Shown here in pieces: positions 1 through 64,000 of a stretch of 64,000 nt of DNA. The notes beneath the pieces were generated by a model. It did no database searches. It was not told the DNA's origin and saw only the letters and a list, made by a program, of their open reading frames with translations. This stretch comes from Micromonospora sp. DSM 45708. GTDB lineage: Bacteria > Actinomycetota > Actinomycetes > Mycobacteriales > Micromonosporaceae. The position numbers were made by a program, and so were the translations under genes. Location of the stretch: the NCBI RefSeq assembly GCF_039566955.1, contig NZ_CP154796.1:2976001-3040000 (forward strand), given 5' to 3'. Positions within the stretch are counted from its first letter, which is position 1, and every line of letters begins with the position of its first letter.

Positions 1-815
1 ACCCAGAACATCGCCTCCCGGTGCCGCCCCGCCGCCACCAACGCCGCACCACCGTCGAACACCACCGGCCGCCCCGCCACGCTCAGATCCGCCCCGAACG
101 CGAACCCCTCCCGCGGCAGCCCCGCCACCTCGTCGAACACCACCGCCAAACTCGCCAGATGCTCCCGCACCCGCCCCGCGCCCACCCCACCGCCGTCCAC
201 CGCCGCCAGCAACCCCGCATACCGCCCACCGAACCCGAACCGCGTCAACACCTCCGACGCCCGCACGAACCGCCGCCGCACCGTCGGATCCACCAACCCC
301 GCCACCGCCGGCCACACCGCCAACAGCGACGTCGGGAACACCCACGCCAACACCTGCTCCGCGAGCGGCGCCCCGGCGTCCAGCACCCGCAACCCACCCT
401 CGATCCGCCGCCGCACCCCCGCACAGCGCCGCCGCACCCACACCGGATCCGCGTACCCCGCCGCCACCCGCCGCCGCACCGCCGCCAGCCGCCCCGACGG
501 ATCCGCGATCACCGCGTCGCGACGGAACATCGGCGCGAACACCCACGACCCCAGCACGTCCTCCGGCTCACCCACCTCCGCCCAGGTGACCGAGCTGACC
601 TCCAACAGCACCCCCCGATGCACGAACTTGCCCACCTTCACACCGGCGGACTCCCGCACCAACAGCACGTCCACGTCCGACCACACCGGCAGCTCCGCGT
701 CATCCGGCAACCCCACCGTCGAGCCGCTGAACAACGCCCCCTCCACCGACGGATCCGTACGCATCCGCTCCCGCACCCAGCCGACCGCCACCGCCCGCGC
801 CGCATCCACCCGCAT
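1..815 (-). CDS. nucleotidyltransferase-domain protein, C-terminus beyond the window
   Basis: Open from an ATG at 813-815 to the left edge, 271 codons with no stop. Residues 31-50 carry the nucleotidyltransferase signature: a GSTVG loop, then the acidic pair in SDVDV (Asp47, Asp49) that binds the metal-nucleotide in aminoglycoside adenylyltransferases and related MNT-fold enzymes. The following ~220 residues are helix-rich, with a long Arg-rich stretch, as expected for a helical C-terminal domain. The family transfers a nucleotide to a small molecule or protein; the substrate cannot be told. Coding-strand third positions are G-rich, unlike the C-rich genes after 14.6 kb. The call to the fold is solid, the role is not. 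Confidence 0.72.
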   Translation of the reverse strand, partial: MRVDAARAVAVGWVRERMRTDPSVEGALFSGSTVGLPDDAELPVWSDVDVLLVRESAGVKVGKFVHRGVLLEVSSVTWAEVGEPEDVLGSWVFAPMFRRDAVIADPSGRLAAVRRRVAAGYADPVWVRRRCAGVRRRIEGGLRVLDAGAPLAEQVLAWVFPTSLLAVWPAVAGLVDPTVRRRFVRASEVLTRFGFGGRYAGLLAAVDGGGVGAGRVREHLASLAVVFDEVAGLPREGFAFGADLSVAGRPVVFDGGAALVAAGRHREAMFW

Positions 816-1046
816 CCGACCGATCCTGCCACCACCAGCCGCACACCCACGGTTGCCGACCAGACACCAAGCTCCTGTCCGCCATCGACCTGCACACCGA
901 AGACGCCGTCCTGCTCCTCGACGCCGCCGAGCTACCCTCCGAACACCACCTGACCCCGAGCCGAACCCCTGCCTCGCCCGGGGCACCTCCCACCACCCGG
1001 CCCACGTCGCGAACCACCTCGGCCCGCCCGGCGCGCCCCCAAGCCA

Positions 1047-2039
1047 CTAGAGACCCAACCCCGACAACGCCCGGTTCGTGCGGTTGGCCGCCACCGCCGC
1101 CCGCTGCTGACCCGCCGTCACCTCGATGTACGTCTGCGACGACGCCAACGACGCATGCCCCAGCAACCGCATGATCTCCGCCGCGCTCGCCCCGTCCTCG
1201 GCCAACCGCGTCGCGAACGTGTGCCGCAACGCGTGCAACCGCGCCCCCCGCGGCACCCGGTCACCGATGCCCGCCCGCCGGAAACACGACTCCACCAGAT
1301 ACTGCAGACCACCCCGACGCAACGGCTCACCCCGCCGGTCCACCAGCAACGGCCCGTCCGGACGCACACTGCGCACCCCGAACCGGCGCCGCCTGCTGTC
1401 CAGGTAACCACCCACCACCCGGTCCACGCCCGCCTCGATCGGCACCGTGCGCGGCCGGCCGCCCTTACCGGCCACGTCCACCCGCCGCTCACCGTCGCGA
1501 CCGGCCAGCGACGACACCCGCAGCGCCAGCAACTCCGACAGGCGCAACCCGGCGCACAGCGCCAACGCCAGCACCACCACGTCCCGCTCCGGCCACGGGT
1601 CGCGCTGCCGGCCCTCGGCGCGCGCCACCGCCGCCAGCAGCTCCTCCGGGGTGTCCTCGCCCCGCAGCGGCTTGGGCCGGGGGAGCGGCGTGCGGGGCCG
1701 CCCCACCGCCGGCATCGGGTTCCCGGCCACCACGCCGTCGGCGACCAGGAACGTGAAGAAACTGTTCCAGGTGGACCAGGCGCGGTGGACCGACGCGGCG
1801 GCGCGGGGGGCGGCGAAACGGGCGAACGCCGCGCGCATCAGCCGGGGGGACAGCGCGCCGACCGGCAGTCGGCCCAGGGGGAGGGGAGTGGCGTCACCGT
1901 CGGCCACCTCCAGCGCGGCGACGCCGGTGAGGTCCCGCCGGTACGCGGCGAGGGTGTGCGGGGAGGGCTTGCGGGTGGCCCGGGCGGTCAGGAACTCCTC
2001 GATCAGCGCCTCAACCGTTTGGTCCGGTTTGTCATGCAT
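1047..2039 (-). CDS. tyrosine recombinase, XerC/D-like, complete
   Basis: 330 residues, close to XerC/D length. A SAM-like core-binding domain spans about 8-115 and the catalytic domain 125-330. All catalytic residues are visible: Arg166 (GLRLSEL), Lys192 (GKGGRPR), His269 and Arg272 (HALRH), His295 (LLGHAS) and nucleophile Tyr304 (SSQTYIEV). It should cut and rejoin DNA at a pair of 11-base arms around a 6-base centre. Just such a site (2031-2058) covers its own start codon, so the protein may bind its own promoter or use that site as a substrate. It is divergent from the phosphotransferase gene at 2136, with a dif candidate 1 kb away. Whether it is a housekeeping Xer or an element-borne integrase is open; a Xer-type element integrase is my inference. 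Confidence 0.9.
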   Translation of the reverse strand: MHDKPDQTVEALIEEFLTARATRKPSPHTLAAYRRDLTGVAALEVADGDATPLPLGRLPVGALSPRLMRAAFARFAAPRAAASVHRAWSTWNSFFTFLVADGVVAGNPMPAVGRPRTPLPRPKPLRGEDTPEELLAAVARAEGRQRDPWPERDVVVLALALCAGLRLSELLALRVSSLAGRDGERRVDVAGKGGRPRTVPIEAGVDRVVGGYLDSRRRRFGVRSVRPDGPLLVDRRGEPLRRGGLQYLVESCFRRAGIGDRVPRGARLHALRHTFATRLAEDGASAAEIMRLLGHASLASSQTYIEVTAGQQRAAVAANRTNRALSGLGL

Positions 2040-2058
2040 AAGGGATATTATGCATGAT
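2031..2058. other. dif-like Xer site overlapping the recombinase start codon
   Basis: Two 11-base arms, GTCATGCATAA and TTATGCATGAT, are exact inverted repeats except for the outermost base and flank the 6-base centre GGGATA. The 11-6-11 layout with inner ATAA/TTAT is that of XerC/XerD sites such as dif. It overlaps codon 1 of the adjacent tyrosine recombinase and lies in an AT-rich island within ~70% GC DNA. It could be a recombination site, an autoregulatory operator, or both. Its centre differs from that of the site at 3029-3056. Confidence 0.6.
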
Positions 2059-2135
2059 TTTCGCGTCCCCGCCAGGTCGCCACTGCGGGGGAGCGCACCC
2101 GGAAACGCGATTGCCGCACCCCGCAGACTGGACCC

Positions 2136-3005
2136 ATGGTGGAGATCGACGCCGCACTCGTCCGCGCCCTGGTCGCCGCACAGTTCCCGCAGTGGGCGCA
2201 CCTGCCGGTCACCGCCGTCGCGCGCCAGGGATGGGACAACCGGACGTTCCGCCTCGGCGAGCACCTGCTGGCCCGACTGCCCAGCGCCGAGGGTTACGTA
2301 CCCGGCGTCGCCAAGGAGAACCGCTGGCTGCCCGCCCTGGCCCGCCACCTGCCGCTGCCCGTACCCGAGCCGGTCGCCACCGGCACGCCCGGCGCCGGCT
2401 ACCCGTACCCCTGGTCGGTGCGGCGCTGGCTGCCCGGCGACACGCTGGAGGCCGCCGACGGCCTGGACCGTGTCGCCGTGGCCCGGGACCTCGGCGGCCT
2501 GCTGGCCGCGCTGCGCCGGGCGCCGACAGTGGGCGGACCGGTCGCGGGCCGGCACTCGGCGTTCCGGGGCTGCCACCCGAGCGTCTACGGCGACGAGGTG
2601 GAGCAGGCCCTGGCCACGCTGGGTGACCGGGTGGACGCCGCCGGCGTCCGGGAGGTGTGGGCGCGCGCGGTGACGTCCGCCTGGCCGGCGGCGCCGGTGT
2701 GGTTCCACGGTGACGTCTCGGCCGGGAACCTGCTGGTCGCGCGGGGTCGGCTCGCCGCGGTGATCGACTTCGGGCAGTGCGGCGTGGGTGATCCGGCCTG
2801 CGATCTGGTGCCGGCCTGGACGTGGTGCGTCGGCGTCGAGCGCGCGGCGTTCCGGGAGGCGGTCGGGTTGCCGGCCGACGTGTGGCGGCGGGCCCGGGGC
2901 TGGGCGCTGTGGAAGGCGCTCGTCACGATGGTGTCCGGGTCGAGCTCGGATGCGGAGCCGCTGCGGGTGCTGGCGGCGGTCCTGGCGGATCCGGTGGTGG
3001 AGTGA
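2136..3005 (+). CDS. aminoglycoside phosphotransferase-family protein
   Basis: 289 residues with a protein-kinase-like (APH) fold. The Brenner-type motif HGDVSAGN near residue 193 holds the catalytic Asp and metal-binding Asn, and IDFGQCGVGDP about 20 residues later supplies the metal-binding Asp. The N-lobe begins TAVARQGWDNRTFRL. Family members phosphorylate aminoglycosides, macrolides or metabolites such as choline and homoserine; many chromosomal actinomycete copies have no proven resistance role, so resistance is not claimed. The gene stands alone, divergent from the tyrosine recombinase, and sits exactly between two dif-like sites (2031-2058 and 3029-3056). The ATG at 2136 is the only sensible start. 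Confidence 0.82.
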   Translation: MVEIDAALVRALVAAQFPQWAHLPVTAVARQGWDNRTFRLGEHLLARLPSAEGYVPGVAKENRWLPALARHLPLPVPEPVATGTPGAGYPYPWSVRRWLPGDTLEAADGLDRVAVARDLGGLLAALRRAPTVGGPVAGRHSAFRGCHPSVYGDEVEQALATLGDRVDAAGVREVWARAVTSAWPAAPVWFHGDVSAGNLLVARGRLAAVIDFGQCGVGDPACDLVPAWTWCVGVERAAFREAVGLPADVWRRARGWALWKALVTMVSGSSSDAEPLRVLAAVLADPVVE

Positions 3006-3028
3006 CGGGGAGACCCCCGCTCCGCCTT

Positions 3029-3056
3029 ACTTGACATAATGTGCATTATCGAATCG
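3029..3056 (-). other. candidate chromosomal dif (XerC/XerD) site
   Basis: Plus-strand arms ACTTGACATAA and TTATCGAATCG flank TGTGCA. Read on the minus strand the core is GATAATGCACATTATGTCAA, which fits the conserved part of actinobacterial dif sites as I remember it (GATAAT, two variable bases, ACATTATGTCAA), while the outer XerC arm diverges. The putative XerD arm TTATGTCAAGT also resembles that of E. coli dif. The site is intergenic, between the phosphotransferase stop and a terminator hairpin. Its function as dif is inferred. Confidence 0.6.
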
Positions 3057-3068
3057 CGCGGCGGCGGG

Positions 3069-3107
3069 CTCGGGCGGCGGTGTAGGTGTCCGACACCGCC
3101 GCCCGAG
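3069..3107 (-). terminator. hairpin terminator after the UvrA-like gene
   Basis: A perfect 15-bp stem (CTCGGGCGGCGGTGT and its complement) closes a 9-base loop and begins two bases beyond the stop of the minus-strand UvrA-like gene. No U-tract follows, as is common in actinomycetes. It may also shield the adjacent dif candidate from read-through. Confidence 0.65.
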
Positions 3108-3109
3108 GC

Positions 3110-5470
<2,361 letters not shown>

Positions 5471-5499
5471 GGGTCTCCGTCCGGTTGGTGCGGTGTGGG

Positions 5500-5528
5500 G
5501 CCGGCCGGTGTGCGGCCCACCGGCCGGC
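5500..5528 (-). terminator. GC-rich hairpin between VOC and UvrA-like genes
   Basis: Eleven-base perfect arms (GCCGGCCGGTG and complement) flank a 7-base loop. The hairpin lies downstream of the VOC stop (5585) and 30 bases upstream of the UvrA-like start, both genes reading leftward. It may end the AraC-VOC transcript or act as an attenuator of the UvrA-like gene; the sequence does not decide. Confidence 0.45.
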
Positions 5529-5584
5529 GTACATAGTACGGTACGGGTGGCGGGAAAGGCCCGTCGAAACGCCTCCCCCGGGGT

Positions 5585-5998
5585 TCAGCGCCGCTCGTTG
5601 ATGCGGATGAGGTTGCCGGTGGGGTCCCGGAAGGCGCAGTCGCGGACGCCGTAGGGCTGTTCGGTGGGTTCCTGGACGACGTCGGCGCCGCTGGCCTGGA
5701 GACGGTCGAAGAGCGCGTCGAGGTCGTCGGTGGCGAGGGTGAGCGCGCCGTAGGTGCCCTTGGCGATGAGTTCGAGGATGGTGCGGCGTTCGTCGTCGGT
5801 GATGCCGGGGTCGGCGGCCGGGGGGTGCAGGACGATGCCGGTCTCGGGTTGCTCGGGTGGGCCGACGGTGAGCCAGCGCATGGTGGTGCCGCCGCCGACG
5901 TCGTTGCGCAGCTCGAAGCCGAGGGTGTCGCGGTAGAAGGCGAGGGCGGCGTCGGCGTCGGTGTGGGGCAGGAAGGTGTAGTGGATCGTGATGGTCAT
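5585..5998 (-). CDS. VOC/glyoxalase-like protein
   Basis: 137 residues with a vicinal-oxygen-chelate pattern: it opens MTITIHYTFLPHTDADAALA, has the FYRDTLGFELRND helix-strand, and ends FRDPTGNLIRI. Such proteins bind a metal for glyoxalase, dioxygenase or antibiotic-binding functions; the substrate is unknown. I chose the ATG at 5996-5998, five bases after the stop of the upstream AraC regulator, rather than a longer frame that would run into that gene. The two almost certainly form an operon, so the regulator probably controls this protein. Confidence 0.82.
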   Translation of the reverse strand: MTITIHYTFLPHTDADAALAFYRDTLGFELRNDVGGGTTMRWLTVGPPEQPETGIVLHPPAADPGITDDERRTILELIAKGTYGALTLATDDLDALFDRLQASGADVVQEPTEQPYGVRDCAFRDPTGNLIRINERR

Positions 5999-6003
5999 GG
6001 TGG

Positions 6004-6471
6004 TCACGCTAGTTCGGTGGGGTGGCGGGGGGCTTCTCGATTCCTGATCGGTCGGGTGGTGTGTTTGGTGAGGCACGGGGGTGGTTCGGCGGCGCCGGGT
6101 GTGTGGCGGGCGCGGTAGGCGCTGGGTGGTTCGCCGACGAGTTCGGTGAAGCGGGTGCTGAACGTGCCGAGGGACTGGCAGCCGACGGCGAAGCAGACAT
6201 CGGTGACGCTGAGGTCGCCGCGGCGCAGCAGGGCCATGGCGCGTTCGATGCGGCGGGTCATGAGATAGGAGTACGGGGTTTCGCCGTAGGTCTGGCGGAA
6301 CTGGCGGCTGAGGTGGCCGGCGGACATGTGTTCGCCGCGGGCGAGGGCTTCGACGTCGAGGGGCTGGGCGTGTTCGCGGTCGATGCGGTCGCGGATGCGG
6401 CGCAGCCGGGTGAGGTCGCGCAGGCGTTGGGCGAAGGCGGGGTCGTCGGTGGCCGGGTGGTGGGCTGGCAC
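6004..6471 (-). CDS. AraC-family regulator, DNA-binding domain only
   Basis: 155 residues. An AraC/XylS double helix-turn-helix covers ~20-125: LDVEALARGEHMSAGHLSRQ is the first HTH, and SVTDVCFAVGCQSLGTFSTR with the usual FTELVGEPPSAYR tail is the second. There is no room for a cupin sensor domain, so this is a minimal AraC protein like the MarA/SoxS class. The tail after residue 130 is Pro/Arg-rich and disordered. It lies directly upstream of and co-directional with the VOC gene (5-base gap), a common arrangement in actinomycetes. Confidence 0.85.
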   Translation of the reverse strand: MPAHHPATDDPAFAQRLRDLTRLRRIRDRIDREHAQPLDVEALARGEHMSAGHLSRQFRQTYGETPYSYLMTRRIERAMALLRRGDLSVTDVCFAVGCQSLGTFSTRFTELVGEPPSAYRARHTPGAAEPPPCLTKHTTRPIRNREAPRHPTELA

Positions 6472-6512
6472 GTGTGCATTTTCGCTGGTCGGGGGCGGGG
6501 GCGTCCAGGTGT

Positions 6513-7364
6513 TCAGCGCAGTCGGCGGGCGGTGAACCGGGTGGGTGGGTCGGCGATGGCGTCCTGGGCGGCGACGAGTTGGAGTTCGCGGGTGCCGGCG
6601 GCGAGGGTGGCTTCGAGGACCGCGTAGATGGAGTTGGTGGTGTGTTCCAGGGCGGTCGCGGGTGAGCCGGTGGTGGCGAGGTGGGCCAGGTAGAGGGCGG
6701 CGGTGACGTCGCCGCCGCCGTTGGGGCTGATCGGCAGCAGCGGGGTGGTGACGGCCCAGGCGCCGTCGGTGGAGACGGCGACGACGTCGAGGTGGTCGGC
6801 GGGCAGGTCGCCGTGCAGGACGCTGGTGACCAGGACGTGTTCGGGGCCGGTGGCGCGGACGGCGTCGACGGCGGCGAGCAGGTCGTCGAGGGTGTGGGTG
6901 GGGCGTCCGGCGAGGAACTCCAGCTCGAACTGGTTGGGGGTGACGATGTCGGCGCGGGGGACGACGGTGTCGCGCAGGTATTCGGGGATGCCGGGGCGGA
7001 CGAACATGCCGCGGCCGACGTCGCCCATGACCGGGTCGCAGCAGTAGAGGGCGGCCGGGTTGGCGGCCTTGACCTGGGCGACGGCGTCGAGGATGACGGC
7101 GCCGACGGCGGGGTCGCCCTGGTAGCCGGAGAGGACGGCGTCGGCGGTGCCGAGCACGCCGCGGTCGGCGATGCCGGCGATGACGTCGGCGACGTCGGTG
7201 GGGGCGAGCAGGGGGCCGCGCCAGGCGCCGTAGCCGGTGTGGTTGGAGAAGTGCACGGTCAGCACCGGCCAGACCTCGTGGCGGAGGCGTTGCAGCGGGA
7301 AGACGGCGGCGGAGTTGCCGACGTGGCCGTAGGCGACCGAGGACTGGATGGACAGGATCTTCAC
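6513..7364 (-). CDS. pdxY: pyridoxal kinase PdxY-type
   Basis: 283 residues, normal for PdxY/PdxK. It begins VKILSIQSSVAYGHVGNSAA, the family N-terminus, followed by the GYGAW substrate loop, DPVMGD, a NQFELEFL metal/ATP segment and the late PNGGGDVTAALYL loop in which Asp acts as the catalytic base. It phosphorylates pyridoxal to PLP (vitamin B6 salvage) in the cytosol. The start is GTG at 7362-7364 with GAGGATGA just upstream; a longer open frame to 7637 lacks family similarity. It is divergent from the OFA-type transporter with ~180 bases between. Confidence 0.9.
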   Translation of the reverse strand: MKILSIQSSVAYGHVGNSAAVFPLQRLRHEVWPVLTVHFSNHTGYGAWRGPLLAPTDVADVIAGIADRGVLGTADAVLSGYQGDPAVGAVILDAVAQVKAANPAALYCCDPVMGDVGRGMFVRPGIPEYLRDTVVPRADIVTPNQFELEFLAGRPTHTLDDLLAAVDAVRATGPEHVLVTSVLHGDLPADHLDVVAVSTDGAWAVTTPLLPISPNGGGDVTAALYLAHLATTGSPATALEHTTNSIYAVLEATLAAGTRELQLVAAQDAIADPPTRFTARRLR

Positions 7365-7542
7365 GGGCTCATCCTCGCACCCCGGTCGGCGGTCACGCTC
7401 GGTGGTCGTCGGGCGACGGATGCGGGTACGGTCGACCGTTCGGCTCCGGGTTTCGACCGTCGGGCGCGTGGCGGGTTTGGGCACTGCGCGCGCGGGGGGC
7501 ATGAAGCGAGAGGTTCTCGCCATCTGGACGGAGGAAGCACTG

Positions 7543-8961
7543 ATGCTTTCCGCACTCGATCGTCGGCACACCATCGCGCCGCCGGGGTACAGCCGGTGGC
7601 TGATCCCGCCGGCGGCGCTGGCGGTCCATCTCTGCATCGGGCAGGTCTACGCGACCAGCGTGTACAAGAACTCCCTGATCGCGCATTTCGACTCGGGGCA
7701 GACGGCGATCGGTGTGATCTTCAGCATCGCGATCGTGATGCTGGGGTTGTCGGCCGCGGTGGCCGGCACCTGGGTGGAGGCGAACGGGCCGCGTAAGGCG
7801 ATGTTCGTCTCGGCGTGCTTCTGGGCGGCGGGCTTCGGTGTGGGCGCGCTGGGCATCGCGACCTCGCAGCTGTGGCTGCTGTATCTGGGGTACGGGGTGC
7901 TGGGCGGGATCGGTCTGGGGATCGGGTACATCTCCCCCGTCTCCACGTTGATCAAGTGGTTCCCGGACCGGCCGGGGCTGGCCACCGGGCTGGCGATCAT
8001 GGGGTTCGGCGGTGGGGCGATGGTGGCCTCTCCCCTGTCCCGGCAGCTGCTGTCGTTGTTCGACCCGGCGTACGACCCGTCGAACAGCGGGTCGACGGCG
8101 TCGGGGTCGGCGCTGGTGTGGCTGTTCGTCACGCTGGGTGTCGGCTACTTCGTGATCATGATGTTCGGGGTGTTCAACGTGCGGGTGCCGGCGCCGGACT
8201 GGCGGCCGGCCGGGTTCGACCCGGCGAAGGTGGCGGCGAGGCCGATGGTGACCACCGCGAACGTGTCCGCGGCGAACGCGGTGCGGACGCGGTCGTTCTG
8301 GCTGCTGTGGGTGGTGCTGTTCTGCAACGTGACGGCGGGCATCGGCATCCTGGAGCAGGCCAGCCCGATGATCCAGGACTTCTTCCGCGACGGCGGCGCC
8401 TCGTCGGTGTCGGTGGCGGCGGCCGGCGGGTTCGTCGGGTTGCTGTCGCTGTTCAACATGGCGGGCCGGTTCGTCTGGTCGTCGACGTCGGACGTGATCG
8501 GCCGTAAGCCGATCTACGTGGTGTATCTGGGTGTGGGCCTGGTGCTGTACCTGGTGCTGGCGCTGGTCGGGCAGACCGCGCCGGCGTTGTTCGTGTTGTT
8601 GGCCTGCGTGATCCTGTCGTTCTACGGCGGCGGGTTCGCGACCGCGCCGGCGTACCTGCGGGACCTGTTCGGCACGTTCGAGGTGGGCGCGATCCACGGT
8701 CGGCTGCTGACGGCGTGGTCGGCGGCCGGGGTGGCCGGTCCGCTGATCGTCAACGCGTTCCTGGACGCGCAGGGCGAGCCGGGCACGTTGACCGCGGCGG
8801 CGTACCGGCCGGCGCTGTTCACGATGGTCGGGGTGCTGGCGGTGGGGCTGGTGGCGAACCTGCTGATCCGACCGGTGCCGCGGCGGTTCCACGAGCCGGC
8901 GTCGGGCCGGGACGAGATGACGCACGGGCAGCCGGTGACGGCGGAGCGGAGCGGATCATGA
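7543..8961 (+). CDS. OFA-family MFS transporter (oxalate:formate antiporter type)
   Basis: 472 residues with about 12 membrane helices, starting MLSALDRRHTIAPPGYSRWL after GGAGGAAG. It shows the OFA hallmarks GQVYATSVYKNSL in helix 1, GLGIGYISPVSTLIKWFPDR after helix 4, and the second-half RSFWLLWVVLFCNVTAGIGI. Family members exchange carboxylates such as oxalate, formate, lactate or pyruvate; the true substrate is unknown. Its stop overlaps the start of the 41-residue small membrane protein by four bases, so the two are translationally coupled. A rho-independent-like hairpin follows at 9090-9121. Confidence 0.87.
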   Translation: MLSALDRRHTIAPPGYSRWLIPPAALAVHLCIGQVYATSVYKNSLIAHFDSGQTAIGVIFSIAIVMLGLSAAVAGTWVEANGPRKAMFVSACFWAAGFGVGALGIATSQLWLLYLGYGVLGGIGLGIGYISPVSTLIKWFPDRPGLATGLAIMGFGGGAMVASPLSRQLLSLFDPAYDPSNSGSTASGSALVWLFVTLGVGYFVIMMFGVFNVRVPAPDWRPAGFDPAKVAARPMVTTANVSAANAVRTRSFWLLWVVLFCNVTAGIGILEQASPMIQDFFRDGGASSVSVAAAGGFVGLLSLFNMAGRFVWSSTSDVIGRKPIYVVYLGVGLVLYLVLALVGQTAPALFVLLACVILSFYGGGFATAPAYLRDLFGTFEVGAIHGRLLTAWSAAGVAGPLIVNAFLDAQGEPGTLTAAAYRPALFTMVGVLAVGLVANLLIRPVPRRFHEPASGRDEMTHGQPVTAERSGS

Positions 8962-9083
8962 GTGAGCGCGGCGGTGGCGGGCAGCAGGTCCGTCTGGTGG
9001 TGTCGTGGCTGGTGGTGGCCGTGCTGCTGGGTTACGGCGTGGTGCAGACGCTGATCACGGCGGCGAAGTTGTTCACGCAGTGA
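8958..9083 (+). CDS. small membrane subunit of the OFA-type MFS carrier
   Basis: 41 residues, beginning MSERGGGGQQ and then a single membrane helix (about residues 12-34, VRLVVSWLVVAVLLGYGVVQ onward). The start overlaps the transporter stop (ATGA). Short one-helix proteins in this place are known as MFS transporter small subunits beside OFA carriers in actinobacteria, so a role as accessory helix is the best reading. It is easily missed because of its size; the coupled start and conserved context support it. Confidence 0.8.
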   Translation: MSERGGGGQQVRLVVSWLVVAVLLGYGVVQTLITAAKLFTQ

Positions 9084-9089
9084 CGTGCT

Positions 9090-9121
9090 GCGGCGGCCCG
9101 GGGTCCGACCCGGGCCGCCGC
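9090..9121. terminator. strong hairpin between convergent MFS and SDR operons
   Basis: Thirteen-base perfect arms, GCGGCGGCCCGGG and complement, enclose a 6-base loop. It lies between the stop of the small subunit (9083) and the stop of the convergent SDR (9127), so it can serve both directions. Confidence 0.7.
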
Positions 9122-9126
9122 GCCGG

Positions 9127-9855
9127 TCAGAGGCCGCCGGCGACGCGCAGGACCGCGCCGGTGGTGTACGAGGCGTCGGGGCCGAGCAGGTGGGCGATGG
9201 CGCCGGCCACCTCGTCGGGTTCCCCGGCGCGGCCCAGCGGGATGCGGCCGGCGGCGCTCTCGGGGCGGTCCGGCACGCCGGAACGGGCGTGGATGTCGGT
9301 GCGGATGATGCCGGGGGCGACCGCGTTGACCCGGATGCCGCGCGGCGCGAGTTCCTTGGCCAGGCCGACGGTGAGCGTGTCGGTGGCGGCCTTGACGGCG
9401 GCGTAGTGGATGTACTCGCCGGGGCTGCCGAGGGTGGCGGCGGCGGAGGACACGTTGACGATGGCGCCGCCGGTGGTCATCCGGCGGGCGGCCTGCTGGG
9501 CGCAGAGCACGTAGCCGACGAGGTTGACGTCGACGACCTCGCGCAGGTCCTCGGCGCGCAGGTCGGTGAACGGGCCGATCGGGCTGGTGACGCCGGCGTT
9601 GTTGACCAGGCCGGTGAGCGGGCCGAGCTGGTCGGCGGCGGCGAAGAGCCGGCGTACCGCGTCGGGGTCGGTGGTGTCGGCGGCGACGGTGACGGCGCGT
9701 CGGCCGGCGGCGCGCACGTCGGCGGCGACGGCCGCGGCGGCGTCGTGGTCGGCGCGGTAGCCGACGACCAGGTCGTGGCCGGCGGCGGCGAGCCGGCGCG
9801 CGGTGGCCGCGCCGATGCCGCGTCCACCTCCGGTGACGATGGTGACCGAGGTCAA
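9127..9855 (-). CDS. SDR oxidoreductase, FabG-like
   Basis: 242 residues of classical short-chain dehydrogenase. The cofactor loop TGGGRGIG lies near residue 9, with NNAG at ~85, the Ser in VNVSSAAATLGS, the YxxxK-type catalytic pair in YIHYAAVKAA, and PGIIRTDI. GRAGEPDEVA near the C-terminus is typical of FabG-like enzymes. The substrate is unknown. The start is taken as TTG at 9853-9855, preceded by GGGGAG at a good distance; no ATG or GTG in frame keeps the N-terminal strand intact without adding unlikely residues. It is divergent from the patatin-like gene with ~75 bases between. Confidence 0.83.
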   Translation of the reverse strand: MTSVTIVTGGGRGIGAATARRLAAAGHDLVVGYRADHDAAAAVAADVRAAGRRAVTVAADTTDPDAVRRLFAAADQLGPLTGLVNNAGVTSPIGPFTDLRAEDLREVVDVNLVGYVLCAQQAARRMTTGGAIVNVSSAAATLGSPGEYIHYAAVKAATDTLTVGLAKELAPRGIRVNAVAPGIIRTDIHARSGVPDRPESAAGRIPLGRAGEPDEVAGAIAHLLGPDASYTTGAVLRVAGGL

Positions 9856-9930
9856 TGCGCTCTCCCCTGCCCTGCTGGTGGGGGCGACGTTACCGTGGGC
9901 GGGACCGGTGGGGACGGAGAGGACGGTCAC

Positions 9931-10764
9931 ATGGGGCGCGCGTTGGTGCTGGGCGGCGGCGGGGTGACCGGGGTGGCCTGGGAGTTGGGGCTGCTGGCCG
10001 GGCTGGCCGGGCGGGGTGTGTCGCTGGAGGACGCGGACCTGGTGGTGGGCACGTCGGCGGGTTCGGTGGTCGGGGCGCAGGTGTGTGCCGGGGTGCCGCC
10101 GGCGCAGCGGTACGCGGCGCAGTTGCGGCCGGCGCGTGACGAGGTGCCGGCACGGCTCGGGTTGGGGGTGCTGGCCCGCTGGGCGTGGGCCGGCGGGTGG
10201 GGGCGGGACGCGGTGCGGGCCCGCGCGCGGGTGGGTGCGGTGGCGTTGGCGGCGCGTACCCCGTCGGAGGAGTCGCGGCGGGCGGTGATCGCGGCGCGGT
10301 TGCCGGCGCGGCAGTGGCCGCCGCGGCGGCTGCTGGTGACCGCGGTCGACGCGGTTTCGGGTGAGTTCGTGGTGTTCGACGCCGGCAGCGGGGCGTCGCT
10401 GGTCGACGCGGTGGGGGCCAGTTGCGCGGTGCCGGGGGTGTGGCCGCCGGTGACGGTCGGTGGCCGGCGCTACGTCGACGGTGGGGTGCGGTCGGCGGTG
10501 AACGCGGACCTGGCCGTCGGGGCCGGGCGGGTGGTGGTGTTGGCGCCGACGAGCGCCGCGGTGGGGCCGATGCCGCGGCTGTCGGCGCAGGTGGCGGCGT
10601 TGCGCTCGGCGGGGGCGCGGGTGGTGGTGGTGACGCCGGATCGGGCGGCGCGGGCGGCGATCGGGCGTAACGTGCTGGATCCGACGCGGCGGGCGGCGTC
10701 GGCGCGGGCCGGGTTCGCGCAGGCCGCGGCCGTGGCCGACGGGGTGGCGGCGGTCTGGCGGTGA
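9931..10764 (+). CDS. patatin-like phospholipase
   Basis: 277 residues. The patatin signature is complete: GGGGVTG oxyanion loop at ~8-14, nucleophile elbow GTSAGS with Ser42, and DGGVRSAVNADLAV near residue 183 supplying the catalytic Asp of the Ser-Asp dyad. A hydrolase of acyl esters, probably of phospholipids or lipid metabolites, acting in the cytosol (no signal peptide). It has no obvious operon partner. The coding strand is extremely G-rich at third positions, as in other plus-strand genes between 2.6 and 12 kb. Confidence 0.85.
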   Translation: MGRALVLGGGGVTGVAWELGLLAGLAGRGVSLEDADLVVGTSAGSVVGAQVCAGVPPAQRYAAQLRPARDEVPARLGLGVLARWAWAGGWGRDAVRARARVGAVALAARTPSEESRRAVIAARLPARQWPPRRLLVTAVDAVSGEFVVFDAGSGASLVDAVGASCAVPGVWPPVTVGGRRYVDGGVRSAVNADLAVGAGRVVVLAPTSAAVGPMPRLSAQVAALRSAGARVVVVTPDRAARAAIGRNVLDPTRRAASARAGFAQAAAVADGVAAVWR

Positions 10765-10825
10765 GCGCGGCCGGGCCGGGGCGGACGCCGGAGCCGGGCT
10801 GCTGGGGCCTCCCTATCCTCGTGGC

Positions 10826-11290
10826 ATGAGTGATGTGGTGGGTGTGGGTGACCTGGTCGAGGATTTCACGTTGCCGGACCAGACGGGTACGCCGCGGCGG
10901 CTGTTGGAGTTCCTGACCGCCGGGCCGGTGGTGCTGTTCTTCTACCCGGCGGCGATGACGCGGGGGTGCACGGCGGAGAGTTGCCACTTCCGGGACCTGG
11001 CGGCGGAGTTCGCGGCGGTGGGCGCGTCCCGGGTGGGGATCAGCCGGGACTCGGTGGACCGGCAGGCGGAGTTCGCCGACCGGCACGGTTTCGACTATCC
11101 GTTGCTGTCGGACGTCGACGGCGCGGTGGCGGCGGCGTTCGGGGTGCGGCGGCGGGTGCCGCTGGGCGCGTTGAGCACCCGGCGGATGACGTTCGTGATC
11201 GGTGCGGACCGGCGGGTGCTGGCGGTGGTGCGCAGCGAGCTGAACATGAACGCGCACGCCGACGCGGCGTTGCGGGCGCTCGGGGGTTGA
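10826..11290 (+). CDS. bcp: thiol peroxidase Bcp/PrxQ-type
   Basis: 154 residues of thioredoxin fold. The peroxidatic Cys48 lies in AMTRGCTAESC and the resolving Cys53 follows five residues later, the spacing of atypical two-cysteine Bcp enzymes. The N-terminus (GDLVEDFTLPDQTG) and the end (RRVLAVVRSELNMNAHADAAL) are family-typical. It reduces hydroperoxides using thioredoxin. The monocistronic context and the ATG at 10826 are straightforward. Confidence 0.9.
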   Translation: MSDVVGVGDLVEDFTLPDQTGTPRRLLEFLTAGPVVLFFYPAAMTRGCTAESCHFRDLAAEFAAVGASRVGISRDSVDRQAEFADRHGFDYPLLSDVDGAVAAAFGVRRRVPLGALSTRRMTFVIGADRRVLAVVRSELNMNAHADAALRALGG

Positions 11291-11357
11291 CCGTCGTGCT
11301 GTCGTGCCGGCCTGGTATCAAGGGCGGCAATCAAACAGGTGTACGGAAGAGGGCGTG

Positions 11358-12044
11358 ATGGCGGTCCAGGGGTTGTCCACTGACGAGGTACAGCAGATCC
11401 GTGAGTCGTTGGCGGCGGGCCGGAAGCCGCGGGTGGTGTTCACCGAGGCGGCCGGGCAGATGGCCGGGCAGCTCGGGCAGGTGGTGGAGCTGACCGACCC
11501 GGCGGCGTCGGAGGAGTTCGTGGTGGTGCGTTTCGGCCGCGACGAGTTGCCGTTCTCCCCCACCGACGTGGCGATCGCGCCGAAGGGCGCCGGCCGTCGT
11601 CCCGCCGTCGAGGCGAAGCCGGAGCCGACGCCGGCGCCGGCCGTGCCGGAGCCGGAGTTCGTGTTGGACACGCCGCGGGTGCCGGCGCCGCGGCGGGAGG
11701 AGCCGAGGGTGGAGCAGCAGCAGGTGGAGCCGAAGCCGGCGAAGCGGGTGGCGAAGGCGGCGAAGCCGAAGAGCCCGGCGGGGTTGACGGTGACGCTGGC
11801 CTACGCCGACGGCGAGTGGACGGTCGCCGCGCAGCAGGGCGCGAAGGCGCTGGCCCGGCCGTACGTGGTGAAGCCGGCCGAGGCGCTGCGGATGGTGGCG
11901 TTGGTGGACGTGCCGGGCGTGCAGGAGGCGGTGGAGCAGATCCTGGGCGCGGAGCGGGCCGAGGCGGAGCAGCAGGCGGAGAAGCTGCGCGCCGAGCTGG
12001 CGGAGATCGAGGCGCGGCTGGCGGAGCTGCGCGAGGCGCGCTGA
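11358..12044 (+). CDS. conserved actinobacterial protein with C-terminal coiled coil, function unknown
   Basis: 228 residues. The start MAVQGLSTDEVQQIRESLAA follows GGAAGAGGGCGTG. Residues 1-85 form a compact, probably beta-rich domain (RKPRVVFTEAAGQMAGQLGQ, then VVELTDPAASEEFVVVRFG). A Pro/Glu-rich linker runs ~85-140, a Lys-rich stretch (PAKRVAKAAKPKS) leads to a second small domain (GLTVTLAYADGEWTVAAQQG), and residues ~185-228 are a Glu/Ala coiled coil. Similar proteins in Micromonospora are sometimes labelled translation initiation factor because of the low-complexity linker; I see no IF2 GTPase motif and do not accept that name. Cytosolic. Confidence 0.75.
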   Translation: MAVQGLSTDEVQQIRESLAAGRKPRVVFTEAAGQMAGQLGQVVELTDPAASEEFVVVRFGRDELPFSPTDVAIAPKGAGRRPAVEAKPEPTPAPAVPEPEFVLDTPRVPAPRREEPRVEQQQVEPKPAKRVAKAAKPKSPAGLTVTLAYADGEWTVAAQQGAKALARPYVVKPAEALRMVALVDVPGVQEAVEQILGAERAEAEQQAEKLRAELAEIEARLAELREAR

Positions 12045-12061
12045 GCGGTCCCCGGACGCCC

Positions 12062-12098
12062 CGCGGGGCCGGTGCGACCCCCTCGCACCGGCCCCGCG
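12062..12098. terminator. bidirectional hairpin between convergent genes
   Basis: A perfect 16-bp stem (GCGGGGCCGGTGCGA plus one closing pair) with a 5-base loop of C residues lies between the stop of the coiled-coil gene (12044) and that of cydB (12122). Confidence 0.75.
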
Positions 12099-12121
12099 CC
12101 ACCCCTGCGCCCGCAGGTCCA

Positions 12122-13120
12122 TCAGTGTTGCGGAATGTTCTGTACCCCGATTCGGCGGCGGAACACCCAGTAGGTCCAACCTTGATAGGCGAGCACGATC
12201 GGAGTGAACACCACCGCCACCCACGTCATGATCTTCAGGGTGTACGGGGTGGACGCGGCGTTGGTGGCGGTGAGTGTGCCGGCCGGGTCGAGCGTGGACG
12301 GCAGCACGTTCGGGAACAGCGCGGCGAACAGCGTCGCCACGGCCAGCGCGATGGCCAGCGCGGTGCCGGTGAACGCCCAGCCCTCCCGGCGTACCCTCGC
12401 CGCGGCCAGGCCGCCGAGCAGGGCGAGTGCGGCGCCGACGGCGAGCACGACGGCGGCGGCGTTGGCGCGGATGGTCAGTGACCAGCCGAGGAACGCCACG
12501 GCGGCCACGGCGGTGCCGGCGCCGAGCCGGACGGCGAGCGTGCCGGCGCGCTGCCGGATGTCGCCGGTGGTCTTGAGCGCGAGGAACACCGCGCCGTGGG
12601 TGGCGAACAGGCCGAGCGTGGTGACGCCGCCGAGCAGCGCGTACGGGTGCAGCAGGTCGAGCAGGCCGCCGACGTACTCGTGGTCGGCGTCCAGGGGGAC
12701 GCCGCGGAAGATGTTGGCGAACGCCACGCCCCACAGCACGGCCGGGATCGCGGAGCCTGCGAAGATGGCCTGGTCCCAGCGGCGTTTCCAGGACGCCTCG
12801 GGGCGTTTGTGCCGGTACTCGAAGGCGACGCCGCGGGCGATCAGGGCGAGCAGGATGAGCAGCAGCGGCAGGTAGAAGCCGGAGAACAGGGTGGCGTACC
12901 ACTCGGGGAACGCGGCGAACATGGCGCCGCCGGCGGTGATCAGCCAGACCTCGTTGCCGTCCCAGACGGGGCCGATGGTGTTGATCAGGACGCGGCGTTG
13001 CCGGTCGTCGCGGCCGAGCACGGGCAGCAGCATCCCGACGCCGAAGTCGAAGCCTTCGAGGATGAAGTAGCCGGTGAACAGCACGGCGACGAGGAGAAAC
13101 CAGACGGTGGTCAGTTCCAC
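12122..13120 (-). CDS. cydB: cytochrome bd oxidase subunit II
   Basis: 332 residues with eight or more membrane helices. The CydB N-terminus is clear (FTGYFILEGFDFGVGMLLP), as is GPVWDGNEVWLITAGGAMFA, the best-conserved stretch of the family. It pairs with CydA to form the high-affinity quinol oxidase of the cytoplasmic membrane, used at low oxygen or when cytochrome bcc-aa3 is impaired. cydA ends 13 bases upstream, so the two are one operon. No cydC or cydD follows; convergence with an unrelated gene ends the operon here, so the heme/thiol exporter must be encoded elsewhere. Confidence 0.93.
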   Translation of the reverse strand: MELTTVWFLLVAVLFTGYFILEGFDFGVGMLLPVLGRDDRQRRVLINTIGPVWDGNEVWLITAGGAMFAAFPEWYATLFSGFYLPLLLILLALIARGVAFEYRHKRPEASWKRRWDQAIFAGSAIPAVLWGVAFANIFRGVPLDADHEYVGGLLDLLHPYALLGGVTTLGLFATHGAVFLALKTTGDIRQRAGTLAVRLGAGTAVAAVAFLGWSLTIRANAAAVVLAVGAALALLGGLAAARVRREGWAFTGTALAIALAVATLFAALFPNVLPSTLDPAGTLTATNAASTPYTLKIMTWVAVVFTPIVLAYQGWTYWVFRRRIGVQNIPQH

Positions 13121-13132
13121 GGTGGGCTCCGG

Positions 13133-14545
13133 TCAGTAGGCGAACGCGAGCGGGCGCTGCGCGTCGTCGGTGTCGTCGTCGTCGGGTTGCGGGGTGACGT
13201 CGGGTACGCCGGCGCGGGCGTAGCGGACCAGCAGCTTGAACTCGATCACGGCGAGGGTGGCGTAGATGAGGGTGAAGGCGGTGAAGGAGGTGAGCACCTC
13301 GGTGAGGGAGACGCTGCGGGACACGCCGTTGCGGGTGAGCATCTCGCCGAAGACGATCCAGGGTTGGCGGCCCATCTCGGTGAAGATCCAGCCGAAGGAG
13401 TTGGCCAGCAGCGGCAGCACCGGCATGACCAGGCCGGCGCGCAGCAGCCAGCGGCTGGTGGGGGTGCGGCCCTTGCGTTGGCTCCAGAGCACCAGCAGCG
13501 CGATGGCGGCGGCGGCCAGGCCGAAGCCGATCATGAAGCGGAAGCTCCAGTAGGTGACCGGGATGATCGGGGCGTAGTTGCCGGGGCCGTACTGGCTGGC
13601 GTACTGGGCCTGGAGGTCGTTGATGCCCTGCACGGTGCCGTTGGGGTCGCCGGTGCCGAGGAACGACAGCAGGTAGGGGATCTTGAGGGCGAAGACCTCG
13701 CGGCTGCCGTCGAGGCTGCCGACGGTGAGCACGGAGAACGAGGCGGGGCTCTCGGTGGTGTAGAGGCCCTCGGCGGCGGCCATCTTCATCGGCTGCACCT
13801 CGGTCATGATCTTGCCTTGGATGTCGCCGGTGAGCACCACCAGCGCGGAGGAGGCCAGCACCACCCAGGAGCCGAACTTCGTGGCGAAGCGGTAGGCGTC
13901 GGTGTCGGCGCTGCCGCGGTTGCGCATCACGTGCCACAGCCCGACGGTGACCACGAGGGAGCCGGCGACCAGGAACGATCCGGCGAGGGTGTGCGGGAAG
14001 GTGACCAGGGCGACCTTGTTGGTGAGCACGGCGACGAAGTCGGTCAGCTCGGCGCGTCCGCTGTCGGGGTTGATGCGGAACCCGACGGGGTTCTGCATGA
14101 ACGAGTTCGCGGCGAGGATGAAGTAGGCGGACAGGTTGGTGCCGATCGCGGCGGCCCAGATCGCGGCGAGGTGCAGGCGTTTGGGCAGCCGGTCCCAGCC
14201 GAAGATCCACAGGCCGATGAACGTGGATTCGAGGAAGAACGCGACCAGGGCCTCGATCGCGAGGGGCGCGCCGAAGATGTCGCCGACGAAGCGGGAGTAG
14301 TCGCTCCAGTTCATGCCGAACTGGAACTCCTGCACGATGCCGGTGACCACGCCCATGGCGAAGTTGATGAGGAACAGCTTGCCGTAGAACTTGGTGAGTT
14401 TGAGGTACCGCTCGTTGCCGGTGCGGTGCCACCTGCTCTGGAGCACGGCGACCAGCACGGACAGGCCGATGGTCAACGGCACGAACAGGAAGTGGTAGAC
14501 GGTGGTGACACCGAACTGCCAGCGGGCGACGTCCAACGCGTCCAC
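13133..14545 (-). CDS. cydA: cytochrome bd oxidase subunit I
   Basis: 470 residues, the short-Q-loop form usual in Gram-positive bacteria. It begins VDALDVARWQFGVTTVYHFL, whose His is the high-spin heme ligand region, and has the diagnostic GRQPW motif (MGRQPWIVFGEML). Together with CydB it reduces oxygen to water with quinol electrons without pumping protons. The GTG at 14543-14545 gives the family N-terminus; the longer open frame upstream does not. A tandem TACTAC/GTAGTA palindrome 20-57 bases upstream is the likely control region. Confidence 0.94.
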   Translation of the reverse strand: MDALDVARWQFGVTTVYHFLFVPLTIGLSVLVAVLQSRWHRTGNERYLKLTKFYGKLFLINFAMGVVTGIVQEFQFGMNWSDYSRFVGDIFGAPLAIEALVAFFLESTFIGLWIFGWDRLPKRLHLAAIWAAAIGTNLSAYFILAANSFMQNPVGFRINPDSGRAELTDFVAVLTNKVALVTFPHTLAGSFLVAGSLVVTVGLWHVMRNRGSADTDAYRFATKFGSWVVLASSALVVLTGDIQGKIMTEVQPMKMAAAEGLYTTESPASFSVLTVGSLDGSREVFALKIPYLLSFLGTGDPNGTVQGINDLQAQYASQYGPGNYAPIIPVTYWSFRFMIGFGLAAAAIALLVLWSQRKGRTPTSRWLLRAGLVMPVLPLLANSFGWIFTEMGRQPWIVFGEMLTRNGVSRSVSLTEVLTSFTAFTLIYATLAVIEFKLLVRYARAGVPDVTPQPDDDDTDDAQRPLAFAY

Positions 14546-14564
14546 CTGAGAACCCCCAGCCTTC

Positions 14565-14602
14565 TTACTACGAGACGTAGTAAATACTACTCGGCGTCGT
14601 AG
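14565..14602 (-). promoter_or_regulatory. tandem palindromic operator before cydAB
   Basis: The first palindrome is TTACTACG, AGA, CGTAGTAA (14565-14583, perfect 8-base arms). The second, imperfect one (ATACTAC, TCGGC, GTCGTAG; 14584-14602) follows directly, 19 bases centre to centre, i.e. nearly two helical turns on the same face. It differs from the Rex site (TGTGAA/TTCACA type) that controls cyd in Streptomyces. TAC...GTA dyads are used by BlaI/CopY-type winged-helix repressors, but the binder here is unknown. Confidence 0.6.
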
Positions 14603-14693
14603 AAGAAAGTTCAGGGCCGCAGGGCCCGAACCGACCCGGGACCAATGACCCTGATCACCTCCGCCGGCGTGGCCGTGCGACCATCCAGCACTG

Positions 14694-15464
14694 ATGGACA
14701 CCTCCCCCTGGCGCGCGCCACTGCTGTGGCGGGGCGCGCAGACGCTCGCCCGCGCCGCCGTCGCGCTGATCGGCCGGCTCGAGGTCACCGGCGACGTGCC
14801 GGAGCCGTTGCGCCGCGGGCCGCTGATCCTGGCGGCCAACCACATCAGCCCGTTCGACCCGGTGGTGCTCGCCGCCGCCTGCCGGGTCCGACGGGTCGCC
14901 CCCCGGATCATGGCCACCGGCGGGCTGTTCCGGGCCCCGGTGCTCGGGCCGCTGATGCGCCACGCCGGGCACATCCGCGTCGACCGCGGCACCACCGCCG
15001 TGCACCGCTCGCTGGAGATCGCCGCGGAGGCGGTGGCCGGCGGGTCGGTGGTGCTGGTCTACCCGGAGGGACGCATCGGGCTGGCCCCCGGCATGTGGCC
15101 CGAACGCGGCAAGACCGGCGCGGCCCGGCTCGCGTTCGCCAGCGGCGCCGCCGTCGTCCCGGTCGCCCAGTGGGGCTCGCACGAGGTGCTGCCGTACCGG
15201 GCGCCGAAGGGGATGCTGCGCGGCCTGGCCCGCGCGCTCGCCCGCCGCCCGGTCATCCGGGTGCACTTCGGCGCCCCGGTCCCCCTGGCCGACCTGAGCC
15301 CCGGCGTGCCCGGCGCGGCCCGCCGCGCCACCGACCGGATCATCGACGCGATCACCGACGACCTGGCCCCGCTGCGCCCGCACGAGCCCGACGGGCCGCG
15401 CCACGTCGACCCCGGCCGCCCGGTGGACCCGAGCCGCGCGCACCGGCGCCACCGAACCGGCTGA
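14694..15464 (+). CDS. PlsC-type lysophospholipid acyltransferase
   Basis: 256 residues. The acyltransferase motif I NHISPFD (His and Asp catalytic) is at ~48-54, motif III is VLVYPEGRIG at ~120, and VPVAQWGSHEVLP is a motif-IV-like strand. The enzyme most likely moves a fatty acyl group from acyl-CoA/ACP to 1-acyl-glycerol-3-phosphate or a similar acceptor at the inner membrane face. The last ~40 residues are Pro/Arg/His-rich and probably disordered. It is divergent from cydA and 33 bases upstream of an SDR, with which it may be co-transcribed. Confidence 0.85.
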   Translation: MDTSPWRAPLLWRGAQTLARAAVALIGRLEVTGDVPEPLRRGPLILAANHISPFDPVVLAAACRVRRVAPRIMATGGLFRAPVLGPLMRHAGHIRVDRGTTAVHRSLEIAAEAVAGGSVVLVYPEGRIGLAPGMWPERGKTGAARLAFASGAAVVPVAQWGSHEVLPYRAPKGMLRGLARALARRPVIRVHFGAPVPLADLSPGVPGAARRATDRIIDAITDDLAPLRPHEPDGPRHVDPGRPVDPSRAHRRHRTG

Positions 15465-15497
15465 ATCCGCCGCGCGTCCCCGGCATAGGGTGAGACC

Positions 15498-16349
15498 GTG
15501 GCAGTCGTGAGCGCACCCGTCGTGCTGATCACCGGCACGTCCACCGGCATCGGCCTGGCCACCGCCGTGGGCGCGGCCCGCGCCGGCTGGCGCACCGTCG
15601 CCACGCTGCGCGACCCCGACCGCGCCGGCCCGCTGCGCGCCGCCGCCGACGCCGCCGGGGTCGGCGACCTGCTGGAGGTACGCCGGCTCGACGTGGTCGA
15701 CCCGTCCTCGGTGACCGCCTGCGTGGCCGACGTGGTGGCCCGTCACGGCCGGCTCGACGCCGTGGTCAACAACGCCGGCGCCGGCCACGTCGGCACGCTG
15801 GAACAGGAGAGCGTCGACGACGTACGGGCGGTGCTGGAGGTCAACTTCTTCGGCGTCCTGCACGTCACCCACGCCGCGTTGCCGCACCTGCGCGCCGCGA
15901 ACGGGCGGCTGATCACGGTGACCAGCGTCGGCGGGGTGGTCGGGCAACCGTTCAACGAGGCGTACTGCGCGGCGAAGTTCGCCGTCGAGGGGTTCATGGA
16001 GTCCCTCGCCCCGGTGGCGGCCACCGTCGGGGTGAGCGTCTGCGTGGTCGAGCCCGGCGCGGTGGCCAGCGAGTTCGTCACCAACGTCGGGATCGACCCG
16101 GACACCGCCGTCGCCGCCGCCGGGCCGTACGCGCCGGCGCTGCGGGCGTACCTGCGGCGCAGCGCCGGCGCGTTCGCCGCCGCGCAGTCGCCGGCCGAGG
16201 CCGCCGCGGCGGTGGTGGCGACACTGACCGACCCGGAACCCGCGCCCCGCGTGCAGACCTCCCCCGCCGCCCGGCAGTTCGTCGGCGTCAAGCTCGCCGA
16301 CACCGACGGGCTCGGGGTGACCGCCCTGACCGCCGGCTGGCTGCGGTAG
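15498..16349 (+). CDS. SDR oxidoreductase
   Basis: 283 residues. The cofactor loop is TGTSTGIG, NNAGAGHVG lies at ~92, the catalytic Ser is in TVTSVGGVVG, and Tyr/Lys are in YCAAKFAVEGFMESL. PGAVASEF follows. The pattern belongs to the group often annotated retinol-dehydrogenase-like or 17-beta-HSD-like SDRs; the substrate is unknown. The start is GTG at 15498. The stop is four bases from the convergent DUF4180 gene, so there is no terminator in between. Confidence 0.84.
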   Translation: MAVVSAPVVLITGTSTGIGLATAVGAARAGWRTVATLRDPDRAGPLRAAADAAGVGDLLEVRRLDVVDPSSVTACVADVVARHGRLDAVVNNAGAGHVGTLEQESVDDVRAVLEVNFFGVLHVTHAALPHLRAANGRLITVTSVGGVVGQPFNEAYCAAKFAVEGFMESLAPVAATVGVSVCVVEPGAVASEFVTNVGIDPDTAVAAAGPYAPALRAYLRRSAGAFAAAQSPAEAAAAVVATLTDPEPAPRVQTSPAARQFVGVKLADTDGLGVTALTAGWLR

Positions 16350-16352
16350 CGC

Positions 16353-16721
16353 TCAGCCGGCGGCGCGCAGCCGGTCGTCGAGCGCGGCCAGGTCCGGCAC
16401 GAACCACACCTGGTCGTGCCGGTTGGACTCGGCGACCAGCGCGCGCAGCGCGCCGCTGCCGGCCAGGTACGCGGAGATGTCCCCGACCACCACCAGGCGC
16501 AGCCGGTAGGTGACGAACTTCTGCATGACGTCGCCGGCGAAGCGGGTGCCCAGCGTGAAGAAGCGCGGGTCGAGCCGGTGGGCGGGCACCGCCACCACCG
16601 TGGCGCCGTCGAACGCCGCGCCGATCAGGTCCAGCGCGTCGGCCTCGGTGGCGATCGGCGGGCCGGCCGGGTCGCAGACCAGCACCGTGACGCCGGCGCG
16701 TTCGCGCAGCTCGTCAGCCAC
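16353..16721 (-). CDS. DUF4180-family protein
   Basis: 122 residues resembling DUF4180: GVTVLVCDPAGPPIATEADA, LDLIGAAF, then VAVPAHRLDPRFFTLGTRFA and GDVMQKFVTYRLRLVVVGDI. The family is a small alpha/beta domain of unknown function, often next to HTH regulators. Its GTG start overlaps the end of the HTH gene by eight bases, so the two are translationally coupled. The protein may act as partner or effector of that regulator (inference). Confidence 0.8.
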   Translation of the reverse strand: MADELRERAGVTVLVCDPAGPPIATEADALDLIGAAFDGATVVAVPAHRLDPRFFTLGTRFAGDVMQKFVTYRLRLVVVGDISAYLAGSGALRALVAESNRHDQVWFVPDLAALDDRLRAAG

Positions 16722-17163
16722 GGCCGGCCGCCTCGCCGGCGAGCAGGCCGTTGTCGCCGTCGAGCACCGCGTCGAGCAGGCGCAGCAGTTCGGCGGTGGC
16801 GGCCAGGTCGCCCAGGATCACGATCGTCATGCGGTGACGCTCCTCGTCGTGGACGGTCTGCACGCGCAGCGGACGGTCCGGGTCGGGGTGGGTGTTGACG
16901 CCGGCCAGCACCAGCGTGGCGAGCCGGTCGGCGGCGGCCCGGTCGACGCCGTCGAGCGCCACGATGCTCGACACCTGCGCCGCCGGGCCGGCCGGTGGCG
17001 CAGGTGTGCCGGTGAACGCGTCGAGGTCGGCGCGGGTGATCCGGTACTGCTTGCCGATGCGCACCGCGGGCAGCCGGCCGGTGCGGATGTAGCCGCGCAC
17101 GGTGCGTACGTGCAGCCCGAGCCGCGCCGCCACCTGCTCCACCGAATACATATCGTTACTCAT
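16714..17163 (-). CDS. excisionase-type HTH regulator with C-terminal domain
   Basis: 149 residues. An N-terminal MerR/excisionase-like helix-turn-helix at ~5-55 (YSVEQVAARLGLHVRTVRGY then IGKQYRITRADLDAF) is followed by a Pro/Ala linker and a ~90-residue domain (DRPLRVQTVHDEERHRMTIV) that resembles a ligand or dimer domain rather than an excisionase tail. It is the first gene of a pair with DUF4180. A 7-base inverted repeat at 17168-17199 directly upstream suggests autoregulation. The excisionase likeness is in fold only; no phage genes are near. Confidence 0.82.
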   Translation of the reverse strand: MSNDMYSVEQVAARLGLHVRTVRGYIRTGRLPAVRIGKQYRITRADLDAFTGTPAPPAGPAAQVSSIVALDGVDRAAADRLATLVLAGVNTHPDPDRPLRVQTVHDEERHRMTIVILGDLAATAELLRLLDAVLDGDNGLLAGEAAGRG

Positions 17164-17167
17164 CGCA

Positions 17168-17199
17168 CCCTATCCTAGCCATTTCAGGGAACGATAGGG
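17168..17199 (-). promoter_or_regulatory. inverted repeat upstream of the HTH/DUF4180 pair
   Basis: Exact arms CCCTATC and GATAGGG are 18 bases apart in a locally AT-rich stretch four bases upstream of the HTH start. Wide spacing with promoter elements between the arms is typical for MerR-type operators. Probable autoregulatory site. Confidence 0.45.
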
Positions 17200-17253
17200 A
17201 ATTTTTGTCGGGCGGCCGTCCGGAGGGTTGCCGTCGCCCGGCATACTGCCGGC

Positions 17254-18021
17254 GTGCAGCCCCGTCACGGCTACCTCGACGCGCCCGCGCCGCTGGCCTT
17301 CGCCCACCGCGGCGGCGCGGCCGACGGCGACGAGAACACCGCTGCCGCGTTCGCCCGCGCGGTCGCCCTGGGCTACCGGTACGTCGAGACCGACGTGCAT
17401 GCCACCGCCGACGGCGTGCCGGTGGTCTTCCACGACCCGACGCTGCGCCGCGTCACCGGCGAGGCCGGCCGCATCGCCGACCTGCGCTTCGCCGACCTCG
17501 CCTCGGTGCGCGTCGGCGGCGCCGCCCTGGTGCCCCGCCTCGACGACGTCCTCGGCGCGTGGCCGGAGGTCCGGTTCAACGTCGACGTCAAGGCCGACGG
17601 CGGGGTGGAGCCGACCGTCGCCGCGGTCGGCCGGGCCGGCGCCGGTGACCGGGTGCTGCTCGCCTCGTTCAGCGACGCCCGGCTGACCCGGCTGCGCGCC
17701 CTGGCCGGCCCGAAGGTCGCCACCGGGCTGGGCATGCGCGGCGTGGCCCGGCTGCGGATGGCCTCCCTGCACGGTCGGGCGCTGCGGCTGCCGCCGTCCG
17801 TGGCCGCCGCCCAGGTCCCGGCCTCCTACGGGGGGATCCCGGTGGTCGACCGGCGGTTCCTCGCCTACTGCCACCGCATCGGCTTGCAGGTGCACGTCTG
17901 GACGATCGACGAACCCGCCCGGATGCACCAGTTACTTGATCTTGGTGTGGATGGCATCATGACCGATCACGTCGGCGTGCTCCGCGACGTCTACCGCAGC
18001 CGCGGCCACTGGGCCGCCTGA
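17254..18021 (+). CDS. glycerophosphodiester phosphodiesterase
   Basis: 255 residues of GDPD TIM-barrel. It shows AHRGGAADGDENTAAAF (His and Arg of the active site), a metal-binding Glu/Asp in YVETDVHATADGVPVVFHD with the catalytic His, FNVDVKADG, and the C-terminal VHVWTIDEP. The protein hydrolyses glycerophosphodiesters to glycerol-3-phosphate plus alcohol. There is no signal peptide, so it is cytosolic. The GTG at 17254 is the start. It runs 19 bases before the UMF1-type MFS gene and may be transcribed with it. Confidence 0.88.
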   Translation: MQPRHGYLDAPAPLAFAHRGGAADGDENTAAAFARAVALGYRYVETDVHATADGVPVVFHDPTLRRVTGEAGRIADLRFADLASVRVGGAALVPRLDDVLGAWPEVRFNVDVKADGGVEPTVAAVGRAGAGDRVLLASFSDARLTRLRALAGPKVATGLGMRGVARLRMASLHGRALRLPPSVAAAQVPASYGGIPVVDRRFLAYCHRIGLQVHVWTIDEPARMHQLLDLGVDGIMTDHVGVLRDVYRSRGHWAA

Positions 18022-18040
18022 GCCCCCGAGGACCGCCCCG

Positions 18041-19429
18041 ATGGCCGAAACGGTCACCCCCGCCGTCGCCGAGCCCACGCCCCCGGGCAGCACCCGCCGC
18101 GAACGCACCGGCTGGTACCTCTACGACTGGGCCAACTCCGCGTTCCAGACCACCGTCATCACGGTCTTCCTCGGGCCGTTCCTGACCACCGTCACCGAAC
18201 TGGCCGCCGGCTGCGAGCTGGGCGCCGACCGCTGCGACGGCGTGGTGCACCCGCTCGGCATCCGCGTCGCGGCCGGCTCCTACTACCCGTACCTGATCTC
18301 GCTGTCGGTCTTCCTCACCGTGTTCGTGCTGCCCGTCATCGGCGCGATCGCCGACCGGTCCGCGCACAAGAAGCGGCTGCTGGCCGCCGCCGCGTTCACC
18401 GGCGCCGCCGCGACCATCGCGTTCGCGTTCGTCACCGGCGAGCGGTACCTGCTCGGCGGCGTGCTGTTCCTGATCGCGAACATCTCCTTCGGCGCCGCCG
18501 TGGTCGTCTACAACTCGTTCCTGCCGCAACTCGGCGGCCCGGACGACCGCGACGCCATCTCCAGCCGCGGCTGGGCCATCGGCTACCTCGGCGGCGGGCT
18601 GCTGCTCGCGCTCAACCTGGTCGCCGTCACCGTGCTCAGCGAGGAGGGCAACGCCCAGCGCACCCTCGACCTGGCCCGCTGGTCGATCGTCTCGGCCGGC
18701 GTGTGGTGGGCCGCGTTCACCCTGCTGCCGCTGCGCTGGCTGCGCGAACGGCCCACCGCCGCCGCCCGGCTCGGCGGCAACGTGCTCACCGACGGGTTCC
18801 GGCAGCTCGGCCACACGCTGCGCGAGGTCAAGGCGTACCCGCTGACGCTGTTCTTCCTGCTCGCGTTCCTGGTGTTCAACGACGGCATCCAGACCGTCAT
18901 CACCCTCGCCAGCCAGTACGGCACCGAGGAGCTGCGGCTGGAGCAGAGCACGCTGATCGTGACCATCCTGCTGGTGCAGTTCCTCGCCTTCGGCGGCGCG
19001 CTCGCGCTCGGCGCGCTCGCCCGACGCATCGGCGCCTGGAAGACCGTGCTGCTGTCGCTCGTGCTCTGGACCGGTGTGATCATCGCCGCGTTCCGGCTGC
19101 CCGCCGAGGCGCCCGTGCCGTTCATGATCCTCGGCGGCTGCATCGGCCTGGTGCTCGGCGGCAGCCAGGCGCTGAGCCGTTCGCTGTTCAGCCAGCTCAT
19201 CCCCGCCGGCAAGGAGGGCGAGTACTACGGCTTCTACGAGATCAGCGACAAGGGCACCAGTTGGCTCGGCCCGCTCGCGTTCGGCCTGGTGTTCCAGCTC
19301 ACCTCGTCGTACCGGGTGGGGCTGGTCTCCCTGCTGATCTTCTTCGTGGTCGGCTTCGCGCTGCTGGCCGCCGTGCCGATGCGCCGCGCCATCATCGCCG
19401 CCGGCAACACCCCGCCCCGGGTGCTCTGA
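18041..19429 (+). CDS. UMF1/Atg22-type MFS transporter
   Basis: 462 residues, ~12 helices. The N-terminal GWYLYDWANSAFQTTVITVF is the hallmark of the UMF1 branch of the major facilitator superfamily (vacuole effluxer Atg22-like). GAIADRSAHKKRLL is the A-motif loop and GGSQALSRSLFSQLIPAGKE the typical late loop. Substrates of bacterial members are mostly unknown; amino-acid or sugar efflux has been suggested for relatives. It lies directly after the GDPD gene. Confidence 0.86.
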   Translation: MAETVTPAVAEPTPPGSTRRERTGWYLYDWANSAFQTTVITVFLGPFLTTVTELAAGCELGADRCDGVVHPLGIRVAAGSYYPYLISLSVFLTVFVLPVIGAIADRSAHKKRLLAAAAFTGAAATIAFAFVTGERYLLGGVLFLIANISFGAAVVVYNSFLPQLGGPDDRDAISSRGWAIGYLGGGLLLALNLVAVTVLSEEGNAQRTLDLARWSIVSAGVWWAAFTLLPLRWLRERPTAAARLGGNVLTDGFRQLGHTLREVKAYPLTLFFLLAFLVFNDGIQTVITLASQYGTEELRLEQSTLIVTILLVQFLAFGGALALGALARRIGAWKTVLLSLVLWTGVIIAAFRLPAEAPVPFMILGGCIGLVLGGSQALSRSLFSQLIPAGKEGEYYGFYEISDKGTSWLGPLAFGLVFQLTSSYRVGLVSLLIFFVVGFALLAAVPMRRAIIAAGNTPPRVL

Positions 19430-19503
19430 GCACGGGCCGTCGCCGGGGCCGTGGATCATCGCGGCCCGGATGCGCCGACGTCGATCGGCTAGGCTGCCCC
19501 GAC

Positions 19504-20223
19504 GTGACCGACGACGCCGCTGCCGCCCCGACCTGCCTGGCCCGCCCCCTGCCGGGGCCCGGCGACGACCGTGCCGGCGGCTGCGCCGCCGCCCGCGGCG
19601 TCGACGGCCGGCCGCTGCACGCCGCCGCGTTGAAGTTCTTCTGGGGGCCGATGGACTGCGGCAAGTCCACCATGGCGTTGCAGATGAACTACAACCACGC
19701 CCGGCAGGGCCGCCGCGGCCTGGTCACCACCCGCATCGACCGCTCGCTGGGCCCGCAGGTCACCACGCGCATCGGCCTGGCCCACGAGGCCATCGAGGTC
19801 ACCGACGGCCTCGACCTGCGGGACCTGGTCCGCGACGCGTGGGCCGAAGGGGTACGCGTGGACTACCTGATCTGCGACGAGGCGTCCTTCTACGACCTGG
19901 CCCACGTCGAGCAGATGGCCGAGCTGGTCGACAAGTTCGACGTCGACGTCTATGCCTTCGGCCTGGCCACCGACTTCCGCTCCTGCCTGTTCCCGGCCGC
20001 GCAACGGCTGTTCGAACTGGCCGACGAGGTGGCCCGCATCCAGGTCGAGGTGCTGTGCTGGTGCGGCCGGGAAGGGCTGCTCAACGCCCGGGTGGTGCAG
20101 GGCCGGGTGGTCCGCGAGGGCGCCCAGGTCGTCATCGGCGACACCGTGGACACCGCCGACGTGCGCTACCAGGTGCTGTGCCGGCGCCACTACCGCTCCG
20201 GGGACCTCGGGCCGCGCGCCTGA
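19504..20223 (+). CDS. tdk: thymidine kinase, type II (TK1-like)
   Basis: 239 residues from GTG at 19504. The P-loop GPMDCGKST lies at ~48-56, DEASF is the Walker-B-like site, and the C-terminal zinc-lasso Cys residues are in CWCGREG and CRRHY. The enzyme phosphorylates thymidine for DNA precursor salvage. The first ~35 residues (Pro/Gly/Ala-rich) are not part of the TK1 fold; the true start may be later, but no good internal ATG or GTG appears before the P-loop strand LKFFWGPM. Confidence 0.88.
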   Translation: MTDDAAAAPTCLARPLPGPGDDRAGGCAAARGVDGRPLHAAALKFFWGPMDCGKSTMALQMNYNHARQGRRGLVTTRIDRSLGPQVTTRIGLAHEAIEVTDGLDLRDLVRDAWAEGVRVDYLICDEASFYDLAHVEQMAELVDKFDVDVYAFGLATDFRSCLFPAAQRLFELADEVARIQVEVLCWCGREGLLNARVVQGRVVREGAQVVIGDTVDTADVRYQVLCRRHYRSGDLGPRA

Positions 20224-20226
20224 GGC

Positions 20227-20685
20227 TCAGAACGGGTCCCCGCACACCCGCCAGCCGCCGTCCTCCGGCACCACCGGCAGTTCCCGCTCCTCGCTGCCGC
20301 CGCCGTCCCGGTTCAACCGCACCACCACCGTGCCGCGTGGCCGCCCCGCTCGGGTCGACACCGACACGTCGACGATCTCGTAGCCGCTGACCAACGGCGG
20401 GGTCCGCACCCAACTGCCGAACCCGGCCTGACTCCACCGGGTACGCGCCTCGGCGCACAGCCGCCCGTACGCCCGGTCGGTGTCGCCGGCGGCGACGTCC
20501 CGGAAGAACCCGTCCGCGGTCTCCCGCACCGGCCCGTCGGCCTGGAGCACCACCTGCGCGTTCCACGCCGCCAGCCCGGCCACCCCGATCAGGCAGGTGC
20601 CCAGCCCGAGACCGGCGACCAGCACGCCGGCGCGCACCGGCCGGCGACGCCGGGCCGGTCGGTGCCACAACTGCTGCCCGCCCAT
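20227..20685 (-). CDS. membrane-anchored NTF2/DUF4878-like protein
   Basis: 152 residues. A basic N-terminus (RPARRRRPVRA) precedes one membrane helix (~20-43), and the outside domain begins DGPVRETADGFFRDVAAGDT and ends VVPEDGGWRVCGDPF, the pattern of DUF4878/NTF2-like extracellular domains in actinomycetes. Function unknown; relatives are envelope proteins. The ATG at 20683-20685 is chosen as it gives a short positive-inside N-terminus. The gene is convergent with tdk, with three bases between stops, and divergent from the beta-propeller gene. Confidence 0.72.
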   Translation of the reverse strand: MGGQQLWHRPARRRRPVRAGVLVAGLGLGTCLIGVAGLAAWNAQVVLQADGPVRETADGFFRDVAAGDTDRAYGRLCAEARTRWSQAGFGSWVRTPPLVSGYEIVDVSVSTRAGRPRGTVVVRLNRDGGGSEERELPVVPEDGGWRVCGDPF

Positions 20686-20784
20686 CACCACCGACGGTAG
20701 GCAACCGGTGCCCGGAGCGCAGCCGGTTGCGCCGCCCGGCGGCGGATCGTCTACCGTCGGCGCACGCCCCGGGAGGAGCCGTGG

Positions 20785-21930
20785 ATGACGCGTGACGGGC
20801 AGCCCGACCACCCGGTGACCATCGAACTGGACCGGCCACCACCCGCACCGCCGGCCCGGCCCCGGCGACGCCGCCGGTGGGCCGCGCCGGTGCTGGCCGC
20901 CGGATGCCTGCTGCTGGGCGCCGCCGCCCCGCCCGGCCGATCCGCAGCGGTCACCGGTCCGGTCCTGCCGGCCGGCGCCGTCCTGCTGGCCGCCGGCGAG
21001 CTGTTCCTGGTCGCGGATCCGTCGACGCTGACCGCGTACGGTCCGGACGGCCGGGCGCGGTGGCGGGCCCCGGCGCCCGCCGGGGCGTGGGCCGCCGCGT
21101 CCGTCGCCGGCCTGGTGCTGGTCACCGAGCGCGACGACGCCCGCCAGGTGACCGGCACGACGGCGTACGCGGCCGACACCGGGCAGCGGCGCTGGCGTCG
21201 CCCCGACCGCGTCCAGCCGGCCGGCGCCGCCGCGGTCGCGGTGACCGAGGTGCGCAGCGTCGCCGACCCCGGCCAGCGCGTCCAGGGCGCGGTACGCGGC
21301 GTCGACCCGGCCACCGGCGCGGACCGCTGGTCGGTGCCGGTGCCGTCGACGGCGGTGCTCGTCACGGCGCCCGGGCGCATCGTCGTGGTCCACGACAGCG
21401 GGCTGACCCGGGTGCACGACGTTGGCCACGGCGCGGCCGTCGCCGAGACCCGCCTGCCACCGGCCGGGTACGCCCCGGACAATCCCCTCGTCGTCGGCGG
21501 GCACCTGGTGCTGCGGCACCCGGCGCCGGGCGGGACCGCGCTCACCGGCTACGACCTGCCGGCGCTCACCCCGCGCTGGCGGCGGCTGCTGCCGGTCGGG
21601 GAGGCGCCCGCGCCCGGCTGTCCCCAGGTGCTCTGCCTGGCCGGGGTGACGGACCGGCGCGCGCTCGACCCGGCCACCGGCACGCCGGCGTGGCGGTGGC
21701 CGGGTGGGGCCGGCTGGCAGCCGGTGCCCGGCGATCCCGACCCGACGCGGCAGGTGCTGCTGCGCCCGGGCGGCGACGGTCGCACCCTGGCCGTCGCCGT
21801 CGGCCGCGACGGCCCACACCCGGGCGGGACGCTGCCCGCCGGCACCCGCGACTGCCACCTGGCCGCCGACGCGCTGGCCTGCCGGGGCCCGGACGGCCGG
21901 CTGACCGTGCGACCCGTCACCGGTACCTGA
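20785..21930 (+). CDS. PQQ-like beta-propeller repeat protein, secreted or membrane-anchored
   Basis: 381 residues. GGGAGGAG precedes the ATG. The N-terminus is cytoplasmic and Arg/Pro-rich (to ~35), then one hydrophobic segment (VLAAGCLLLGAAAPPG) acts as a signal anchor. The remainder holds repeated blades with DPATGADRW, DTGQRRW and DPATGTPAW motifs, as in PQQ/BamB-like propellers. Such proteins serve as scaffolds or sensors; catalytic PQQ residues are not evident. A Cys pair (GCPQVLCLAG) may form a disulfide outside. Divergent from the DUF4878-like membrane protein, possibly a functional pair. Confidence 0.75.
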   Translation: MTRDGQPDHPVTIELDRPPPAPPARPRRRRRWAAPVLAAGCLLLGAAAPPGRSAAVTGPVLPAGAVLLAAGELFLVADPSTLTAYGPDGRARWRAPAPAGAWAAASVAGLVLVTERDDARQVTGTTAYAADTGQRRWRRPDRVQPAGAAAVAVTEVRSVADPGQRVQGAVRGVDPATGADRWSVPVPSTAVLVTAPGRIVVVHDSGLTRVHDVGHGAAVAETRLPPAGYAPDNPLVVGGHLVLRHPAPGGTALTGYDLPALTPRWRRLLPVGEAPAPGCPQVLCLAGVTDRRALDPATGTPAWRWPGGAGWQPVPGDPDPTRQVLLRPGGDGRTLAVAVGRDGPHPGGTLPAGTRDCHLAADALACRGPDGRLTVRPVTGT

Positions 21931-21967
21931 CAGCAGATGACAGGTACCGGCGGCAGACTCCCCGGGC

Positions 21968-22339
21968 ATGACGACGCACGCCGACCTCGCGATGGTCAAC
22001 CTCGACAGTTCCGACCCGGCCGCCCACGCGGCGTTCTACGGCCACGCCCTCGGCTGGGAGATCAGCCACAGCGAGGCCGAGTACGCCATGATCACCTCCG
22101 GCGGCACGTCGATCGGGTTCGGTCTGGTGCCCGGCTACACGCCGCCGGCCTGGCCGGACCGGACCGGCGCCAAGCGCTACCACCTGGACCTGACCGTCGA
22201 CGACGTGACGGTCGCGGAGCGGGACCTGCTGGCGGCCGGCGCGACCCGACCGGAGCACCAGCCGGGCGGCGAGAGCTGGACCGTGCTGCTCGACCCGATC
22301 GGGCAGCCGTTCTGCCTCTGCCCCCGCCGCCAGGAGTGA
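21968..22339 (+). CDS. VOC-family protein
   Basis: 123 residues. A single VOC module begins AMVNLDSSDPAAHAAFYGHA, and the metal-ligand-type strand KRYHLDLTVDDV and a DPIGQPFCLCP end are those of glyoxalase/bleomycin-resistance superfamily members, usually dimers. Substrate unknown. It lies between the propeller gene and the broken LLM gene. Confidence 0.8.
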   Translation: MTTHADLAMVNLDSSDPAAHAAFYGHALGWEISHSEAEYAMITSGGTSIGFGLVPGYTPPAWPDRTGAKRYHLDLTVDDVTVAERDLLAAGATRPEHQPGGESWTVLLDPIGQPFCLCPRRQE

Positions 22340-22346
22340 GACCGGC

Positions 22347-23175
22347 TCAGCGCAGCGGGCCGCGGGCGACCGCGGCCCGCATCGCGGCCGGGTCACCGGC
22401 AGGCACGTACTCCAGCCACCAGGTGGCGCCCGCCGCCGCCAGGTCGGCCAGGTAGGCGCGCTCGGCGCGCTCGTCCGCGCGCCGCCGCCGGCCGCCGACC
22501 GCCACGTCGAACGGCTCACCGTCGGCGCGGGTCGCCGGCAGCGCGGCGACCAGGGCGGCCACCTCGTCGGCGGTGAAGTCGGACCAGCCGTCGGTGTCGG
22601 TCAACTTGTAGGGCACGATCCCGTCGGCCCGGGCCGCGCGCCGCAGCACCGCCTTGGCCTGGGTGCTGCCGCCGACCCAGACCGGCACCCGGGGCGACTG
22701 CACCGGCGCCGGTCGCAGCGCCACGCCCTCGGCACGGTAGTGCACGCCCCGATGGGTGACCCGCTCCCCGCCGAGCAGCGCGACCAGCAGGTCCAGGCCC
22801 TCGTCGAGCATCGCGGCGCGGGTCCGCACGTCGGTCGGCTCGCCGAACGCGGCCAGCCCCCGGTCGGCCGGATCGCCGACCCCGACCGCAGGACAGGTGG
22901 TCGAGGGTGAGCACCTCCCGGGCCAGCTTCGCCGGGCGACGCCGGGGCAGCGCGGTCACCGTGGTGCCCAGCCGGACCCGCTCGGTGCGCCCGGCCACCG
23001 CCGCCAGCACCAGCCAGGGATCCCAGGTCGGCGGGTCGTCACCGGCGTGGTGGATGAGGTAGTCCTCCAGGAACACGCCGTCCCAGCCGGACCGCTCGGC
23101 CAACTCGCCGAGCGCGACCAGATCGGCGACCGTCACCGAGGCGCCGCCGCAGGAGATCTCCAACCCGTGTCGCAT
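22347..23175 (-). pseudogene. LLM-class flavin-dependent oxidoreductase, frameshifted by a small deletion
   Basis: The start (MRHGLEISCGG, ATG at 23173-23175) runs as a good luciferase-like monooxygenase through VRLGTTVTALPRRRPAKLAR and EVLTLDHLS to about 22892. There the expected GGRLxLGVG stretch is missing and the frame changes. The other frame continues VGVGDPADRGLAAFGEPTDV to the stop at 22347, ending with a normal LLM C-terminal half (VPVWVGGSTQAKAVLRRAAR). About 20 bases seem lost out of frame. Either a real null mutation or an assembly error in a GC-rich hairpin. Family: F420- or FMN-dependent. Confidence 0.72.
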
Positions 23176-23204
23176 GCCGGCACCCTACGGCGCGGGTGCG
23201 ACGC

Positions 23205-24191
23205 TCAGCCGCGACGGCGGGCGCGGGCGGCCCAGATCGCGTACGCCGGGTCGCGGTCCAGGTTGTGCCGGTCCCGGTCGTAGCGACGGGTGGTCCGCGG
23301 GTCGGCGTGGCCCATCGCGTCCTGCACGTCCTCCAGCGGCACCCCCTCCGAGCGGGCCGTGGTGGCGAACGCGTGCCGCAGCGAGTGCGGCGACAACCGC
23401 GCCCAGGCGGCGATCCCGGCGGTCTGCGCCAGGCGACGCACCAGCCGGAACACGGCGTGCCGGTCCAGCCGGCCCCCGGTGGCGGTGACCAGCAACGGGC
23501 CGGTCAGCTGCGGCACCGTGACGCCCTGGGCGGCGGCCCGCTCCGCCAGGTAGGCGTCCAGCGCGTACGCGGTGCCCGGGGTGAGCGCGCGACGGCGTAC
23601 CTTGCCGCCCTTGCCGACGAAGCGGACGCTGCGGTGACCGCGCTCCGCGCCCAGGTCGGCCAGGTCCAGGGAGACCAGCTCGCCGACCCGCAGCCCCAGA
23701 TCGGCCAGCAGGGCGAGGGTGGCCCGGTTGCGGGCGGCGGTCGGGCCGGTGTCGGCCTCGGCGGCGGCGAGCAGCGCGTCGACCTCGTCCGGGCTGAGGC
23801 CGATCGTCGCGGAGTGGTCCCGGTCGACCCGGGGCCGGTCGGCCGCGGCGACCGGGTTGGCCGGGACCGCACCCAGCTTGACCAGGAAGTCGTACCAGCT
23901 CGACAGCGCGGACAACCGGCGTGCCACGGTGGCCGGGGTCAGCGGGCGGCCGTCGCGCCCGCGCGGGGTGGACTCCAGGTCCCGGCCGTACGCGTTGACG
24001 TCGAGGAAGGTGACCCGCAGCGGTTCCAGGCCCCGCTCGGCGCACCAGCGCAGCCAGCCGGTGACGTCCCGCCGGTACGCGTCGCGGGTGTGCTCGGACA
24101 GCCGCCGGTTGCGCAGCCACGCCTCGGTGAAGTCGGCCGGAGCGCCGGACAGGGCGACACGGGCGCGGGGCAGGACCTCGGGACGCAGCAT
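23205..24191 (-). CDS. tyrosine recombinase, complete (second of three)
   Basis: 328 residues. N-terminal SAM-like domain ~18-110 (AWLRNRRLSEHTRDAYRRDV); catalytic Arg168 (LGLRVGEL), Lys194 (GKGGKVRR), His269/Arg272 (HSLRH), His295 (MGHAD) and Tyr304 (TTRRYDRDR). It should be active. Unlike the other two recombinases in the window there is no 11-6-11 site next to it; only TGAGA/TCTCA arms lie upstream at ~24193-24207. No partner gene, and the neighbours are chromosomal. It may be a chromosomal Xer paralogue or a solitary integrase. Confidence 0.88.
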   Translation of the reverse strand: MLRPEVLPRARVALSGAPADFTEAWLRNRRLSEHTRDAYRRDVTGWLRWCAERGLEPLRVTFLDVNAYGRDLESTPRGRDGRPLTPATVARRLSALSSWYDFLVKLGAVPANPVAAADRPRVDRDHSATIGLSPDEVDALLAAAEADTGPTAARNRATLALLADLGLRVGELVSLDLADLGAERGHRSVRFVGKGGKVRRRALTPGTAYALDAYLAERAAAQGVTVPQLTGPLLVTATGGRLDRHAVFRLVRRLAQTAGIAAWARLSPHSLRHAFATTARSEGVPLEDVQDAMGHADPRTTRRYDRDRHNLDRDPAYAIWAARARRRG

Positions 24192-24273
24192 GTGAGAAAG
24201 GCTCTCAGTCGGCGGCGTGTTTCGCGACGAGGCGCGCCGCGACCGGATGCGCGGCGCGGGTTACCGTCGTCCG

Positions 24274-25290
24274 GTGCGCGCCAGTCGGCTGGTCTCCCTG
24301 TTGCTGCTGTTGCAGGCCCGGGGGCGGATGACCGCCCAGGAACTCGCCGACGCCCTGGAGGTGTCGGTGCGGACCGTCTACCGCGACGTCGAGTCGCTCG
24401 GCGCCGCCGGCGTCCCGGTGTACGCCGACCGCGGCCCGGCCGGCGGCTACCGGCTGCTGGCGGGCTACCGCACCCGGCTCACCGGGTTGACCGGGCCGGA
24501 GGCCGAGGCGCTGTTCCTCGCCGGCCTGCCCGGGCCCGCCGCCGAGCTGGGCCTGGCGACGACGGTGGCCGCGGCCGAGCTGAAGGTGCGCGCCGCGTTG
24601 CCCGAGGAACTCGCCGACCGCAGCGGCCGGCTCCGGGACCGGTTCCACCTGGACGCGCCCGGCTGGTTCCGGCACCCGGAACCCACCCCGCACCTGGCCA
24701 CGCTGGCCGGCGCGGTGTGGGCGGACCGGATGGTACGGCTGCGCTACCGGCGTTGGCGCGCCCCGCGGGAGGTGACCCGGCTGGTCGCCCCGCTCGGCGT
24801 GGTGCTCAAGGCCGGCCGCTGGTACCTGGTGGCCCGGTGCGAGGAGCAGGTGCGCACCTACCGGGTCGGCGCGGTGCTCGACGCGGTGGTCACCGACGAG
24901 CGGCACCAGCGCCCGGACGGGTTCGACCTGGCCGCCTACTGGCGGGAGTGGAGCGCCCGGTACGAGCGCGACGTCTACCGCGGCGAGGCGCGCATCCGGC
25001 TCACCACCGCCGCGTTGGAGTTCATGCCCTACGTCTTTCCGCCGGAGATGGCGCGGGCGGCCCGCGCGGCGGCCGGCGAACCCGGCCCGGACGGCTGGCG
25101 GGAGACCACCGTGCCGATCGAGTCGGCGCGGCACGCCCACGCCGAGTTGCTCAAGCTCGGCGCCGAGGTGGAGGTGCTGGCCCCGGCGGAGCTGCGGGAC
25201 CGGTTCACCGCGACCGCGGGCGCGCTGGCCCGGCTCTATCCGGCCGACGCGGGGGCGTCCGGCGCTCCGGCGTCCCCCGCGTCGTCGTGA
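24274..25290 (+). CDS. WYL-domain transcriptional regulator (YafY-like)
   Basis: 338 residues from the GTG at 24274. An HTH_11 domain at ~3-60 (RMTAQELADALEVSVRTVYR with DVESL) leads into GGYRLLAGYRTRLTGLT. The WYL domain core is near 150-230 (MVRLRYRRWRAPREVTRLVA, then GRWYLVARCEEQVRTYRVG), and a WCX C-terminal part follows. WYL regulators sense ligands such as nucleic acids or nucleotides and often act in DNA damage or phage defence, but this one has no obvious target. A possible longer start at 24217 adds residues without similarity. Confidence 0.85.
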   Translation: MRASRLVSLLLLLQARGRMTAQELADALEVSVRTVYRDVESLGAAGVPVYADRGPAGGYRLLAGYRTRLTGLTGPEAEALFLAGLPGPAAELGLATTVAAAELKVRAALPEELADRSGRLRDRFHLDAPGWFRHPEPTPHLATLAGAVWADRMVRLRYRRWRAPREVTRLVAPLGVVLKAGRWYLVARCEEQVRTYRVGAVLDAVVTDERHQRPDGFDLAAYWREWSARYERDVYRGEARIRLTTAALEFMPYVFPPEMARAARAAAGEPGPDGWRETTVPIESARHAHAELLKLGAEVEVLAPAELRDRFTATAGALARLYPADAGASGAPASPASS

Positions 25291-25317
25291 CGGCGTCTCG
25301 CCGCGGCGGCAGGCGCG

Positions 25318-25752
25318 TCAGGCGGTGGTGAGCTGCCGGTGGCCGTTGCCCTCGGCGGGGGTGGTGACCACGATCCGGCGCGGCTTGGCGCGCTCGGCGA
25401 CCGGGATGCGCAGCGTCAGCACGCCGTTGTCGTAGCCGGCCTCCAGCCGGTCGGTGTCCAGCGTGTCGCCCAGGAACAGCCGCCGGGTGAACGTGCCCAT
25501 CGGCCGCTCGGCGGCGACCAGCTCGACGTTGTCGCCGGTGGGCCGGCGCCGCTCGGCGCGGACGGTCAGCACGTTGCGCTCGACCGTGCAGTCGATGCTG
25601 TCCGGGTCGACGCCCGGCAGGTCGAAGGCGGCGTAGAAGTGGTCGCCGTCGCGGTAGGCGTCGAGGTGCATGACCGCCGGTCGGGCGGTGGTGCCGAAGA
25701 ACTGCTCGGCCATCCGGTCGATCTCACGGAACGGGTCGGTACGCATCAACAT
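25318..25752 (-). CDS. Hsp20/alpha-crystallin small heat-shock protein
   Basis: 144 residues. It starts MLMRTDPFREIDRMAEQFFG after GAGGAGG. An alpha-crystallin domain spans ~35-125 (DHFYAAFDLPGVDPDSIDCT, ...NGVLTLRIPVAE), with a short C-terminal tail. A holdase chaperone preventing aggregation. Its promoter carries a HAIR-type inverted repeat (25791-25811), so HspR control is expected, as for hsp18 and clpB in actinomycetes. Confidence 0.92.
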   Translation of the reverse strand: MLMRTDPFREIDRMAEQFFGTTARPAVMHLDAYRDGDHFYAAFDLPGVDPDSIDCTVERNVLTVRAERRRPTGDNVELVAAERPMGTFTRRLFLGDTLDTDRLEAGYDNGVLTLRIPVAERAKPRRIVVTTPAEGNGHRQLTTA

Positions 25753-25790
25753 GGCTCAGCCTCCTCGGTTCTCCTGACCCGGGATCTCAA

Positions 25791-25811
25791 GTTGAGTCGG
25801 TATGACTCAAC
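25791..25811 (-). promoter_or_regulatory. HAIR-type HspR operator before hsp20
   Basis: Arms GTTGAGT and ACTCAAC are exact and separated by seven bases (CGGTATG). The HAIR consensus is CTTGAGT-N7-ACTCAAG, so only the outermost pair differs. It lies 39 bases upstream of the hsp20 start. A partial extra half-site (CTCAA) precedes it. Confidence 0.8.
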
Positions 25812-25885
25812 CTCTGACTCCTGTCTTAGCGCAACGCTGGCGCGTCGTCAACTTCCGGACCAGCCTTGCCCGGACCCGACCTCGG

Positions 25886-26884
25886 TTACGACGCCGCCTC
25901 GATGAAGAAGACCTGTCCGCCCCTTCCCACGCAGCGTTCCATGACCGCCTCGGCACCCTCAGAGGCGTCCGATTCCCTGATGCCCACACAGCCCTGGCCG
26001 TCCACCCGCAGCACGTACCGGTTGCTTCCGTACGGTGCGGATGGTTCGAGGTGGAATCGACTGTCCTGGAGACAATCGTCAATCGGCTCCAGCAGACCGA
26101 CGCCGGGTCCGTCGCTCAGGGCCTTCAGGCAGCCCTTCCCGTAGTCGGGATGGTGCCACTGGATTCGGTAGAGGTCGCCACCCATCGATTCCAGCATGGT
26201 GTCCTGCGGGGCGACCGCGTCGCACCGCCGTTGCACGGCCACCAGCGGGACGTACCGCCGATCCTGCACGCGGCCGTCGGTCAGGCAGAGGTGCGGGGCG
26301 CTGACCGGGCGGATGCGCACCCAACCGTTCGGCGGTACGGGCACGGCACCGGTGGGCGTCGACGCCGGGCCCCCGACGGCCCCTCGGTTCCCGGGCGGTT
26401 CGTCGTCGTCGGTAAGCCCCCACGCGCCGGCGGTGACCAGGGCCACGGCGGCGATGGCCGAGGGCACGAGCGCCGGGACGCCGAACCTCCTTCTGGACGT
26501 GGCCGCCGGACTGGCCCGCTCGACCATCTCATCGGGCGGCTCGGCCGGGTCGACGGCGGCGGCCGGTCCCTGCTCGGCGAGTTGACTCCACACCCGGAGC
26601 CACTCCTCGACCCGATCACCGTCACCACACGCGCGGACGAACGCGACGAGGAGTTCGGGGCGGGGCGTCGCCCGCCCGCTCAGCACATCGGACAACGTGC
26701 TGCGCGGGAGCACATCGCCCCGCTGGGACGCGAGCCGTTCCAGTTTCCGATAGGTCAGCCCTGACCACTCCTTGAGTTCACGCAACAGCGCGACGAATTC
26801 GATGGCGTCGTTGGCATTCTGCGGCCTCGGTGCTCCTCGTCGGACCATGTCGACCATTCTCACGATCCGCTGCTCATCGAGCAA
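25886..26884 (-). CDS. membrane HTH regulator with extracytoplasmic beta-trefoil domain
   Basis: 332 residues (or 323 if the ATG at 26855-26857 is used). N-terminal XRE-like HTH ~20-95 (GLTYRKLERLASQRGDVLPR, then STLSDVLSGRATPRPELLVA); linker; one membrane helix ~145-162 (ALVPSAIAAVALVTAGAWGL); then an outside domain of ~145 residues with three trefoil-like repeats marked by HLCLTDG, GCLKALS and GCVGIRE, a ricin-like (RICIN) pattern with paired Cys. It looks like a one-component transmembrane regulator that senses a surface ligand, perhaps a glycan. It is divergent from the I36/lipoprotein operon, with an operator array between; control of that operon is inferred. Confidence 0.8.
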   Translation of the reverse strand: MLDEQRIVRMVDMVRRGAPRPQNANDAIEFVALLRELKEWSGLTYRKLERLASQRGDVLPRSTLSDVLSGRATPRPELLVAFVRACGDGDRVEEWLRVWSQLAEQGPAAAVDPAEPPDEMVERASPAATSRRRFGVPALVPSAIAAVALVTAGAWGLTDDDEPPGNRGAVGGPASTPTGAVPVPPNGWVRIRPVSAPHLCLTDGRVQDRRYVPLVAVQRRCDAVAPQDTMLESMGGDLYRIQWHHPDYGKGCLKALSDGPGVGLLEPIDDCLQDSRFHLEPSAPYGSNRYVLRVDGQGCVGIRESDASEGAEAVMERCVGRGGQVFFIEAAS

Positions 26885-26898
26885 GCACTATTGATCAT

Positions 26899-27037
26899 CC
26901 TGTCCGGGGCGCCGGACAGGCGTCGGACAGAAACCCGGACAGAGTCTCGGCGTGCTCGGACAGCGCCGGACTGTCCGAGAAGCTGTCAATGGCTTGACCC
27001 GCTCGCTTCGCCGTCAGCAGACTTTTGTCCTGTCCGG
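26899..27037. promoter_or_regulatory. array of seven CGGACAG heptamers between divergent units
   Basis: CGGACAG or its complement CTGTCCG occurs seven times. Two form a perfect dyad CCTGTCCGG-N4-CCGGACAGG (26899-26920), two stand singly (26924-26930, 26936-26942), two form CTCGGACAG-N7-CTGTCCGAG (26955-26979), and one lies at 27030-27036. The array fills the gap between the membrane HTH gene and the I36 gene. Probable operators for the membrane HTH regulator. Confidence 0.68.
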
Positions 27038-27181
27038 CGCACCTTGGCACTGACCGGCGATTTCCCGGCACCCGTACGGGACACCTGTCGGCAATTCGAC
27101 GAGAGTGCGACGAGGAGGTCGAGCAAGAAATTTGACTCCGATATTCGACGCCACCGCTAGCTCTGAGTGAGAGGAACAATC

Positions 27182-27613
27182 GTGAAACGAGTTCTGAGTC
27201 GCATTCTGGTGATCGTCGCCCTCCTGGGGGGCACCGCGATCGCGTTCGAGGCACCCGCCTACGCGACCGAGAGCCAGTGTGGCTCCACCAGCGTGTGCCT
27301 GTGGGGTGAGGACGACTACTCCGGCTGCTTCAGGGGTATGTCCACCACCAAGGTCGACGACTACGCCACGATCCGGTGGGCGAGTCCGTGTACGGCCCGC
27401 ATCGACAACGGAGCCAACTCGGTCAAGAACGAGGGCACCTCCTGTTCCGTACGCCTCTACGACGGCGTCAACCAGTCGGGAAGCTTCATCCTGTTCAACC
27501 GGGAACTCGACGGGGCGAACTTCCGTGACCCGTATCTGGCCAACGGTGGTGGCACCGGCAGCTCGAGCGGGCAGAACTGGCAGGACCGCATCAGCAGCCA
27601 CCTTTTCTGCTGA
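27182..27613 (+). CDS. secreted peptidase-inhibitor I36-like protein
   Basis: 143 residues. The GTG at 27182 follows GAGAGGA. The signal peptide (VKRVLSRILVIVALLGGTAI, cleavage after ~AYA at 31) is clear. The mature part starts TESQCGSTSVCLWGEDDYSG and has WGEDDYSGCF and LYDGVNQSGSF, the paired beta/gamma-crystallin-like signature of the I36 family, with six Cys. Relatives include the Streptomyces metalloproteinase inhibitor SMPI, but many family members have no shown inhibitory activity. Acts outside the cell. Followed after three bases by a lipoprotein gene. Confidence 0.82.
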   Translation: MKRVLSRILVIVALLGGTAIAFEAPAYATESQCGSTSVCLWGEDDYSGCFRGMSTTKVDDYATIRWASPCTARIDNGANSVKNEGTSCSVRLYDGVNQSGSFILFNRELDGANFRDPYLANGGGTGSSSGQNWQDRISSHLFC

Positions 27614-27616
27614 GAA

Positions 27617-28489
27617 ATGGCATCATTCGTCAGGCGCGCGAGTGTGATCAGCATGACGCTGGTCACGCTCGCGCTCCTCCTCAACGGCTGCTCCCCGCAG
27701 CAAGGTCCCGCCCGCCCCGAGGACACCGCCCCACCGACCCTCGCGGACCTGTCGGCACAGGTCGACCCGACCAATGGCCGGATCGTTCTGCCATTGGACC
27801 GGTTCGACGTGTCCACGGTCGAACAGCGCACCATCGACTACGCGATCAATGTGCTTCTGTCCCGGTGCATGGCCCAGGCGGGACACACGTTCGCCGCGAT
27901 CGACAATCGCGCCAGCGCGCAACGGTCCAACCTGCGCTATGGATTGTGGGTCGAGGCGGAAGCGGCCCGGTACGGTTATGCCGGGCCACCGTCAGGCCCG
28001 GAACAGCAGCAACTCGCCGAGCAGAACGCCCGCCCGTTCAGCGAGGCCGAACGGCGTCGCTACGTCGCGTGTGCGAAGTCGGCACCCATGCGCGACCTTC
28101 GGCTACCGGCGTTGCAGTCGCAGCACTTTGCCATGCAGACCTATCGCGAGACCATCTCCTCGGCCGACGGGCGCACGCTGATCGGATCGTGGCGGCAGTG
28201 CCTGGCGGGCCACGGGGTGACGACCCACGACGCCCCGGACCGGATCTGGGCACCGGACGGTGCACTTCCGACCGAGACCGAGGAGAGCCGCCGCATCGCG
28301 ATGCTCGACGTACGTTGCAAGACCGAACTAGGTCTGGTGTCGAAGCTGGCCACGGCGGAGGCACGAGCGCAGGAATCCATCGTTCGGCAACACCATTCGG
28401 AGCTGCGCCTGCAACGTCGACAGATAGAAGATGCGCTCGCCACGGCCGAGCAGATCATCGCCGATACCCGCACCGCGGGTCATCCATGA
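27617..28489 (+). CDS. lipoprotein of unknown function
   Basis: 290 residues. A type II signal peptide ends in the lipobox LLNGC (Cys ~25), so the protein is anchored outside the membrane. The mature part is helical, with two CxxH/Cys-containing stretches (LSRCMAQAGHTF and RYVACAKSAPM, SWRQCLAGHG, DVRCKTELG) and ends in a coiled coil (~245-290). No catalytic motif is recognised. Similar Cys-patterned lipoproteins occur in actinomycete secretome genes. It is in an operon with the I36-like gene (3-base gap) and is expected to share its regulation. Confidence 0.75.
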   Translation: MASFVRRASVISMTLVTLALLLNGCSPQQGPARPEDTAPPTLADLSAQVDPTNGRIVLPLDRFDVSTVEQRTIDYAINVLLSRCMAQAGHTFAAIDNRASAQRSNLRYGLWVEAEAARYGYAGPPSGPEQQQLAEQNARPFSEAERRRYVACAKSAPMRDLRLPALQSQHFAMQTYRETISSADGRTLIGSWRQCLAGHGVTTHDAPDRIWAPDGALPTETEESRRIAMLDVRCKTELGLVSKLATAEARAQESIVRQHHSELRLQRRQIEDALATAEQIIADTRTAGHP

Positions 28490-28555
28490 CGGCCACCGTG
28501 CCGGCCAGGCCATTTTCCTCGGCCGCACCCGGGTGCCTCGGCGGGCCGCTGACGG

Positions 28556-29122
28556 TCAGGCCGGTACGCCGGCGGCGAAGTCGACGTCGGCGGCGTCGAT
28601 CGTGCCGGCGCGGCGGCCCGGAGCGCGCTGGAAGCTCCAGTAGAGGTTGGTGTGCGCGATCACCTGCGCCGGTGGGGGCGCGCCGTAGGCGGAAAGGTCC
28701 TCGGTGGTGTGGGCGTCGGCGACCAGCGTGGTGTCGTAGCCGCGGGTGAACGCGCCGTGCAGCGTGGAACGGACACAGGCGTCGGTCTGCGCGCCGGTCA
28801 CGACGAGCCGCCCGACACCCCCGGCGGCGAGCACCTGCTCCAGGTCGGTGGCCTCGAACGAGTCGCCGTAGGCCTTGTGCACCAGCGGTTCGTCGTCGCG
28901 GCGCACCAGCTCCGGCACGATCCGCCACTGCTCACTGCCGGTGGGCAACTCCTCGCTGCGATGCTGCACCCAGACGACCGGGACACCCGCCGCGCGGGCG
29001 CGGTCGACCAGGGTGGCGATGTTGGCGACCACCCGGTCCCGGTCGTGGGCGCCGCGCACCACGCCGTTCTGCACGTCGATGACGAGCAGCGCGGTGCGTG
29101 GACGGTCGGTGAGCGTGGTCAT
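28556..29122 (-). CDS. cysteine hydrolase, isochorismatase-like
   Basis: 188 residues. The triad is visible: Asp in ALLVIDVQNGV (~16), Lys in LVHKAYGDSF (~83) and Cys in VTGAQTDACVRSTLHGAF (~114). Family members hydrolyse isochorismate, nicotinamide or amides; the short Trp-containing C-terminus does not identify the substrate. Cytosolic. ATG start at 29120-29122 after GGAG. Alone in its transcription unit. Confidence 0.86.
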   Translation of the reverse strand: MTTLTDRPRTALLVIDVQNGVVRGAHDRDRVVANIATLVDRARAAGVPVVWVQHRSEELPTGSEQWRIVPELVRRDDEPLVHKAYGDSFEATDLEQVLAAGGVGRLVVTGAQTDACVRSTLHGAFTRGYDTTLVADAHTTEDLSAYGAPPPAQVIAHTNLYWSFQRAPGRRAGTIDAADVDFAAGVPA

Positions 29123-29187
29123 GGCGGGGCTCCTTCGACGACGGCGATCCCCGCCAACTTAACGACCACCCCCGACACTTTCGGCGG

Positions 29188-29676
29188 TCACAGGAACCGG
29201 TGCATGAGGTGCAGGCCCACCCGGCCCAGGGTGGGATGGGCGAACGACTCCGGCACGGTGCCGACCACGGTGAACCCGAGCCGCCGGTAGAGCCGCACCG
29301 CCGCGGTGTTGGTCTCCACCACGGCGTTGAACTGCATCGCGGCGAAACCCTGCCGGCGGGCCCAGTCCAGCGCGTCCTCGCACAGCGCCCGGCCCACACC
29401 GCGACCCCGGGCGCCGGCGGCCACCATGAAGCTCGCGGTCGCCACGTGCGCGCCCGGGCCGGGCCGGTTGGCGCCCATCTTGGCGGTGCCCAGCACGACG
29501 CCGTCGGGGTCCACCGCCACCGAGGTACGCCCCGGCGGCCGTTCCACCCACACCTCCCGTGCCACCTCGGCCGACCAGCCCGGGTCGTAGGGAAAAGTGT
29601 CCCCGGCGGTGATGACGCCCTCGACGATCGGCCAGACCTGGCCCCAGTCGGCGTCGACATGGTCACGGATGCGCAC
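29188..29676 (-). CDS. GNAT N-acetyltransferase
   Basis: 162 residues from the GTG at 29674-29676 (VRIRDHVDADWGQVW). Motif A is typical, with VAAGARGRGVGRALCEDALDW binding acetyl-CoA, and NTAAVRLYRRLGFTVVG follows. Similar to phosphinothricin/PAT-like acetyltransferases by the N-terminal RDHVDADW and TFPYDPGWSAE, but the acceptor is not known. A GTG nine bases upstream is an alternative start; no ribosome-binding site decides between them. Confidence 0.83.
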   Translation of the reverse strand: MRIRDHVDADWGQVWPIVEGVITAGDTFPYDPGWSAEVAREVWVERPPGRTSVAVDPDGVVLGTAKMGANRPGPGAHVATASFMVAAGARGRGVGRALCEDALDWARRQGFAAMQFNAVVETNTAAVRLYRRLGFTVVGTVPESFAHPTLGRVGLHLMHRFL

Positions 29677-29765
29677 GGCCGGCACGCTAGCCCGGCGGCG
29701 TCGCACCCGGCCACCCGTTTCCACCGGCCCCCGCCCCGGATCACCGTACGGCCATACTTGTCGCC

Positions 29766-30584
29766 ATGCTCTGGGGTGTCAGCGGACCGGTCTTCCTCCT
29801 CGACTACCTGGGCGCGGTCGCCGTGGCCGTCGCACTCGCCCTGGCGGTGCGGGAGCTGACCGGCCGCCGGGCCCGGGGTGAGACACCCGACCGGGTCGAG
29901 CTGGCGTACCTCACCGACCGGGCGCTGCTGGCCTGCCAGGTGGGCGTGGCCGCGTTGCGCCGCACCGGCGGGGTGACCGTCGGCGAACTCGCCACCCTGC
30001 ACGCGGAGGGTCCGCCGCCGGCCCGGCCGCCGACCCTGGTCCGCGCCCTGCACACCGCGCTGCGCCGCCCGCAGACCTGGGCCGCCGTCCTGGCCGACCC
30101 CGACGTCGGGCGGGCGCTGCGCCGGATGGTCGGCCGGCTGGTCCGCGACGGCTGGCTGCTCACCCGCGCCCAGCGCCGGCGGGTCGCCCTGGGCACGCTG
30201 CCGCTGTTCCTGGTCGCCGCCGTCGGCGTGACCCGGCTGGTGGACAGCGCGGTCGAGGGCCGCGCCGCCGGCGGCCCCGCCTCGGTCGCCGGGCTGCTGC
30301 TCTGCTGCCTGGCCACCGCGCTGGGCGGGTGGTGGCTGACCGAGGTGCCGGAGACCGGCGCCGCCGCGCGCCGCCTGCTGCGCCGGCTGCGCCACGAACA
30401 CGCCGACCTCGACCCCGAACGCCGTCCCACCTGGCAGGGCCGGGACACCGACGCGTTGCTGACCGCCATGGCGCTGTTCGGCCCGCGACCGCTGCTCGCC
30501 GTCGACCCGGCCTTCGCGGTCCAGGTCGGCGTCGATCCGGAGCGTGGTCGCCCCCGACCGGAACGCCGCCCCGCCCGCCGCTGA
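29766..30584 (+). CDS. TIGR04222-type membrane protein
   Basis: 272 residues. The N-terminal membrane helix (FLLDYLGAVAVAVALALAVR) is followed by the TIGR04222 near-N-terminal domain pattern (PDRVELAYLTDRALLACQVG and GGVTVGELATL), then two membrane helices (~140-160 and ~175-195), and a cytosolic tail with ALFGPRPLLAVDPAFA. The family is restricted to actinobacteria and has no assigned function. Positions of helices suggest N-out, three spans. Confidence 0.78.
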   Translation: MLWGVSGPVFLLDYLGAVAVAVALALAVRELTGRRARGETPDRVELAYLTDRALLACQVGVAALRRTGGVTVGELATLHAEGPPPARPPTLVRALHTALRRPQTWAAVLADPDVGRALRRMVGRLVRDGWLLTRAQRRRVALGTLPLFLVAAVGVTRLVDSAVEGRAAGGPASVAGLLLCCLATALGGWWLTEVPETGAAARRLLRRLRHEHADLDPERRPTWQGRDTDALLTAMALFGPRPLLAVDPAFAVQVGVDPERGRPRPERRPARR

Positions 30585-30669
30585 CCGGCTCCGCGACGGA
30601 CCCTCGACGGGCGCCGCCGCCGCCGATGCGGCAGAGTGACCCCACGACCGCAGGGCAGGGAGGTGAGCC

Positions 30670-32130
30670 GTGGACGGGGTGGTGTTCCCCGCGACCGGCG
30701 ACGGCCGGCGCAGCACGACCGCGCTGGGCCGCGCCGTGGTCGCCGACGCGCTACGCGCGGTCGACCCGGTCGGCGCCCGCTCCGCCGAGCACGAGACCGA
30801 CTGGCGGCGCGGCTACCTCACCCACTTCCGCCGACTGGTCGAGGCCGGCCTGCTCTCGCGCGCCGCCGCGCTCACCGTCGCCCGCGACGGCCTGACCGCG
30901 CTGCACACCCGCATGCGGTACGCGCCGCCCGGCGGCGGCCCCGACGTCCCGCTCGACGCGGCGGTCACCTCGACCGACCCGCAACCGCCGCTGCGCACCG
31001 CCACGGTGACCGGCGTCGGGCCGGTGGAACGGGAACTGTCCCTGCCGTACCGGGGGCAACGCCTGCGCGGCGACGACCTGCGCCGCCGCCTCGACGCCTG
31101 GGTGGCCGCGGGTGTGGTCGAGCCGAGCTGCGCCGAGGCGGTCGGCGCGGTGCTGGCCAACCCCGACTGGCTGGACCTGCGCGACCAGCGGGTCGTGGTG
31201 CTCGGCGCGGGCGCCGAGATGGGCCCGCTGCCGTCGGTGCTGCGCTGGGGCGGCGACGTGGTCGCGCTCGACCTGCCCCGCCCGGAGATCTGGCGCCGGG
31301 TGCTGCGCACCGCGCGCCGCCACGGTGGCCGCCTGCACCTGCCGGTGCCGGCCGGCACCGGCGACGACGACGCCGCGCTGAGCGCCGCCGCCGGCGCGGA
31401 CCTGCTGCACCGTCTGCCGCAGGCCGCCCGCTGGCTGGCCGGCGTCGACGGCCGGCTCGTGCTCGGCAACTACGTCTACGCCGACGGCGCCACCAACGTC
31501 CGGGTGGCCACCGCCGTCGACGCGCTCACCGTCGAGCTGACCCGGCAACGCCCGGACGCGGCGCTGGCGTTCCTGGCCACCCCCACCGACGTGTACGCGG
31601 TGCCCGGCGACGCGGTCGACCACGCCGGACGCGGGTACGCCGCGCGCGGCCCGGCCCGCCGGTCCCTGCGCTTGATCTCCGGCGGCCGGCTGCTGCGCCG
31701 CAACTACCCGCCCGGCGCCGACCCGGGCGTCAACGACAGCCTGGTCCCCCAGCAGGGCCCCAACTACGCCCTGGCCAAGCGGCTGCAACGCTGGCGCGCG
31801 GCGGTGGCCCGCGACGCCGGCGCGACGGTGTCGTTCACCGTCGCGCCGCCCACCCGCACCCGGTCCGTGCTGCGCAACCGCGCGCTCGCCGCCGCGTACG
31901 CCGGCGCGCACCGCTTCGGCGTCGAGGTGTTCGAGCCGGCCACCAGCAACACGCTGATGGCCGCGCTGCTCGTGCACGACCTGCGCACCGGCGGCGGTCC
32001 GACGCAGGAGCACCCGTGGCGGGACGAAGCGTACGCGGCGGCGCACGGCGGGCTGTGGCGGATCCCGTACGCGCCGCGCAGCGCGCTCGGCCTGGCCGTG
32101 CTCCTCGGTCTCGGCGGGGCCCGCGCCTGA
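30670..32130 (+). CDS. conserved protein with Rossmann-like segment, function unknown
   Basis: 486 residues from GTG at 30670, preceded by CAGGGAGGTGAGCC. Central residues ~170-200 hold a nucleotide-binding-like strand-loop-helix (RVVVLGAGAEMGPLPSVLRW then GGDVVALDLPR), as in dehydrogenases or methyltransferases. Upstream is helical; downstream, VLGNYVYADGATNVRVATAV and PTRTRSVLRNRALAAAYAGA are strong but unfamiliar motifs. No signal peptide. I recognise no family function. It may be a saccharopine-dehydrogenase-like or unusual SDR relative; low certainty on this. Confidence 0.72.
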   Translation: MDGVVFPATGDGRRSTTALGRAVVADALRAVDPVGARSAEHETDWRRGYLTHFRRLVEAGLLSRAAALTVARDGLTALHTRMRYAPPGGGPDVPLDAAVTSTDPQPPLRTATVTGVGPVERELSLPYRGQRLRGDDLRRRLDAWVAAGVVEPSCAEAVGAVLANPDWLDLRDQRVVVLGAGAEMGPLPSVLRWGGDVVALDLPRPEIWRRVLRTARRHGGRLHLPVPAGTGDDDAALSAAAGADLLHRLPQAARWLAGVDGRLVLGNYVYADGATNVRVATAVDALTVELTRQRPDAALAFLATPTDVYAVPGDAVDHAGRGYAARGPARRSLRLISGGRLLRRNYPPGADPGVNDSLVPQQGPNYALAKRLQRWRAAVARDAGATVSFTVAPPTRTRSVLRNRALAAAYAGAHRFGVEVFEPATSNTLMAALLVHDLRTGGGPTQEHPWRDEAYAAAHGGLWRIPYAPRSALGLAVLLGLGGARA

Positions 32131-32169
32131 GGCGGGTTTCCTTGTCCGCAGCGGCGGGAAGGCTCCGGC

Positions 32170-32478
32170 ATGGCCGAGACATTCGCGAGCGAAGACCTGA
32201 AGACGCTGCGGTCCATGGCGCGCGGGGCCGGGATTCCCGAGGCCGAGCGCCTGTCGCACGACGACCTGGTCGAGGTGTTGCGCCGGGCCGGCCTGGCCGA
32301 CGGCACCTCGGACGACTGGCCGGACCAGCCGGTCGAGGACCCGGCGCACCTGGCCGGGCTGCCGCGTAGCTCGCTGCGGCAGGGCGACGAGAGCACCGGT
32401 GGGCGCGCCGCCGAGGAGGCGATCGGCGCCCGACCCGGCGAGTCCGGCACCGAGATCGACGACCGTACGCAGCGCTGA
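32170..32478 (+). CDS. small acidic protein with SAP/Rho-N-like helix pair
   Basis: 102 residues. The N-terminal FASEDLKTLRSMARGAGIPE and DDLVEVLRRAG form two helices as in Rho-N/SAP-like nucleic-acid-binding domains; the rest is disordered and acidic. Function unknown. It is the last chromosomal gene before the left inverted repeat of the transposon-like element. Confidence 0.68.
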   Translation: MAETFASEDLKTLRSMARGAGIPEAERLSHDDLVEVLRRAGLADGTSDDWPDQPVEDPAHLAGLPRSSLRQGDESTGGRAAEEAIGARPGESGTEIDDRTQR

Positions 32479-32530
32479 CCGCGTACGGCTGGCGGGCCGC
32501 CGCCGATCCGGCGGCGGCCGTGGAAGGCCC

Positions 32531-32570
32531 GGAACTCCCGAAGCTGCGGCGAGCCGCAAGGTAGGCGATC
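32531..32570 (+). repeat. left terminal inverted repeat
   Basis: It reads GGAACTCCCGAAGCTGCGGC and continues GAGCCGCAAGGTAGGCGATC. It matches the right repeat (36558-36596) with 22 bases identical in a row (ACTCCC to GAGCC) and only a few differences beyond. Length and position fit a Tn3-family end (typically 38 bp). Confidence 0.8.
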
Positions 32571-32617
32571 TTGACCGGAAGTTGGGATGGGGGTCGCCGA
32601 CCCGCAGACCGTGCGGG

Positions 32618-33544
32618 TCAGCCTCGTGCCCGAGTACGGCGCCGGGCGGCGCGGATTTCGTCGTCGGCGACCTTGTCGTCGAGCAGGGCGTACAGCTGGG
32701 TGGTCTCGGTGGAGGCGTGCCCGAGCCTGCGGCGTACGGCTTCGATGGAGACTCCGGCGTTGATCAGTTCGGTGGCGTGGGAGTGGCGTAGCTGGTGGAT
32801 GTCGACGCCGGCGGCCGTGCAGTAGCGGGTCCACCGGTGCTGGGCGGCATCGTAGGACAGCGGCCCGCCGGAGCCGTTGATGGAGGCGCGGAACAGCGGC
32901 CCGGCCGTGTAGCCGGTGCGCTGCAGGTAGAGCTAGAGCAGGGCGACGTAGCCGCGGTCGTCGAGCAGCACGGTGCGTACGGTGCCGCCCTTGCCGTGGA
33001 TGCGTACGTGTTCGTCGTCCAGGCGCAGGTCGAGGTCCTCGACGTAGAGGCCGCAGACCTCGCCGGCCCCGGCCCCGCACACGTAGATGGTTTCGAACAG
33101 CACCCGGTCGCGCAGCCGGTCGTCCGGGAGGTCCTTGCGCGGGCGGCGGGGGCAGATGGCGGCGAGGACCTTGGCGACGTCGGCGGCGGCCGCGGGGCGG
33201 GGCAGCCGCTTGGGGACTTTGACGGTGTCGATGCGGTCCATCGGGTTCGCGTCGAGCAGGTCGTGGCGGACCGCCCAGCGGCAGAACGAGGCGACCGCGG
33301 CGCGTTTGGGTTTGCGGGTGGCCGGCGCGAGGCCGGCGGTCTCGGCGAGGAAGGCGCGCACCGGGGCGACGGTCAGTTCGCCGGGCCCGGCGTCGTGGTG
33401 CGCGGCGAACTGGAGGAGGTCGCCGCGGTAGGCGCGGATGGTGTGCGCGGAGGCGTTGCCGTTGGCCAGGTCGCCGAGGAACGCGTCGAGCGCCGCGGCG
33501 AGGGGGTGCCCGGTGCCGAGTTGCTCGCGGATCGCCTCGTCCAT
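32618..33544 (-). pseudogene. TnpI/Xer-like tyrosine recombinase with amber codon and lost catalytic Arg
   Basis: Reading from ATG at 33542-33544 (CTGGAG upstream) gives a 308-residue recombinase if the TAG at 32933-32935 (codon 204) is read through. Before it is the core-binding domain and Lys185 (HGKGGTVR); after it are His250/Arg253 (HQLRH), His276 (LGHAS) and Tyr285 (TTQLYALL), all in the same frame. The first catalytic Arg is replaced by Gly159 (YVCGAGAGEV where YATGARxGEV is usual; one-base CGG-to-GGG change). Two independent lesions mean this is not a sequencing slip alone. It would have been the resolvase of the transposon. Confidence 0.85.
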
Positions 33545-33559
33545 GCCGTGATTCTCCAG

Positions 33560-33698
33560 GTTGCCTGATAACCGGGAATCGAACCGGCATCGGCGCGAGC
33601 CCGGCGGTCGGCCCTCACCGGCGCCGACCAGGGGAGATCGCGAGTCGGGTGCCGGGCTCGGTCCCGGTGTTGCCTGATAACCGAAGTTATCACGCAAC
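33560..33698. other. TnpI-type internal recombination site (IRS-like)
   Basis: Core: arms TTGCCTGATAA and TTATCACGCAA around CCGAAG (33670-33697); the longer arms GTTGCCTGATAAC/GTTATCACGCAAC match in 12 of 13 positions. A further copy of GTTGCCTGATAACCG lies in direct orientation at 33560-33574, 16 bases from the recombinase start. Core plus accessory direct repeats beside the recombinase gene is the organisation of the Tn4430 IRS. Confidence 0.72.
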
Positions 33699-33864
33699 GG
33701 CTCGTGGGCTGGTTGGAAGCTTCCTCGGGCAAATGGTGATGACTGGGCTGGGGTCACATCTGACCGTTCATCGCGACGTTGGAGAAGAAAGTCCGTCGCC
33801 GCCAATATCATCGGACCGGTACTGTTGCGGGCATGACGAAGAGAATCGAGTCTTTCCCCGTCCA

Positions 33865-35649
33865 GTGAGCGCGACCGACGAGCGTAGTGCGCTCGACCAC
33901 CCGGTGTCGTTGTTTGAGCATGCACGGCGACTGCATCTGCTGACGCCGCGGGGGCCACTGCCTGACGGAGGGCAGCCTCTTCCGGACAATGGCGACCATC
34001 CGAATACTCCGAGCTCCGAACGTAAACAGGCCTTGCTGACCGTGCTGCGGGTGTTCATCAGCAACCCGGCGCTGTCGCCCCAGGACCTGCACGAGCAATG
34101 CACCCATCTGGCGTTCGGCGCCAGGGCCGTGACTCGAGCACTGCAAGAACTCGCTCCCGAGGTCTCGCCGCGGCTTCTGCAGACGGCCCGGTGGCTCGTC
34201 ATGAACGGCACGGACCGGCGGGCAGTCCTGCTCGGGCTGGGGCTGTTCGACGGCAACGCGGAGCAGAGTGACGCCGACTCGATCAGGACCATTGGGCTGC
34301 TGCGCTTCGCGGAACGGCCGGCCATCGAGGCACTGGCGAAGATCCCCACCGCTGCGCAAGACCTCATCTGGCTCGCCGAACGATCACGGAACCACTCCCG
34401 GACCGTCGCCGCGGCCGCGTTGGCCGGACATCCCGACCCGGCGGTACGTCAATGGGTGCTGTCGACGCCACGAGACCTGCTGTCCAGCGACCTCGCGCGG
34501 CAGATCGCCGAAAGGTACTCACTGGCGGAGACACTCGGCCGCCCGGTCGTGGACGACCGCACGTGGGATCAGGCGGGAAATCTGCTGCTCGCGATGACCA
34601 GCACCCGCAACTACCGGTATGAGATCAACCGGTACGACCAGGCCGCTGTTGCCTATCAGCGGTGGGTCGCCCTCGCCGGCACGAGACCGGCCACGCTGGA
34701 ACGGGCAGCTCTGCTGACCATGATCGCCGAGGACCTGCGCACCGGCCCGGCAGCACCAGTAGCCTGCGGTATCCGCCAAGGCCTCATCGACCAGATCAAC
34801 GACGTTCTGACCTCCGCACCGTGGACCGACATGCTGAACCGAAGCGCGGGTGCCGACGATCCGATCGAGGCCAGACGCGCCGCCTGGATCATCGACCAGA
34901 CGGCCCGCAACGGCGTCCCCGAGCAACGATTCGCCATCCGTGTCGTGGTTCCCGACCCGAGTCCAGCCGGATTCCCGCAAATCGAGGCTCGGATCATCAT
35001 CGCCGGAATGCCGATCGTCGCGACCATCTTCGACAAAGGCCCCGCCGAGGAACCAGAACGGCTGATCTACAGCGGGCGACTCAGAGCTACGACCGAACCC
35101 AAAGAGGTCCGGCTCGCCGAGGCGTACTGCACCGAGGGCTGCTGCGGTGGGCTGTACGTCACGATCGTGCGTGACGGGCCCGAGGTGATCTGGAAGGACT
35201 GGCGCTCCTCCACGCCAGGCGACCCGCCACCGGAAATGCGGTTCGACGCGACACAATACGACCGGGAGATCATCCGAGCCGAGCAGGACCATACCTGGGA
35301 ATGGCCGGCCAGAACCTTGGCCCGGCGGGTCGCCGATCGCCTCCGCGCTGATCCGACGATCTTGAACCGGTGGGACTGCGCCCCCGGCTGGTGCACAGCC
35401 TGGTTAAAGGAGTACGACCTCGCACGCCTGACGTTCAACCACCCAGCCCGCACCAACTCGTTCAGCGATCCGTCCATACAGTTCGGCCTCGTGGTCGATG
35501 TTTATGGTCAAGACCCGGACCTGCTGGCCACCGAGATCATCGAGTCGATGAAGAACGTCGATCCGAAGTCCACCGCAGAGATGATCGGTGGCAGCAAGGA
35601 CACGGCCGAAAAGCTCGGCCTTGCCTACCGGAAGCCAAACCGCTGGTAG
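33865..35649 (+). CDS. transposon cargo protein of unknown function
   Basis: 594 residues from GTG at 33865. The first ~330 residues are repeated short helices (LARHP-like AALAGHPDPAVRQWVLSTPR), a HEAT/armadillo-like solenoid. The C-terminal ~230 residues are more beta-rich, with the striking LAEAYCTEGCCGGLYVTIVR, and a second Cys/Trp stretch RWDCAPGWCTAWL. No catalytic motif is recognised. Codon use is less GC3-rich than the neighbours, so recent transfer is likely. An 11-codon frame, MTKRIESFPVQ, starts at 33834 and its TGA overlaps this GTG, which may couple translation. The stop overlaps the inner end of a repeat-like sequence at the junction with the transposase remnant. A defence or stress role is possible but only by analogy with other cargo. 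Confidence 0.75.
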   Translation: MSATDERSALDHPVSLFEHARRLHLLTPRGPLPDGGQPLPDNGDHPNTPSSERKQALLTVLRVFISNPALSPQDLHEQCTHLAFGARAVTRALQELAPEVSPRLLQTARWLVMNGTDRRAVLLGLGLFDGNAEQSDADSIRTIGLLRFAERPAIEALAKIPTAAQDLIWLAERSRNHSRTVAAAALAGHPDPAVRQWVLSTPRDLLSSDLARQIAERYSLAETLGRPVVDDRTWDQAGNLLLAMTSTRNYRYEINRYDQAAVAYQRWVALAGTRPATLERAALLTMIAEDLRTGPAAPVACGIRQGLIDQINDVLTSAPWTDMLNRSAGADDPIEARRAAWIIDQTARNGVPEQRFAIRVVVPDPSPAGFPQIEARIIIAGMPIVATIFDKGPAEEPERLIYSGRLRATTEPKEVRLAEAYCTEGCCGGLYVTIVRDGPEVIWKDWRSSTPGDPPPEMRFDATQYDREIIRAEQDHTWEWPARTLARRVADRLRADPTILNRWDCAPGWCTAWLKEYDLARLTFNHPARTNSFSDPSIQFGLVVDVYGQDPDLLATEIIESMKNVDPKSTAEMIGGSKDTAEKLGLAYRKPNRW

Positions 35650-35651
35650 CC

Positions 35652-36517
35652 GATCTTGTCGACCAGCTGAACCAACAGATCCACCAACCCATCGGTGATC
35701 TCCGTCGTCCGCCGGTGGCGCAACGGGGCCAGCAGCGTCAGCCGCACGTCCCGGTTCGACTCCTCCAGATCTGAGGGGTAGCTACGGGCAGCCCGGTGCC
35801 GCCACTCGTCGGCGAGGCGTTCCGACCAGCCCTCGAACAACGCCACCGGCAGGCCCAGCGCCCGGACCCGGCGCAGCTTGCCGACCTCGGCAAGGAATGT
35901 ATCCACCCCCAGCGGCCCCGGGTCGGCCTTCAACTCCGACAGGAACGTCTCCCCGCCACCGGCCGCGTCCGGCGACGGCCGGTACAGCGACTCCAGACGG
36001 CCGCCGGCCTCGACTGCGTCCAACCGCTGCTCGATCGTGGTGCAGAACCGTTTCTCGAACAGGTCAGCGCCGACCCGGCCAGCCGCGAGATCTGCCCGAA
36101 CGACGGCGGCTCCAGGTGCAGCACCCGGCACTGCGCCAGCACCGCATCCCGCAACTGCTCGCTGGCGCACACATCCCGGGCCAGCCACTCGGTCAGCTTC
36201 TGTTGGTCGGCCTCGGAACACTCCCGGAACCCCAGGGCAGCACGAATCTGTGCCCGGTGACTTTCGATCGTCCGCCCGGACCACCTGTAGTCGGCGAACA
36301 GTTGCGGATCGACCTTGACCTGCTCGGCCAGGTAGCTCACCGCCGGTTCCGGTACCTCGGCCGCGTACTGCGGGAATCGGCCTTCGATCTCGAAGAACTT
36401 CAGCAAAGCGACGAACCCCAGCCGGGTCACCCCGGTCTTGTTGGCCACCAACTCCCAGTCCGAATCCAGCAACGTCCAGTACGCGATCAGATCCTCGGGA
36501 TCCCAGTCACGGCGCAT
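35652..36517 (-). pseudogene. Tn3-family transposase, N-terminal (DUF4158) fragment, frameshifted and truncated
   Basis: From ATG at 36515-36517 it reads MRRDWDPEDLIAYWTLLDSD, NKTGVTRLGFVALLKFFEIE and DYRWSGRTIESHRAQIRAAL, the N-terminal DUF4158 region of Tn3-family transposases. At ~36070 a one-base shift moves coding to the frame DLFEKRFCTTIEQRLDAVEA, which continues to LVDLLVQLVDKI at 35652, where similarity stops. About 290 of the usual ~1000 residues remain; the DDE catalytic domain is absent. This identifies the element as Tn3-like. Confidence 0.82.
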
Positions 36518-36557
36518 GCATCGACCAACGACCCGCCACCCATCCACGAACTCGGAT

Positions 36558-36596
36558 GATCGGCTACTTTGGGGCTCGCCGCAGCTTCGGGAGTCC
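36558..36596 (-). repeat. right terminal inverted repeat
   Basis: The minus strand reads GGACTCCCGAAGCTGCGGCG then AGCCCCAAAGTAGCCGATC, the inverted partner of 32531-32570. It lies 40 bases upstream of the transposase start codon and 52 bases before the HNH gene outside the element. Confidence 0.8.
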
Positions 36597-36648
36597 GGGG
36601 CCTGGAAGGTCCGCGCGGTGGTCGATGCCGCCGGCCTATGCTCGCCGG

Positions 36649-37107
36649 ATGCTGTCCCAGGTGACCGGGCTGTCCCGACACTTCACGCAGGAGTCCCTGC
36701 GGGCCTACCTGTTGGCGCGGTCGACCCGCCAGCCCGGCGGCTGCCTGGTCGTGCGCGGTTACGGCAGCCGACGCGGGGTGCACCAGAAGGTGGCCGGCCG
36801 GGCGTGGGCGCACGTCGCCGCGTACGCGGTCTTCGTCGGCGGGTACCGGCCGGGTCTGGAGGTGCGCCACGACTGCGGCGTGCTCGACTGCATCGAGCCG
36901 ACCCACCTGCGTCAGCTCGGCCGTGGCGACAACCGCCGCGAGCGGCGGCAGCAGCCGACGTGCCGCAACGGGCACGAGCGGGAGGTCGACCCCGGCACCG
37001 GGCGGTTCCGGAAGGTGTGCCGGCACTGCAACAGCGACGCCCAGCGGCGGTGGCGCGAGCGCCGCGCCGCCGAGGTGGCCGCCGCCAGGGCCGGTTATCG
37101 ACCCTGA
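36649..37107 (+). CDS. HNH endonuclease-like protein
   Basis: 152 residues from the ATG at 36649. The HNH-type zinc motif is in VRHDCGVLDCIEPTHLRQLG (His and Cys, Cys, His of the HNH_3-like group), after AHVAAYAVFVGGYRPGLE. A second CxxC pair follows (CRNGHE and CRHCN). Such proteins are often phage- or element-borne nicking enzymes. It sits just outside the right repeat of the transposon. ATG at 36625 is an alternative start. No partner nuclease or methylase nearby. Confidence 0.75.
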   Translation: MLSQVTGLSRHFTQESLRAYLLARSTRQPGGCLVVRGYGSRRGVHQKVAGRAWAHVAAYAVFVGGYRPGLEVRHDCGVLDCIEPTHLRQLGRGDNRRERRQQPTCRNGHEREVDPGTGRFRKVCRHCNSDAQRRWRERRAAEVAAARAGYRP

Positions 37108-37122
37108 ACGGCGATCCGGTCC

Positions 37123-37276
37123 TCAGCGGAGCTGCTCGGCGCGGTGCAGGTGATCGAAGGAATCTGGTCGACCGGGGCGACGCGGTGCCGGTCGGCGTGG
37201 GGGAGCCAGGCGATCTGCTCGTGAGGATCGCGCCGTGCCCCAGCCGGCTCCAGGCGACCTTGTCGATGCCGCGCAC
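37123..37276 (-). pseudogene. NUDIX hydrolase relic with internal deletion
   Basis: AGGAGG and GTG (37274-37276) open VRGIDKVAWSRLGHGAILTS, a typical NUDIX first strand. It jumps directly to the NUDIX C-terminus HEQIAWLPHADRHRVAPVDQ in another frame, and FDHLHRAEQLR with TGA at 37123 in the next. The NUDIX box with its catalytic Glu residues is gone. So an intragenic deletion plus frameshift has destroyed it. Confidence 0.65.
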
Positions 37277-37400
37277 CGTGGCCTCCTGTCGACCCGCGCC
37301 GCGCGGTACGCGGGCGGTCACACCAGCTTGAATCATTACGCACAAGAACTGTCATTATGGTGTCTCGACGGTTTGCCCCCATTTGGGCCACCTAATTTTC

Positions 37401-37420
37401 GTAATGTCATTACCGGTAAT
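37401..37420. promoter_or_regulatory. overlapping AT-rich palindromes in the 37.3-37.5 kb intergenic region
   Basis: GTAATG-T-CATTAC (37401-37413) overlaps the perfect 12-base palindrome ATTACCGGTAAT (37409-37420). TCATTA also occurs at ~37333 and ~37352. The 37.28-37.50 kb gap holds no gene; it is AT-rich against its surroundings. Probably operator sites for the SnoaL-like gene at 37510, or a remnant of transferred DNA. Confidence 0.5.
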
Positions 37421-37509
37421 CCAATAAGTGGCTGCGCCGGGCGGGCGCCGGTGCGCCGGGGATTCGCCTACGGTGGTGAGATCCCGACGGATCCACTCAG
37501 GAGGCCGGA

Positions 37510-37929
37510 ATGGCACCACCGTCACGCGAGGTCGTCGAGCGGGTCCTGCGCGCCGGCCGCGAGCAGGACGTCGAGACGTTCGTGGGCCTGATGGCCCCGG
37601 ACGGATACCTCGAGTGGCCGTTCCGGCCGGCGGGCGTGCCCGGGCGGGTGCAGGGGCGCCCGGCGATCCGCCGGCACCTGACCGGGACGGCCGGCTCCCT
37701 GATCACGGTCCACGAGCACCGCGACCTGGTGCGGCACGAGACCACCGATCCCGAGGTGGTCATCGTCGAGTACGAGGCCCACGGCACCGTGGTCGCGACC
37801 GGCGCGCCGTTCACGCAGACCGTGATCGCGGTGTTCCGGGTCCGGGCCGGTCTGATCGTGTCGTACCGCGACTACGTCAATCCCCTGCCCCTGATGGCGG
37901 CGCTCGCCGGCGCCACCGACGGGCGTTGA
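37510..37929 (+). CDS. SnoaL/NTF2-like protein
   Basis: 139 residues. CAGGAGG precedes the ATG. Single NTF2-like cone fold: VVERVLRAGREQDVETFVGL, DGYLEWPFRPAGVPGRVQGR, and the strand FTQTVIAVFRVRAGLIVSYR then DYVNPLPLM. Family members are polyketide cyclases, limonene-epoxide-hydrolase-like enzymes or ligand-binding proteins. It precedes the methyltransferase gene by 22 bases and is probably co-transcribed. Confidence 0.83.
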   Translation: MAPPSREVVERVLRAGREQDVETFVGLMAPDGYLEWPFRPAGVPGRVQGRPAIRRHLTGTAGSLITVHEHRDLVRHETTDPEVVIVEYEAHGTVVATGAPFTQTVIAVFRVRAGLIVSYRDYVNPLPLMAALAGATDGR

Positions 37930-37951
37930 GCCGGACGACAGGAGCACCCGC

Positions 37952-38731
37952 GTGGACCAGGACGACCGGCGCCGGCACTCCTCGTCGTTCGGCGCGGCGG
38001 CGACCGCGTACGCCGAGCACCGCCCGGACTACGCGCAGGCCGCAGTGCGGTGGGCGATCGAGCCCGCCCCCGGCCGCCGGGTGCTGGACCTCGGCGCCGG
38101 CACCGGCAAACTGACCGCCACGCTGGGCGCGGTCGGCGCCGACGTCACCGCCGTCGAACCGGACCCGGCGATGCTGGCCGAGCTGCGCCGCGCGCTGCCG
38201 GGCGTTCGCGCGCTGCCCGGCAGCGCCGAGGCGGTCCCGCTGCCGGACGCGTCCGTCGACGCGGTGCTGGCCGGCAACGCCATGCACCGGTTCGACATGG
38301 CGCTCGCCGGCCCGGAGATCGCCCGGGTCCTCGCACCCGGCGGCGTCCTAGCCGGCCTGTGGAACGTGCTGGACGACGAGGTCGACTGGGTCGCCGGCCT
38401 GGCCGAGGTCGGCGGCAGCGCGGTCGTCGGCCCACGCGACACCCCGGCCGGCTGGCGGGCCGAGACGGCGCGGATGCACCTGCCCGGCAACGGCGCGCCG
38501 GCCCGGTTCGACGTGCCCGAGCAGGCCGCGTTCCCGCACGGGCAGCGCCGCACCGCCGACTCCCTGGCGGCGACGCTCGCCACCCGGGCGGGCCTGCTGG
38601 TGATGCCGGCGTCGGAGCGGCACGCCACGCTCGACCGCATCCGGGCGTTCCTGGCCAGCCGGCCGGAGACCGCGCACGGCGAGCTCACGCTCCCGATGCG
38701 CACCTGCGTGCTGCGGGTACGGCGACGGTGA
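37952..38731 (+). CDS. class I SAM-dependent methyltransferase
   Basis: 259 residues, GTG start. The SAM motif I is VLDLGAGTGKLTATLG (~45-60), with VTAVEPDPAML as motif II and AVLAGNAMHRFDM as post-II. Methyltransf_11/25-like. The first 20 residues match the small-molecule methyltransferases that begin SSFGAAATAYAEHRPDY. Substrate unknown. Four-base overlap with a small ORF at its end. Confidence 0.87.
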   Translation: MDQDDRRRHSSSFGAAATAYAEHRPDYAQAAVRWAIEPAPGRRVLDLGAGTGKLTATLGAVGADVTAVEPDPAMLAELRRALPGVRALPGSAEAVPLPDASVDAVLAGNAMHRFDMALAGPEIARVLAPGGVLAGLWNVLDDEVDWVAGLAEVGGSAVVGPRDTPAGWRAETARMHLPGNGAPARFDVPEQAAFPHGQRRTADSLAATLATRAGLLVMPASERHATLDRIRAFLASRPETAHGELTLPMRTCVLRVRRR

Positions 38732-38892
38732 CGCCCTCCCCCGAGTCCGGGATGACCGGCGCGGACGTCCGGGCCGCCGCCGCGAGGAGCGCCGTGCTGC
38801 CGCCGGCCGCCGGCCGGTACGCGCGGGTCACCCGGCCCACCACCTACCGGCACCTCGTCAGCCTGCCCACCGAGACACCGTCCTCCCGCTGA
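38728..38892 (+). CDS. small ORF coupled to the methyltransferase
   Basis: 54 codons from a GTG whose GTGA overlaps the methyltransferase stop. It reads VTPSPESGMTGADVRAAAAR, then PTTYRHLVSLPTETPSSR at the end. Third positions are almost all G or C, as in true genes here. No family is recognised and no membrane helix is seen. The coupling supports translation, but the frame could be a chance extension. Confidence 0.42.
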   Translation: MTPSPESGMTGADVRAAAARSAVLPPAAGRYARVTRPTTYRHLVSLPTETPSSR

Positions 38893-38987
38893 CGAATACC
38901 GCAAATTCCCTCATGGGCGCAGTTCAGGGTTCGATCGGGGTCTATCCGGATTTACCCGGGCCAACCGAGCGTTGAAAGATCGATTCC

Positions 38988-40406
38988 ATGGAATCTCTGC
39001 TCACCGTGTTGCTGGCCGCGGCCATGGTGCCCGTCCCAGTGTCTGCGGCGCCCGCCGCAGCCCTCGACTGGCGTGCCTGCGGCACCACGCCGGGCGCCGA
39101 GTGCGCCACCCTGACCGTCCCGGTCGACTGGTCCCATCCGGACGGTCCGACAATCGGCCTGTCGGTGGCCCGCCGACCGGCGACCGACCCGGTGCGCCGA
39201 GTCGGAACGTTGGTCTTCGGCCCAGGTGGCCCGTGGGACTCCGGCGTCGAGCGGGTCCGCGACAACAACGGCCGGTTCAGCACCCTGCAGAGCCGGTTCG
39301 ACATCGTGAGCTTCGACCCGCGCGGCTCGCACGACAGTCATCCGGTCCAGTGCGACGACGCACTGGTCGCGGCGGCACCCAACCCGGTGCTCAAGAGCCA
39401 GGCCGACTTCGACGCCATGCTCGCGTACAACCGCAGGCTGTGGGCGGACTGCCGGCAACGCACCGGCGACCTCTGGGATCACGCCGACATGCTGAGCAAC
39501 ATCCGCGACCTGGACGCGCTACGGGCTGCGCTCGGCGAGCGGCAGCTGACCTTCCACGGCAGCTCGTACGGCACCCTGCTCGGTGAGCAGTACGCTGAGC
39601 GCTACCCCGCCCGGGTGCGCGCCATGGTGCTGGAGAGCGTGGTCGACCACAGCGTGGCAACGACCGGCGCGTTCCTGACCACTCAGGCGTCGGCGTACGA
39701 AGACGCATTCGACGACTTCGCCGCCTGGTGCCGCGGCGACGTCACGTGCGCGCTGCACGACGAGGACGTACCGACCGTGTGGAACGGCCTGTTCGCCGCG
39801 GCCGGCGCCGGGCAGCGGGACTTCACCCCGTTCGACCTGGTCGCAGTCACCCTCAAGCTGCTGAGGGACGCCGCGTACCCCAGGCTGGCCAGCTACCTGG
39901 CCGCGGTCCACGCGGGTGGTCCCGGGCAGCGGGTGCCGAGTCTCGGCGTGGTCGTCCCGGCGTTCTGCGCGGACTGGTCCATCCCGGTGCGCGACTACGC
40001 CCAGTATGCGAACCTGATGCGCCGGGCGGCAGTTGCGGCGCCGGACACCCACTACCCGGCGCAGGTATTCGCGCTGAGCATGTGCCTCGGCTGGGAGCGG
40101 GTGACGAATCCGCAACACGTCCTGCGGGTGCGGACCGCCACCCCGCTGTTGCTGCTCAACTCCCGGCATGATCCGGCCACCGGGTGGAGCTGGGCCCGCT
40201 CGGTCGAGCACCAGCTGAGCCGGCACGGCGTGCTGGTGACCTACGAGGGCGCCGGGCACGGCGCCTACAGCCTCAGCACCTGCGTCCAACGGCTCACCGA
40301 CGACTACCTCATCTCGCGAACCGTGCCGCCGCGCGGCACCAGCTGCCCCCGTGAACAAGATCCAGGAATGCCGGTAGGAACCGGCGTCGCACCCCGCCAG
40401 AGATGA
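38988..40406 (+). CDS. secreted alpha/beta hydrolase of the tripeptidyl-aminopeptidase type (S33)
   Basis: 472 residues. Signal peptide MESLLTVLLAAAMVPVPVSA. The mature protein opens LDWRACGTTPGAECATLTVP, with the oxyanion loop FGPGGPWDSG at ~77, nucleophile elbow GSSYGTLLGEQY (Ser ~186), catalytic Asp in SRHDPATG and His in GAGHGAY. C-terminal Cys-containing TAP-like region. It belongs with SlpD/SlpE and tripeptidyl aminopeptidases of Streptomyces: extracellular exopeptidases or esterases. The usual GGPG(G/A)SG has Trp-Asp in place of small residues. Confidence 0.88.
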   Translation: MESLLTVLLAAAMVPVPVSAAPAAALDWRACGTTPGAECATLTVPVDWSHPDGPTIGLSVARRPATDPVRRVGTLVFGPGGPWDSGVERVRDNNGRFSTLQSRFDIVSFDPRGSHDSHPVQCDDALVAAAPNPVLKSQADFDAMLAYNRRLWADCRQRTGDLWDHADMLSNIRDLDALRAALGERQLTFHGSSYGTLLGEQYAERYPARVRAMVLESVVDHSVATTGAFLTTQASAYEDAFDDFAAWCRGDVTCALHDEDVPTVWNGLFAAAGAGQRDFTPFDLVAVTLKLLRDAAYPRLASYLAAVHAGGPGQRVPSLGVVVPAFCADWSIPVRDYAQYANLMRRAAVAAPDTHYPAQVFALSMCLGWERVTNPQHVLRVRTATPLLLLNSRHDPATGWSWARSVEHQLSRHGVLVTYEGAGHGAYSLSTCVQRLTDDYLISRTVPPRGTSCPREQDPGMPVGTGVAPRQR

Positions 40407-40437
40407 TCTTTCGACTGAGCAGGGCCGCCGGCGCGGG

Positions 40438-41319
40438 TCAGTTCGTCGGGTCGGGCGCTCCGGTGAACGCGGAGACGTGGTCGGCGGCCCACTGGCGGAA
40501 CGTCCGCGCCGGCGTGCCGAGCAGGTGTGACACCGTGGAGGTGACGTGTGCCGGACGCCCCGACGTGGCGCGCCACGCGGCCAGCAGCATGTCCACGGCG
40601 GGACGTGCCGCCTCCGGGGCCTCGCGCCGGAACTCGTCGGGCGACAGGTCCTCGAACGCGATCGGCCGACCCAGGGCGGCGCCGATGAGGCTGACCTGCT
40701 CGGCCTGACTGAGCGACTCGGGGCCGGTCAGGACGTAGTCACCGCCGGCGTGCCCGTTCTCGGACAGGGTCCGCGCGACGACCGCGGCGACGTCCCGATC
40801 GTCGACGGGGGCCGTCTCGGCCGCCCCGTACGGCCACCGGACCACAGCGTCGCGACGGATCGCCGGGGCCCACCAGTGCAGGGCGTTCGATGCGAACATC
40901 CCCGGCCGGACGATCGTCGCGTCGACACCGGTCGCCGCGATGAGCTGCTCGACCCGGGCGTGCAGCGTCGCCATCGGATTCGGCTGCTGGAAGAACGGGT
41001 GCGGGGTCCGGTGTGGTGCGGACAGGTAGACGACCCGTCGCGTGTGGGCGGCCAGCCGGTCGACGACAGCGGACGCGGTGCGCGGTGGGGCGGTCCAGAC
41101 CAGGAAGACGGCGCTGACGGCGGTCAGCGCGGTGTCGAGCGATTCGGGGACGGTGAGGTCACCGGTGACGACCTCGACGGTGGTGGGCAGCGTCGCCGCC
41201 GACTCGGGGCGGCGTACGAGGGCGCGGACCGGGACGCCCGCGTCGATCAGCTGATCGATCACGGCGCGCCCGACCCGGCCGGTCGCCCCGGTGACGAGAA
41301 CCACGTCGGTATGTTCCAT
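40438..41319 (-). CDS. NmrA-like NAD(P)-binding oxidoreductase
   Basis: 293 residues from the ATG at 41317-41319 (MEHTDVVLVTGATGRVGRAV). The GxxGxxG motif is at the start, with VPVRALVRRPES and VEVVTGDLTVPESL following as in NmrA/QOR2-like atypical SDRs. The catalytic Tyr/Lys are not conserved, consistent with sensor or quinone-reductase-like enzymes. It is divergent from a TetR gene with shared operators, so that repressor likely controls it. An ATG pair four codons upstream is an alternative start. Confidence 0.84.
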   Translation of the reverse strand: MEHTDVVLVTGATGRVGRAVIDQLIDAGVPVRALVRRPESAATLPTTVEVVTGDLTVPESLDTALTAVSAVFLVWTAPPRTASAVVDRLAAHTRRVVYLSAPHRTPHPFFQQPNPMATLHARVEQLIAATGVDATIVRPGMFASNALHWWAPAIRRDAVVRWPYGAAETAPVDDRDVAAVVARTLSENGHAGGDYVLTGPESLSQAEQVSLIGAALGRPIAFEDLSPDEFRREAPEAARPAVDMLLAAWRATSGRPAHVTSTVSHLLGTPARTFRQWAADHVSAFTGAPDPTN

Positions 41320-41334
41320 GGGAACCATCAAACC

Positions 41335-41374
41335 GTTACCCGGTTAAAAACGCAACCCGGTAACTCTTGTTACC
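41335..41374. promoter_or_regulatory. GTTACC operator cluster between NmrA-like and TetR genes
   Basis: GTTACCCGGTT (41335-41345) and AACCCGGTAAC (41354-41364) are inverted repeats matching 10 of 11 positions. The second overlaps another exact dyad, GGTAAC-N4-GTTACC (41359-41374). Nine bases before the TetR GTG. Very likely binding sites of that TetR protein. Confidence 0.68.
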
Positions 41375-41382
41375 CTGGCGCG

Positions 41383-41997
41383 GTGAGCGAGCCGGACGGG
41401 CTGCGGGCCCGCAAGAAGGCGCAGACCCGGGGCGCGATCGCCGATGCCGCGATCACGCTGTTCCTGGCGCGCGGGTTCGAGCAGGTGTCGGTGTCCGACA
41501 TCGCGGCGACGGCCGAGGTGTCGAAACCGACCCTGTTCCGCTACTTCGCGACCAAGGAGGACCTGGTCCTGCACCGGTTCGCCGACCACAACGGTGAGGC
41601 CGCACGCGTGGTACGCGCTCGCCGGCCCGACGTCCCGCCGATGACGGCGCTGCACCGGCATTTTCGGGCCGGCCTCGACCGCTTCGAGCCGGTGACCGGC
41701 CTCAACGATCACCCCCAGGTGGTGGAATTCCATCGGCTGGTGTTCAACACGCCGAGCCTGGCGGGACGGCTCACGCAGTACCTGCTCGACGACGAGGAAG
41801 CACTGGCGGCGGCCCTCGGCCCGGGCATCGGGGCCCGGCTGCAGGCCGCCCAGGTGATCGCCGTGCAGCGCGTGCTGGCGCGGAACAACTGGCAGAAGAT
41901 CGCCGACGGGCGGCCCGCCCGCGAGGTCCGCCCCGAGGCGGTCGTCGACGCGGACCGCGCCTTCGCCCAACTGAGCCGGGCGGCGGGCGACTCCTAG
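41383..41997 (+). CDS. TetR-family transcriptional regulator
   Basis: 204 residues from GTG at 41383. HTH: KAQTRGAIADAAITLFLARG and VSVSDIAATAEVSKPTLFRY with FATKEDLV. The C-terminal ligand domain is of the usual helical type (RLVFNTPSLAGRLTQYLLDD). Immediately downstream of GTTACC palindromes and divergent from the NmrA-like gene; autorepressor and repressor of that gene is the natural reading. Confidence 0.9.
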   Translation: MSEPDGLRARKKAQTRGAIADAAITLFLARGFEQVSVSDIAATAEVSKPTLFRYFATKEDLVLHRFADHNGEAARVVRARRPDVPPMTALHRHFRAGLDRFEPVTGLNDHPQVVEFHRLVFNTPSLAGRLTQYLLDDEEALAAALGPGIGARLQAAQVIAVQRVLARNNWQKIADGRPAREVRPEAVVDADRAFAQLSRAAGDS

Positions 41998-42025
41998 CCC
42001 GCTCTCCGGCGACCCGCGGTCGGCC

Positions 42026-42496
42026 TCAGCGACGCCACCAACGCCACCGGCGGCGGGCCGCGGGCGGGGCGGGCGGCGCCGGCTCGACCGGCGTCGCGGT
42101 CACGACACGTCGCTGCCGGTCGGCCCGCCACCGCCGTACCGCCTCGTCGACGTTGACCGGGCGGACCGCCACCCGAGGGCCGGTCGGGGCGCGCAGCCAG
42201 GCCACCACCTCGGCGTTGAGCGCGGCCACGTACGACCGGACCGCCTCCTCGGTGGGCAGGTCGCGCAGCTCGGCGGGGAGCTGTTCGACGCGGCGGCGCA
42301 GTTGCAGCGGGGTGGGCAGCATCAGGTCGGACGGGATCTGCTCCCGCTCCATGAAGCTGCGGATCCACCAGCCCTCGTCGTAGGGCTGGTCGCGACCCGG
42401 GATCGGTTTGCCGGCGCCCGGCAGGTTGTCGAACTCGCCGCGCTCCTGCGCCGAGCGGATCTGCGCCTCGACCGCGCCCTCCCAGCCTGTCGTCAC
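42026..42496 (-). CDS. DUF1992 (DnaJC28-like) domain protein
   Basis: 156 residues from GTG at 42494-42496, preceded by GGGAGG. The DUF1992 core is clear: EAQIRSAQERGEFDNLPGAG, KPIPG and WWIRSFMEREQIPSDLMLP. The C-terminus is Pro/Arg/Trp-rich and ends RRRWRWWRR. Human DNAJC28 carries the same domain; its function is unknown. Cytosolic. Confidence 0.85.
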   Translation of the reverse strand: MTTGWEGAVEAQIRSAQERGEFDNLPGAGKPIPGRDQPYDEGWWIRSFMEREQIPSDLMLPTPLQLRRRVEQLPAELRDLPTEEAVRSYVAALNAEVVAWLRAPTGPRVAVRPVNVDEAVRRWRADRQRRVVTATPVEPAPPAPPAARRRWRWWRR

Positions 42497-42611
42497 CGCC
42501 GTCACCTCCCGCTGCCACCGTATCCGTCGGTTCCCGACCATGGTCAGCGTCGGACCGCGCGCAGGTGTTCCCGGCGCGCGTAGTGTTCCGGCGACGGAAG
42601 GGAGCGGCGGC

Positions 42612-43001
42612 GTGCGGGACTGGCTGATCGGCCTCGTCGTGGCGGTGGGGTGCATGGTCGCGAGCTGGGCGGTGCTGGTGCTGGCGGCCCGGCGGCTGCC
42701 GCCCGGCCTGCTGCGTGACCTGGCCGCGTTCGTGCCCGACTGTCTGACCACGGTGCGGCGGCTGCGCCGGGACCCGCGGGTGCCGCGCCGGGCCCGGATC
42801 GCGATCGTCGTCGCCGGGGTGTGGCTGGCCAGCCCGATCGACCTGATCCCGGAGTTCCTGCCGGTGATCGGTCCGCTTGACGACATCGTCGTGGTGGCGC
42901 TCGCGTTGCGCTACGCGGGGCGGCAGGTGCCCCGGCAGGTGCTGCTCGACGCGTGGCCCGGCGAGCCGCGGCTGCTGCTGCGCCTGCTCGGCGGCCGTTG
43001 A
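42612..43001 (+). CDS. YkvA-type DUF1232 membrane protein
   Basis: 129 residues from GTG at 42612. One N-terminal membrane helix (~4-26), then DUF1232: ARIAIVVAGVWLASPIDLIP then EFLPVIGPLDDIVVVALALR, a hydrophobic helical pair with the DLIPEFLPVIG signature. Function of the family is unknown. Ends four bases from the convergent GNAT gene. Confidence 0.85.
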   Translation: MRDWLIGLVVAVGCMVASWAVLVLAARRLPPGLLRDLAAFVPDCLTTVRRLRRDPRVPRRARIAIVVAGVWLASPIDLIPEFLPVIGPLDDIVVVALALRYAGRQVPRQVLLDAWPGEPRLLLRLLGGR

Positions 43002-43005
43002 CCGG

Positions 43006-43554
43006 TCAGGGCAGCAGACGGACGTGCCGGTGGCCGTCGCGGGGGAACGGCGGGCGGGCCGGCATCACCTCGGCGAACGCGTACCCGCTCTTCTCCGCCA
43101 CCCGGCAGGAGGCCGGGTTGTCGACCTGGTGGAACAGTTCCATGCGGGTCAGCCCGGCGGCGGCGAAGCGGGCGAACGCCCAGCCGGTGACCGCGTCGAC
43201 GGCCCGGGGCGCGACGCCCCGGCCGCGGGCCGGGGCCGCGGTCCAGTAGCCGACCTCGGCGGCCGGCCGACCGGGCCGGACCTCCTTGAGCACCACGCAG
43301 GCCACCAGCCGCTCCCCCGCCGGCGTGTCCTCCAGCACCGCGAAGCTGAACCGGCGGTCGGCGGCCCAGCCCTGCCGGCTGCGGCGCAGGAACGCACGCG
43401 CCTCGGACCGGGTGGTCACCGGCAGGCGGGTCCAGGCGCGCAGCACCGGGTCCCGGTACGCCTCCAGCAGCGCGCCGGCGTCACCGTCGCGCCACGGTCG
43501 CAGCAGCAGGCCGGGCGCGGTCGGGGTGGCGGCGGCGGACAGTACGACGGACAT
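43006..43554 (-). CDS. GNAT acetyltransferase, RimJ/RimL-like
   Basis: 182 residues from ATG at 43552-43554. It follows the RimJ/L subfamily pattern: LLLRPWRDGDAGALLEAYRD, an AEVGYWTAAPARGRGVAPRA acetyl-CoA loop, and DNPASCRVAEKSGYAF. Such enzymes acetylate ribosomal protein N-termini or small molecules. A start seven codons upstream is possible. Alone in its unit. Confidence 0.84.
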   Translation of the reverse strand: MSVVLSAAATPTAPGLLLRPWRDGDAGALLEAYRDPVLRAWTRLPVTTRSEARAFLRRSRQGWAADRRFSFAVLEDTPAGERLVACVVLKEVRPGRPAAEVGYWTAAPARGRGVAPRAVDAVTGWAFARFAAAGLTRMELFHQVDNPASCRVAEKSGYAFAEVMPARPPFPRDGHRHVRLLP

Positions 43555-43720
43555 CCGGTCAGTGTCGCGCGTCACGGGGCCCGGCCGCGAGCCCGGCCGT
43601 CGGCGTCGGGCCGGGCAGGGGCGACGCGGTCACGCTCGGTGCGGTGGCAGGGATCGCTCTGGCGGCGCCGGGGGCGGACGACCGCTCCCCGCGCCGCCGT
43701 CGCCACGCCCTGACCGCCGG

Positions 43721-45730
43721 TCAGGGCTGCGGTTCGCGCAGCACCGCCACGCCGCCGGGCCCGACGGTCACCTGCTCGTCGACCGGCTCGTCGGTGAGCA
43801 ACTCGTGCCCGGCCGCCGGCACCCGCTGCGGGCGGTCGGTGTGGTTGAGCAGGAACAGCCAGCGTCGGTCGCCGTCGCGGCGGCGTACCGCCTCGACGCC
43901 GGGCGGCGCGGCCGGGCAGGTCGGGGTGACGCCGGCGAGCCGGGCCGCCTCGACGAGCAGCCGGCGGTACGTGTCGTCGTCGGGCCGGGTGGAGACGTAC
44001 CAGGTGCGGGCGGCGCCGACCCGGTGCCGGGTGACCGCCGGGCGACCGTCCAGCACCCCACCGATGTACGCGGCGACCTGCTCCGCCCCGGCCAGGTGCA
44101 CGCTCTCCGACCAGATCCGGCCGTACCCGCCGCTGGTCAGCGGCACCCGTTCGTCGTCGGCGAGCGGGTGGAACTCCTCCACCCGCACGCCGAGCAGGTC
44201 CCGGTACGCCCCCGGGTAGCCGCCGAGGCGGACGCGGGCGTGTTCGTCGGCGACGCCGCTGAGCCAGGTGACCAGCAGGTGCCCGCCGGCGTGGACGTGC
44301 CGGTGTACCCAGTCGGCGGTGGCGTCGGAGGCCAGGTAGAGCGCGGGCAGCACGAGCAGCCGGTGACCGTCGAGCGGGTCACCGGGCACCACCAGGTCGG
44401 CGGTGACGCCGGCGTGCCACAGCACCCGGTGCGCGGCGGCCACCTCGGCCGGGTGGTCGAGGCCGTCGCGGGGCATCCCCGGGTGGCGCAGCGCCCAGCC
44501 GCTGGCCGCGTCGTGGGCGATCGCCACGCGCGCCTCCACCTGCCCCGCCACGGTGCCGGCGAGCCGGCCGAGCGTGGCGCCGAGGTCGGTGGCCTCCCGG
44601 AACACGCGGGTGTCCGCGCCGGCGTGCGACACCACGGCGGAGTGGAACCGTTCGGCGCCGCCGGCCGGCGCGCGCCACTGGAAGAACATCGCCCCGGTGG
44701 AGCCGCGGGCGACGTGCGCGAGGCTGTGCCGGGTCATCCGGCCCGGCTCCTTGGTGTGCATCCGCCCGGTGGTGTGGATCTGGTTGGGCGCGCTCTCCAT
44801 CAGCAGCCACGGCGTGGGGCGGCCGGCGCCGTGGCGGGCCCAGCCGCGGGCCAGGTCGGCGGCGAGCGCGGTCTGCTCCTCCGCGCCGCCGTCGATGCGG
44901 GTCGGGTAGTGGTCGACGGCCACCAGGTCCACCTCGCGCGCCCAGCGGGCGTGGTCGACCGGCACCCAGTCGCCGAGCACGTAGTTGGTGGTGACCGGCA
45001 CCGCCGGGTTCGCCGTCCGCAGCAGGTCCCGCTGCTCGGTGTACGCGGACAGCAGCGTGTCCGACCAGAAGCGACGGAAGTCGAGCAGTTGGCCGGGGTT
45101 GGCCAGGTACTGGGTGGCGCGGGGCACGCCGACCTGCGCCCAGTCGGAGTAGTGCTGGCCCCAGAAGCTGGTCACCCAGGCGTCGTTGAGCGCGTCGAGG
45201 TCGGCGTACCGGCTGGTGAGCCAGCGGCGGAACGCCGTCTCGGCGTGTGCGCAGTGGCAGGTGGTGCCGTACTCGTTGTGCACGCGCCACAACGCCAGCG
45301 CCGGGTGGTGGGCGTACCGGGCGGCGAGGGTCCCGGCGACGCGGCGGGCCGCGGCGCGGTAGGCGGGCGCGGCGGCGCAGTAGGTGTCCCGGCTGCCGTG
45401 GTGCAGGCGTACGCCGTCGGCGGTCACCGGCAGGGCGTCCGGGTGACGCAGCGTGAACCAGGGTGGCGGGGACGCGGTGGGGGTGGCCAGGGCGGCCCGG
45501 ATGCCGGCGGCGTGCAGCAGGTCCAGCACCTCGTCGAGCCAGTCGAGGGTGTACCGGCCGGGGGCGGACTCCAGGCGGGACCAGGCGAACACGCCGACCG
45601 TGACCAGGTTGACCCCGGCCGCGCGCATCAGGGCGACGTCCTCCCGCCACACCCGCGGTGGCCACTGCTCCGGGTTCCAGTCCCCGCCGTAGCTCAGCCG
45701 GTCGTCGCTCCACAACGCTTTAGTTGTCAT
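43721..45730 (-). CDS. GH42 beta-galactosidase
   Basis: 669 residues. TIM barrel (~1-370): RLSYGGDWNPEQWP, acid/base Glu153 in WRVHNEYG, nucleophile Glu312 in LLMESAPNQ; followed by the trimerisation domain and a C-terminal beta domain. No signal peptide, so it acts on imported oligosaccharides in the cytosol. CHCAHAE near 158-164 may bind zinc, as in other GH42. Divergent from the GH31 alpha-xylosidase-like gene; the combination suggests galactose removal from xyloglucan oligosaccharides. The start is ATG at 45728-45730 with GACGGGG upstream. Confidence 0.92.
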   Translation of the reverse strand: MTTKALWSDDRLSYGGDWNPEQWPPRVWREDVALMRAAGVNLVTVGVFAWSRLESAPGRYTLDWLDEVLDLLHAAGIRAALATPTASPPPWFTLRHPDALPVTADGVRLHHGSRDTYCAAAPAYRAAARRVAGTLAARYAHHPALALWRVHNEYGTTCHCAHAETAFRRWLTSRYADLDALNDAWVTSFWGQHYSDWAQVGVPRATQYLANPGQLLDFRRFWSDTLLSAYTEQRDLLRTANPAVPVTTNYVLGDWVPVDHARWAREVDLVAVDHYPTRIDGGAEEQTALAADLARGWARHGAGRPTPWLLMESAPNQIHTTGRMHTKEPGRMTRHSLAHVARGSTGAMFFQWRAPAGGAERFHSAVVSHAGADTRVFREATDLGATLGRLAGTVAGQVEARVAIAHDAASGWALRHPGMPRDGLDHPAEVAAAHRVLWHAGVTADLVVPGDPLDGHRLLVLPALYLASDATADWVHRHVHAGGHLLVTWLSGVADEHARVRLGGYPGAYRDLLGVRVEEFHPLADDERVPLTSGGYGRIWSESVHLAGAEQVAAYIGGVLDGRPAVTRHRVGAARTWYVSTRPDDDTYRRLLVEAARLAGVTPTCPAAPPGVEAVRRRDGDRRWLFLLNHTDRPQRVPAAGHELLTDEPVDEQVTVGPGGVAVLREPQP

Positions 45731-45844
45731 CCCCGTCAAAGTAAGAACAGGTGAGGACGAAAGTCAATGCGGCTGATCATTGACAGTTAGTTGTGGTTCC
45801 CAAGAAACTTGCGGGACCGCCCGTGTCGCCGCGAGGAGACGCCC

Positions 45845-48178
45845 ATGCCGTACCGCCCACCCCTGGTCCCGTACGAGAATTTCGTGGCCGACCCGCCCGA
45901 CCTGCCGGTGCGCGCCCCCGGCGAGGAGGGCGCCGACGACGTGCTGCGGGCCGAGGTGGCCGCGACCGATCCGCACGGTGTCACGCTCACCGCCACCTGC
46001 GCCTCCGGCCGCACGCTCGTCGCCCGGGTCGAGGCCGCCGGGGACGGGATCCTGCGGGTACGCCTCACCGACGACCTCTCGGTCCGCAGCCGCTGCGCCC
46101 GGGCGTTGACGCTGACCCGGCCGGTGCCGCACCCGGCCGGGGTGAGCGTCGACGACGCGTACGCGCGGGTGGACGCCGGCGGTGTCCGCGCCGAGGTCCG
46201 CCTCGACCCGTGGGGCCTGCGCTTCCTCGACGCCGACGGTCGGGTGCTGGTGGCCGCCGACGGCGGCACCCGGGACATCAGCGGCCGGCGGCGCACGCTG
46301 CCGCTCGGACGGTCCACCTTCGACGGCGACCCGGTCGCCTGGCACGAGAGCTTCGTCGCGCCCGGCGACGAGCGGTTCGTCGGCTTCGGCGAGAAGTTCA
46401 CCCCGCTGGACAAGCGCGGCCAGCGACCGCTGATGTGGAACTTCGACGCGTTCGGCGGCGAGTCCGACCGGTCGCACAAGAACGTGCCGTTCTACCTGTC
46501 CGACCGCGGCTACGGCGTGCTGGTCGACAGCGGCCTGCCGGTGCAGTTCGACGTCTGCGCCAGCACCCACAGCAGCGTGCAGATCCTCGTCCCGGACGAC
46601 CTGCTCGACTACTACGTGCTGGCCGGCCCGACGCCGGCGGAGATCCTGGACCGGCTCGACGCGCTGACCGGCCGGCCGTACCTGCCGCCCCGCTGGGCGT
46701 TCGGGGCCTGGATCTCCTCCGGGTTCTTCCCCGACAGCGAGCAGCGGGTGCGGGAGCGGGCCCGGCTCATCCGCGCACGGGACGTCCCGTGCGACGTGCT
46801 GCACCTGGACTGCTACTGGCAGGTCGCCGGCCGCTGGTCCGAGCTGCGCTGGGACGAGCAGGCGTTCCCCGACCCGGCCGGCCTGCTCAAGGACCTCGCC
46901 GAGCAGGGCTTCCGGGTGTGCCTGTGGATGAACCCCTACCTGATGACCGACAGCCCGTTGTACGCCGACGCCGAGGCCGCCGGCTACTTCCTGCGCCGCC
47001 CGGACGGCGGCACGTACGTCGCGGACACCTGGCACGGCAGCTACCCGGTCTGCGCGATCGTGGACCTGACCAACCCGGCGGCGGTGCGCTGGTTCCAGGG
47101 CCTGCTGCGACCGCTGCTGGCCCAGGGCGTCGCGGTGTTCAAGACCGACTTCGCCGAGGGGGTGCCCGCCGACGCGGTGGCGCACAACGGCATGACCGGC
47201 GTCGAGCTGCACAACGTGTACGCGCTGCTGTTCAACGACGTGGTCGCCGACGTCACCGGGGAGGTGGCCGGGCACCGCACGGTGTGGGCGCGCTCGTCGT
47301 ACCTGGGCGGGCAGCGGCACAGCGCGCAGTGGAGCGGCGACGTCAACGCCACCTGGCCGGGGATGGCCAGCACGCTGCGCGGCGGGCTGTCCCACGGCCT
47401 GTCCGGGGTGCCGTTCTGGAGCCACGACACCGGCGGCTTCCACGGCACGCCCGAGCCCGACCTGTACGTGCGCTGGACACAGTTCGGCGCGCTGTCGCCG
47501 CTGGTCCGGCTGCACGGCACCACCAGCCGGCTGCCGTGGGACTTCCCGCCGGAGGCGGAACGGCACGCGGTGGCGGCGCTGCGGCTGCGGTACCGGCTGC
47601 TGCCGTACCTGTGGTCGGCGGCCGTGGACGCGGCCCGCACCGGCAGCCCGATGCTGCGGGCGCTGCTGGTCGACACCCCGGACGACCCGGCCGCCTGGGC
47701 CACCGACCTGGAGTACCGCCTCGGCACCGACCTGCTGGTGGCGCCGGTGTTCGACCCGTCCGGGGAACGCGCCGTCTACCTGCCCTCAGGCGACGACTGG
47801 CTGGACGCGGCGACCGGGCAGCGCCACGCCGGCGGCCGGCACCTGCGGGTGCGGGTGCCGATCGACCGGCTCCCGCTGTACGTGCGGCGCGGCGCGCTGG
47901 TCCCGGTGGTGGCGCCCGCGCCCACCGTGGCCGAGGGCCCGTTCCGCGACGTCACGCTGGTGGCGTGGGGCGGGACCGACGGCGTGACGGTGGTGCGCGA
48001 CGACGACGGCGACACCACGGTCACCGCCGCGCGCGACGGCGACACGCTGCGGGTACGCGTGGACGGGCCGCTGGACGTGCGCCGGGTCAGCGTGGTCGGG
48101 GCGGACCCGCCGCGCCGGATCGTGCTCGACGGCGAGGCGGTCCCGGTGACCCCGTTCGCACCGTGGTTCGGCGGCTGA
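45845..48178 (+). CDS. GH31 alpha-xylosidase-type glycosidase (YicI-like)
   Basis: 777 residues from ATG at 45845 after GAGGAG. N-terminal beta-sandwich, then a catalytic barrel with nucleophile Asp435 (FKTDFAEG) and acid/base Asp499 (WSGDVNATW), and a C-terminal sandwich pair. KTDFxE, with VGFGEKFTPLDKRGQ in the N-domain, is the alpha-xylosidase (YicI) subgroup rather than alpha-glucosidase. It removes alpha-1,6-xylose from isoprimeverose or xyloglucan oligosaccharides in the cytosol. Precedes the ROK regulator by 80 bases. Confidence 0.9.
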   Translation: MPYRPPLVPYENFVADPPDLPVRAPGEEGADDVLRAEVAATDPHGVTLTATCASGRTLVARVEAAGDGILRVRLTDDLSVRSRCARALTLTRPVPHPAGVSVDDAYARVDAGGVRAEVRLDPWGLRFLDADGRVLVAADGGTRDISGRRRTLPLGRSTFDGDPVAWHESFVAPGDERFVGFGEKFTPLDKRGQRPLMWNFDAFGGESDRSHKNVPFYLSDRGYGVLVDSGLPVQFDVCASTHSSVQILVPDDLLDYYVLAGPTPAEILDRLDALTGRPYLPPRWAFGAWISSGFFPDSEQRVRERARLIRARDVPCDVLHLDCYWQVAGRWSELRWDEQAFPDPAGLLKDLAEQGFRVCLWMNPYLMTDSPLYADAEAAGYFLRRPDGGTYVADTWHGSYPVCAIVDLTNPAAVRWFQGLLRPLLAQGVAVFKTDFAEGVPADAVAHNGMTGVELHNVYALLFNDVVADVTGEVAGHRTVWARSSYLGGQRHSAQWSGDVNATWPGMASTLRGGLSHGLSGVPFWSHDTGGFHGTPEPDLYVRWTQFGALSPLVRLHGTTSRLPWDFPPEAERHAVAALRLRYRLLPYLWSAAVDAARTGSPMLRALLVDTPDDPAAWATDLEYRLGTDLLVAPVFDPSGERAVYLPSGDDWLDAATGQRHAGGRHLRVRVPIDRLPLYVRRGALVPVVAPAPTVAEGPFRDVTLVAWGGTDGVTVVRDDDGDTTVTAARDGDTLRVRVDGPLDVRRVSVVGADPPRRIVLDGEAVPVTPFAPWFGG

Positions 48179-48204
48179 ACCGCCGGAGCGGGAACCGTGC
48201 CGAT

Positions 48205-48216
48205 TTAGTTTAAGGT
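48205..48216 (+). promoter_or_regulatory. TTTAGTTTAAGG element before the ROK gene
   Basis: An AT-rich TTTAGTTTAAGG lies 42 bases upstream of the ROK start. Related TTAGTTGT copies occur over the GH42 start (45719-45727) and before GH31 (45787-45794). ROK repressors often bind TTWGTTTAA-like DNA. Candidate operators shared by the locus. Confidence 0.42.
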
Positions 48217-48258
48217 GTAGCCGAACCCGACGGACGTGGCGCAGGAGGCGGGCAGCAC

Positions 48259-49506
48259 GTGATCAGCATCGACCGGTCGGTCCAGACGGCCGACCTCGGC
48301 GACGTGCGGGTCGCCAACCGGGCCGTGGTGCTGCGGCACGTCCGGCGGCACGCGCCCTGTTCGCGCGCCGACGTCGCCGCCCGTACCGGCCTCAACAAGG
48401 CGACCGTCTCCAGCCTGGTCAGCGAGCTGATCGAGCGCGGGCTGCTGCGCGAGACCGGGCTGACCGAGAACCGGGTGGGCCGCCCGGCCACCATGCTCGT
48501 GCTCGACGGCGCCCGCTACGTCGGGCTCGGCCTCCAGATCGGCGCCGACGAGCTGGTCGTGGTCGCCGCCGACCTGGCCGGCGAGCGGCTGCTCACCTGG
48601 CGACGCGCGTTCGCCGCCGCGACCGCCGGCCCCGAGGAGACGGTACGTGCGCTCGCCGCGCTCACCCGACGGGCGGTCACCCGGGTCACCGGCGCGGACC
48701 GCACGGTGCTCGGCCTCACCGTGGGCGTGCCCGGCCTGGTGGACGCCGACGGCGCCGTCCCGTGGGCGCCCGCGCTGGGCTGGCGCGGCGTGCCGCTCGC
48801 CGCCGAGCTGCGCCGCGCGCTGCGCGACCCGGGTTTCCCGGTCGGCGTGGACACCGACGCCAACCTCGCCGTCTCGGCGGAGCTGCGGCACGGCCCGTAC
48901 GCCGGCACCGCCGACCTGGTGCACCTGACCGGCGGGCTGACGGTCGGCGCCGGCCTGGTCAGCGGCGGCCGGCTGCTGCGCGGCGGCCGGGGCTTCGCCG
49001 GCGAGATCGGCCACCTGCCGGTCCTGGCCGACAACCCTCCGTCCGCGACCGTGGGGCTCGCGGACCCGGCGTGCCGGTGCGGGCGCCGCGGCTGCCTCAC
49101 GACGGTGGCCGGTGTGGACGCCGTGGTGCGGCGCCTACTGCCCGACGCCACGCACGACGGTCCGGTCACCGACTACCTGCCGGAGATCGAACGGATCCAG
49201 GCGCTCGCCCGCGCCGGGGACGAGCCGGTGCGCGCCGGGCTCGCCGAGATCGGCCGGCAGCTCGGCCACGCGGTGTCCGTCCTGGTCGACCTGCTCGACC
49301 CGGAGGTGGTCCTGGTGGGCGGGCACCTGGCGACGCTCGCGCCGTGGCTGCTGCCGGCCGCCCGCGCCGAACTGGCCGCCCGCACCCTCGCGCCGCCGGC
49401 CGGGGTCCGGATCGAGGCCAGCACGCTCGGGCCCGCCGCCAGCGCGCTGGGCGGCGCCACCGCCGCACTGGCCGCCGTGGAGGCCGGGCAACTCCCCGCC
49501 GCCTGA
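48259..49506 (+). CDS. ROK-family transcriptional regulator (XylR/NagC type)
   Basis: 415 residues, GTG start with AGGAGG upstream. MarR-like HTH at ~18-80 (CSRADVAARTGLNKATVSSL), ROK sugar-binding/kinase domain after ~85: GRPATMLVLDGARYVGLGLQ, GGRGFAGEIGHLPV and zinc cluster CRCGRRGC. The kinase Asp is seen in VGVDTDANLAV region. It probably senses xylose, galactose or a related sugar and controls GH42 and GH31. Confidence 0.88.
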   Translation: MISIDRSVQTADLGDVRVANRAVVLRHVRRHAPCSRADVAARTGLNKATVSSLVSELIERGLLRETGLTENRVGRPATMLVLDGARYVGLGLQIGADELVVVAADLAGERLLTWRRAFAAATAGPEETVRALAALTRRAVTRVTGADRTVLGLTVGVPGLVDADGAVPWAPALGWRGVPLAAELRRALRDPGFPVGVDTDANLAVSAELRHGPYAGTADLVHLTGGLTVGAGLVSGGRLLRGGRGFAGEIGHLPVLADNPPSATVGLADPACRCGRRGCLTTVAGVDAVVRRLLPDATHDGPVTDYLPEIERIQALARAGDEPVRAGLAEIGRQLGHAVSVLVDLLDPEVVLVGGHLATLAPWLLPAARAELAARTLAPPAGVRIEASTLGPAASALGGATAALAAVEAGQLPAA

Positions 49507-49593
49507 CCCTTGACCGCACCGGCCCCGGGTGCCAACCTCGGTAGCGCCGCTTCCGGACCGGGCAATCCGCGGGCGGCATGTTTTCCGGCGGCT

Positions 49594-49700
49594 GTCGAAG
49601 CGCTTCACCACCGCACCGGGCCGACCCGCCGACCACCCCACCCCCTTTTTCGCGTGCGTGCGGCCCTCCACCGGCCGGCCGTCGAAGCGCTTCGACGGCC
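49594..49700 (+). promoter_or_regulatory. two LacI-type operators before the GH3 gene
   Basis: GTCGAAGCGCTTCACC at 49594-49609 and a perfect 24-base palindrome at 49677-49700 centred on the same GAAGCGCTTC. Centres are 87 bases apart. AGCGCT centres are usual for LacI-family operators in actinomycetes (e.g. CebR-like). The LacI gene at the end of this operon is the likely binder. The 49507-49737 gap holds nothing else I can identify. Confidence 0.75.
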
Positions 49701-49737
49701 GGTTGCGTGACCCGCACGCCCACCGGAGGCGCCCGCC

Positions 49738-52158
49738 ATGACCGACCACACCCCCCACCGCGTCGACGACCTGCTCGCCCGCCTCACCGTCGGAGAGAAA
49801 CTCGGCCTGCTGCACCAGTGGCAGGCGCCGGTCCCCCGGCTCGGCCTGCCGGCGTTCCGCACCGGCACGGAGGCGCTGCACGGCGTCGCCTGGCTCGGCA
49901 CGGCCACCGTCTTCCCGCAGGCGCTCGGCCTGGCCGCGAGCTGGAACCCGGACCTGATCCGGGCCGTCGGCGCCGCCGTCGGCGACGAGGTGCGGGCCAA
50001 GCACCGGGCCGACCCGCAGCGGGTCGGTCTCAACGTGTGGGCGCCGGTGGTCAACCCGCTGCGCGACCCCCGCTGGGGACGCAACGAGGAAGGCTGGTCC
50101 GAGGACCCGTGGCTGACCGGCCGGCTCGCCACCGCCTACGCGTCCGGGCTGCGCGGCGCGCACCCCACCCGGCTGCGGACCGCGCCGACGCTCAAGCACT
50201 TCCTCGGCTACAACAACGAAACCGACCGGGCGACCACCTCCAGCGACCTGCCGCCGCGCGTGCTGCACGAGTACGAGCTGCCGGCCTTCCGCGCACCGCT
50301 GGCCGCCGGCGCGGCGGTCGCCGTGATGGCGTCGTACAACCTGGTCGACGGCGTGCCCGCGCACCTGAGCCCGCTCATCGACGGCGAGCTGCGCGGCTGG
50401 GCCGACGACGAGGTGATGGTCGTCGGCGACGCCGGTGCGGTCGGCAACATCGCCGGCGTGCAGGAGTACCTGCCCGACCACGTGGCCGGCTTCGCCGCCG
50501 CGCTGCGCGCCGGCGTGGACAGCTTCACCGAGGACGACGAGGACCCCGGCCCCACCGTCGACCGGCTCACCGAGGCGTTGGCCCGCGGGCTGGTCGTCGA
50601 GTCCGACGTGGACCGGGCGGTCCGGCGGATCCTGTCGGTGCGGCTGCGCCTGGGCGACCTGGACCCGCCCGGCCACGACCCGTACGCCGACGTGCCGGCC
50701 GACGTGGTGAACTGCCCCGCCCACCGGGAACTGGCCCGCGAGTCGGCCCGCCAGTCGGTCGTGCTGCTGTCCAACGACGGGCTGCTCCCGCTCGCCCCCG
50801 ACCGGCGGGTCGCGGTGCTCGGCCCGCTCGCCGACACCGTGCTCACCGACTGGTACAGCGGCACCCCGCCGTACACGGTCAGCGCGTACGACGGGCTGCT
50901 GGGACGGCTGCCCGAGGTCACCACCCACCCGGGCGTCGACCGGATCACGCTGCGGGTCGGCGACCGGGTCGTCCGGTGCGTCGACGGCGGACCGCTGACG
51001 CTCGCCGACGCGGCACCCAGCGAGTTCGACGTGGTCGACTGGGGGCAGGGCGTGGTGGCGCTGCGCGCGGCCCACCACGGCCGGTACGTGGGCGCGGACG
51101 ACGCCGGGGCGCTCGTCGACGACCGTCCCGGCCCGGGCGGTTGGGTGGTCCGCGAGACGTTCCGCCTGCGGCACCGGGCCGACGGCACCGTGCTGCTGCA
51201 CCACCTCGCCACCGGCCGGCACGTCGGTGCCGCCCCGGACGGCCGGTTGAGCGTCGCGGTCGCCGAGCCCGCCGCGTTCACGGTGGAGCTGCGCGTCGAC
51301 GGCGCGGCCGAGGCCGCCGCGCTGGCCGCCGCCGCCGACGTGGCAGTGGTCGTGCTCGGCAACCACCCGATGGTCAACGGCCGGGAGACCGAGGACCGGG
51401 TCGACCTGGACCTGCCCACCGGACAGCTCGAACTGCTGCGGGCCGTGCACGCCGCGAACCCGCGCACCGTGCTGGTGCTCACCAGCAGCTACCCGTACGC
51501 GGTCGGCTGGGCGCGGGAGCACCTGCCGGCGGTGCTGTGGAGCGCCCACGGCGGGCAGGAGCACGGCAACGGGCTGGCCGACGTGCTGCTCGGCGCGGAG
51601 GACCCGGGCGGCCGACTGACCCAGACCTGGTACGCCGACACCGCCGAGCTGCCCGACCTGCTCGACTACGACGTGATCGGCGCCGACGCCACCTACCTCT
51701 ACCACCGGGGCGAGCCGCTGTACCCGTTCGGCCACGGGCTCAGCTACGCCGAGTTCGACTACGCTGGCCTCCGGTTGAGCACCGCCACGGCGCACACCGG
51801 CGAGGAGGTCGAGGTGAGCGTCGAGGTCACCAACACGGGCCGCCGCCCGGGCACCGAGGTGGTGCAGCTCTACACCCGGCAGCGACGCTCCCGGGTCAAG
51901 CAGCCGCTGCGGCAGTTGCGCGACTTCGCCCGGGTCACTCTGGAGCCGGGGTGCACGGCCCGGGTGACGCTGCGGTTGCGCACCGCCGACCTGGCCTGGT
52001 GGGACGAAACCCGCGCGGCGATGGTGGTGGAGGACGCCACCCACTCGGTGCTGGTGGGCCGCTCCGCCCGGGACATCCGGCTGGTCGGCGCGCTCGCCGT
52101 GCGCGGCGGCGCCGGGACGGCCACGCCGGCGGCCGGGCGCACCGGGACGGCCCGGTGA
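49738..52158 (+). CDS. GH3 beta-glucosidase with inserted trefoil-like domain
   Basis: 806 residues. N-terminal barrel with GTEALHGVAW, KHFLGYNNE and nucleophile Asp231 in VVGDAGA (unusual: SDW/SDY is common). Second sandwich (LARESARQSVVLLSNDGLLP) is interrupted at ~425-515 by a beta-trefoil/fascin-like insert (WGQGVVALRAAHHGRYVGAD, then LLHHLATGRHVGA) in the place where other GH3 enzymes carry PA14. A fibronectin-III-like end closes. No signal peptide. It removes terminal glucose from cello- or xyloglucan oligosaccharides. LacI operators precede it and its stop overlaps the lacI-type gene. Confidence 0.9.
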   Translation: MTDHTPHRVDDLLARLTVGEKLGLLHQWQAPVPRLGLPAFRTGTEALHGVAWLGTATVFPQALGLAASWNPDLIRAVGAAVGDEVRAKHRADPQRVGLNVWAPVVNPLRDPRWGRNEEGWSEDPWLTGRLATAYASGLRGAHPTRLRTAPTLKHFLGYNNETDRATTSSDLPPRVLHEYELPAFRAPLAAGAAVAVMASYNLVDGVPAHLSPLIDGELRGWADDEVMVVGDAGAVGNIAGVQEYLPDHVAGFAAALRAGVDSFTEDDEDPGPTVDRLTEALARGLVVESDVDRAVRRILSVRLRLGDLDPPGHDPYADVPADVVNCPAHRELARESARQSVVLLSNDGLLPLAPDRRVAVLGPLADTVLTDWYSGTPPYTVSAYDGLLGRLPEVTTHPGVDRITLRVGDRVVRCVDGGPLTLADAAPSEFDVVDWGQGVVALRAAHHGRYVGADDAGALVDDRPGPGGWVVRETFRLRHRADGTVLLHHLATGRHVGAAPDGRLSVAVAEPAAFTVELRVDGAAEAAALAAAADVAVVVLGNHPMVNGRETEDRVDLDLPTGQLELLRAVHAANPRTVLVLTSSYPYAVGWAREHLPAVLWSAHGGQEHGNGLADVLLGAEDPGGRLTQTWYADTAELPDLLDYDVIGADATYLYHRGEPLYPFGHGLSYAEFDYAGLRLSTATAHTGEEVEVSVEVTNTGRRPGTEVVQLYTRQRRSRVKQPLRQLRDFARVTLEPGCTARVTLRLRTADLAWWDETRAAMVVEDATHSVLVGRSARDIRLVGALAVRGGAGTATPAAGRTGTAR

Positions 52159-53165
52159 GCGGCCGGGCCGGCGAGCAGGTCACCATCGCCGACGTGGCCC
52201 GCCACGCCGGGGTGGCGGCGAGCACCGTGTCGTACGTGCTCAGCGGCAAACGCACCATCTCGGCGGCCACCCGGGGGCGGGTGCTGGCCAGCGTCCGCGC
52301 GCTGGGCTACCACCCGAACGCCGGCGCGCGTGCCCTGGCCAGCCGCAAGGCCAACGTGATCGCGCTGGTGCTGCCGCTGCGCACCGGCATGCAGGTGCCG
52401 GTGGTGATGCGCTTCGCCACCGCGGTGGTCACCACCGCCCGCCGCTACGACCACGACGTGCTGCTGGTCACCGCCGACGAGGGACCGGCCGGGCTGCACC
52501 GCATCGCCGGCAGCGCGCTCGTCGACGGCGTGCTGCTGATGGACGTGGAGCTGGAGGACTCCCGGGTGCCGCTGCTGCGGGAGCTGGCGCTGCCCGGCGT
52601 GCTGATCGGGCACCCGGCCGACAGCACCGGCCTGGCCTGCGTGGACCTGGACTTCCGGCGGGCCGGGGAGCTGTGCGTGGAGCACCTGGCCGGCGCGGGG
52701 CACCGGCGGATCGCGCTGCTGGGCGCCCCGGCCGCCGTCTACGACCGGGGCACCGGCTTCGCCCACCGGACCCGGGCCGGCGTGGTGGCCGCGGCCGACC
52801 GGCTCGGCGTCGACGCGGTGACCCGGCCCTGCGAGGAGGGCCCGGCCGCGGTGCGCCGGGACCTGGCGGCGTTGCTCGCCGACCACCCCGACGTCACCGG
52901 GCTGGTGGTGCAGAACGAGTCGGCGGTCGGGCCGGTGCTGGCCGCGCTGCCGACGCTGGGCCGGCGGGTGCCGCGCGACGTCTCGGTGGTCGCGATCTGC
53001 CCCGACGAGCTGGCCGAACCGTCCGGGTTGACCTGCGTGCCGGTGCCGGCCGAGGAGGTGGGCCGGCAGGCGGTGACGTTGCTGATGCGGCGGCTGGGTG
53101 ACGAGCCGGTGCCGGAGGTGACACTGCTGGAACCGACGCTGACCGTACGCGACACCAGCCGGTGA
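52155..53165 (+). CDS. LacI-family transcriptional regulator
   Basis: 336 residues from GTG at 52155, four-base overlap with the GH3 stop. HTH: VTIADVARHAGVAASTVSYV with LSGKRTISAATRGRV and the hinge helix region NAGARALASRKANVIAL. Periplasmic-binding-protein-like sensor domain follows. It probably represses the GH3 operon, including itself, through the two GAAGCGCTTC sites until a beta-glucoside binds. Confidence 0.9.
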   Translation: MSGRAGEQVTIADVARHAGVAASTVSYVLSGKRTISAATRGRVLASVRALGYHPNAGARALASRKANVIALVLPLRTGMQVPVVMRFATAVVTTARRYDHDVLLVTADEGPAGLHRIAGSALVDGVLLMDVELEDSRVPLLRELALPGVLIGHPADSTGLACVDLDFRRAGELCVEHLAGAGHRRIALLGAPAAVYDRGTGFAHRTRAGVVAAADRLGVDAVTRPCEEGPAAVRRDLAALLADHPDVTGLVVQNESAVGPVLAALPTLGRRVPRDVSVVAICPDELAEPSGLTCVPVPAEEVGRQAVTLLMRRLGDEPVPEVTLLEPTLTVRDTSR

Positions 53166-53174
53166 CCCCACCTG

Positions 53175-53864
53175 TCAACCGCCCTGGAGGAGAAGCAGGA
53201 ACGGCGGGCCGGGGTTGACCACGGTGGTCACGTTGGCCGCCACGACCACCAGCGCGGCCACGGCCAGCAGGGCCAGCAGCAGGCTGAGCCACCGGCGTGG
53301 ACGCCACGACCGCACCGCGAGGCCGGCCAGGGCGGCGGCCAGCAGGCCGACCAGCACGGCCTTCACCACATGCCAGCGCACATACTCGTCGAGCATCACC
53401 TCCAGCGCGGGCGACACCGGGCCGTGGTCGAGCTGGTCCCGCACCTGGGCCAGCACGGCCAGCCGGGTGTCGCCCGTGCTGGACGCCAGATGCGGCAGGA
53501 GCGTGCCGAACGGCGACACGGCCCCCTGGACGTTGGCGATCAGCAGCACCGCCGCGGCGAGCGCGAGCGCCCCGACCGGCAGCCGCAACCGGCGGCGCCG
53601 GTGGGCCAGCGTCACCAGCACCGCGAGCAGCGGCACCGCGATCAGCACCCGTACCAGGTGGTAGCGGAACTGGTGGTCGACGGCGTGCTGGAGGTCGGGC
53701 GGAAAGTCCGGACCGCCCGCGGACCAGTAGGCGAGGAACAGGCGCGGGAAGTCGTCGAGCCGGTCGGGGCCCAGCGCGAGCGGGCCGAGGAAGAACGCGG
53801 CGGCCAGGACGACGGCCATGGTGAGGAGCCCGGCGTCGGGACGCCGGGCGGTGGTGGTGACCAA
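53175..53864 (-). CDS. membrane protein of unknown function
   Basis: 229 residues, four or five membrane helices (~12-32, ~70-88, ~95-112, ~165-182, ~192-212). Between helices 1 and 2 is an outside loop PDFPPDLQHAVDHQFRYHLV. Possibly DUF4149 or similar; I recognise no family. It lies nine bases after the response regulator and is likely the target or accessory protein of that two-component operon. Confidence 0.68.
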   Translation of the reverse strand: MVTTTARRPDAGLLTMAVVLAAAFFLGPLALGPDRLDDFPRLFLAYWSAGGPDFPPDLQHAVDHQFRYHLVRVLIAVPLLAVLVTLAHRRRRLRLPVGALALAAAVLLIANVQGAVSPFGTLLPHLASSTGDTRLAVLAQVRDQLDHGPVSPALEVMLDEYVRWHVVKAVLVGLLAAALAGLAVRSWRPRRWLSLLLALLAVAALVVVAANVTTVVNPGPPFLLLLQGG

Positions 53865-53872
53865 GGGGACTC

Positions 53873-54523
53873 CTAGTCGGATCGGCTGCGCAGGTAGGCG
53901 AGCACGGCGAGGACCCGCCGGTTGGTGTCGTCGCTGAGCGGCAGGTTCAGCTTGGTGAGGACGTTGCCGATGTGCTTGGCGACACCGGCCTCGGTCAGGG
54001 ACAGGATCCGGGCGGTGGCCGCGTTCGAGTGCCCCTGCGCGACCAGGCTGAGGACCTCGCGTTCGCGGGCCGAGAGCTGTCGGAGCGGGTCGCGGCGGCG
54101 TTGCATCAGTTGCCGGACGACCTCGGGGTCGACCACGGTGGCGCCGTCGGCCACCCGGCGGAGTTGCCCGGCGAACTCGGCCACGTCGCCGATGCGGTCC
54201 TTGAGCAGGTAGCCGATGGACCGGCCGGAACCCGAGGCGAGCAGTTCCCCGGCGTAGCTGTGCTGCACGTACTGGCTGAGGGCGACCACCGGGAGCCGGG
54301 GGTCCTCGGCACGCAGCGAGACGGCGGCCCGTAACCCCTCGTCGGTGTGGTTCGGCGGCATCCGGACGTCGGTGACCACGAGGTCCGGACGGTCCTCGCG
54401 GACGGCGGCCAGCAGCGCGGGGGCGTCCCCGACCGCGGCGGCGACCTCGATGCCGAACCGGGGCAGCATCGCGGTCAGCCCCTCCCGCAGCAGCACCGAG
54501 TCTTCCGCGATCACGACGCGCAC
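53873..54523 (-). CDS. NarL/FixJ-family response regulator
   Basis: 216 residues from GTG at 54521-54523. Receiver domain with phospho-acceptor Asp in LVVTDVRMPP (~53) and Lys in YLLKDR; LuxR-type HTH with LSAREREVLSLVAQGHSNAA near 150. DNA-binding output. It overlaps the sensor kinase gene by 13 bases. Confidence 0.92.
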   Translation of the reverse strand: MRVVIAEDSVLLREGLTAMLPRFGIEVAAAVGDAPALLAAVREDRPDLVVTDVRMPPNHTDEGLRAAVSLRAEDPRLPVVALSQYVQHSYAGELLASGSGRSIGYLLKDRIGDVAEFAGQLRRVADGATVVDPEVVRQLMQRRRDPLRQLSAREREVLSLVAQGHSNAATARILSLTEAGVAKHIGNVLTKLNLPLSDDTNRRVLAVLAYLRSRSD

Positions 54524-55752
54524 GGCAGCTCCACCCGCAGGATCGTCGGGCCGCCGGGCGGGCTCGACATCAGCAGCCGGCCGCCGGCCGCCGCGGCCCG
54601 GTCGGCGAGCCCGGTCAGCCCGGATCCGCGTCCGGGGTCGGCTCCGCCGCCGCCCTCGTCGCGCACCTCGACCACCAGCCGCTCGGCCGCCCGCCGGGCG
54701 GTGACGGTGACCTCGCTGGCCGCGGCGTGCTTCACCGCGTTGGCCAGGGCCTCGGAGATCGCCGCGTACGCGACCGCCTCCACCTCCGCCGGCAGACGTG
54801 ACGGGGCGACGTCGACGCGCACCTCCAGGCAGCTCGCCGCGGCCAGTTCCTCCACCGCGGCGCGAAGGCCCAGTTCCCGCAGGGTACGCGGGCTGATGCC
54901 GCGAATCAGGTTCCGCAGCTCGGCCATCAGCGTCTTGGCCTGCTCGTGCGCGGAGGCCATCGCGGCAGCGGCCGGTGAGGACGGCGGCAGGTCGAGCCGG
55001 GCCATCCCGATCTGCATGGTCAGGGCCACCAGGCGCTGCTGGGCGATGTCGTGCAGGTCACGCTCGATGCGCAGCCGTTCGACGTCGAACGCGTGCACCA
55101 GCCGGGTCCGGGACCGGGCCACCTCGACCAGTTCCTCGGACCGCTCCGGGTACAGCAGCATCCGGGCCAGCGCGGCGTGCGCGCCGCCGAACAACGCGCT
55201 CAGGTAGAGCAGGGCCGGGATCAGCAGCAGCCCGCCGCCGGCGCGTGCGACGATGCCGGGCAGCGAGTCGGCGACCGAGATCCGGTGCTCCACCGACAGC
55301 GGCGTCGACACGACGAGCAGCCCGACGATCCCGAGCACGCCGAGCCAGATCGGTCCGACGACGCCGAGCAGGACCATGTAGGCCACGGCCCGCCAGGTGG
55401 CCGGGTCGGTGTAGAGCGCGCCGCGACGCCCGGGCGGCGGTGGGGTGTCACCGGCGAGCCGCAGCCGCCACCGCTCGGCCCGGGCCATGGAGAGCGCCAA
55501 CCGCGGCCCCAGCAGCGCGAGCAGGCCCACCCCGATCAGCCCGAGGCAGGCCGCCACGATCAGGTAGTCACCGGTGCGCCCGGCGGTCAGGATCACGGCG
55601 GCCGAGATCAGCGGTGTCAGCGGCACCGCCAGCACGAGCCACAGCAGGCCGGCGGCCACCGCCGTCGTGGAGGAGTAGGCGAAGCCACGCCACGACCAGG
55701 CCGAGAGCAGGAACCGTCGCCCGGTCACCGCCCTGAGCAGCGTGTCTGTCAT
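54511..55752 (-). CDS. NarL-type sensor histidine kinase
   Basis: 413 residues with two membrane-helix pairs (~30-90, ~120-185), no large outside domain. HisKA_3 dimerisation helix with His234 in ERDLHDIAQQRLVAL, and HATPase N-box ISEALANAVKHA, G-box DEGGGGAD and GSGLTGL. It phosphorylates the regulator at 53873; signal probably membrane-borne. The small outside loops fit a sensor of cell-envelope or antibiotic stress (inference). Confidence 0.92.
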   Translation of the reverse strand: MTDTLLRAVTGRRFLLSAWSWRGFAYSSTTAVAAGLLWLVLAVPLTPLISAAVILTAGRTGDYLIVAACLGLIGVGLLALLGPRLALSMARAERWRLRLAGDTPPPPGRRGALYTDPATWRAVAYMVLLGVVGPIWLGVLGIVGLLVVSTPLSVEHRISVADSLPGIVARAGGGLLLIPALLYLSALFGGAHAALARMLLYPERSEELVEVARSRTRLVHAFDVERLRIERDLHDIAQQRLVALTMQIGMARLDLPPSSPAAAAMASAHEQAKTLMAELRNLIRGISPRTLRELGLRAAVEELAAASCLEVRVDVAPSRLPAEVEAVAYAAISEALANAVKHAAASEVTVTARRAAERLVVEVRDEGGGGADPGRGSGLTGLADRAAAAGGRLLMSSPPGGPTILRVELPCAS

Positions 55753-55838
55753 GTGCCCAGGTTAGGGGGCCGTCTTCGGCCGTGACAGCACGCTGGGACG
55801 ACCCTCGGGGTAGACCTAGCACTACGTGTCGCGCCAGC

Positions 55839-55986
55839 TCAGAGGCTGTCCGGGCGGGACAGCGCCGGGTGCCGGTCGCCCGGCGCCGCGGACCAGGGCC
55901 CGGCGTCGTCGGTCACCACGGCGCTGATCCCGGGGAGCACGAGCAGGTCGTGGCCGACGTGCTGGCGCAGCCGGGCATGGTGGGCA
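55839..55986 (-). pseudogene. NUDIX N-terminal fragment
   Basis: The minus frame reads HHARLRQHVGHDLLVLPGIS then AVVTDDAG and ends at TGA (55839-55841) without the NUDIX box; HVGHDLLVLPGISAVV is the common start of actinobacterial NUDIX hydrolases. No start codon is present and a stop lies right upstream. A relic left beside the SDR gene. Confidence 0.5.
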
Positions 55987-55988
55987 GG

Positions 55989-56813
55989 CTACCGGCCGCC
56001 CTGCCGGTGCCGGCGGAGCATCCCGGCGGCCAGCGTCGCGCCGTCCAGGTCCCCGGCGGCGACGCGCCCGGCGACGGTCCGCCGCACCAGCCGGTCGGCC
56101 AGCGCCGGCGCGTGCCGGGCCACCGCCAGCTCCAGCCGGCCGCGCCGGGTGGTGGCCACGTCCCGGGGCGCGCGGCGGGCGGCGGCGGCGCGCAGGATCG
56201 CCGCGACCACGCCCTCGACCGGCTCCGGGCGGGACACGCCGCTCAGCGACAGCCCGGCCGCGACGGTGCTGTCGTGGATCGGGGAGGCGACCATGCTGGG
56301 GTAGACGACGGTGACCCCGACGTGGGTGCCGACCTCGTGGCGCAGCGCGTCGGCGTACGCGACCAGCGCGCGTTTGCTCACCCCGTACGCGGCGGCGAGG
56401 GGCAGCGGCAGCACGGCCATCCGGCTGGCCACGAAGACCACCCGGCCGTGGGCGGCCTCCAGGGCGGGCAGCGCCGCGGCGGTGGTCCGCCAGGCGGCGA
56501 GCAGGTTCACCTCGATCTGCCGGCGTACCACCTCGTCCGGGGGCAGTTCGGCGGGGGCGGGCCCACCGACGCCGGCGTTGTTGATCAGCAGGTCCAGCCC
56601 GCCGAGCCGCGTGACGGCGGCGGCCACCGCGTCGGGTGTGGCCGCCGGGTCGGTCAGGTCGACGCCGAGCACCGGTGGCGTGGCGTCGGCGTCGGCGTGC
56701 AGGTCCAGCCCGATCACGTGCGCGCCGGCGGCGGTCAGCGCGGCGCCGAGGCGCCGGCCGAACGTGCCGCGTGCGCCGGTGACCAGCACCCGCCGGCCGG
56801 CCAGCGCGTTCAC
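55989..56813 (-). CDS. SDR oxidoreductase coupled to the flavin monooxygenase
   Basis: 274 residues from GTG at 56811-56813; the GTGA overlaps the monooxygenase stop. Cofactor loop TGARGTFG, NNAGVGG, catalytic Ser in VFVASRMAV and YGVSKRALVAY with Tyr/Lys. C-terminal RHAPALADRLVRRT is like other lipid- or steroid-active SDRs. Probably acts on the same substrate chain as the monooxygenase. Confidence 0.86.
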   Translation of the reverse strand: MNALAGRRVLVTGARGTFGRRLGAALTAAGAHVIGLDLHADADATPPVLGVDLTDPAATPDAVAAAVTRLGGLDLLINNAGVGGPAPAELPPDEVVRRQIEVNLLAAWRTTAAALPALEAAHGRVVFVASRMAVLPLPLAAAYGVSKRALVAYADALRHEVGTHVGVTVVYPSMVASPIHDSTVAAGLSLSGVSRPEPVEGVVAAILRAAAARRAPRDVATTRRGRLELAVARHAPALADRLVRRTVAGRVAAGDLDGATLAAGMLRRHRQGGR

Positions 56814-58120
56814 CGGGCCGCTCCGGCCCGGCGCCGCCCGGCGGCCAGTTCCCGGCGCAGTTCGGCCAGGTAGGCGTCGAAGTCGACCCGCATGTGCGGT
56901 CGGCGGTGTCCCCACCGGGCGGTGGCGGCGCGCAGTTCGGTGCGGCAGGCGGCGGCCTGGCGGGCCGGTTCCGGTGGCGTCCAGGTGCCGGCCAGGCGGG
57001 CGGCGACCAGCCGGGCCTGCGCCTCCAGCAGCGGGAACGCCGCGCCGGTGGACTGCATGAGCCCGACGAACGCCAGCCCGGGGGCGTCGAGGTGGAACAC
57101 GTGCCGGTACAGCGGCAGCCGGTCGGCGCCGTCGCCGAGCAGGCCGGCGTCGAGGAACGGCACCGTCACCCGGTAACCGGTGCACCACACCACCAGGTCG
57201 ACGGCGTCGACGCGGCCGTCGGTGAACTCGACGCGGTCGCCGGCGAAGCGGGCGATGCCGGGCCGGGCGTGGATGTCGCCGTGGGTGAGGCGGGACAGCA
57301 GCGCGTCGGAGAGCGTCGGGTGGTCCTGGAGGAAGCCGTGTGTCGGGGCGGGCAGTCCGTAGCGGGTGGGCGGGCCGACGACGGTGGTGAGCATGCGCTG
57401 GCTGATCCGTTGCCGCAGCCGCCAGGGCAGCCGGCGGGCCAGCGCCCCGTTGAGCGTGTCGGCGGGGCGGCCGAGCAGGTACTTGGGCACCACCCAGACG
57501 CCGCGGCGCAACGACAGCAGCGTCCGGGTGGCGGCGTACGAGGCGTCGACGGCGATGTCCATGGCCGAGTTGCCGCCGCCGACCACGAGGACCCGCCGGC
57601 CGGCGAGCTGTTCCGGGCCGCGGTAGTCGTGGCTGTGCAGCTGTTCGGCGGCGCACTCGCCGGGATAGGGGTCGGGCCGGTGTGGCGTCCGGTTGTGCCC
57701 GTTGGCGACCACCACGGCCTCGACGTCGAGCGCGCTCGGCCCGTCCGGGCCGGTGGCGTGCACCCGCCAGCCGTCGGCGGTGCGGGTGACCCGGTCGACG
57801 GTGTGCCGCAGCCGCACCGCCGCGCGCAGACCGAACCGGTCGGCGTAGTCGCCGAGGTAGCCGGCGACGCGGGTGTGGTCGGGGTAGTCGGGCCAGTCGG
57901 CCGGCATCGGGTGGTCGGCGAACTCGGTGCGCCCCTTGCTGGTGTTGAGGTGCAGTGTCCGGTAGGCCGGTGAGCCGGGCGCGCCGTAGACCCAGAGGCC
58001 GCCGACGGTGTCGGCGGCCTCGAACGCGACCGCCGGCACGCCGGCGTCGGCCAGTGCCTTGAGCGTGGCCAGTCCGGCCGCGCCGGCGCCGACGACCGCC
58101 ACCCTGAATCGTTGCGCCAT
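56810..58120 (-). CDS. flavin-containing monooxygenase (FMO/BVMO-like)
   Basis: 436 residues from ATG at 58118-58120, RBS AAAGGGGTGAGG. FAD loop VAVVGAGAAGLATL, a second GxGxxS for NADPH (VLVVGGGNSAMDIA), and VVWCTGYRV near 340. The FMO fingerprint is partial, with FADHPMPADWPDYPDHTRVA before it. It oxygenates a soft nucleophile or ketone with NADPH and O2. A TetR-type operator lies 11 bases upstream. Confidence 0.89.
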   Translation of the reverse strand: MAQRFRVAVVGAGAAGLATLKALADAGVPAVAFEAADTVGGLWVYGAPGSPAYRTLHLNTSKGRTEFADHPMPADWPDYPDHTRVAGYLGDYADRFGLRAAVRLRHTVDRVTRTADGWRVHATGPDGPSALDVEAVVVANGHNRTPHRPDPYPGECAAEQLHSHDYRGPEQLAGRRVLVVGGGNSAMDIAVDASYAATRTLLSLRRGVWVVPKYLLGRPADTLNGALARRLPWRLRQRISQRMLTTVVGPPTRYGLPAPTHGFLQDHPTLSDALLSRLTHGDIHARPGIARFAGDRVEFTDGRVDAVDLVVWCTGYRVTVPFLDAGLLGDGADRLPLYRHVFHLDAPGLAFVGLMQSTGAAFPLLEAQARLVAARLAGTWTPPEPARQAAACRTELRAATARWGHRRPHMRVDFDAYLAELRRELAAGRRRAGAAR

Positions 58121-58130
58121 CCTCACCCCT

Positions 58131-58152
58131 TTATCCAACGACTGATGGATAA
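58131..58152 (-). promoter_or_regulatory. TetR-type operator A
   Basis: TTATCCA-N8-TGGATAA, perfect 7-base arms, 11 bases upstream of the monooxygenase start. Shares ATCCA-N8-TGGAT with the site at 58844-58865. Confidence 0.75.
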
Positions 58153-58173
58153 TCCCCGGCGCTGGTGCCGCGG

Positions 58174-58824
58174 TCAAGGGGTGGCCGGCGGGTAGAGCCC
58201 GTCGAGGAAGCGGTGCACGAACGCGCGGAACTCCCGCCGCTCCCGAGCGGCGGAGCCGGCGCCCGCGGCCAGCGCCACCACGTGCCCGTGCACCGCCCAG
58301 ACCAGGCTGCGCACCGTCACGTGCGGCGCCGGCTCGACCAGCGCCCCGGCCGCCGCCGCCGTGGCGAGCAACGCCTCCACCTGCGCGTACAACGGCGCGG
58401 CGTAACGCCGGTCCAGCTCGGTGTGCCGCCGCGGCTCCAACCAGCGGCGCAACCACAGCGCGGTGGTCTCCGGCCGGTCCTCCAGGAAATCGACGAACAC
58501 GTCGACCAGGTCGTGCAGCGCGCGTACCGCGTCGGCCGGTCCGGCGGCCAGCGCCACGCGGGCGCGTTCCCCGGCCGCCTCCACGGCCTCCCGCTCGGCG
58601 CTGAACACCCGCGCGAAGCAGGCGTCGTAGAGCTGCGCCTTGGTGCCGGTGTGGTGGGCGACGGTGGCCACGTCGACGCCGGCCGCGGCAGCCACGTCGC
58701 GCACGCTGACCGCGTCGAAGCCGCGCTCGGCGAACAGCGCGGTGGCGGCGGCGAGCACCAGGTCGCGGGTCGGTCGCTGGTCGTCGCGGCGGGGCCGGCC
58801 CGGCCGGCGGCGGGGCATGGTCAT
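58174..58824 (-). CDS. TetR-family regulator of the FMO/MFS locus
   Basis: 216 residues from ATG at 58822-58824. After a basic arm (MPRRRPGRPRRDDQRPTRDL) the HTH reads LFAERGFDAVSVRDVAAAAG, VDVATVAHHTGTKAQLYDAC. The C-terminal domain is helical with WLRRWLEPRRHTEL. Two nearly identical operators flank it (58131-58152, 58844-58865), so it likely represses both itself/MFS and the FMO-SDR operon. Confidence 0.9.
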   Translation of the reverse strand: MTMPRRRPGRPRRDDQRPTRDLVLAAATALFAERGFDAVSVRDVAAAAGVDVATVAHHTGTKAQLYDACFARVFSAEREAVEAAGERARVALAAGPADAVRALHDLVDVFVDFLEDRPETTALWLRRWLEPRRHTELDRRYAAPLYAQVEALLATAAAAGALVEPAPHVTVRSLVWAVHGHVVALAAGAGSAARERREFRAFVHRFLDGLYPPATP

Positions 58825-58843
58825 CCGGCCATTGTTCCCCCTA

Positions 58844-58865
58844 CAATCCAGCATCCGTTGGATTG
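58844..58865. promoter_or_regulatory. TetR-type operator B
   Basis: CAATCCA-N8-TGGATTG, perfect 7-base arms, 19 bases upstream of the TetR start and 31 before the MFS start. Same core and spacing as operator A. Confidence 0.78.
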
Positions 58866-58896
58866 GGGTGGGCGTGCCCCGGGGCAGGAGGCGACG

Positions 58897-60246
58897 ATGA
58901 CCGGGGTGGACCGGCGACGCGACACCGTCGCGCTGCCACGCGGCCCGCTGGCCGGGTTCGCCGCCGGCTCGCTGGGCATGGGCGTGTGGATCACCGTGCC
59001 CGGTTTGCTGCTGCTCTACTTCCTCACCGACGTGCTGGCGGTCGCGCCGTGGCTGGCCGGGCTGACCCTGCTGCTGCCGAAGGTCGCCGACGTGCTGCTG
59101 CACCCGTGGATCGGGCACCGCTGCGACGTGGAGCAGGCCCGCCGGGGCCACCGTCGGCGGCTGCTGCTGGCCGGCTGCACGCTGCCGGTGGCGTTCGTCG
59201 CGCTGTTCGCGGTGCCCGACGATCTCACCGGCGCGCCCGCCGCGGCCTGGGTGGCGGTGTGCTTCGTGGCCGGCAACCTGCTGTTCGCCGCCTACCAGGT
59301 GCCCTACCTGGCCACCCCGGCGGACCTGCGGATCGGCTACCACGAGCGGACCCGGCTGATGGCGTTCCGGATGGTGGTGCTGACGCTCGGCATCCTGCTC
59401 TCCGGGCTGCTGGCGCCGCTGCTGGCCGGCGGCGACGACGCCACCCGCGCCGGGTACCTGCGGATGGCCGGGGCGCTGGCGGCCGGGATGCTCGCCGCGA
59501 TGCTGGTCGGCGTGGCGGGCATCGGCCGGCTGCGCCACGCGGCGGGCGACCCGTCGCCGCGGCACACCACCGGCGGCTGGCCGGCGTTGGTGGCGAGCCT
59601 GCGCGACCGGCAGTTCCGCCGGCTGGCCGGCGCGTACCTGGCCATGTCGACCACCACCCACCTGGTGCTGGCCGCGGTGCCCTACTACGCGCGGTACGAG
59701 CTGGGCCGTGCCGGGCTCACCACGGTGCTGGTGGCGGCGTTCGTCGCGCCGGCGCTGCTGGTCACGCCGGCCTGGTCGGCGCTGGCCCGGCGGGTCGGCA
59801 AGCAGCGCGCCCTGCTGGCCGCGCAGACCGCGTTCGCGGCCGGGTCGCTGGTGCTGGCGGTCGGCCGCGCCGCCGGCCTGCCGGTGCTGGTCGCCGCCGT
59901 GGCGGTGCTCGGGGTGGCGTTCGCCGGCATGCAACTGCTGCCGTTCTCGATGCTGCCCGACGTGATCCGCGCCGCCGGCGCGCCACGCGCCGGCACCTAC
60001 ACCGGCGTGTGGACCGCCACCGAGGCCACCGGCGCGGCGCTCGGCCCCTACGCGTACGCGTTGTGCCTGGCCGCCGGCGGGTTCGTCGCGTCTGCCGCCG
60101 GTGAGACCGTCACCCAGCCGGAGAGCGCCCTCGCGGCGCTGCGGTACGGCTTCGGGCTGCTGCCCGCCGCCGTGATGGTGGTGGCGGTGCTGCTGCAACG
60201 CCGCTACACGCTCGACGGCGCGGCCCGCGCCGACGCCGGCCACTAG
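58897..60246 (+). CDS. MFS transporter, GPH/MelB-like
   Basis: 449 residues, 12 helices. GCGACG after GGCAGGAG precedes ATG at 58897. RGPLAGFAAGSLGMGVWITV begins helix 1; HPWIGHRCDVEQARRGHRRR is the GPH-family cytosolic loop 2-3, and FAAYQVPYLATPADL and MLPDVIRAAGAPRAGTYTGV are its other marks. It exports or imports a glycoside or the monooxygenase product. Divergent from the TetR gene. Confidence 0.86.
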   Translation: MTGVDRRRDTVALPRGPLAGFAAGSLGMGVWITVPGLLLLYFLTDVLAVAPWLAGLTLLLPKVADVLLHPWIGHRCDVEQARRGHRRRLLLAGCTLPVAFVALFAVPDDLTGAPAAAWVAVCFVAGNLLFAAYQVPYLATPADLRIGYHERTRLMAFRMVVLTLGILLSGLLAPLLAGGDDATRAGYLRMAGALAAGMLAAMLVGVAGIGRLRHAAGDPSPRHTTGGWPALVASLRDRQFRRLAGAYLAMSTTTHLVLAAVPYYARYELGRAGLTTVLVAAFVAPALLVTPAWSALARRVGKQRALLAAQTAFAAGSLVLAVGRAAGLPVLVAAVAVLGVAFAGMQLLPFSMLPDVIRAAGAPRAGTYTGVWTATEATGAALGPYAYALCLAAGGFVASAAGETVTQPESALAALRYGFGLLPAAVMVVAVLLQRRYTLDGAARADAGH

Positions 60247-60258
60247 ACTTCGCCCCCG

Positions 60259-61398
60259 ATGGACGCCGAGCCCCCCACCGAGACCCGCCCCTGCGCCCAC
60301 TGCGCCCGGGAGGTGCCGCAGCGCGTCGGCGCCGGCCGCCCGTTCCGCTACTGCCGGGACAACGACGGCGCCTGCCAGCGGGCCGCCCGCAACTCGCGGA
60401 TGCGGCACCGCAACGCCCCCGGTCTGCCCGGACAGGTGGCGCGCACCTGGGAGGCGGTGGACCGGCTCGACCAGATCGTGGAGACGCTCACCGAGGCGCT
60501 GCACGCCGAGCTGTCCCCGGCGGGCGTGGAACGGCAGCTCGCCGAGCTGCGCGCCGAGACGGCGGCGCAGGTCGCCGCCGCGCACGCCGAACGCGACGAC
60601 GCCCGCCGCGACGCCGAGGACGCCGCCGCGGCGGCCACCCGCGAGCGGCAGGAGACCCGGGCCGCGCGCGCCGACCGCGACGCGGCCCGACAGCGGGCCG
60701 ACACCGCCGAGGCGACGGCCCGCGCGGCCGTCGAGCGGGCCGACGCCGCCGAGACCGCCCGCGACGCCGCCCGCGCCGAGGCCGGCGCCGCGCAGGCGCT
60801 GCGGGTACAGGCCGAACGGGACCGCGACGCCGCGCGCGCCGAGCTGCGGACCGTGCGGGCCGAACGCGACGCCGAACGGCAGCGGGTCGCCGAGCTGACC
60901 GCCGACCGGGACACCGCCCGCGCCGACGCCGAACGCGCCACCCACGCCGCGGCCGAGGCGTTGGACCGGGCGCAGCGGGCCCGCGCCGACGCGGACGCGG
61001 CCCGCGCCGACGCGCAGGCCGCCCGGGCGCAGGCCGTCGAGGACCGCCGGGCGGCGCGGGCCGCCGCCGAGCGGGCCGACGCGCAGGCCACCGACGCGCG
61101 GGCCGCGCGCGCCGACCGGGAACGGGCCGACGCGGCCCGCGCCGAGGCGGTGGCGGCGGCCGACGCGGCCCGCGCCGAGGCGGCGGCGCGGACCGCCGAG
61201 CGGGAGGCGCTGGCCGCGGAGCTGGCGCAGGCCCGTCGGGCGGTGGGCGTCGCGCAGTCACGGGCCGCCGAGGTGGCGGCGCGGCTGGCCGCGGCGGAAA
61301 CCGACCGGGACGCCGCCGAACGCCGCGCCGGCCAGCTCGCCGACCAGGTCAGCGACCTGGCGGGGGCGCTCGCGCGGCTCGGCACCCGCGCCGGCTGA
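60259..61398 (+). CDS. zinc-finger-like protein with very long coiled coil
   Basis: 379 residues. N-terminal Cys cluster CAHCAREV with YCRDNDGACQR, then ~300 residues of uninterrupted Ala/Arg/Glu/Asp heptads (about 82-378). The N-terminus resembles the small zinc module that prefixes many actinomycete DNA-binding proteins. Function unknown; structurally like DivIVA or filament-forming scaffolds but without their signature. Very low complexity in the DNA invites length change. It starts 12 bases after the MFS gene. Confidence 0.75.
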   Translation: MDAEPPTETRPCAHCAREVPQRVGAGRPFRYCRDNDGACQRAARNSRMRHRNAPGLPGQVARTWEAVDRLDQIVETLTEALHAELSPAGVERQLAELRAETAAQVAAAHAERDDARRDAEDAAAAATRERQETRAARADRDAARQRADTAEATARAAVERADAAETARDAARAEAGAAQALRVQAERDRDAARAELRTVRAERDAERQRVAELTADRDTARADAERATHAAAEALDRAQRARADADAARADAQAARAQAVEDRRAARAAAERADAQATDARAARADRERADAARAEAVAAADAARAEAAARTAEREALAAELAQARRAVGVAQSRAAEVAARLAAAETDRDAAERRAGQLADQVSDLAGALARLGTRAG

Positions 61399-61456
61399 CC
61401 GGCCACGCAGCGGGACGGGGCAGCGCGGGAGCGGCCGGCCGGGCGAGGATCACGGC

Positions 61457-62047
61457 ATGGGAAAGACGCACGAACGCATCGACGGCCGGTTACGGGAGTT
61501 CATCGAGGCGCAGCCGATGTTCTTCGTCGCCACCGCCCCGCTGTCCGGCGACGGCACCGTCAACCTGTCCCCGAAGGGGCTGCGCGGCTGTCTGGCGGTG
61601 CTCGACGCCCACACCGTGGCCTATCTGGACTTCGCCGGCAGCAACGCCGAGACCATCGCGCACCTGCGGGAGAACGGCCGGGTCACGCTGATGTGGTGCG
61701 CGTTCGCCGGCCCGCCGAACATCGTGCGGGTGCACGGGCGCGGCGAGCCGGTGTTCCGCGACGACCCGCGCTGGCCGGACCTGCTGCGGCACTTCCCCGA
61801 CATCGACCCGGGCCCGCACGGCCTGCGGGCGGTGATCGTGGTGCGCGCCGAGCTGATCCGCGACACCTGCGGCTACGCGGTGCCGCTGATGAGCTACGAC
61901 ACCGACCGGGACCTGCACGGGCGGCGCTTCGCCCGGGAGGACGACGCGTCGCTGTCGGCGTACTTCGCCGGCAAGGAGCACGTCGCGACCAGCATCGACG
62001 GGCTGCCCGGCCTGCCGCTGCCGCTGCCGCCCACACCGGCGGGGTGA
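61457..62047 (+). CDS. pyridoxamine 5'-phosphate oxidase-family protein
   Basis: 196 residues. The split-barrel flavin fold is marked by MFFVATAPLSGDGTVNLSPK, AYLDFAGSNAETIAHLRENG and LMWCAFAGPPNIVRVHGRGE. Such proteins are F420- or FMN-dependent reductases; not the biosynthetic PdxH, whose substrate residues are missing. Start ATG at 61457. Convergent with the POT transporter. Confidence 0.86.
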   Translation: MGKTHERIDGRLREFIEAQPMFFVATAPLSGDGTVNLSPKGLRGCLAVLDAHTVAYLDFAGSNAETIAHLRENGRVTLMWCAFAGPPNIVRVHGRGEPVFRDDPRWPDLLRHFPDIDPGPHGLRAVIVVRAELIRDTCGYAVPLMSYDTDRDLHGRRFAREDDASLSAYFAGKEHVATSIDGLPGLPLPLPPTPAG

Positions 62048-62054
62048 GCCCCGG

Positions 62055-63536
62055 TCAGTGGATGCCGGCCATCAGGCCACGGATCTGCCGGGTGAACATC
62101 ACCGCGGCCACCCCCAGCAGCACCGAGGCCAGCCCGAACGTCAGGAAGTACGTCGACTGCGACCAGTTCTGCGCCAGCCGGGCGACCTGACCGCCGATCG
62201 CGTCGCCGACGGCGGTGGCGAGGAACCACAGGCCCAGCATCTGGCTCGCGTACTTCACCGGGGCCAGCTTCGTGGTGGCCGACAAGCCGACCGGGCTCAG
62301 CGACAGCTCGCCGGCGACCTGGATCGCGTACACCGCGACCAGCCACCACGGTGAGACCAGGTTGCCGTCCACGGCGGCCCGCGCGGCGGCGGCCATCAGC
62401 ACGAACGACAGGCCGTTGAGGACCAGACCGACGGCGAACTTCGTCGGCGTGGACACCCGGTGGCCGAGACGCAGCCACAGCCAGGCGGCCAGCGGCGCGC
62501 CGATGATGATCAGGATCGGGTTGACCGACTGGAGCCAGGACGCCGGGAACGTGAACCCGGCCACGTTCCGGTCGGTGCGCTCGGCGGCGAAGATGTTCAG
62601 CACCGACCCGGCCTGGTCGTAGATCAGCCAGAACGCGGTGGCGAACACGAACAGCCACACGTACGCCTTCATCCGGCGACGTTCGGTGCCGCTGATCTCC
62701 CGGTCGGTGAGGATCCGCGCGAAGTAGCCGACGGTCACCACCACGGTCACCGTGGTGAGCAGGTTGACCACCGTGTTCACGGTGAACCAGCCGGCCAGCA
62801 GCAACACCAGCAGGACCACCAGCAGCGCGACGGTCACCGCGCCGGCGCGGGTCAACGCCCGCCGCCGGTCGGCGCCGAGCAGCGGGTCGGCGGGGCGGGC
62901 GCCGGCCTCGCCCAGGTTGCGCCGGCCGAGCACGTACTGCACCACGCCGAAGGTCATGCCGACCGCGGCGGCGCCGAACCCCAGATGCCAGTTGACCTTC
63001 TCGCCGAGGAACCCGGTGACCAGCGGCGCGATGAACGCGCCCAGGTTGATGCCCATGTAGAACAGGGAGAACCCGGCGTCGCGACGCGGCGAGTCCCGCT
63101 CGTACAGGTCACCGACCATGGTGGAGATGTTGGGTTTGAGCAGGCCGGTGCCGAGCACGATCAACGTCATGCCGGCGAACACGCTCCACCCGGTGGGCAC
63201 CGCCATCACGTAGTGGCCGACGGCGATCACCACGCCGCCCCACAGCACGCTGCGCCGGGCCCCGATCAGTCGGTCGGCGACCCAGCCGCCGGGCAGCGCC
63301 ATCAGGTAGACCATCGCGTTGTAGGCGCCGTACACGGCGTTGGCGGTGGACCCGTCGATGCCGAGACCGCCGTCGGTGACCGCCGCGGTCAGGTACAGCA
63401 CCAGGATGGCGCGCATGCCGTAGAAGCTGAACCGCTCCCACATCTCGGTGAGGAAGAGCGTGGACAACGCCCGCGGGTGCCCGAAGAAGGTCGGTCCCGC
63501 GGGCGGTCGGGCCCCGACCGGCGCGTCACTGCTCAT
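62055..63536 (-). CDS. POT/PTR-family proton-dependent peptide transporter
   Basis: 493 residues from ATG at 63534-63536 with GGAGGTGACG upstream. 14 helices. The POT signature is exact: EMWERFSFYGMRAILVLYLT (ExxERFxYYG) in helix 1; FSLFYMGINLGAFIAPLVTG is PTR2 signature 2. Imports di- and tripeptides with protons at the cell membrane. A conserved SPVGLSATTKLAPVKYASQM loop late in the protein is present. Confidence 0.92.
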   Translation of the reverse strand: MSSDAPVGARPPAGPTFFGHPRALSTLFLTEMWERFSFYGMRAILVLYLTAAVTDGGLGIDGSTANAVYGAYNAMVYLMALPGGWVADRLIGARRSVLWGGVVIAVGHYVMAVPTGWSVFAGMTLIVLGTGLLKPNISTMVGDLYERDSPRRDAGFSLFYMGINLGAFIAPLVTGFLGEKVNWHLGFGAAAVGMTFGVVQYVLGRRNLGEAGARPADPLLGADRRRALTRAGAVTVALLVVLLVLLLAGWFTVNTVVNLLTTVTVVVTVGYFARILTDREISGTERRRMKAYVWLFVFATAFWLIYDQAGSVLNIFAAERTDRNVAGFTFPASWLQSVNPILIIIGAPLAAWLWLRLGHRVSTPTKFAVGLVLNGLSFVLMAAAARAAVDGNLVSPWWLVAVYAIQVAGELSLSPVGLSATTKLAPVKYASQMLGLWFLATAVGDAIGGQVARLAQNWSQSTYFLTFGLASVLLGVAAVMFTRQIRGLMAGIH

Positions 63537-63734
63537 CGTCACCTCCGGCACGCATGGTGGGTAACATCCCCGGTGACGGGCGAAACACTCCAGCCGATTC
63601 GGGCGGCTGCCCCGGCCGGTTACCCTTGACGCTCCCGACCCGCGTACGGTCCGACCGGCGTGGGTGGGGAATGGGCGGGCGGTGACCGGCCGTTACACCT
63701 GAGGACCAGCACCACGAACGAGGGGAAGTCGATC

Positions 63735-64000
63735 ATGGGCGAGCGTATGCTGCGCGGTAGCCGGCTGGGCGCGGTCAGCTACGAATCCGACCGCAACACG
63801 GAGCTCGCGCCGCGTCAGACCCGCGAGTACCTGTGCGCCAAGGGCCACCAGTTCGAGGTGCCGTTCGCCGTCGACGCCGAGGTCCCCACGACCTGGGAAT
63901 GCAAGTTCGACGGCAGCGTCGCCCGGCTGGTCGACGGCAACGAGCCGGAGCAGAAGAAGGCCAAGCCGCCGCGCACCCACTGGGACATGCTGCTGGAGCG
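63735..64000 (+). CDS. rbpA: RNA polymerase-binding protein RbpA, C-terminus beyond the window
   Basis: 88 codons and two bases before the right edge. MGERMLRGSRLGAVSYESDR then NTELAPRQTREYLCAKGHQF is the RbpA N-terminal arm and core, with TWECKFDGS, zinc-type CAKGH/WEC, and the sigma-binding C-terminal part starting at RTHWDMLLER. It stabilises the polymerase-sigma HrdB/SigA complex and open promoter. The family is found only in actinobacteria. Roughly the last 20 residues are missing. Confidence 0.95.
   Translation, partial: MGERMLRGSRLGAVSYESDRNTELAPRQTREYLCAKGHQFEVPFAVDAEVPTTWECKFDGSVARLVDGNEPEQKKAKPPRTHWDMLLE

Follow-up and report, generated by a model that had tools for sequence, protein, structure and literature searches.

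Fused daughter chromosomes of bacteria are normally separated at dif, and single-recombinase Xer systems serve to resolve chromosome dimers, some of them under the control of FtsK. In the open-access papers considered, chromosomes carry either XerCD/dif or a single-recombinase substitute. In the known single-recombinase systems, the terminus site is a palindrome that often adjoins the recombinase gene (PMC2731167). For XerH/difH and XerS/difSL, the same paper describes one tyrosine recombinase and, at the terminus, a palindrome whose 6-bp centre is variable, with genetic linkage of site and gene in most cases, XerH and XerS being the only Xer recombinase of their species (PMC2731167). XerL/dif of Legionellales, described in bacteria for which no XerC/XerD system is known, likewise pairs a single recombinase with a single terminus site, and in Coxiella the XerL gene is carried on a plasmid (PMC9765430). 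The dif site is also a known integration target (PMC5357621). No third Xer recombinase or second site beside dif was found described in actinomycetes in the open-access literature, as judged from titles and abstract starts among the matches listed (most subscription papers are outside this scope).

In a 64-kb stretch of a Micromonospora chromosome (the window), a third Xer-type tyrosine recombinase (YR) and a palindromic dif-like site (site 1) lie beside dif (site 2; Table 1). As in XerH/difH, XerS/difSL and XerL/dif, one recombinase is paired with one terminus site, here a single-copy 28-bp palindrome with a variable 6-bp centre that is linked to the YR gene; unlike those systems, the pair is not the only Xer system of its chromosome, as XerC, XerD and dif are also present. 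With XerC/XerD and dif it shares the YR fold family, the 28-bp layout and the chromosomal address, yet it has one YR and a symmetric site where XerC/XerD are two different recombinases on an asymmetric one. We consider it reasonably probable that YR and site 1 form a cognate single-recombinase Xer system beside dif that coexists with XerCD, probably for dimer resolution. That the pair is kept next to dif in numerous relatives suggests that these may possess two distinct systems for unlinking chromosomes at adjacent positions.

Table 1. Features of the recombinase–dif locus (coordinates in the window).
Feature	Position	Strand	Details
YR, third Xer-type tyrosine recombinase	1047–2039	-	330 aa; PF00589, E 3e-23
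Site 1, palindromic dif-like	2031–2058	.	arms 2031–2041 and 2048–2058, centre GGGATA 2042–2047
Likely −10 box TAATAT	2045–2050	-	5 nt before YR ATG; read from sequence
APH-family phosphotransferase gene, between sites 1 and 2	2136–3005	+	PF01636, E 1e-39
Site 2, chromosomal dif of XerC/XerD	3029–3056	-	XerC-type arm 3046–3056, centre 3040–3045, XerD-type arm 3029–3039
UvrA-like ABC-ATPase gene, far side of dif	3110–5470	-	uvrA model, E 2.5e-204, 681 bits

A symmetric and an asymmetric site side by side

Both 28-bp dif-like sites of the original prediction are present, with exactly one APH-family gene between them and, adjoining site 1, the Xer-like recombinase whose ATG (2037–2039) lies inside the site. 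That the centres differ also held, but the arms, there described alike, differ as well: site 1 (GTCATGCATAA GGGATA TTATGCATGAT) is a symmetric palindrome in an 11-6-11 layout with 10 of 11 arm positions matching, whereas site 2 (ACTTGACATAA TGTGCA TTATCGAATCG), with inner ATAA/TTAT, is of the asymmetric XerCD type with 5 of 11 matching (its XerC- and XerD-type arms presumably correspond to those of known dif sites, by analogy with which they were assigned). We agree with the prediction that sites 1 and 2 should not simply recombine with each other. The pattern ATAA-N6-TTAT occurs three times in the window (the third at 33670) and in none of 60 first-order Markov windows with the same dinucleotide frequencies.

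Site 2 is the chromosome's own dif; 24 of its 28 bases are identical to the published dif of Frankia alni, and it is single copy in each of the 41 genus genomes. GC skew was negative in 11 of 12 samples to its right; to its left it averaged positive, with 7 of 11 samples at or above zero. The switch was not sharp, and near dif the skew was irregular (first right-hand sample positive, dif-containing sample negative). The motif GGGNAGGG, a candidate for orienting FtsK, was counted as well, and its counts did not switch clearly. The UvrA-like gene, which scores below the equivalog cut-off of 730 and does not always adjoin dif in relatives, is a neighbour only.

Divergence of YR from XerC and XerD

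XerC and XerD of the same genome are encoded 1 and 2 Mb from dif. Taking two strong XerC-model matches per genome as XerC plus XerD, 35 of the 41 genus genomes have both, four have one match and two have none, these six being drafts of at least 370 contigs. The best NCBIfam model for YR is XerC, with 152 bits where the cut-off is 335; the XerD model gives 128 bits (cut-off 329.6) and the XerS model 63.9 (cut-off 267). An XerH chain matches YR weakly in sequence (E 3e-7). The XerC and XerD encoded in the same genome, at 290 and 303 bits, are likewise below these equivalog cut-offs. In a tree that left out L107 (truncated) and L128 (the same gene as L104), YR is separate from XerC/XerD with support of 98/99. 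With the cut-offs missed and the tree placing it apart, YR was rejected as an orthologue of XerC or XerD.

The catalytic residues of YR are R166, K192, H269, R272, H295 and Y304, and this R-K-H-R-H-Y set is invariant in all 103 aligned family YR rows, plasmid rows included; no sign of an arm-binding domain was seen in the 330 residues. Among 60 genus pairs (the first 60 with at least 86% identity, in random order), median dN/dS was 0.18 (range 0.07–0.29), and YR is under purifying selection with its active site kept. An AlphaFold model built with 23 sequences (mean pLDDT 76.8, pTM 0.56) confirms, as a prediction, only that the fold is that of the tyrosine recombinases; among the 50 listed PDB matches are integrases of phages and transposons, XerA, XerH-difH, XerD and Cre.

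Co-occurrence and positions of YR, site 1 and dif

Of 150 genomes of the family Micromonosporaceae, 76 have YR, 63 have the exact core of the site and 62 have both; in 100 genomes of a second family (f31) the corresponding numbers were 33, 31 and 29 (the Fisher tests of co-occurrence counted genomes without kinship correction). The site is within 30 bp of the start of the YR match in 60 of the 62 Micromonosporaceae genomes with both. Of the 75 YR-containing family genomes that have dif, 74 carry it on the contig of YR, always upstream, at 271–9748 bp (within 1.02 kb in 64); eight second dif-pattern matches with one mismatch each, in seven genomes (G062, G077 twice, G094, G131, G147, G164 and G167), were dropped from this count. 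YR is dispensable, as 74 of the 150 family genomes, 35 of them with dif, have no YR match. The pair was found beside dif in Micromonospora, Actinoplanes, Lentzea, Saccharothrix, Amycolatopsis, Kutzneria, Nocardiopsis and Kribbella.

Site 1 is present at one place per genome in 40 of the 41 genus genomes. The original prediction had called for a search for further copies; none of these 41 genomes has a second place matching the pattern with up to two mismatches, and no duplicate or element-flanking copy, nor any recombination event there, turned up. The core palindrome was also found in 21 stretches of viral contigs; those inspected have 33–50% GC and no YR relative at E 1e-3, and these palindromes were ascribed to chance, the DNA being rich in AT.

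From 164 of 192 loci (the other 28 yielded no site under the criterion used), 104 distinct sites with a 6-bp variable centre were collected, with 53 different centres. The search demanded a near-consensus core, which restricts a fair covariation test to arm positions 1–4. Opposite bases pair at position 3 in 73 of the 104 sites and at position 4 in 67, against 45.9 and 49.1, respectively, expected from shuffling, which ignores kinship; positions 1 and 2 showed no covariation. The pairing at positions 3 and 4 speaks for cognate recognition of the site by YR. None of the 104 centres is palindromic, which is no evidence because only about 1.6 would be expected by chance.

The original prediction had cautioned that one of the sites may be an operator or the partner of another site, a fair warning. 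According to the first of these readings, site 1 would be solely the autoregulatory operator of YR, which would recombine elsewhere or never. The site covers the −10-like box and the start codon in Micromonosporaceae, an arrangement that suggests a leaderless YR transcript starting within site 1, and the last three bases of the centre are ATA, which a promoter of this kind needs, in 52 of the 62 exact-core Micromonosporaceae copies (a remote copy in G063 excluded), this ending not being seen in f31 sites lying away from the YR gene. However, in many f31 and some Pseudonocardiaceae loci (for example, L139, L142, L156, L232 and L233) the site is 1.6–6.9 kb from the YR gene yet <1 kb from dif. 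Among the 27 loci where the YR gene is >1.5 kb from dif and a site was found, the palindrome stays <1 kb from dif in 21, so site 1 is not just an operator; the lack of a second place for the pattern in the genus genomes also speaks against that role, which we regard as unlikely.

The proximity to dif raises another possibility, namely that YR and site 1 serve XerCD/dif in an accessory or regulatory capacity (for example, as a roadblock, synapsis aid or FtsK control) and do not form a recombination system of their own. Among 80 named loci, dif and the palindrome were both found in 72, and in 71 of these they are 255–1403 bp apart; FtsK acts over a broad zone in E. coli, and the observed spacing is tighter than such a zone would require. 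Yet the spacing differs among loci, as does the way dif is oriented with respect to the YR gene, and the catalytic residues are invariant, which a purely structural part would not need. An accessory role seems improbable to us.

The phosphotransferase gene between the sites

The original prediction had raised a possible dif module, recalling Xer-mobilized modules such as pdif modules, and had called for relatives to be compared for presence or absence of the 2.0–3.0 kb interval with precise junctions at the sites. In a pdif-type module, XerCD would mobilize the APH gene between sites 1 and 2. One gene flanked by two dif-like sites is what such a module would look like, but in 18 genus genomes the APH gene is full length in two, split or partial in three and not found in 13, while both sites are kept at all 18 loci, those 13 included. 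The stretch between site 1 and dif, 0.23–1.24 kb in these genomes, varies in length and content, so the bracketing of the gene is incidental, and since each site is present only once, no matching pair exists that could excise a module. Such single-copy sites, unlike in arms and centres, at one place each in 41 (dif) and 40 (site 1) of the 41 genus genomes, render a pdif-type module highly improbable, and the APH gene is a passenger rather than part of the recombination system. An IMEX at dif was rejected, there being only one dif in each of the 41 genomes. With pdif modules and IMEX the locus shares dif-like sites, but it has no paired XerCD sites and no gene coming and going with them, and its linked recombinase is encoded beside its site.

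Plasmid relatives and origin

Recombinases of large Mycobacterium and Rhodococcus plasmids are 38–42% identical to YR over 88–92% of its length (best 20 of 353 records), and four of seven examined have a dif-like palindrome (one of them weak) within 71 bp upstream of the gene. These recombinases are presumed to be dimer resolvases. A dif-like site adjoins the YR gene here too, but they are plasmid-borne with no dif seen nearby, whereas YR is chromosomal, adjoining dif on a 7.0 Mb single contig. Since the plasmid cousins have the same anatomy, with a dif-like palindrome just upstream of the recombinase gene, their resemblance suggests that YR and site 1 descended from, or share descent with, a plasmid dimer-resolution cassette. 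Phages yielded 30 records with distant YRs, all <60% identical and, among the best 20 of the 30, none >32%.

That the nearest mobile relatives found are plasmid recombinases of the same anatomy, and that dif is a target of integration, would also suit a fossil of an element (IMEX or plasmid) once integrated at dif and without a present role. However, a relic would not be expected to be under purifying selection, to keep its active site invariant or to be conserved near dif across several families, and the single dif per genus genome and a site 1–dif stretch that is short for an element are further points against it. We hold a relic without function to be unlikely; element integration as the origin of YR and site 1 is possible.

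Putative action of YR at site 1

If YR and site 1 are a cognate resolution system, YR would occupy the symmetric arms of both sister copies of site 1, two dimers in all, and strand exchange would take place across the 6-bp centre. At division this would turn chromosome dimers into monomers, or unlink the termini, within the FtsK-served zone that XerCD/dif also uses. Site 1 appears to overlap the YR promoter as well as the start codon in Micromonosporaceae, where bound YR therefore probably represses its own gene.

A more tentative proposal, which we find somewhat doubtful but worth stating, is that many mycelial actinomycetes with circular chromosomes have two complete dimer-resolution systems that work independently at the same place: heteromeric XerCD at dif, and a homomeric YR that would act on a palindrome a few hundred base pairs from it. 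Each would be used under its own conditions, one perhaps at vegetative cross-walls and the other at sporulation septa. Against two such systems, neighbouring crossovers could undo each other; because two exchanges restore the dimer, both should not act simultaneously. If true, the proposal would pose the question of why one chromosome needs two resolution sites and how these avoid cancelling each other, and would bear on how dimer resolution is organized in many-genome hyphae. YR and site 1 are a recombinase–site pair directly testable on plasmids.

Loci departing from the common arrangement

The exact core is absent in 14 of the 76 YR-containing Micromonosporaceae genomes, most of which have a weaker palindrome on a wider search. 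In G063, 9.7 kb separate YR from dif and no site turned up near YR, and the exact core 1.7 Mb from YR is probably a chance occurrence. In f31, YR is without an exact site in G417, G606, G617 and G625, and the site is without a YR match in G241 and G639. Dif and the palindrome were not both found in eight of the 80 named loci: in L251 neither was found though YR is kept, in L253 the site but not dif was found, L198 is at a contig end, and at L202, L206, L209, L213 and L223 dif is present and the palindrome that covers the YR start is degraded. YR is likewise kept with only an imperfect palindrome in L090–L092 and in 11 Lentzea loci, where 7–8 of 11 arm positions match.

Site 2 matches dif and the gene between the sites is a passenger

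The two sites of the original prediction were both located in the window, where ATAA-N6-TTAT occurs three times versus none in 60 simulated windows. Site 2 is identified by comparison as dif: 24 of 28 bases on its minus strand are the same as in the dif proposed for Frankia alni (PMC3025954), and the dif pattern (≤2 mismatches) has exactly one copy in each of 41 genus genomes. The window's genome is a single contig of 7.0 Mb. In 20-kb samples taken on both sides of dif, GC skew was negative in 11 of 12 on the right and at or above zero in 7 of 11 on the left, where the mean lies slightly above zero. This is weakly consistent with a terminus; the switch is not sharp, as the dif-containing sample is negative and the first sample to its right positive.

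Features of the window
Feature	Position	Strand	Description
Tyrosine recombinase (YR) gene	1047–2039	−	330 aa; start inside site 1
Site 1	2031–2058		GTCATGCATAA GGGATA TTATGCATGAT; near-perfect palindrome covering the YR start codon
Phosphotransferase (APH) gene	2136–3005	+	between sites 1 and 2
Site 2	3029–3056		asymmetric; minus strand CGATTCGATAA TGCACA TTATGTCAAGT
Further Xer-like YR gene	23271–24101	−	intact; 34% identity to the dif-side YR
Xer-like YR reading frame	32640–33544	−	in-frame TAG; Arg lacking where the first catalytic residue usually lies
Half copy of third palindrome	33561
Third ATAA-N6-TTAT palindrome	33670–33697		arms match 10/11

The APH gene is a passenger. Among 18 genus genomes, it is full length in the window's genome and one other (locus L085), in pieces in two (L076 and L072) and cut short in one (L073), and was not found in the other 13. 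The interval between site 1 and dif ranges from 234 to 1,239 bp and is mostly unalignable beyond close relatives, and sites 1 and 2 are both kept in all 18. Because the gene is mostly missing or broken and the interval varies in length and content with both sites always persisting, the dif module originally proposed, an APH gene between two dif-like sites, is excluded. Nor did the suggested search for further copies of site 1 favour it: genome-wide, 40 of 41 genus genomes have the pattern (≤2 mismatches) at one place only. The remaining genome, G028, has dif just 872 bases into its contig, so that site 1 may be absent from the assembly.

A third Xer-type recombinase

By similarity, the YR is classed as a third Xer-type recombinase of the window's genome, where XerC (5.02 Mb) and XerD (4.03 Mb) were each identified apart from it; scores against the XerC model were 152 bits for the YR, 290 for XerC and 271 for XerD. 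Of 41 genus genomes, 35 have two strong matches to this model, read as XerC plus XerD; four have one such match and two have none, the six with fewer than two all being drafts. In a tree of 104 rows, the YRs stand apart (98/99) from XerC, from XerD and from a further YR of the window's genome, plasmid YRs form a single branch (100/100) and a second family examined (f31) makes up one side of a branch (99/86); branches are very long, so deep placements are uncertain. The six catalytic residues are kept in all 103 aligned rows (including four plasmid rows) and the median dN/dS among genus pairs is 0.18 (range 0.07–0.29; 60 pairs), from which the enzyme appears to be in use.

The XerC of the window's genome (L070) carries a long low-complexity insertion preceding its catalytic domain, and many relatives have a second match to the XerC model that starts only near model position 120. 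Of the 26 genus genomes (the window's included) that list the dif-side YR and a YR of about 34% identity to it on one contig, 25 have the two 13–45 kb apart; in G032 the distance is 177 kb.

Co-occurrence of the recombinase, site 1 and dif

In the first 30 loci, made up of the window's own and 29 from relatives in the genus, the YR start falls within site 1 and dif is upstream of the YR, a layout repeated in 23 of 23 further loci (7 from the genus and 16 from other genera of the family). Among 150 family genomes, sampled by species and with some cases hidden in draft assemblies, 76 have the YR (E≤1e-40) and 63 the exact core TGCATAA-N6-TTATGCA, with 62 having both (P value=4e-27; Fisher test treating genomes as independent and ignoring phylogeny, as do our other tests); the sole genome with a core and no YR (G009) is a draft. 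With one mismatch allowed, dif is present in 75 of the 76 and shares the YR's contig in 74, always upstream of it by 271–9,748 bp (≤1.02 kb in 64). Of the 74 genomes with no YR match, 35 have dif as well; thus dif does not need the YR.

In Micromonosporaceae, a −10-like TAATAT lies inside site 1, 5 nt ahead of the ATG, and the centre ends in ATA in 52 of the 62 exact-core sites, so that the YR gene there is likely to be leaderless and autoregulated. Centres differ where the site lies away from the gene. If site 1 were only an operator, however, it would follow the gene, whereas in most loci with a distant gene it follows dif.

Site 1 is tethered to dif

The palindrome is tethered to dif and not just to the YR gene. 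Many loci of f31, and some of Pseudonocardiaceae, have the YR gene 2–7.6 kb from dif yet the palindrome 280–955 bp from it. For example, gene and palindrome are, respectively, 3.7 kb (on the opposite side) and 296 bp from dif in L139, 5.5 kb and 570 bp in L142, 7.6 kb and 704 bp in L156, 4.9 kb and 280 bp in Kutzneria viridogrisea (L232), and 2.6 kb and 511 bp in Saccharothrix deserti (L233). Among 27 loci with a gene–dif distance >1.5 kb and a site found, the site is <1 kb from dif in 21, at 1.46–1.81 kb and imperfect in three (L090–L092), and still at the YR gene in three (L089, L211 and G170). In loci from named organisms (the best 80 of at least 449 confirmed stretches, which may overlap the genome sets in species), dif and the palindrome are both present in 72 and within 1.5 kb in 71; the top matches to the window's YR, among those listed, are Micromonospora.

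Relative to the YR gene, dif is oriented opposite to that in Micromonospora and close kin in nearly all f31 loci, and likewise in named non-Micromonosporaceae loci with dif (compared: L139–L158 and L227–L258). One f31 sub-clade (L149, L150, L151, L153, L154, L155, G508, G615, G645 and G654) yielded no canonical dif in the neighbourhood of site 1; all ten carry the 11-6-11 palindrome ACCRGACAGAA-N6-TTCTGTCYGGT 399–702 bp from site 1, and some have another copy of it at a different genomic position. This palindrome may be a diverged dif.

Covariation between the arms of site 1

For 104 distinct sites drawn from 164 of 192 loci, opposite arm positions pair in 73 sites at position 3 (shuffled expectation 45.9) and in 67 at position 4 (49.1), with P value=0.0005 for each, the minimum possible with 2,000 shuffles. 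Positions 1 and 2 showed no covariation in this set, and those further in than 4, being constrained by the search itself, were excluded as evidence. Joint arm changes are seen in L089 (TTGGTGCATAA/TTATGCACCAA) and the Saccharothrix locus (TTGATGGATAA/TTATCCATCAA). Such covariation is what would be left by one protein bound to both arms.

Relation to known systems, and a proposed role and origin

XerS/difSL and XerH/difH each consist of a single recombinase and a palindromic, mostly gene-linked terminus site (PMC2731167), and XerL of Legionellales is a further such system (PMC9765430). These replace XerCD, whereas YR/site 1 coexists with XerCD/dif; it looks like a single-recombinase system in form yet is not the sole Xer system, and is thus placed as a variant among them. 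In PMC5357621, which reviews single and double systems, the main text contains neither the word 'third' nor 'Actinobacteria'. A survey divides YRs into simple and complex (PMC8138268), and the window's family was not met in its available part. Judged by title and abstract opening, none of the listed papers from the open literature describes an additional system next to dif in actinomycetes.

Comparison shows the YR and site 1 to be a cognate gene and site beside dif, with an intact active site; it revealed no recombination event. A homomeric YR would recombine sister copies of site 1, and this exchange would resolve dimers or unlink termini in parallel to XerCD at dif. Because an even number of exchanges restores the dimer, the two systems should act at different times or in different states; speculatively, mycelial growth with its two kinds of septum could be a setting for separate use.

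The nearest mobile relatives found are YRs of 38–42% identity (among the 20 listed of 353 records) on large Mycobacterium and Rhodococcus plasmids. Of seven such loci (six named plasmids and the 199-kb contig G043:C2, presumed plasmid), four harbour an 11-6-11 dif-like palindrome, weak in one case, that lies ≤71 bp upstream of the gene. The chromosomal pair may descend from a plasmid resolution cassette by domestication, or the relation may be the reverse.

Within the window, the third palindrome is ~125 bp upstream of the interrupted YR frame, and together they resemble the remnant of a YR accompanied by a site of its own.
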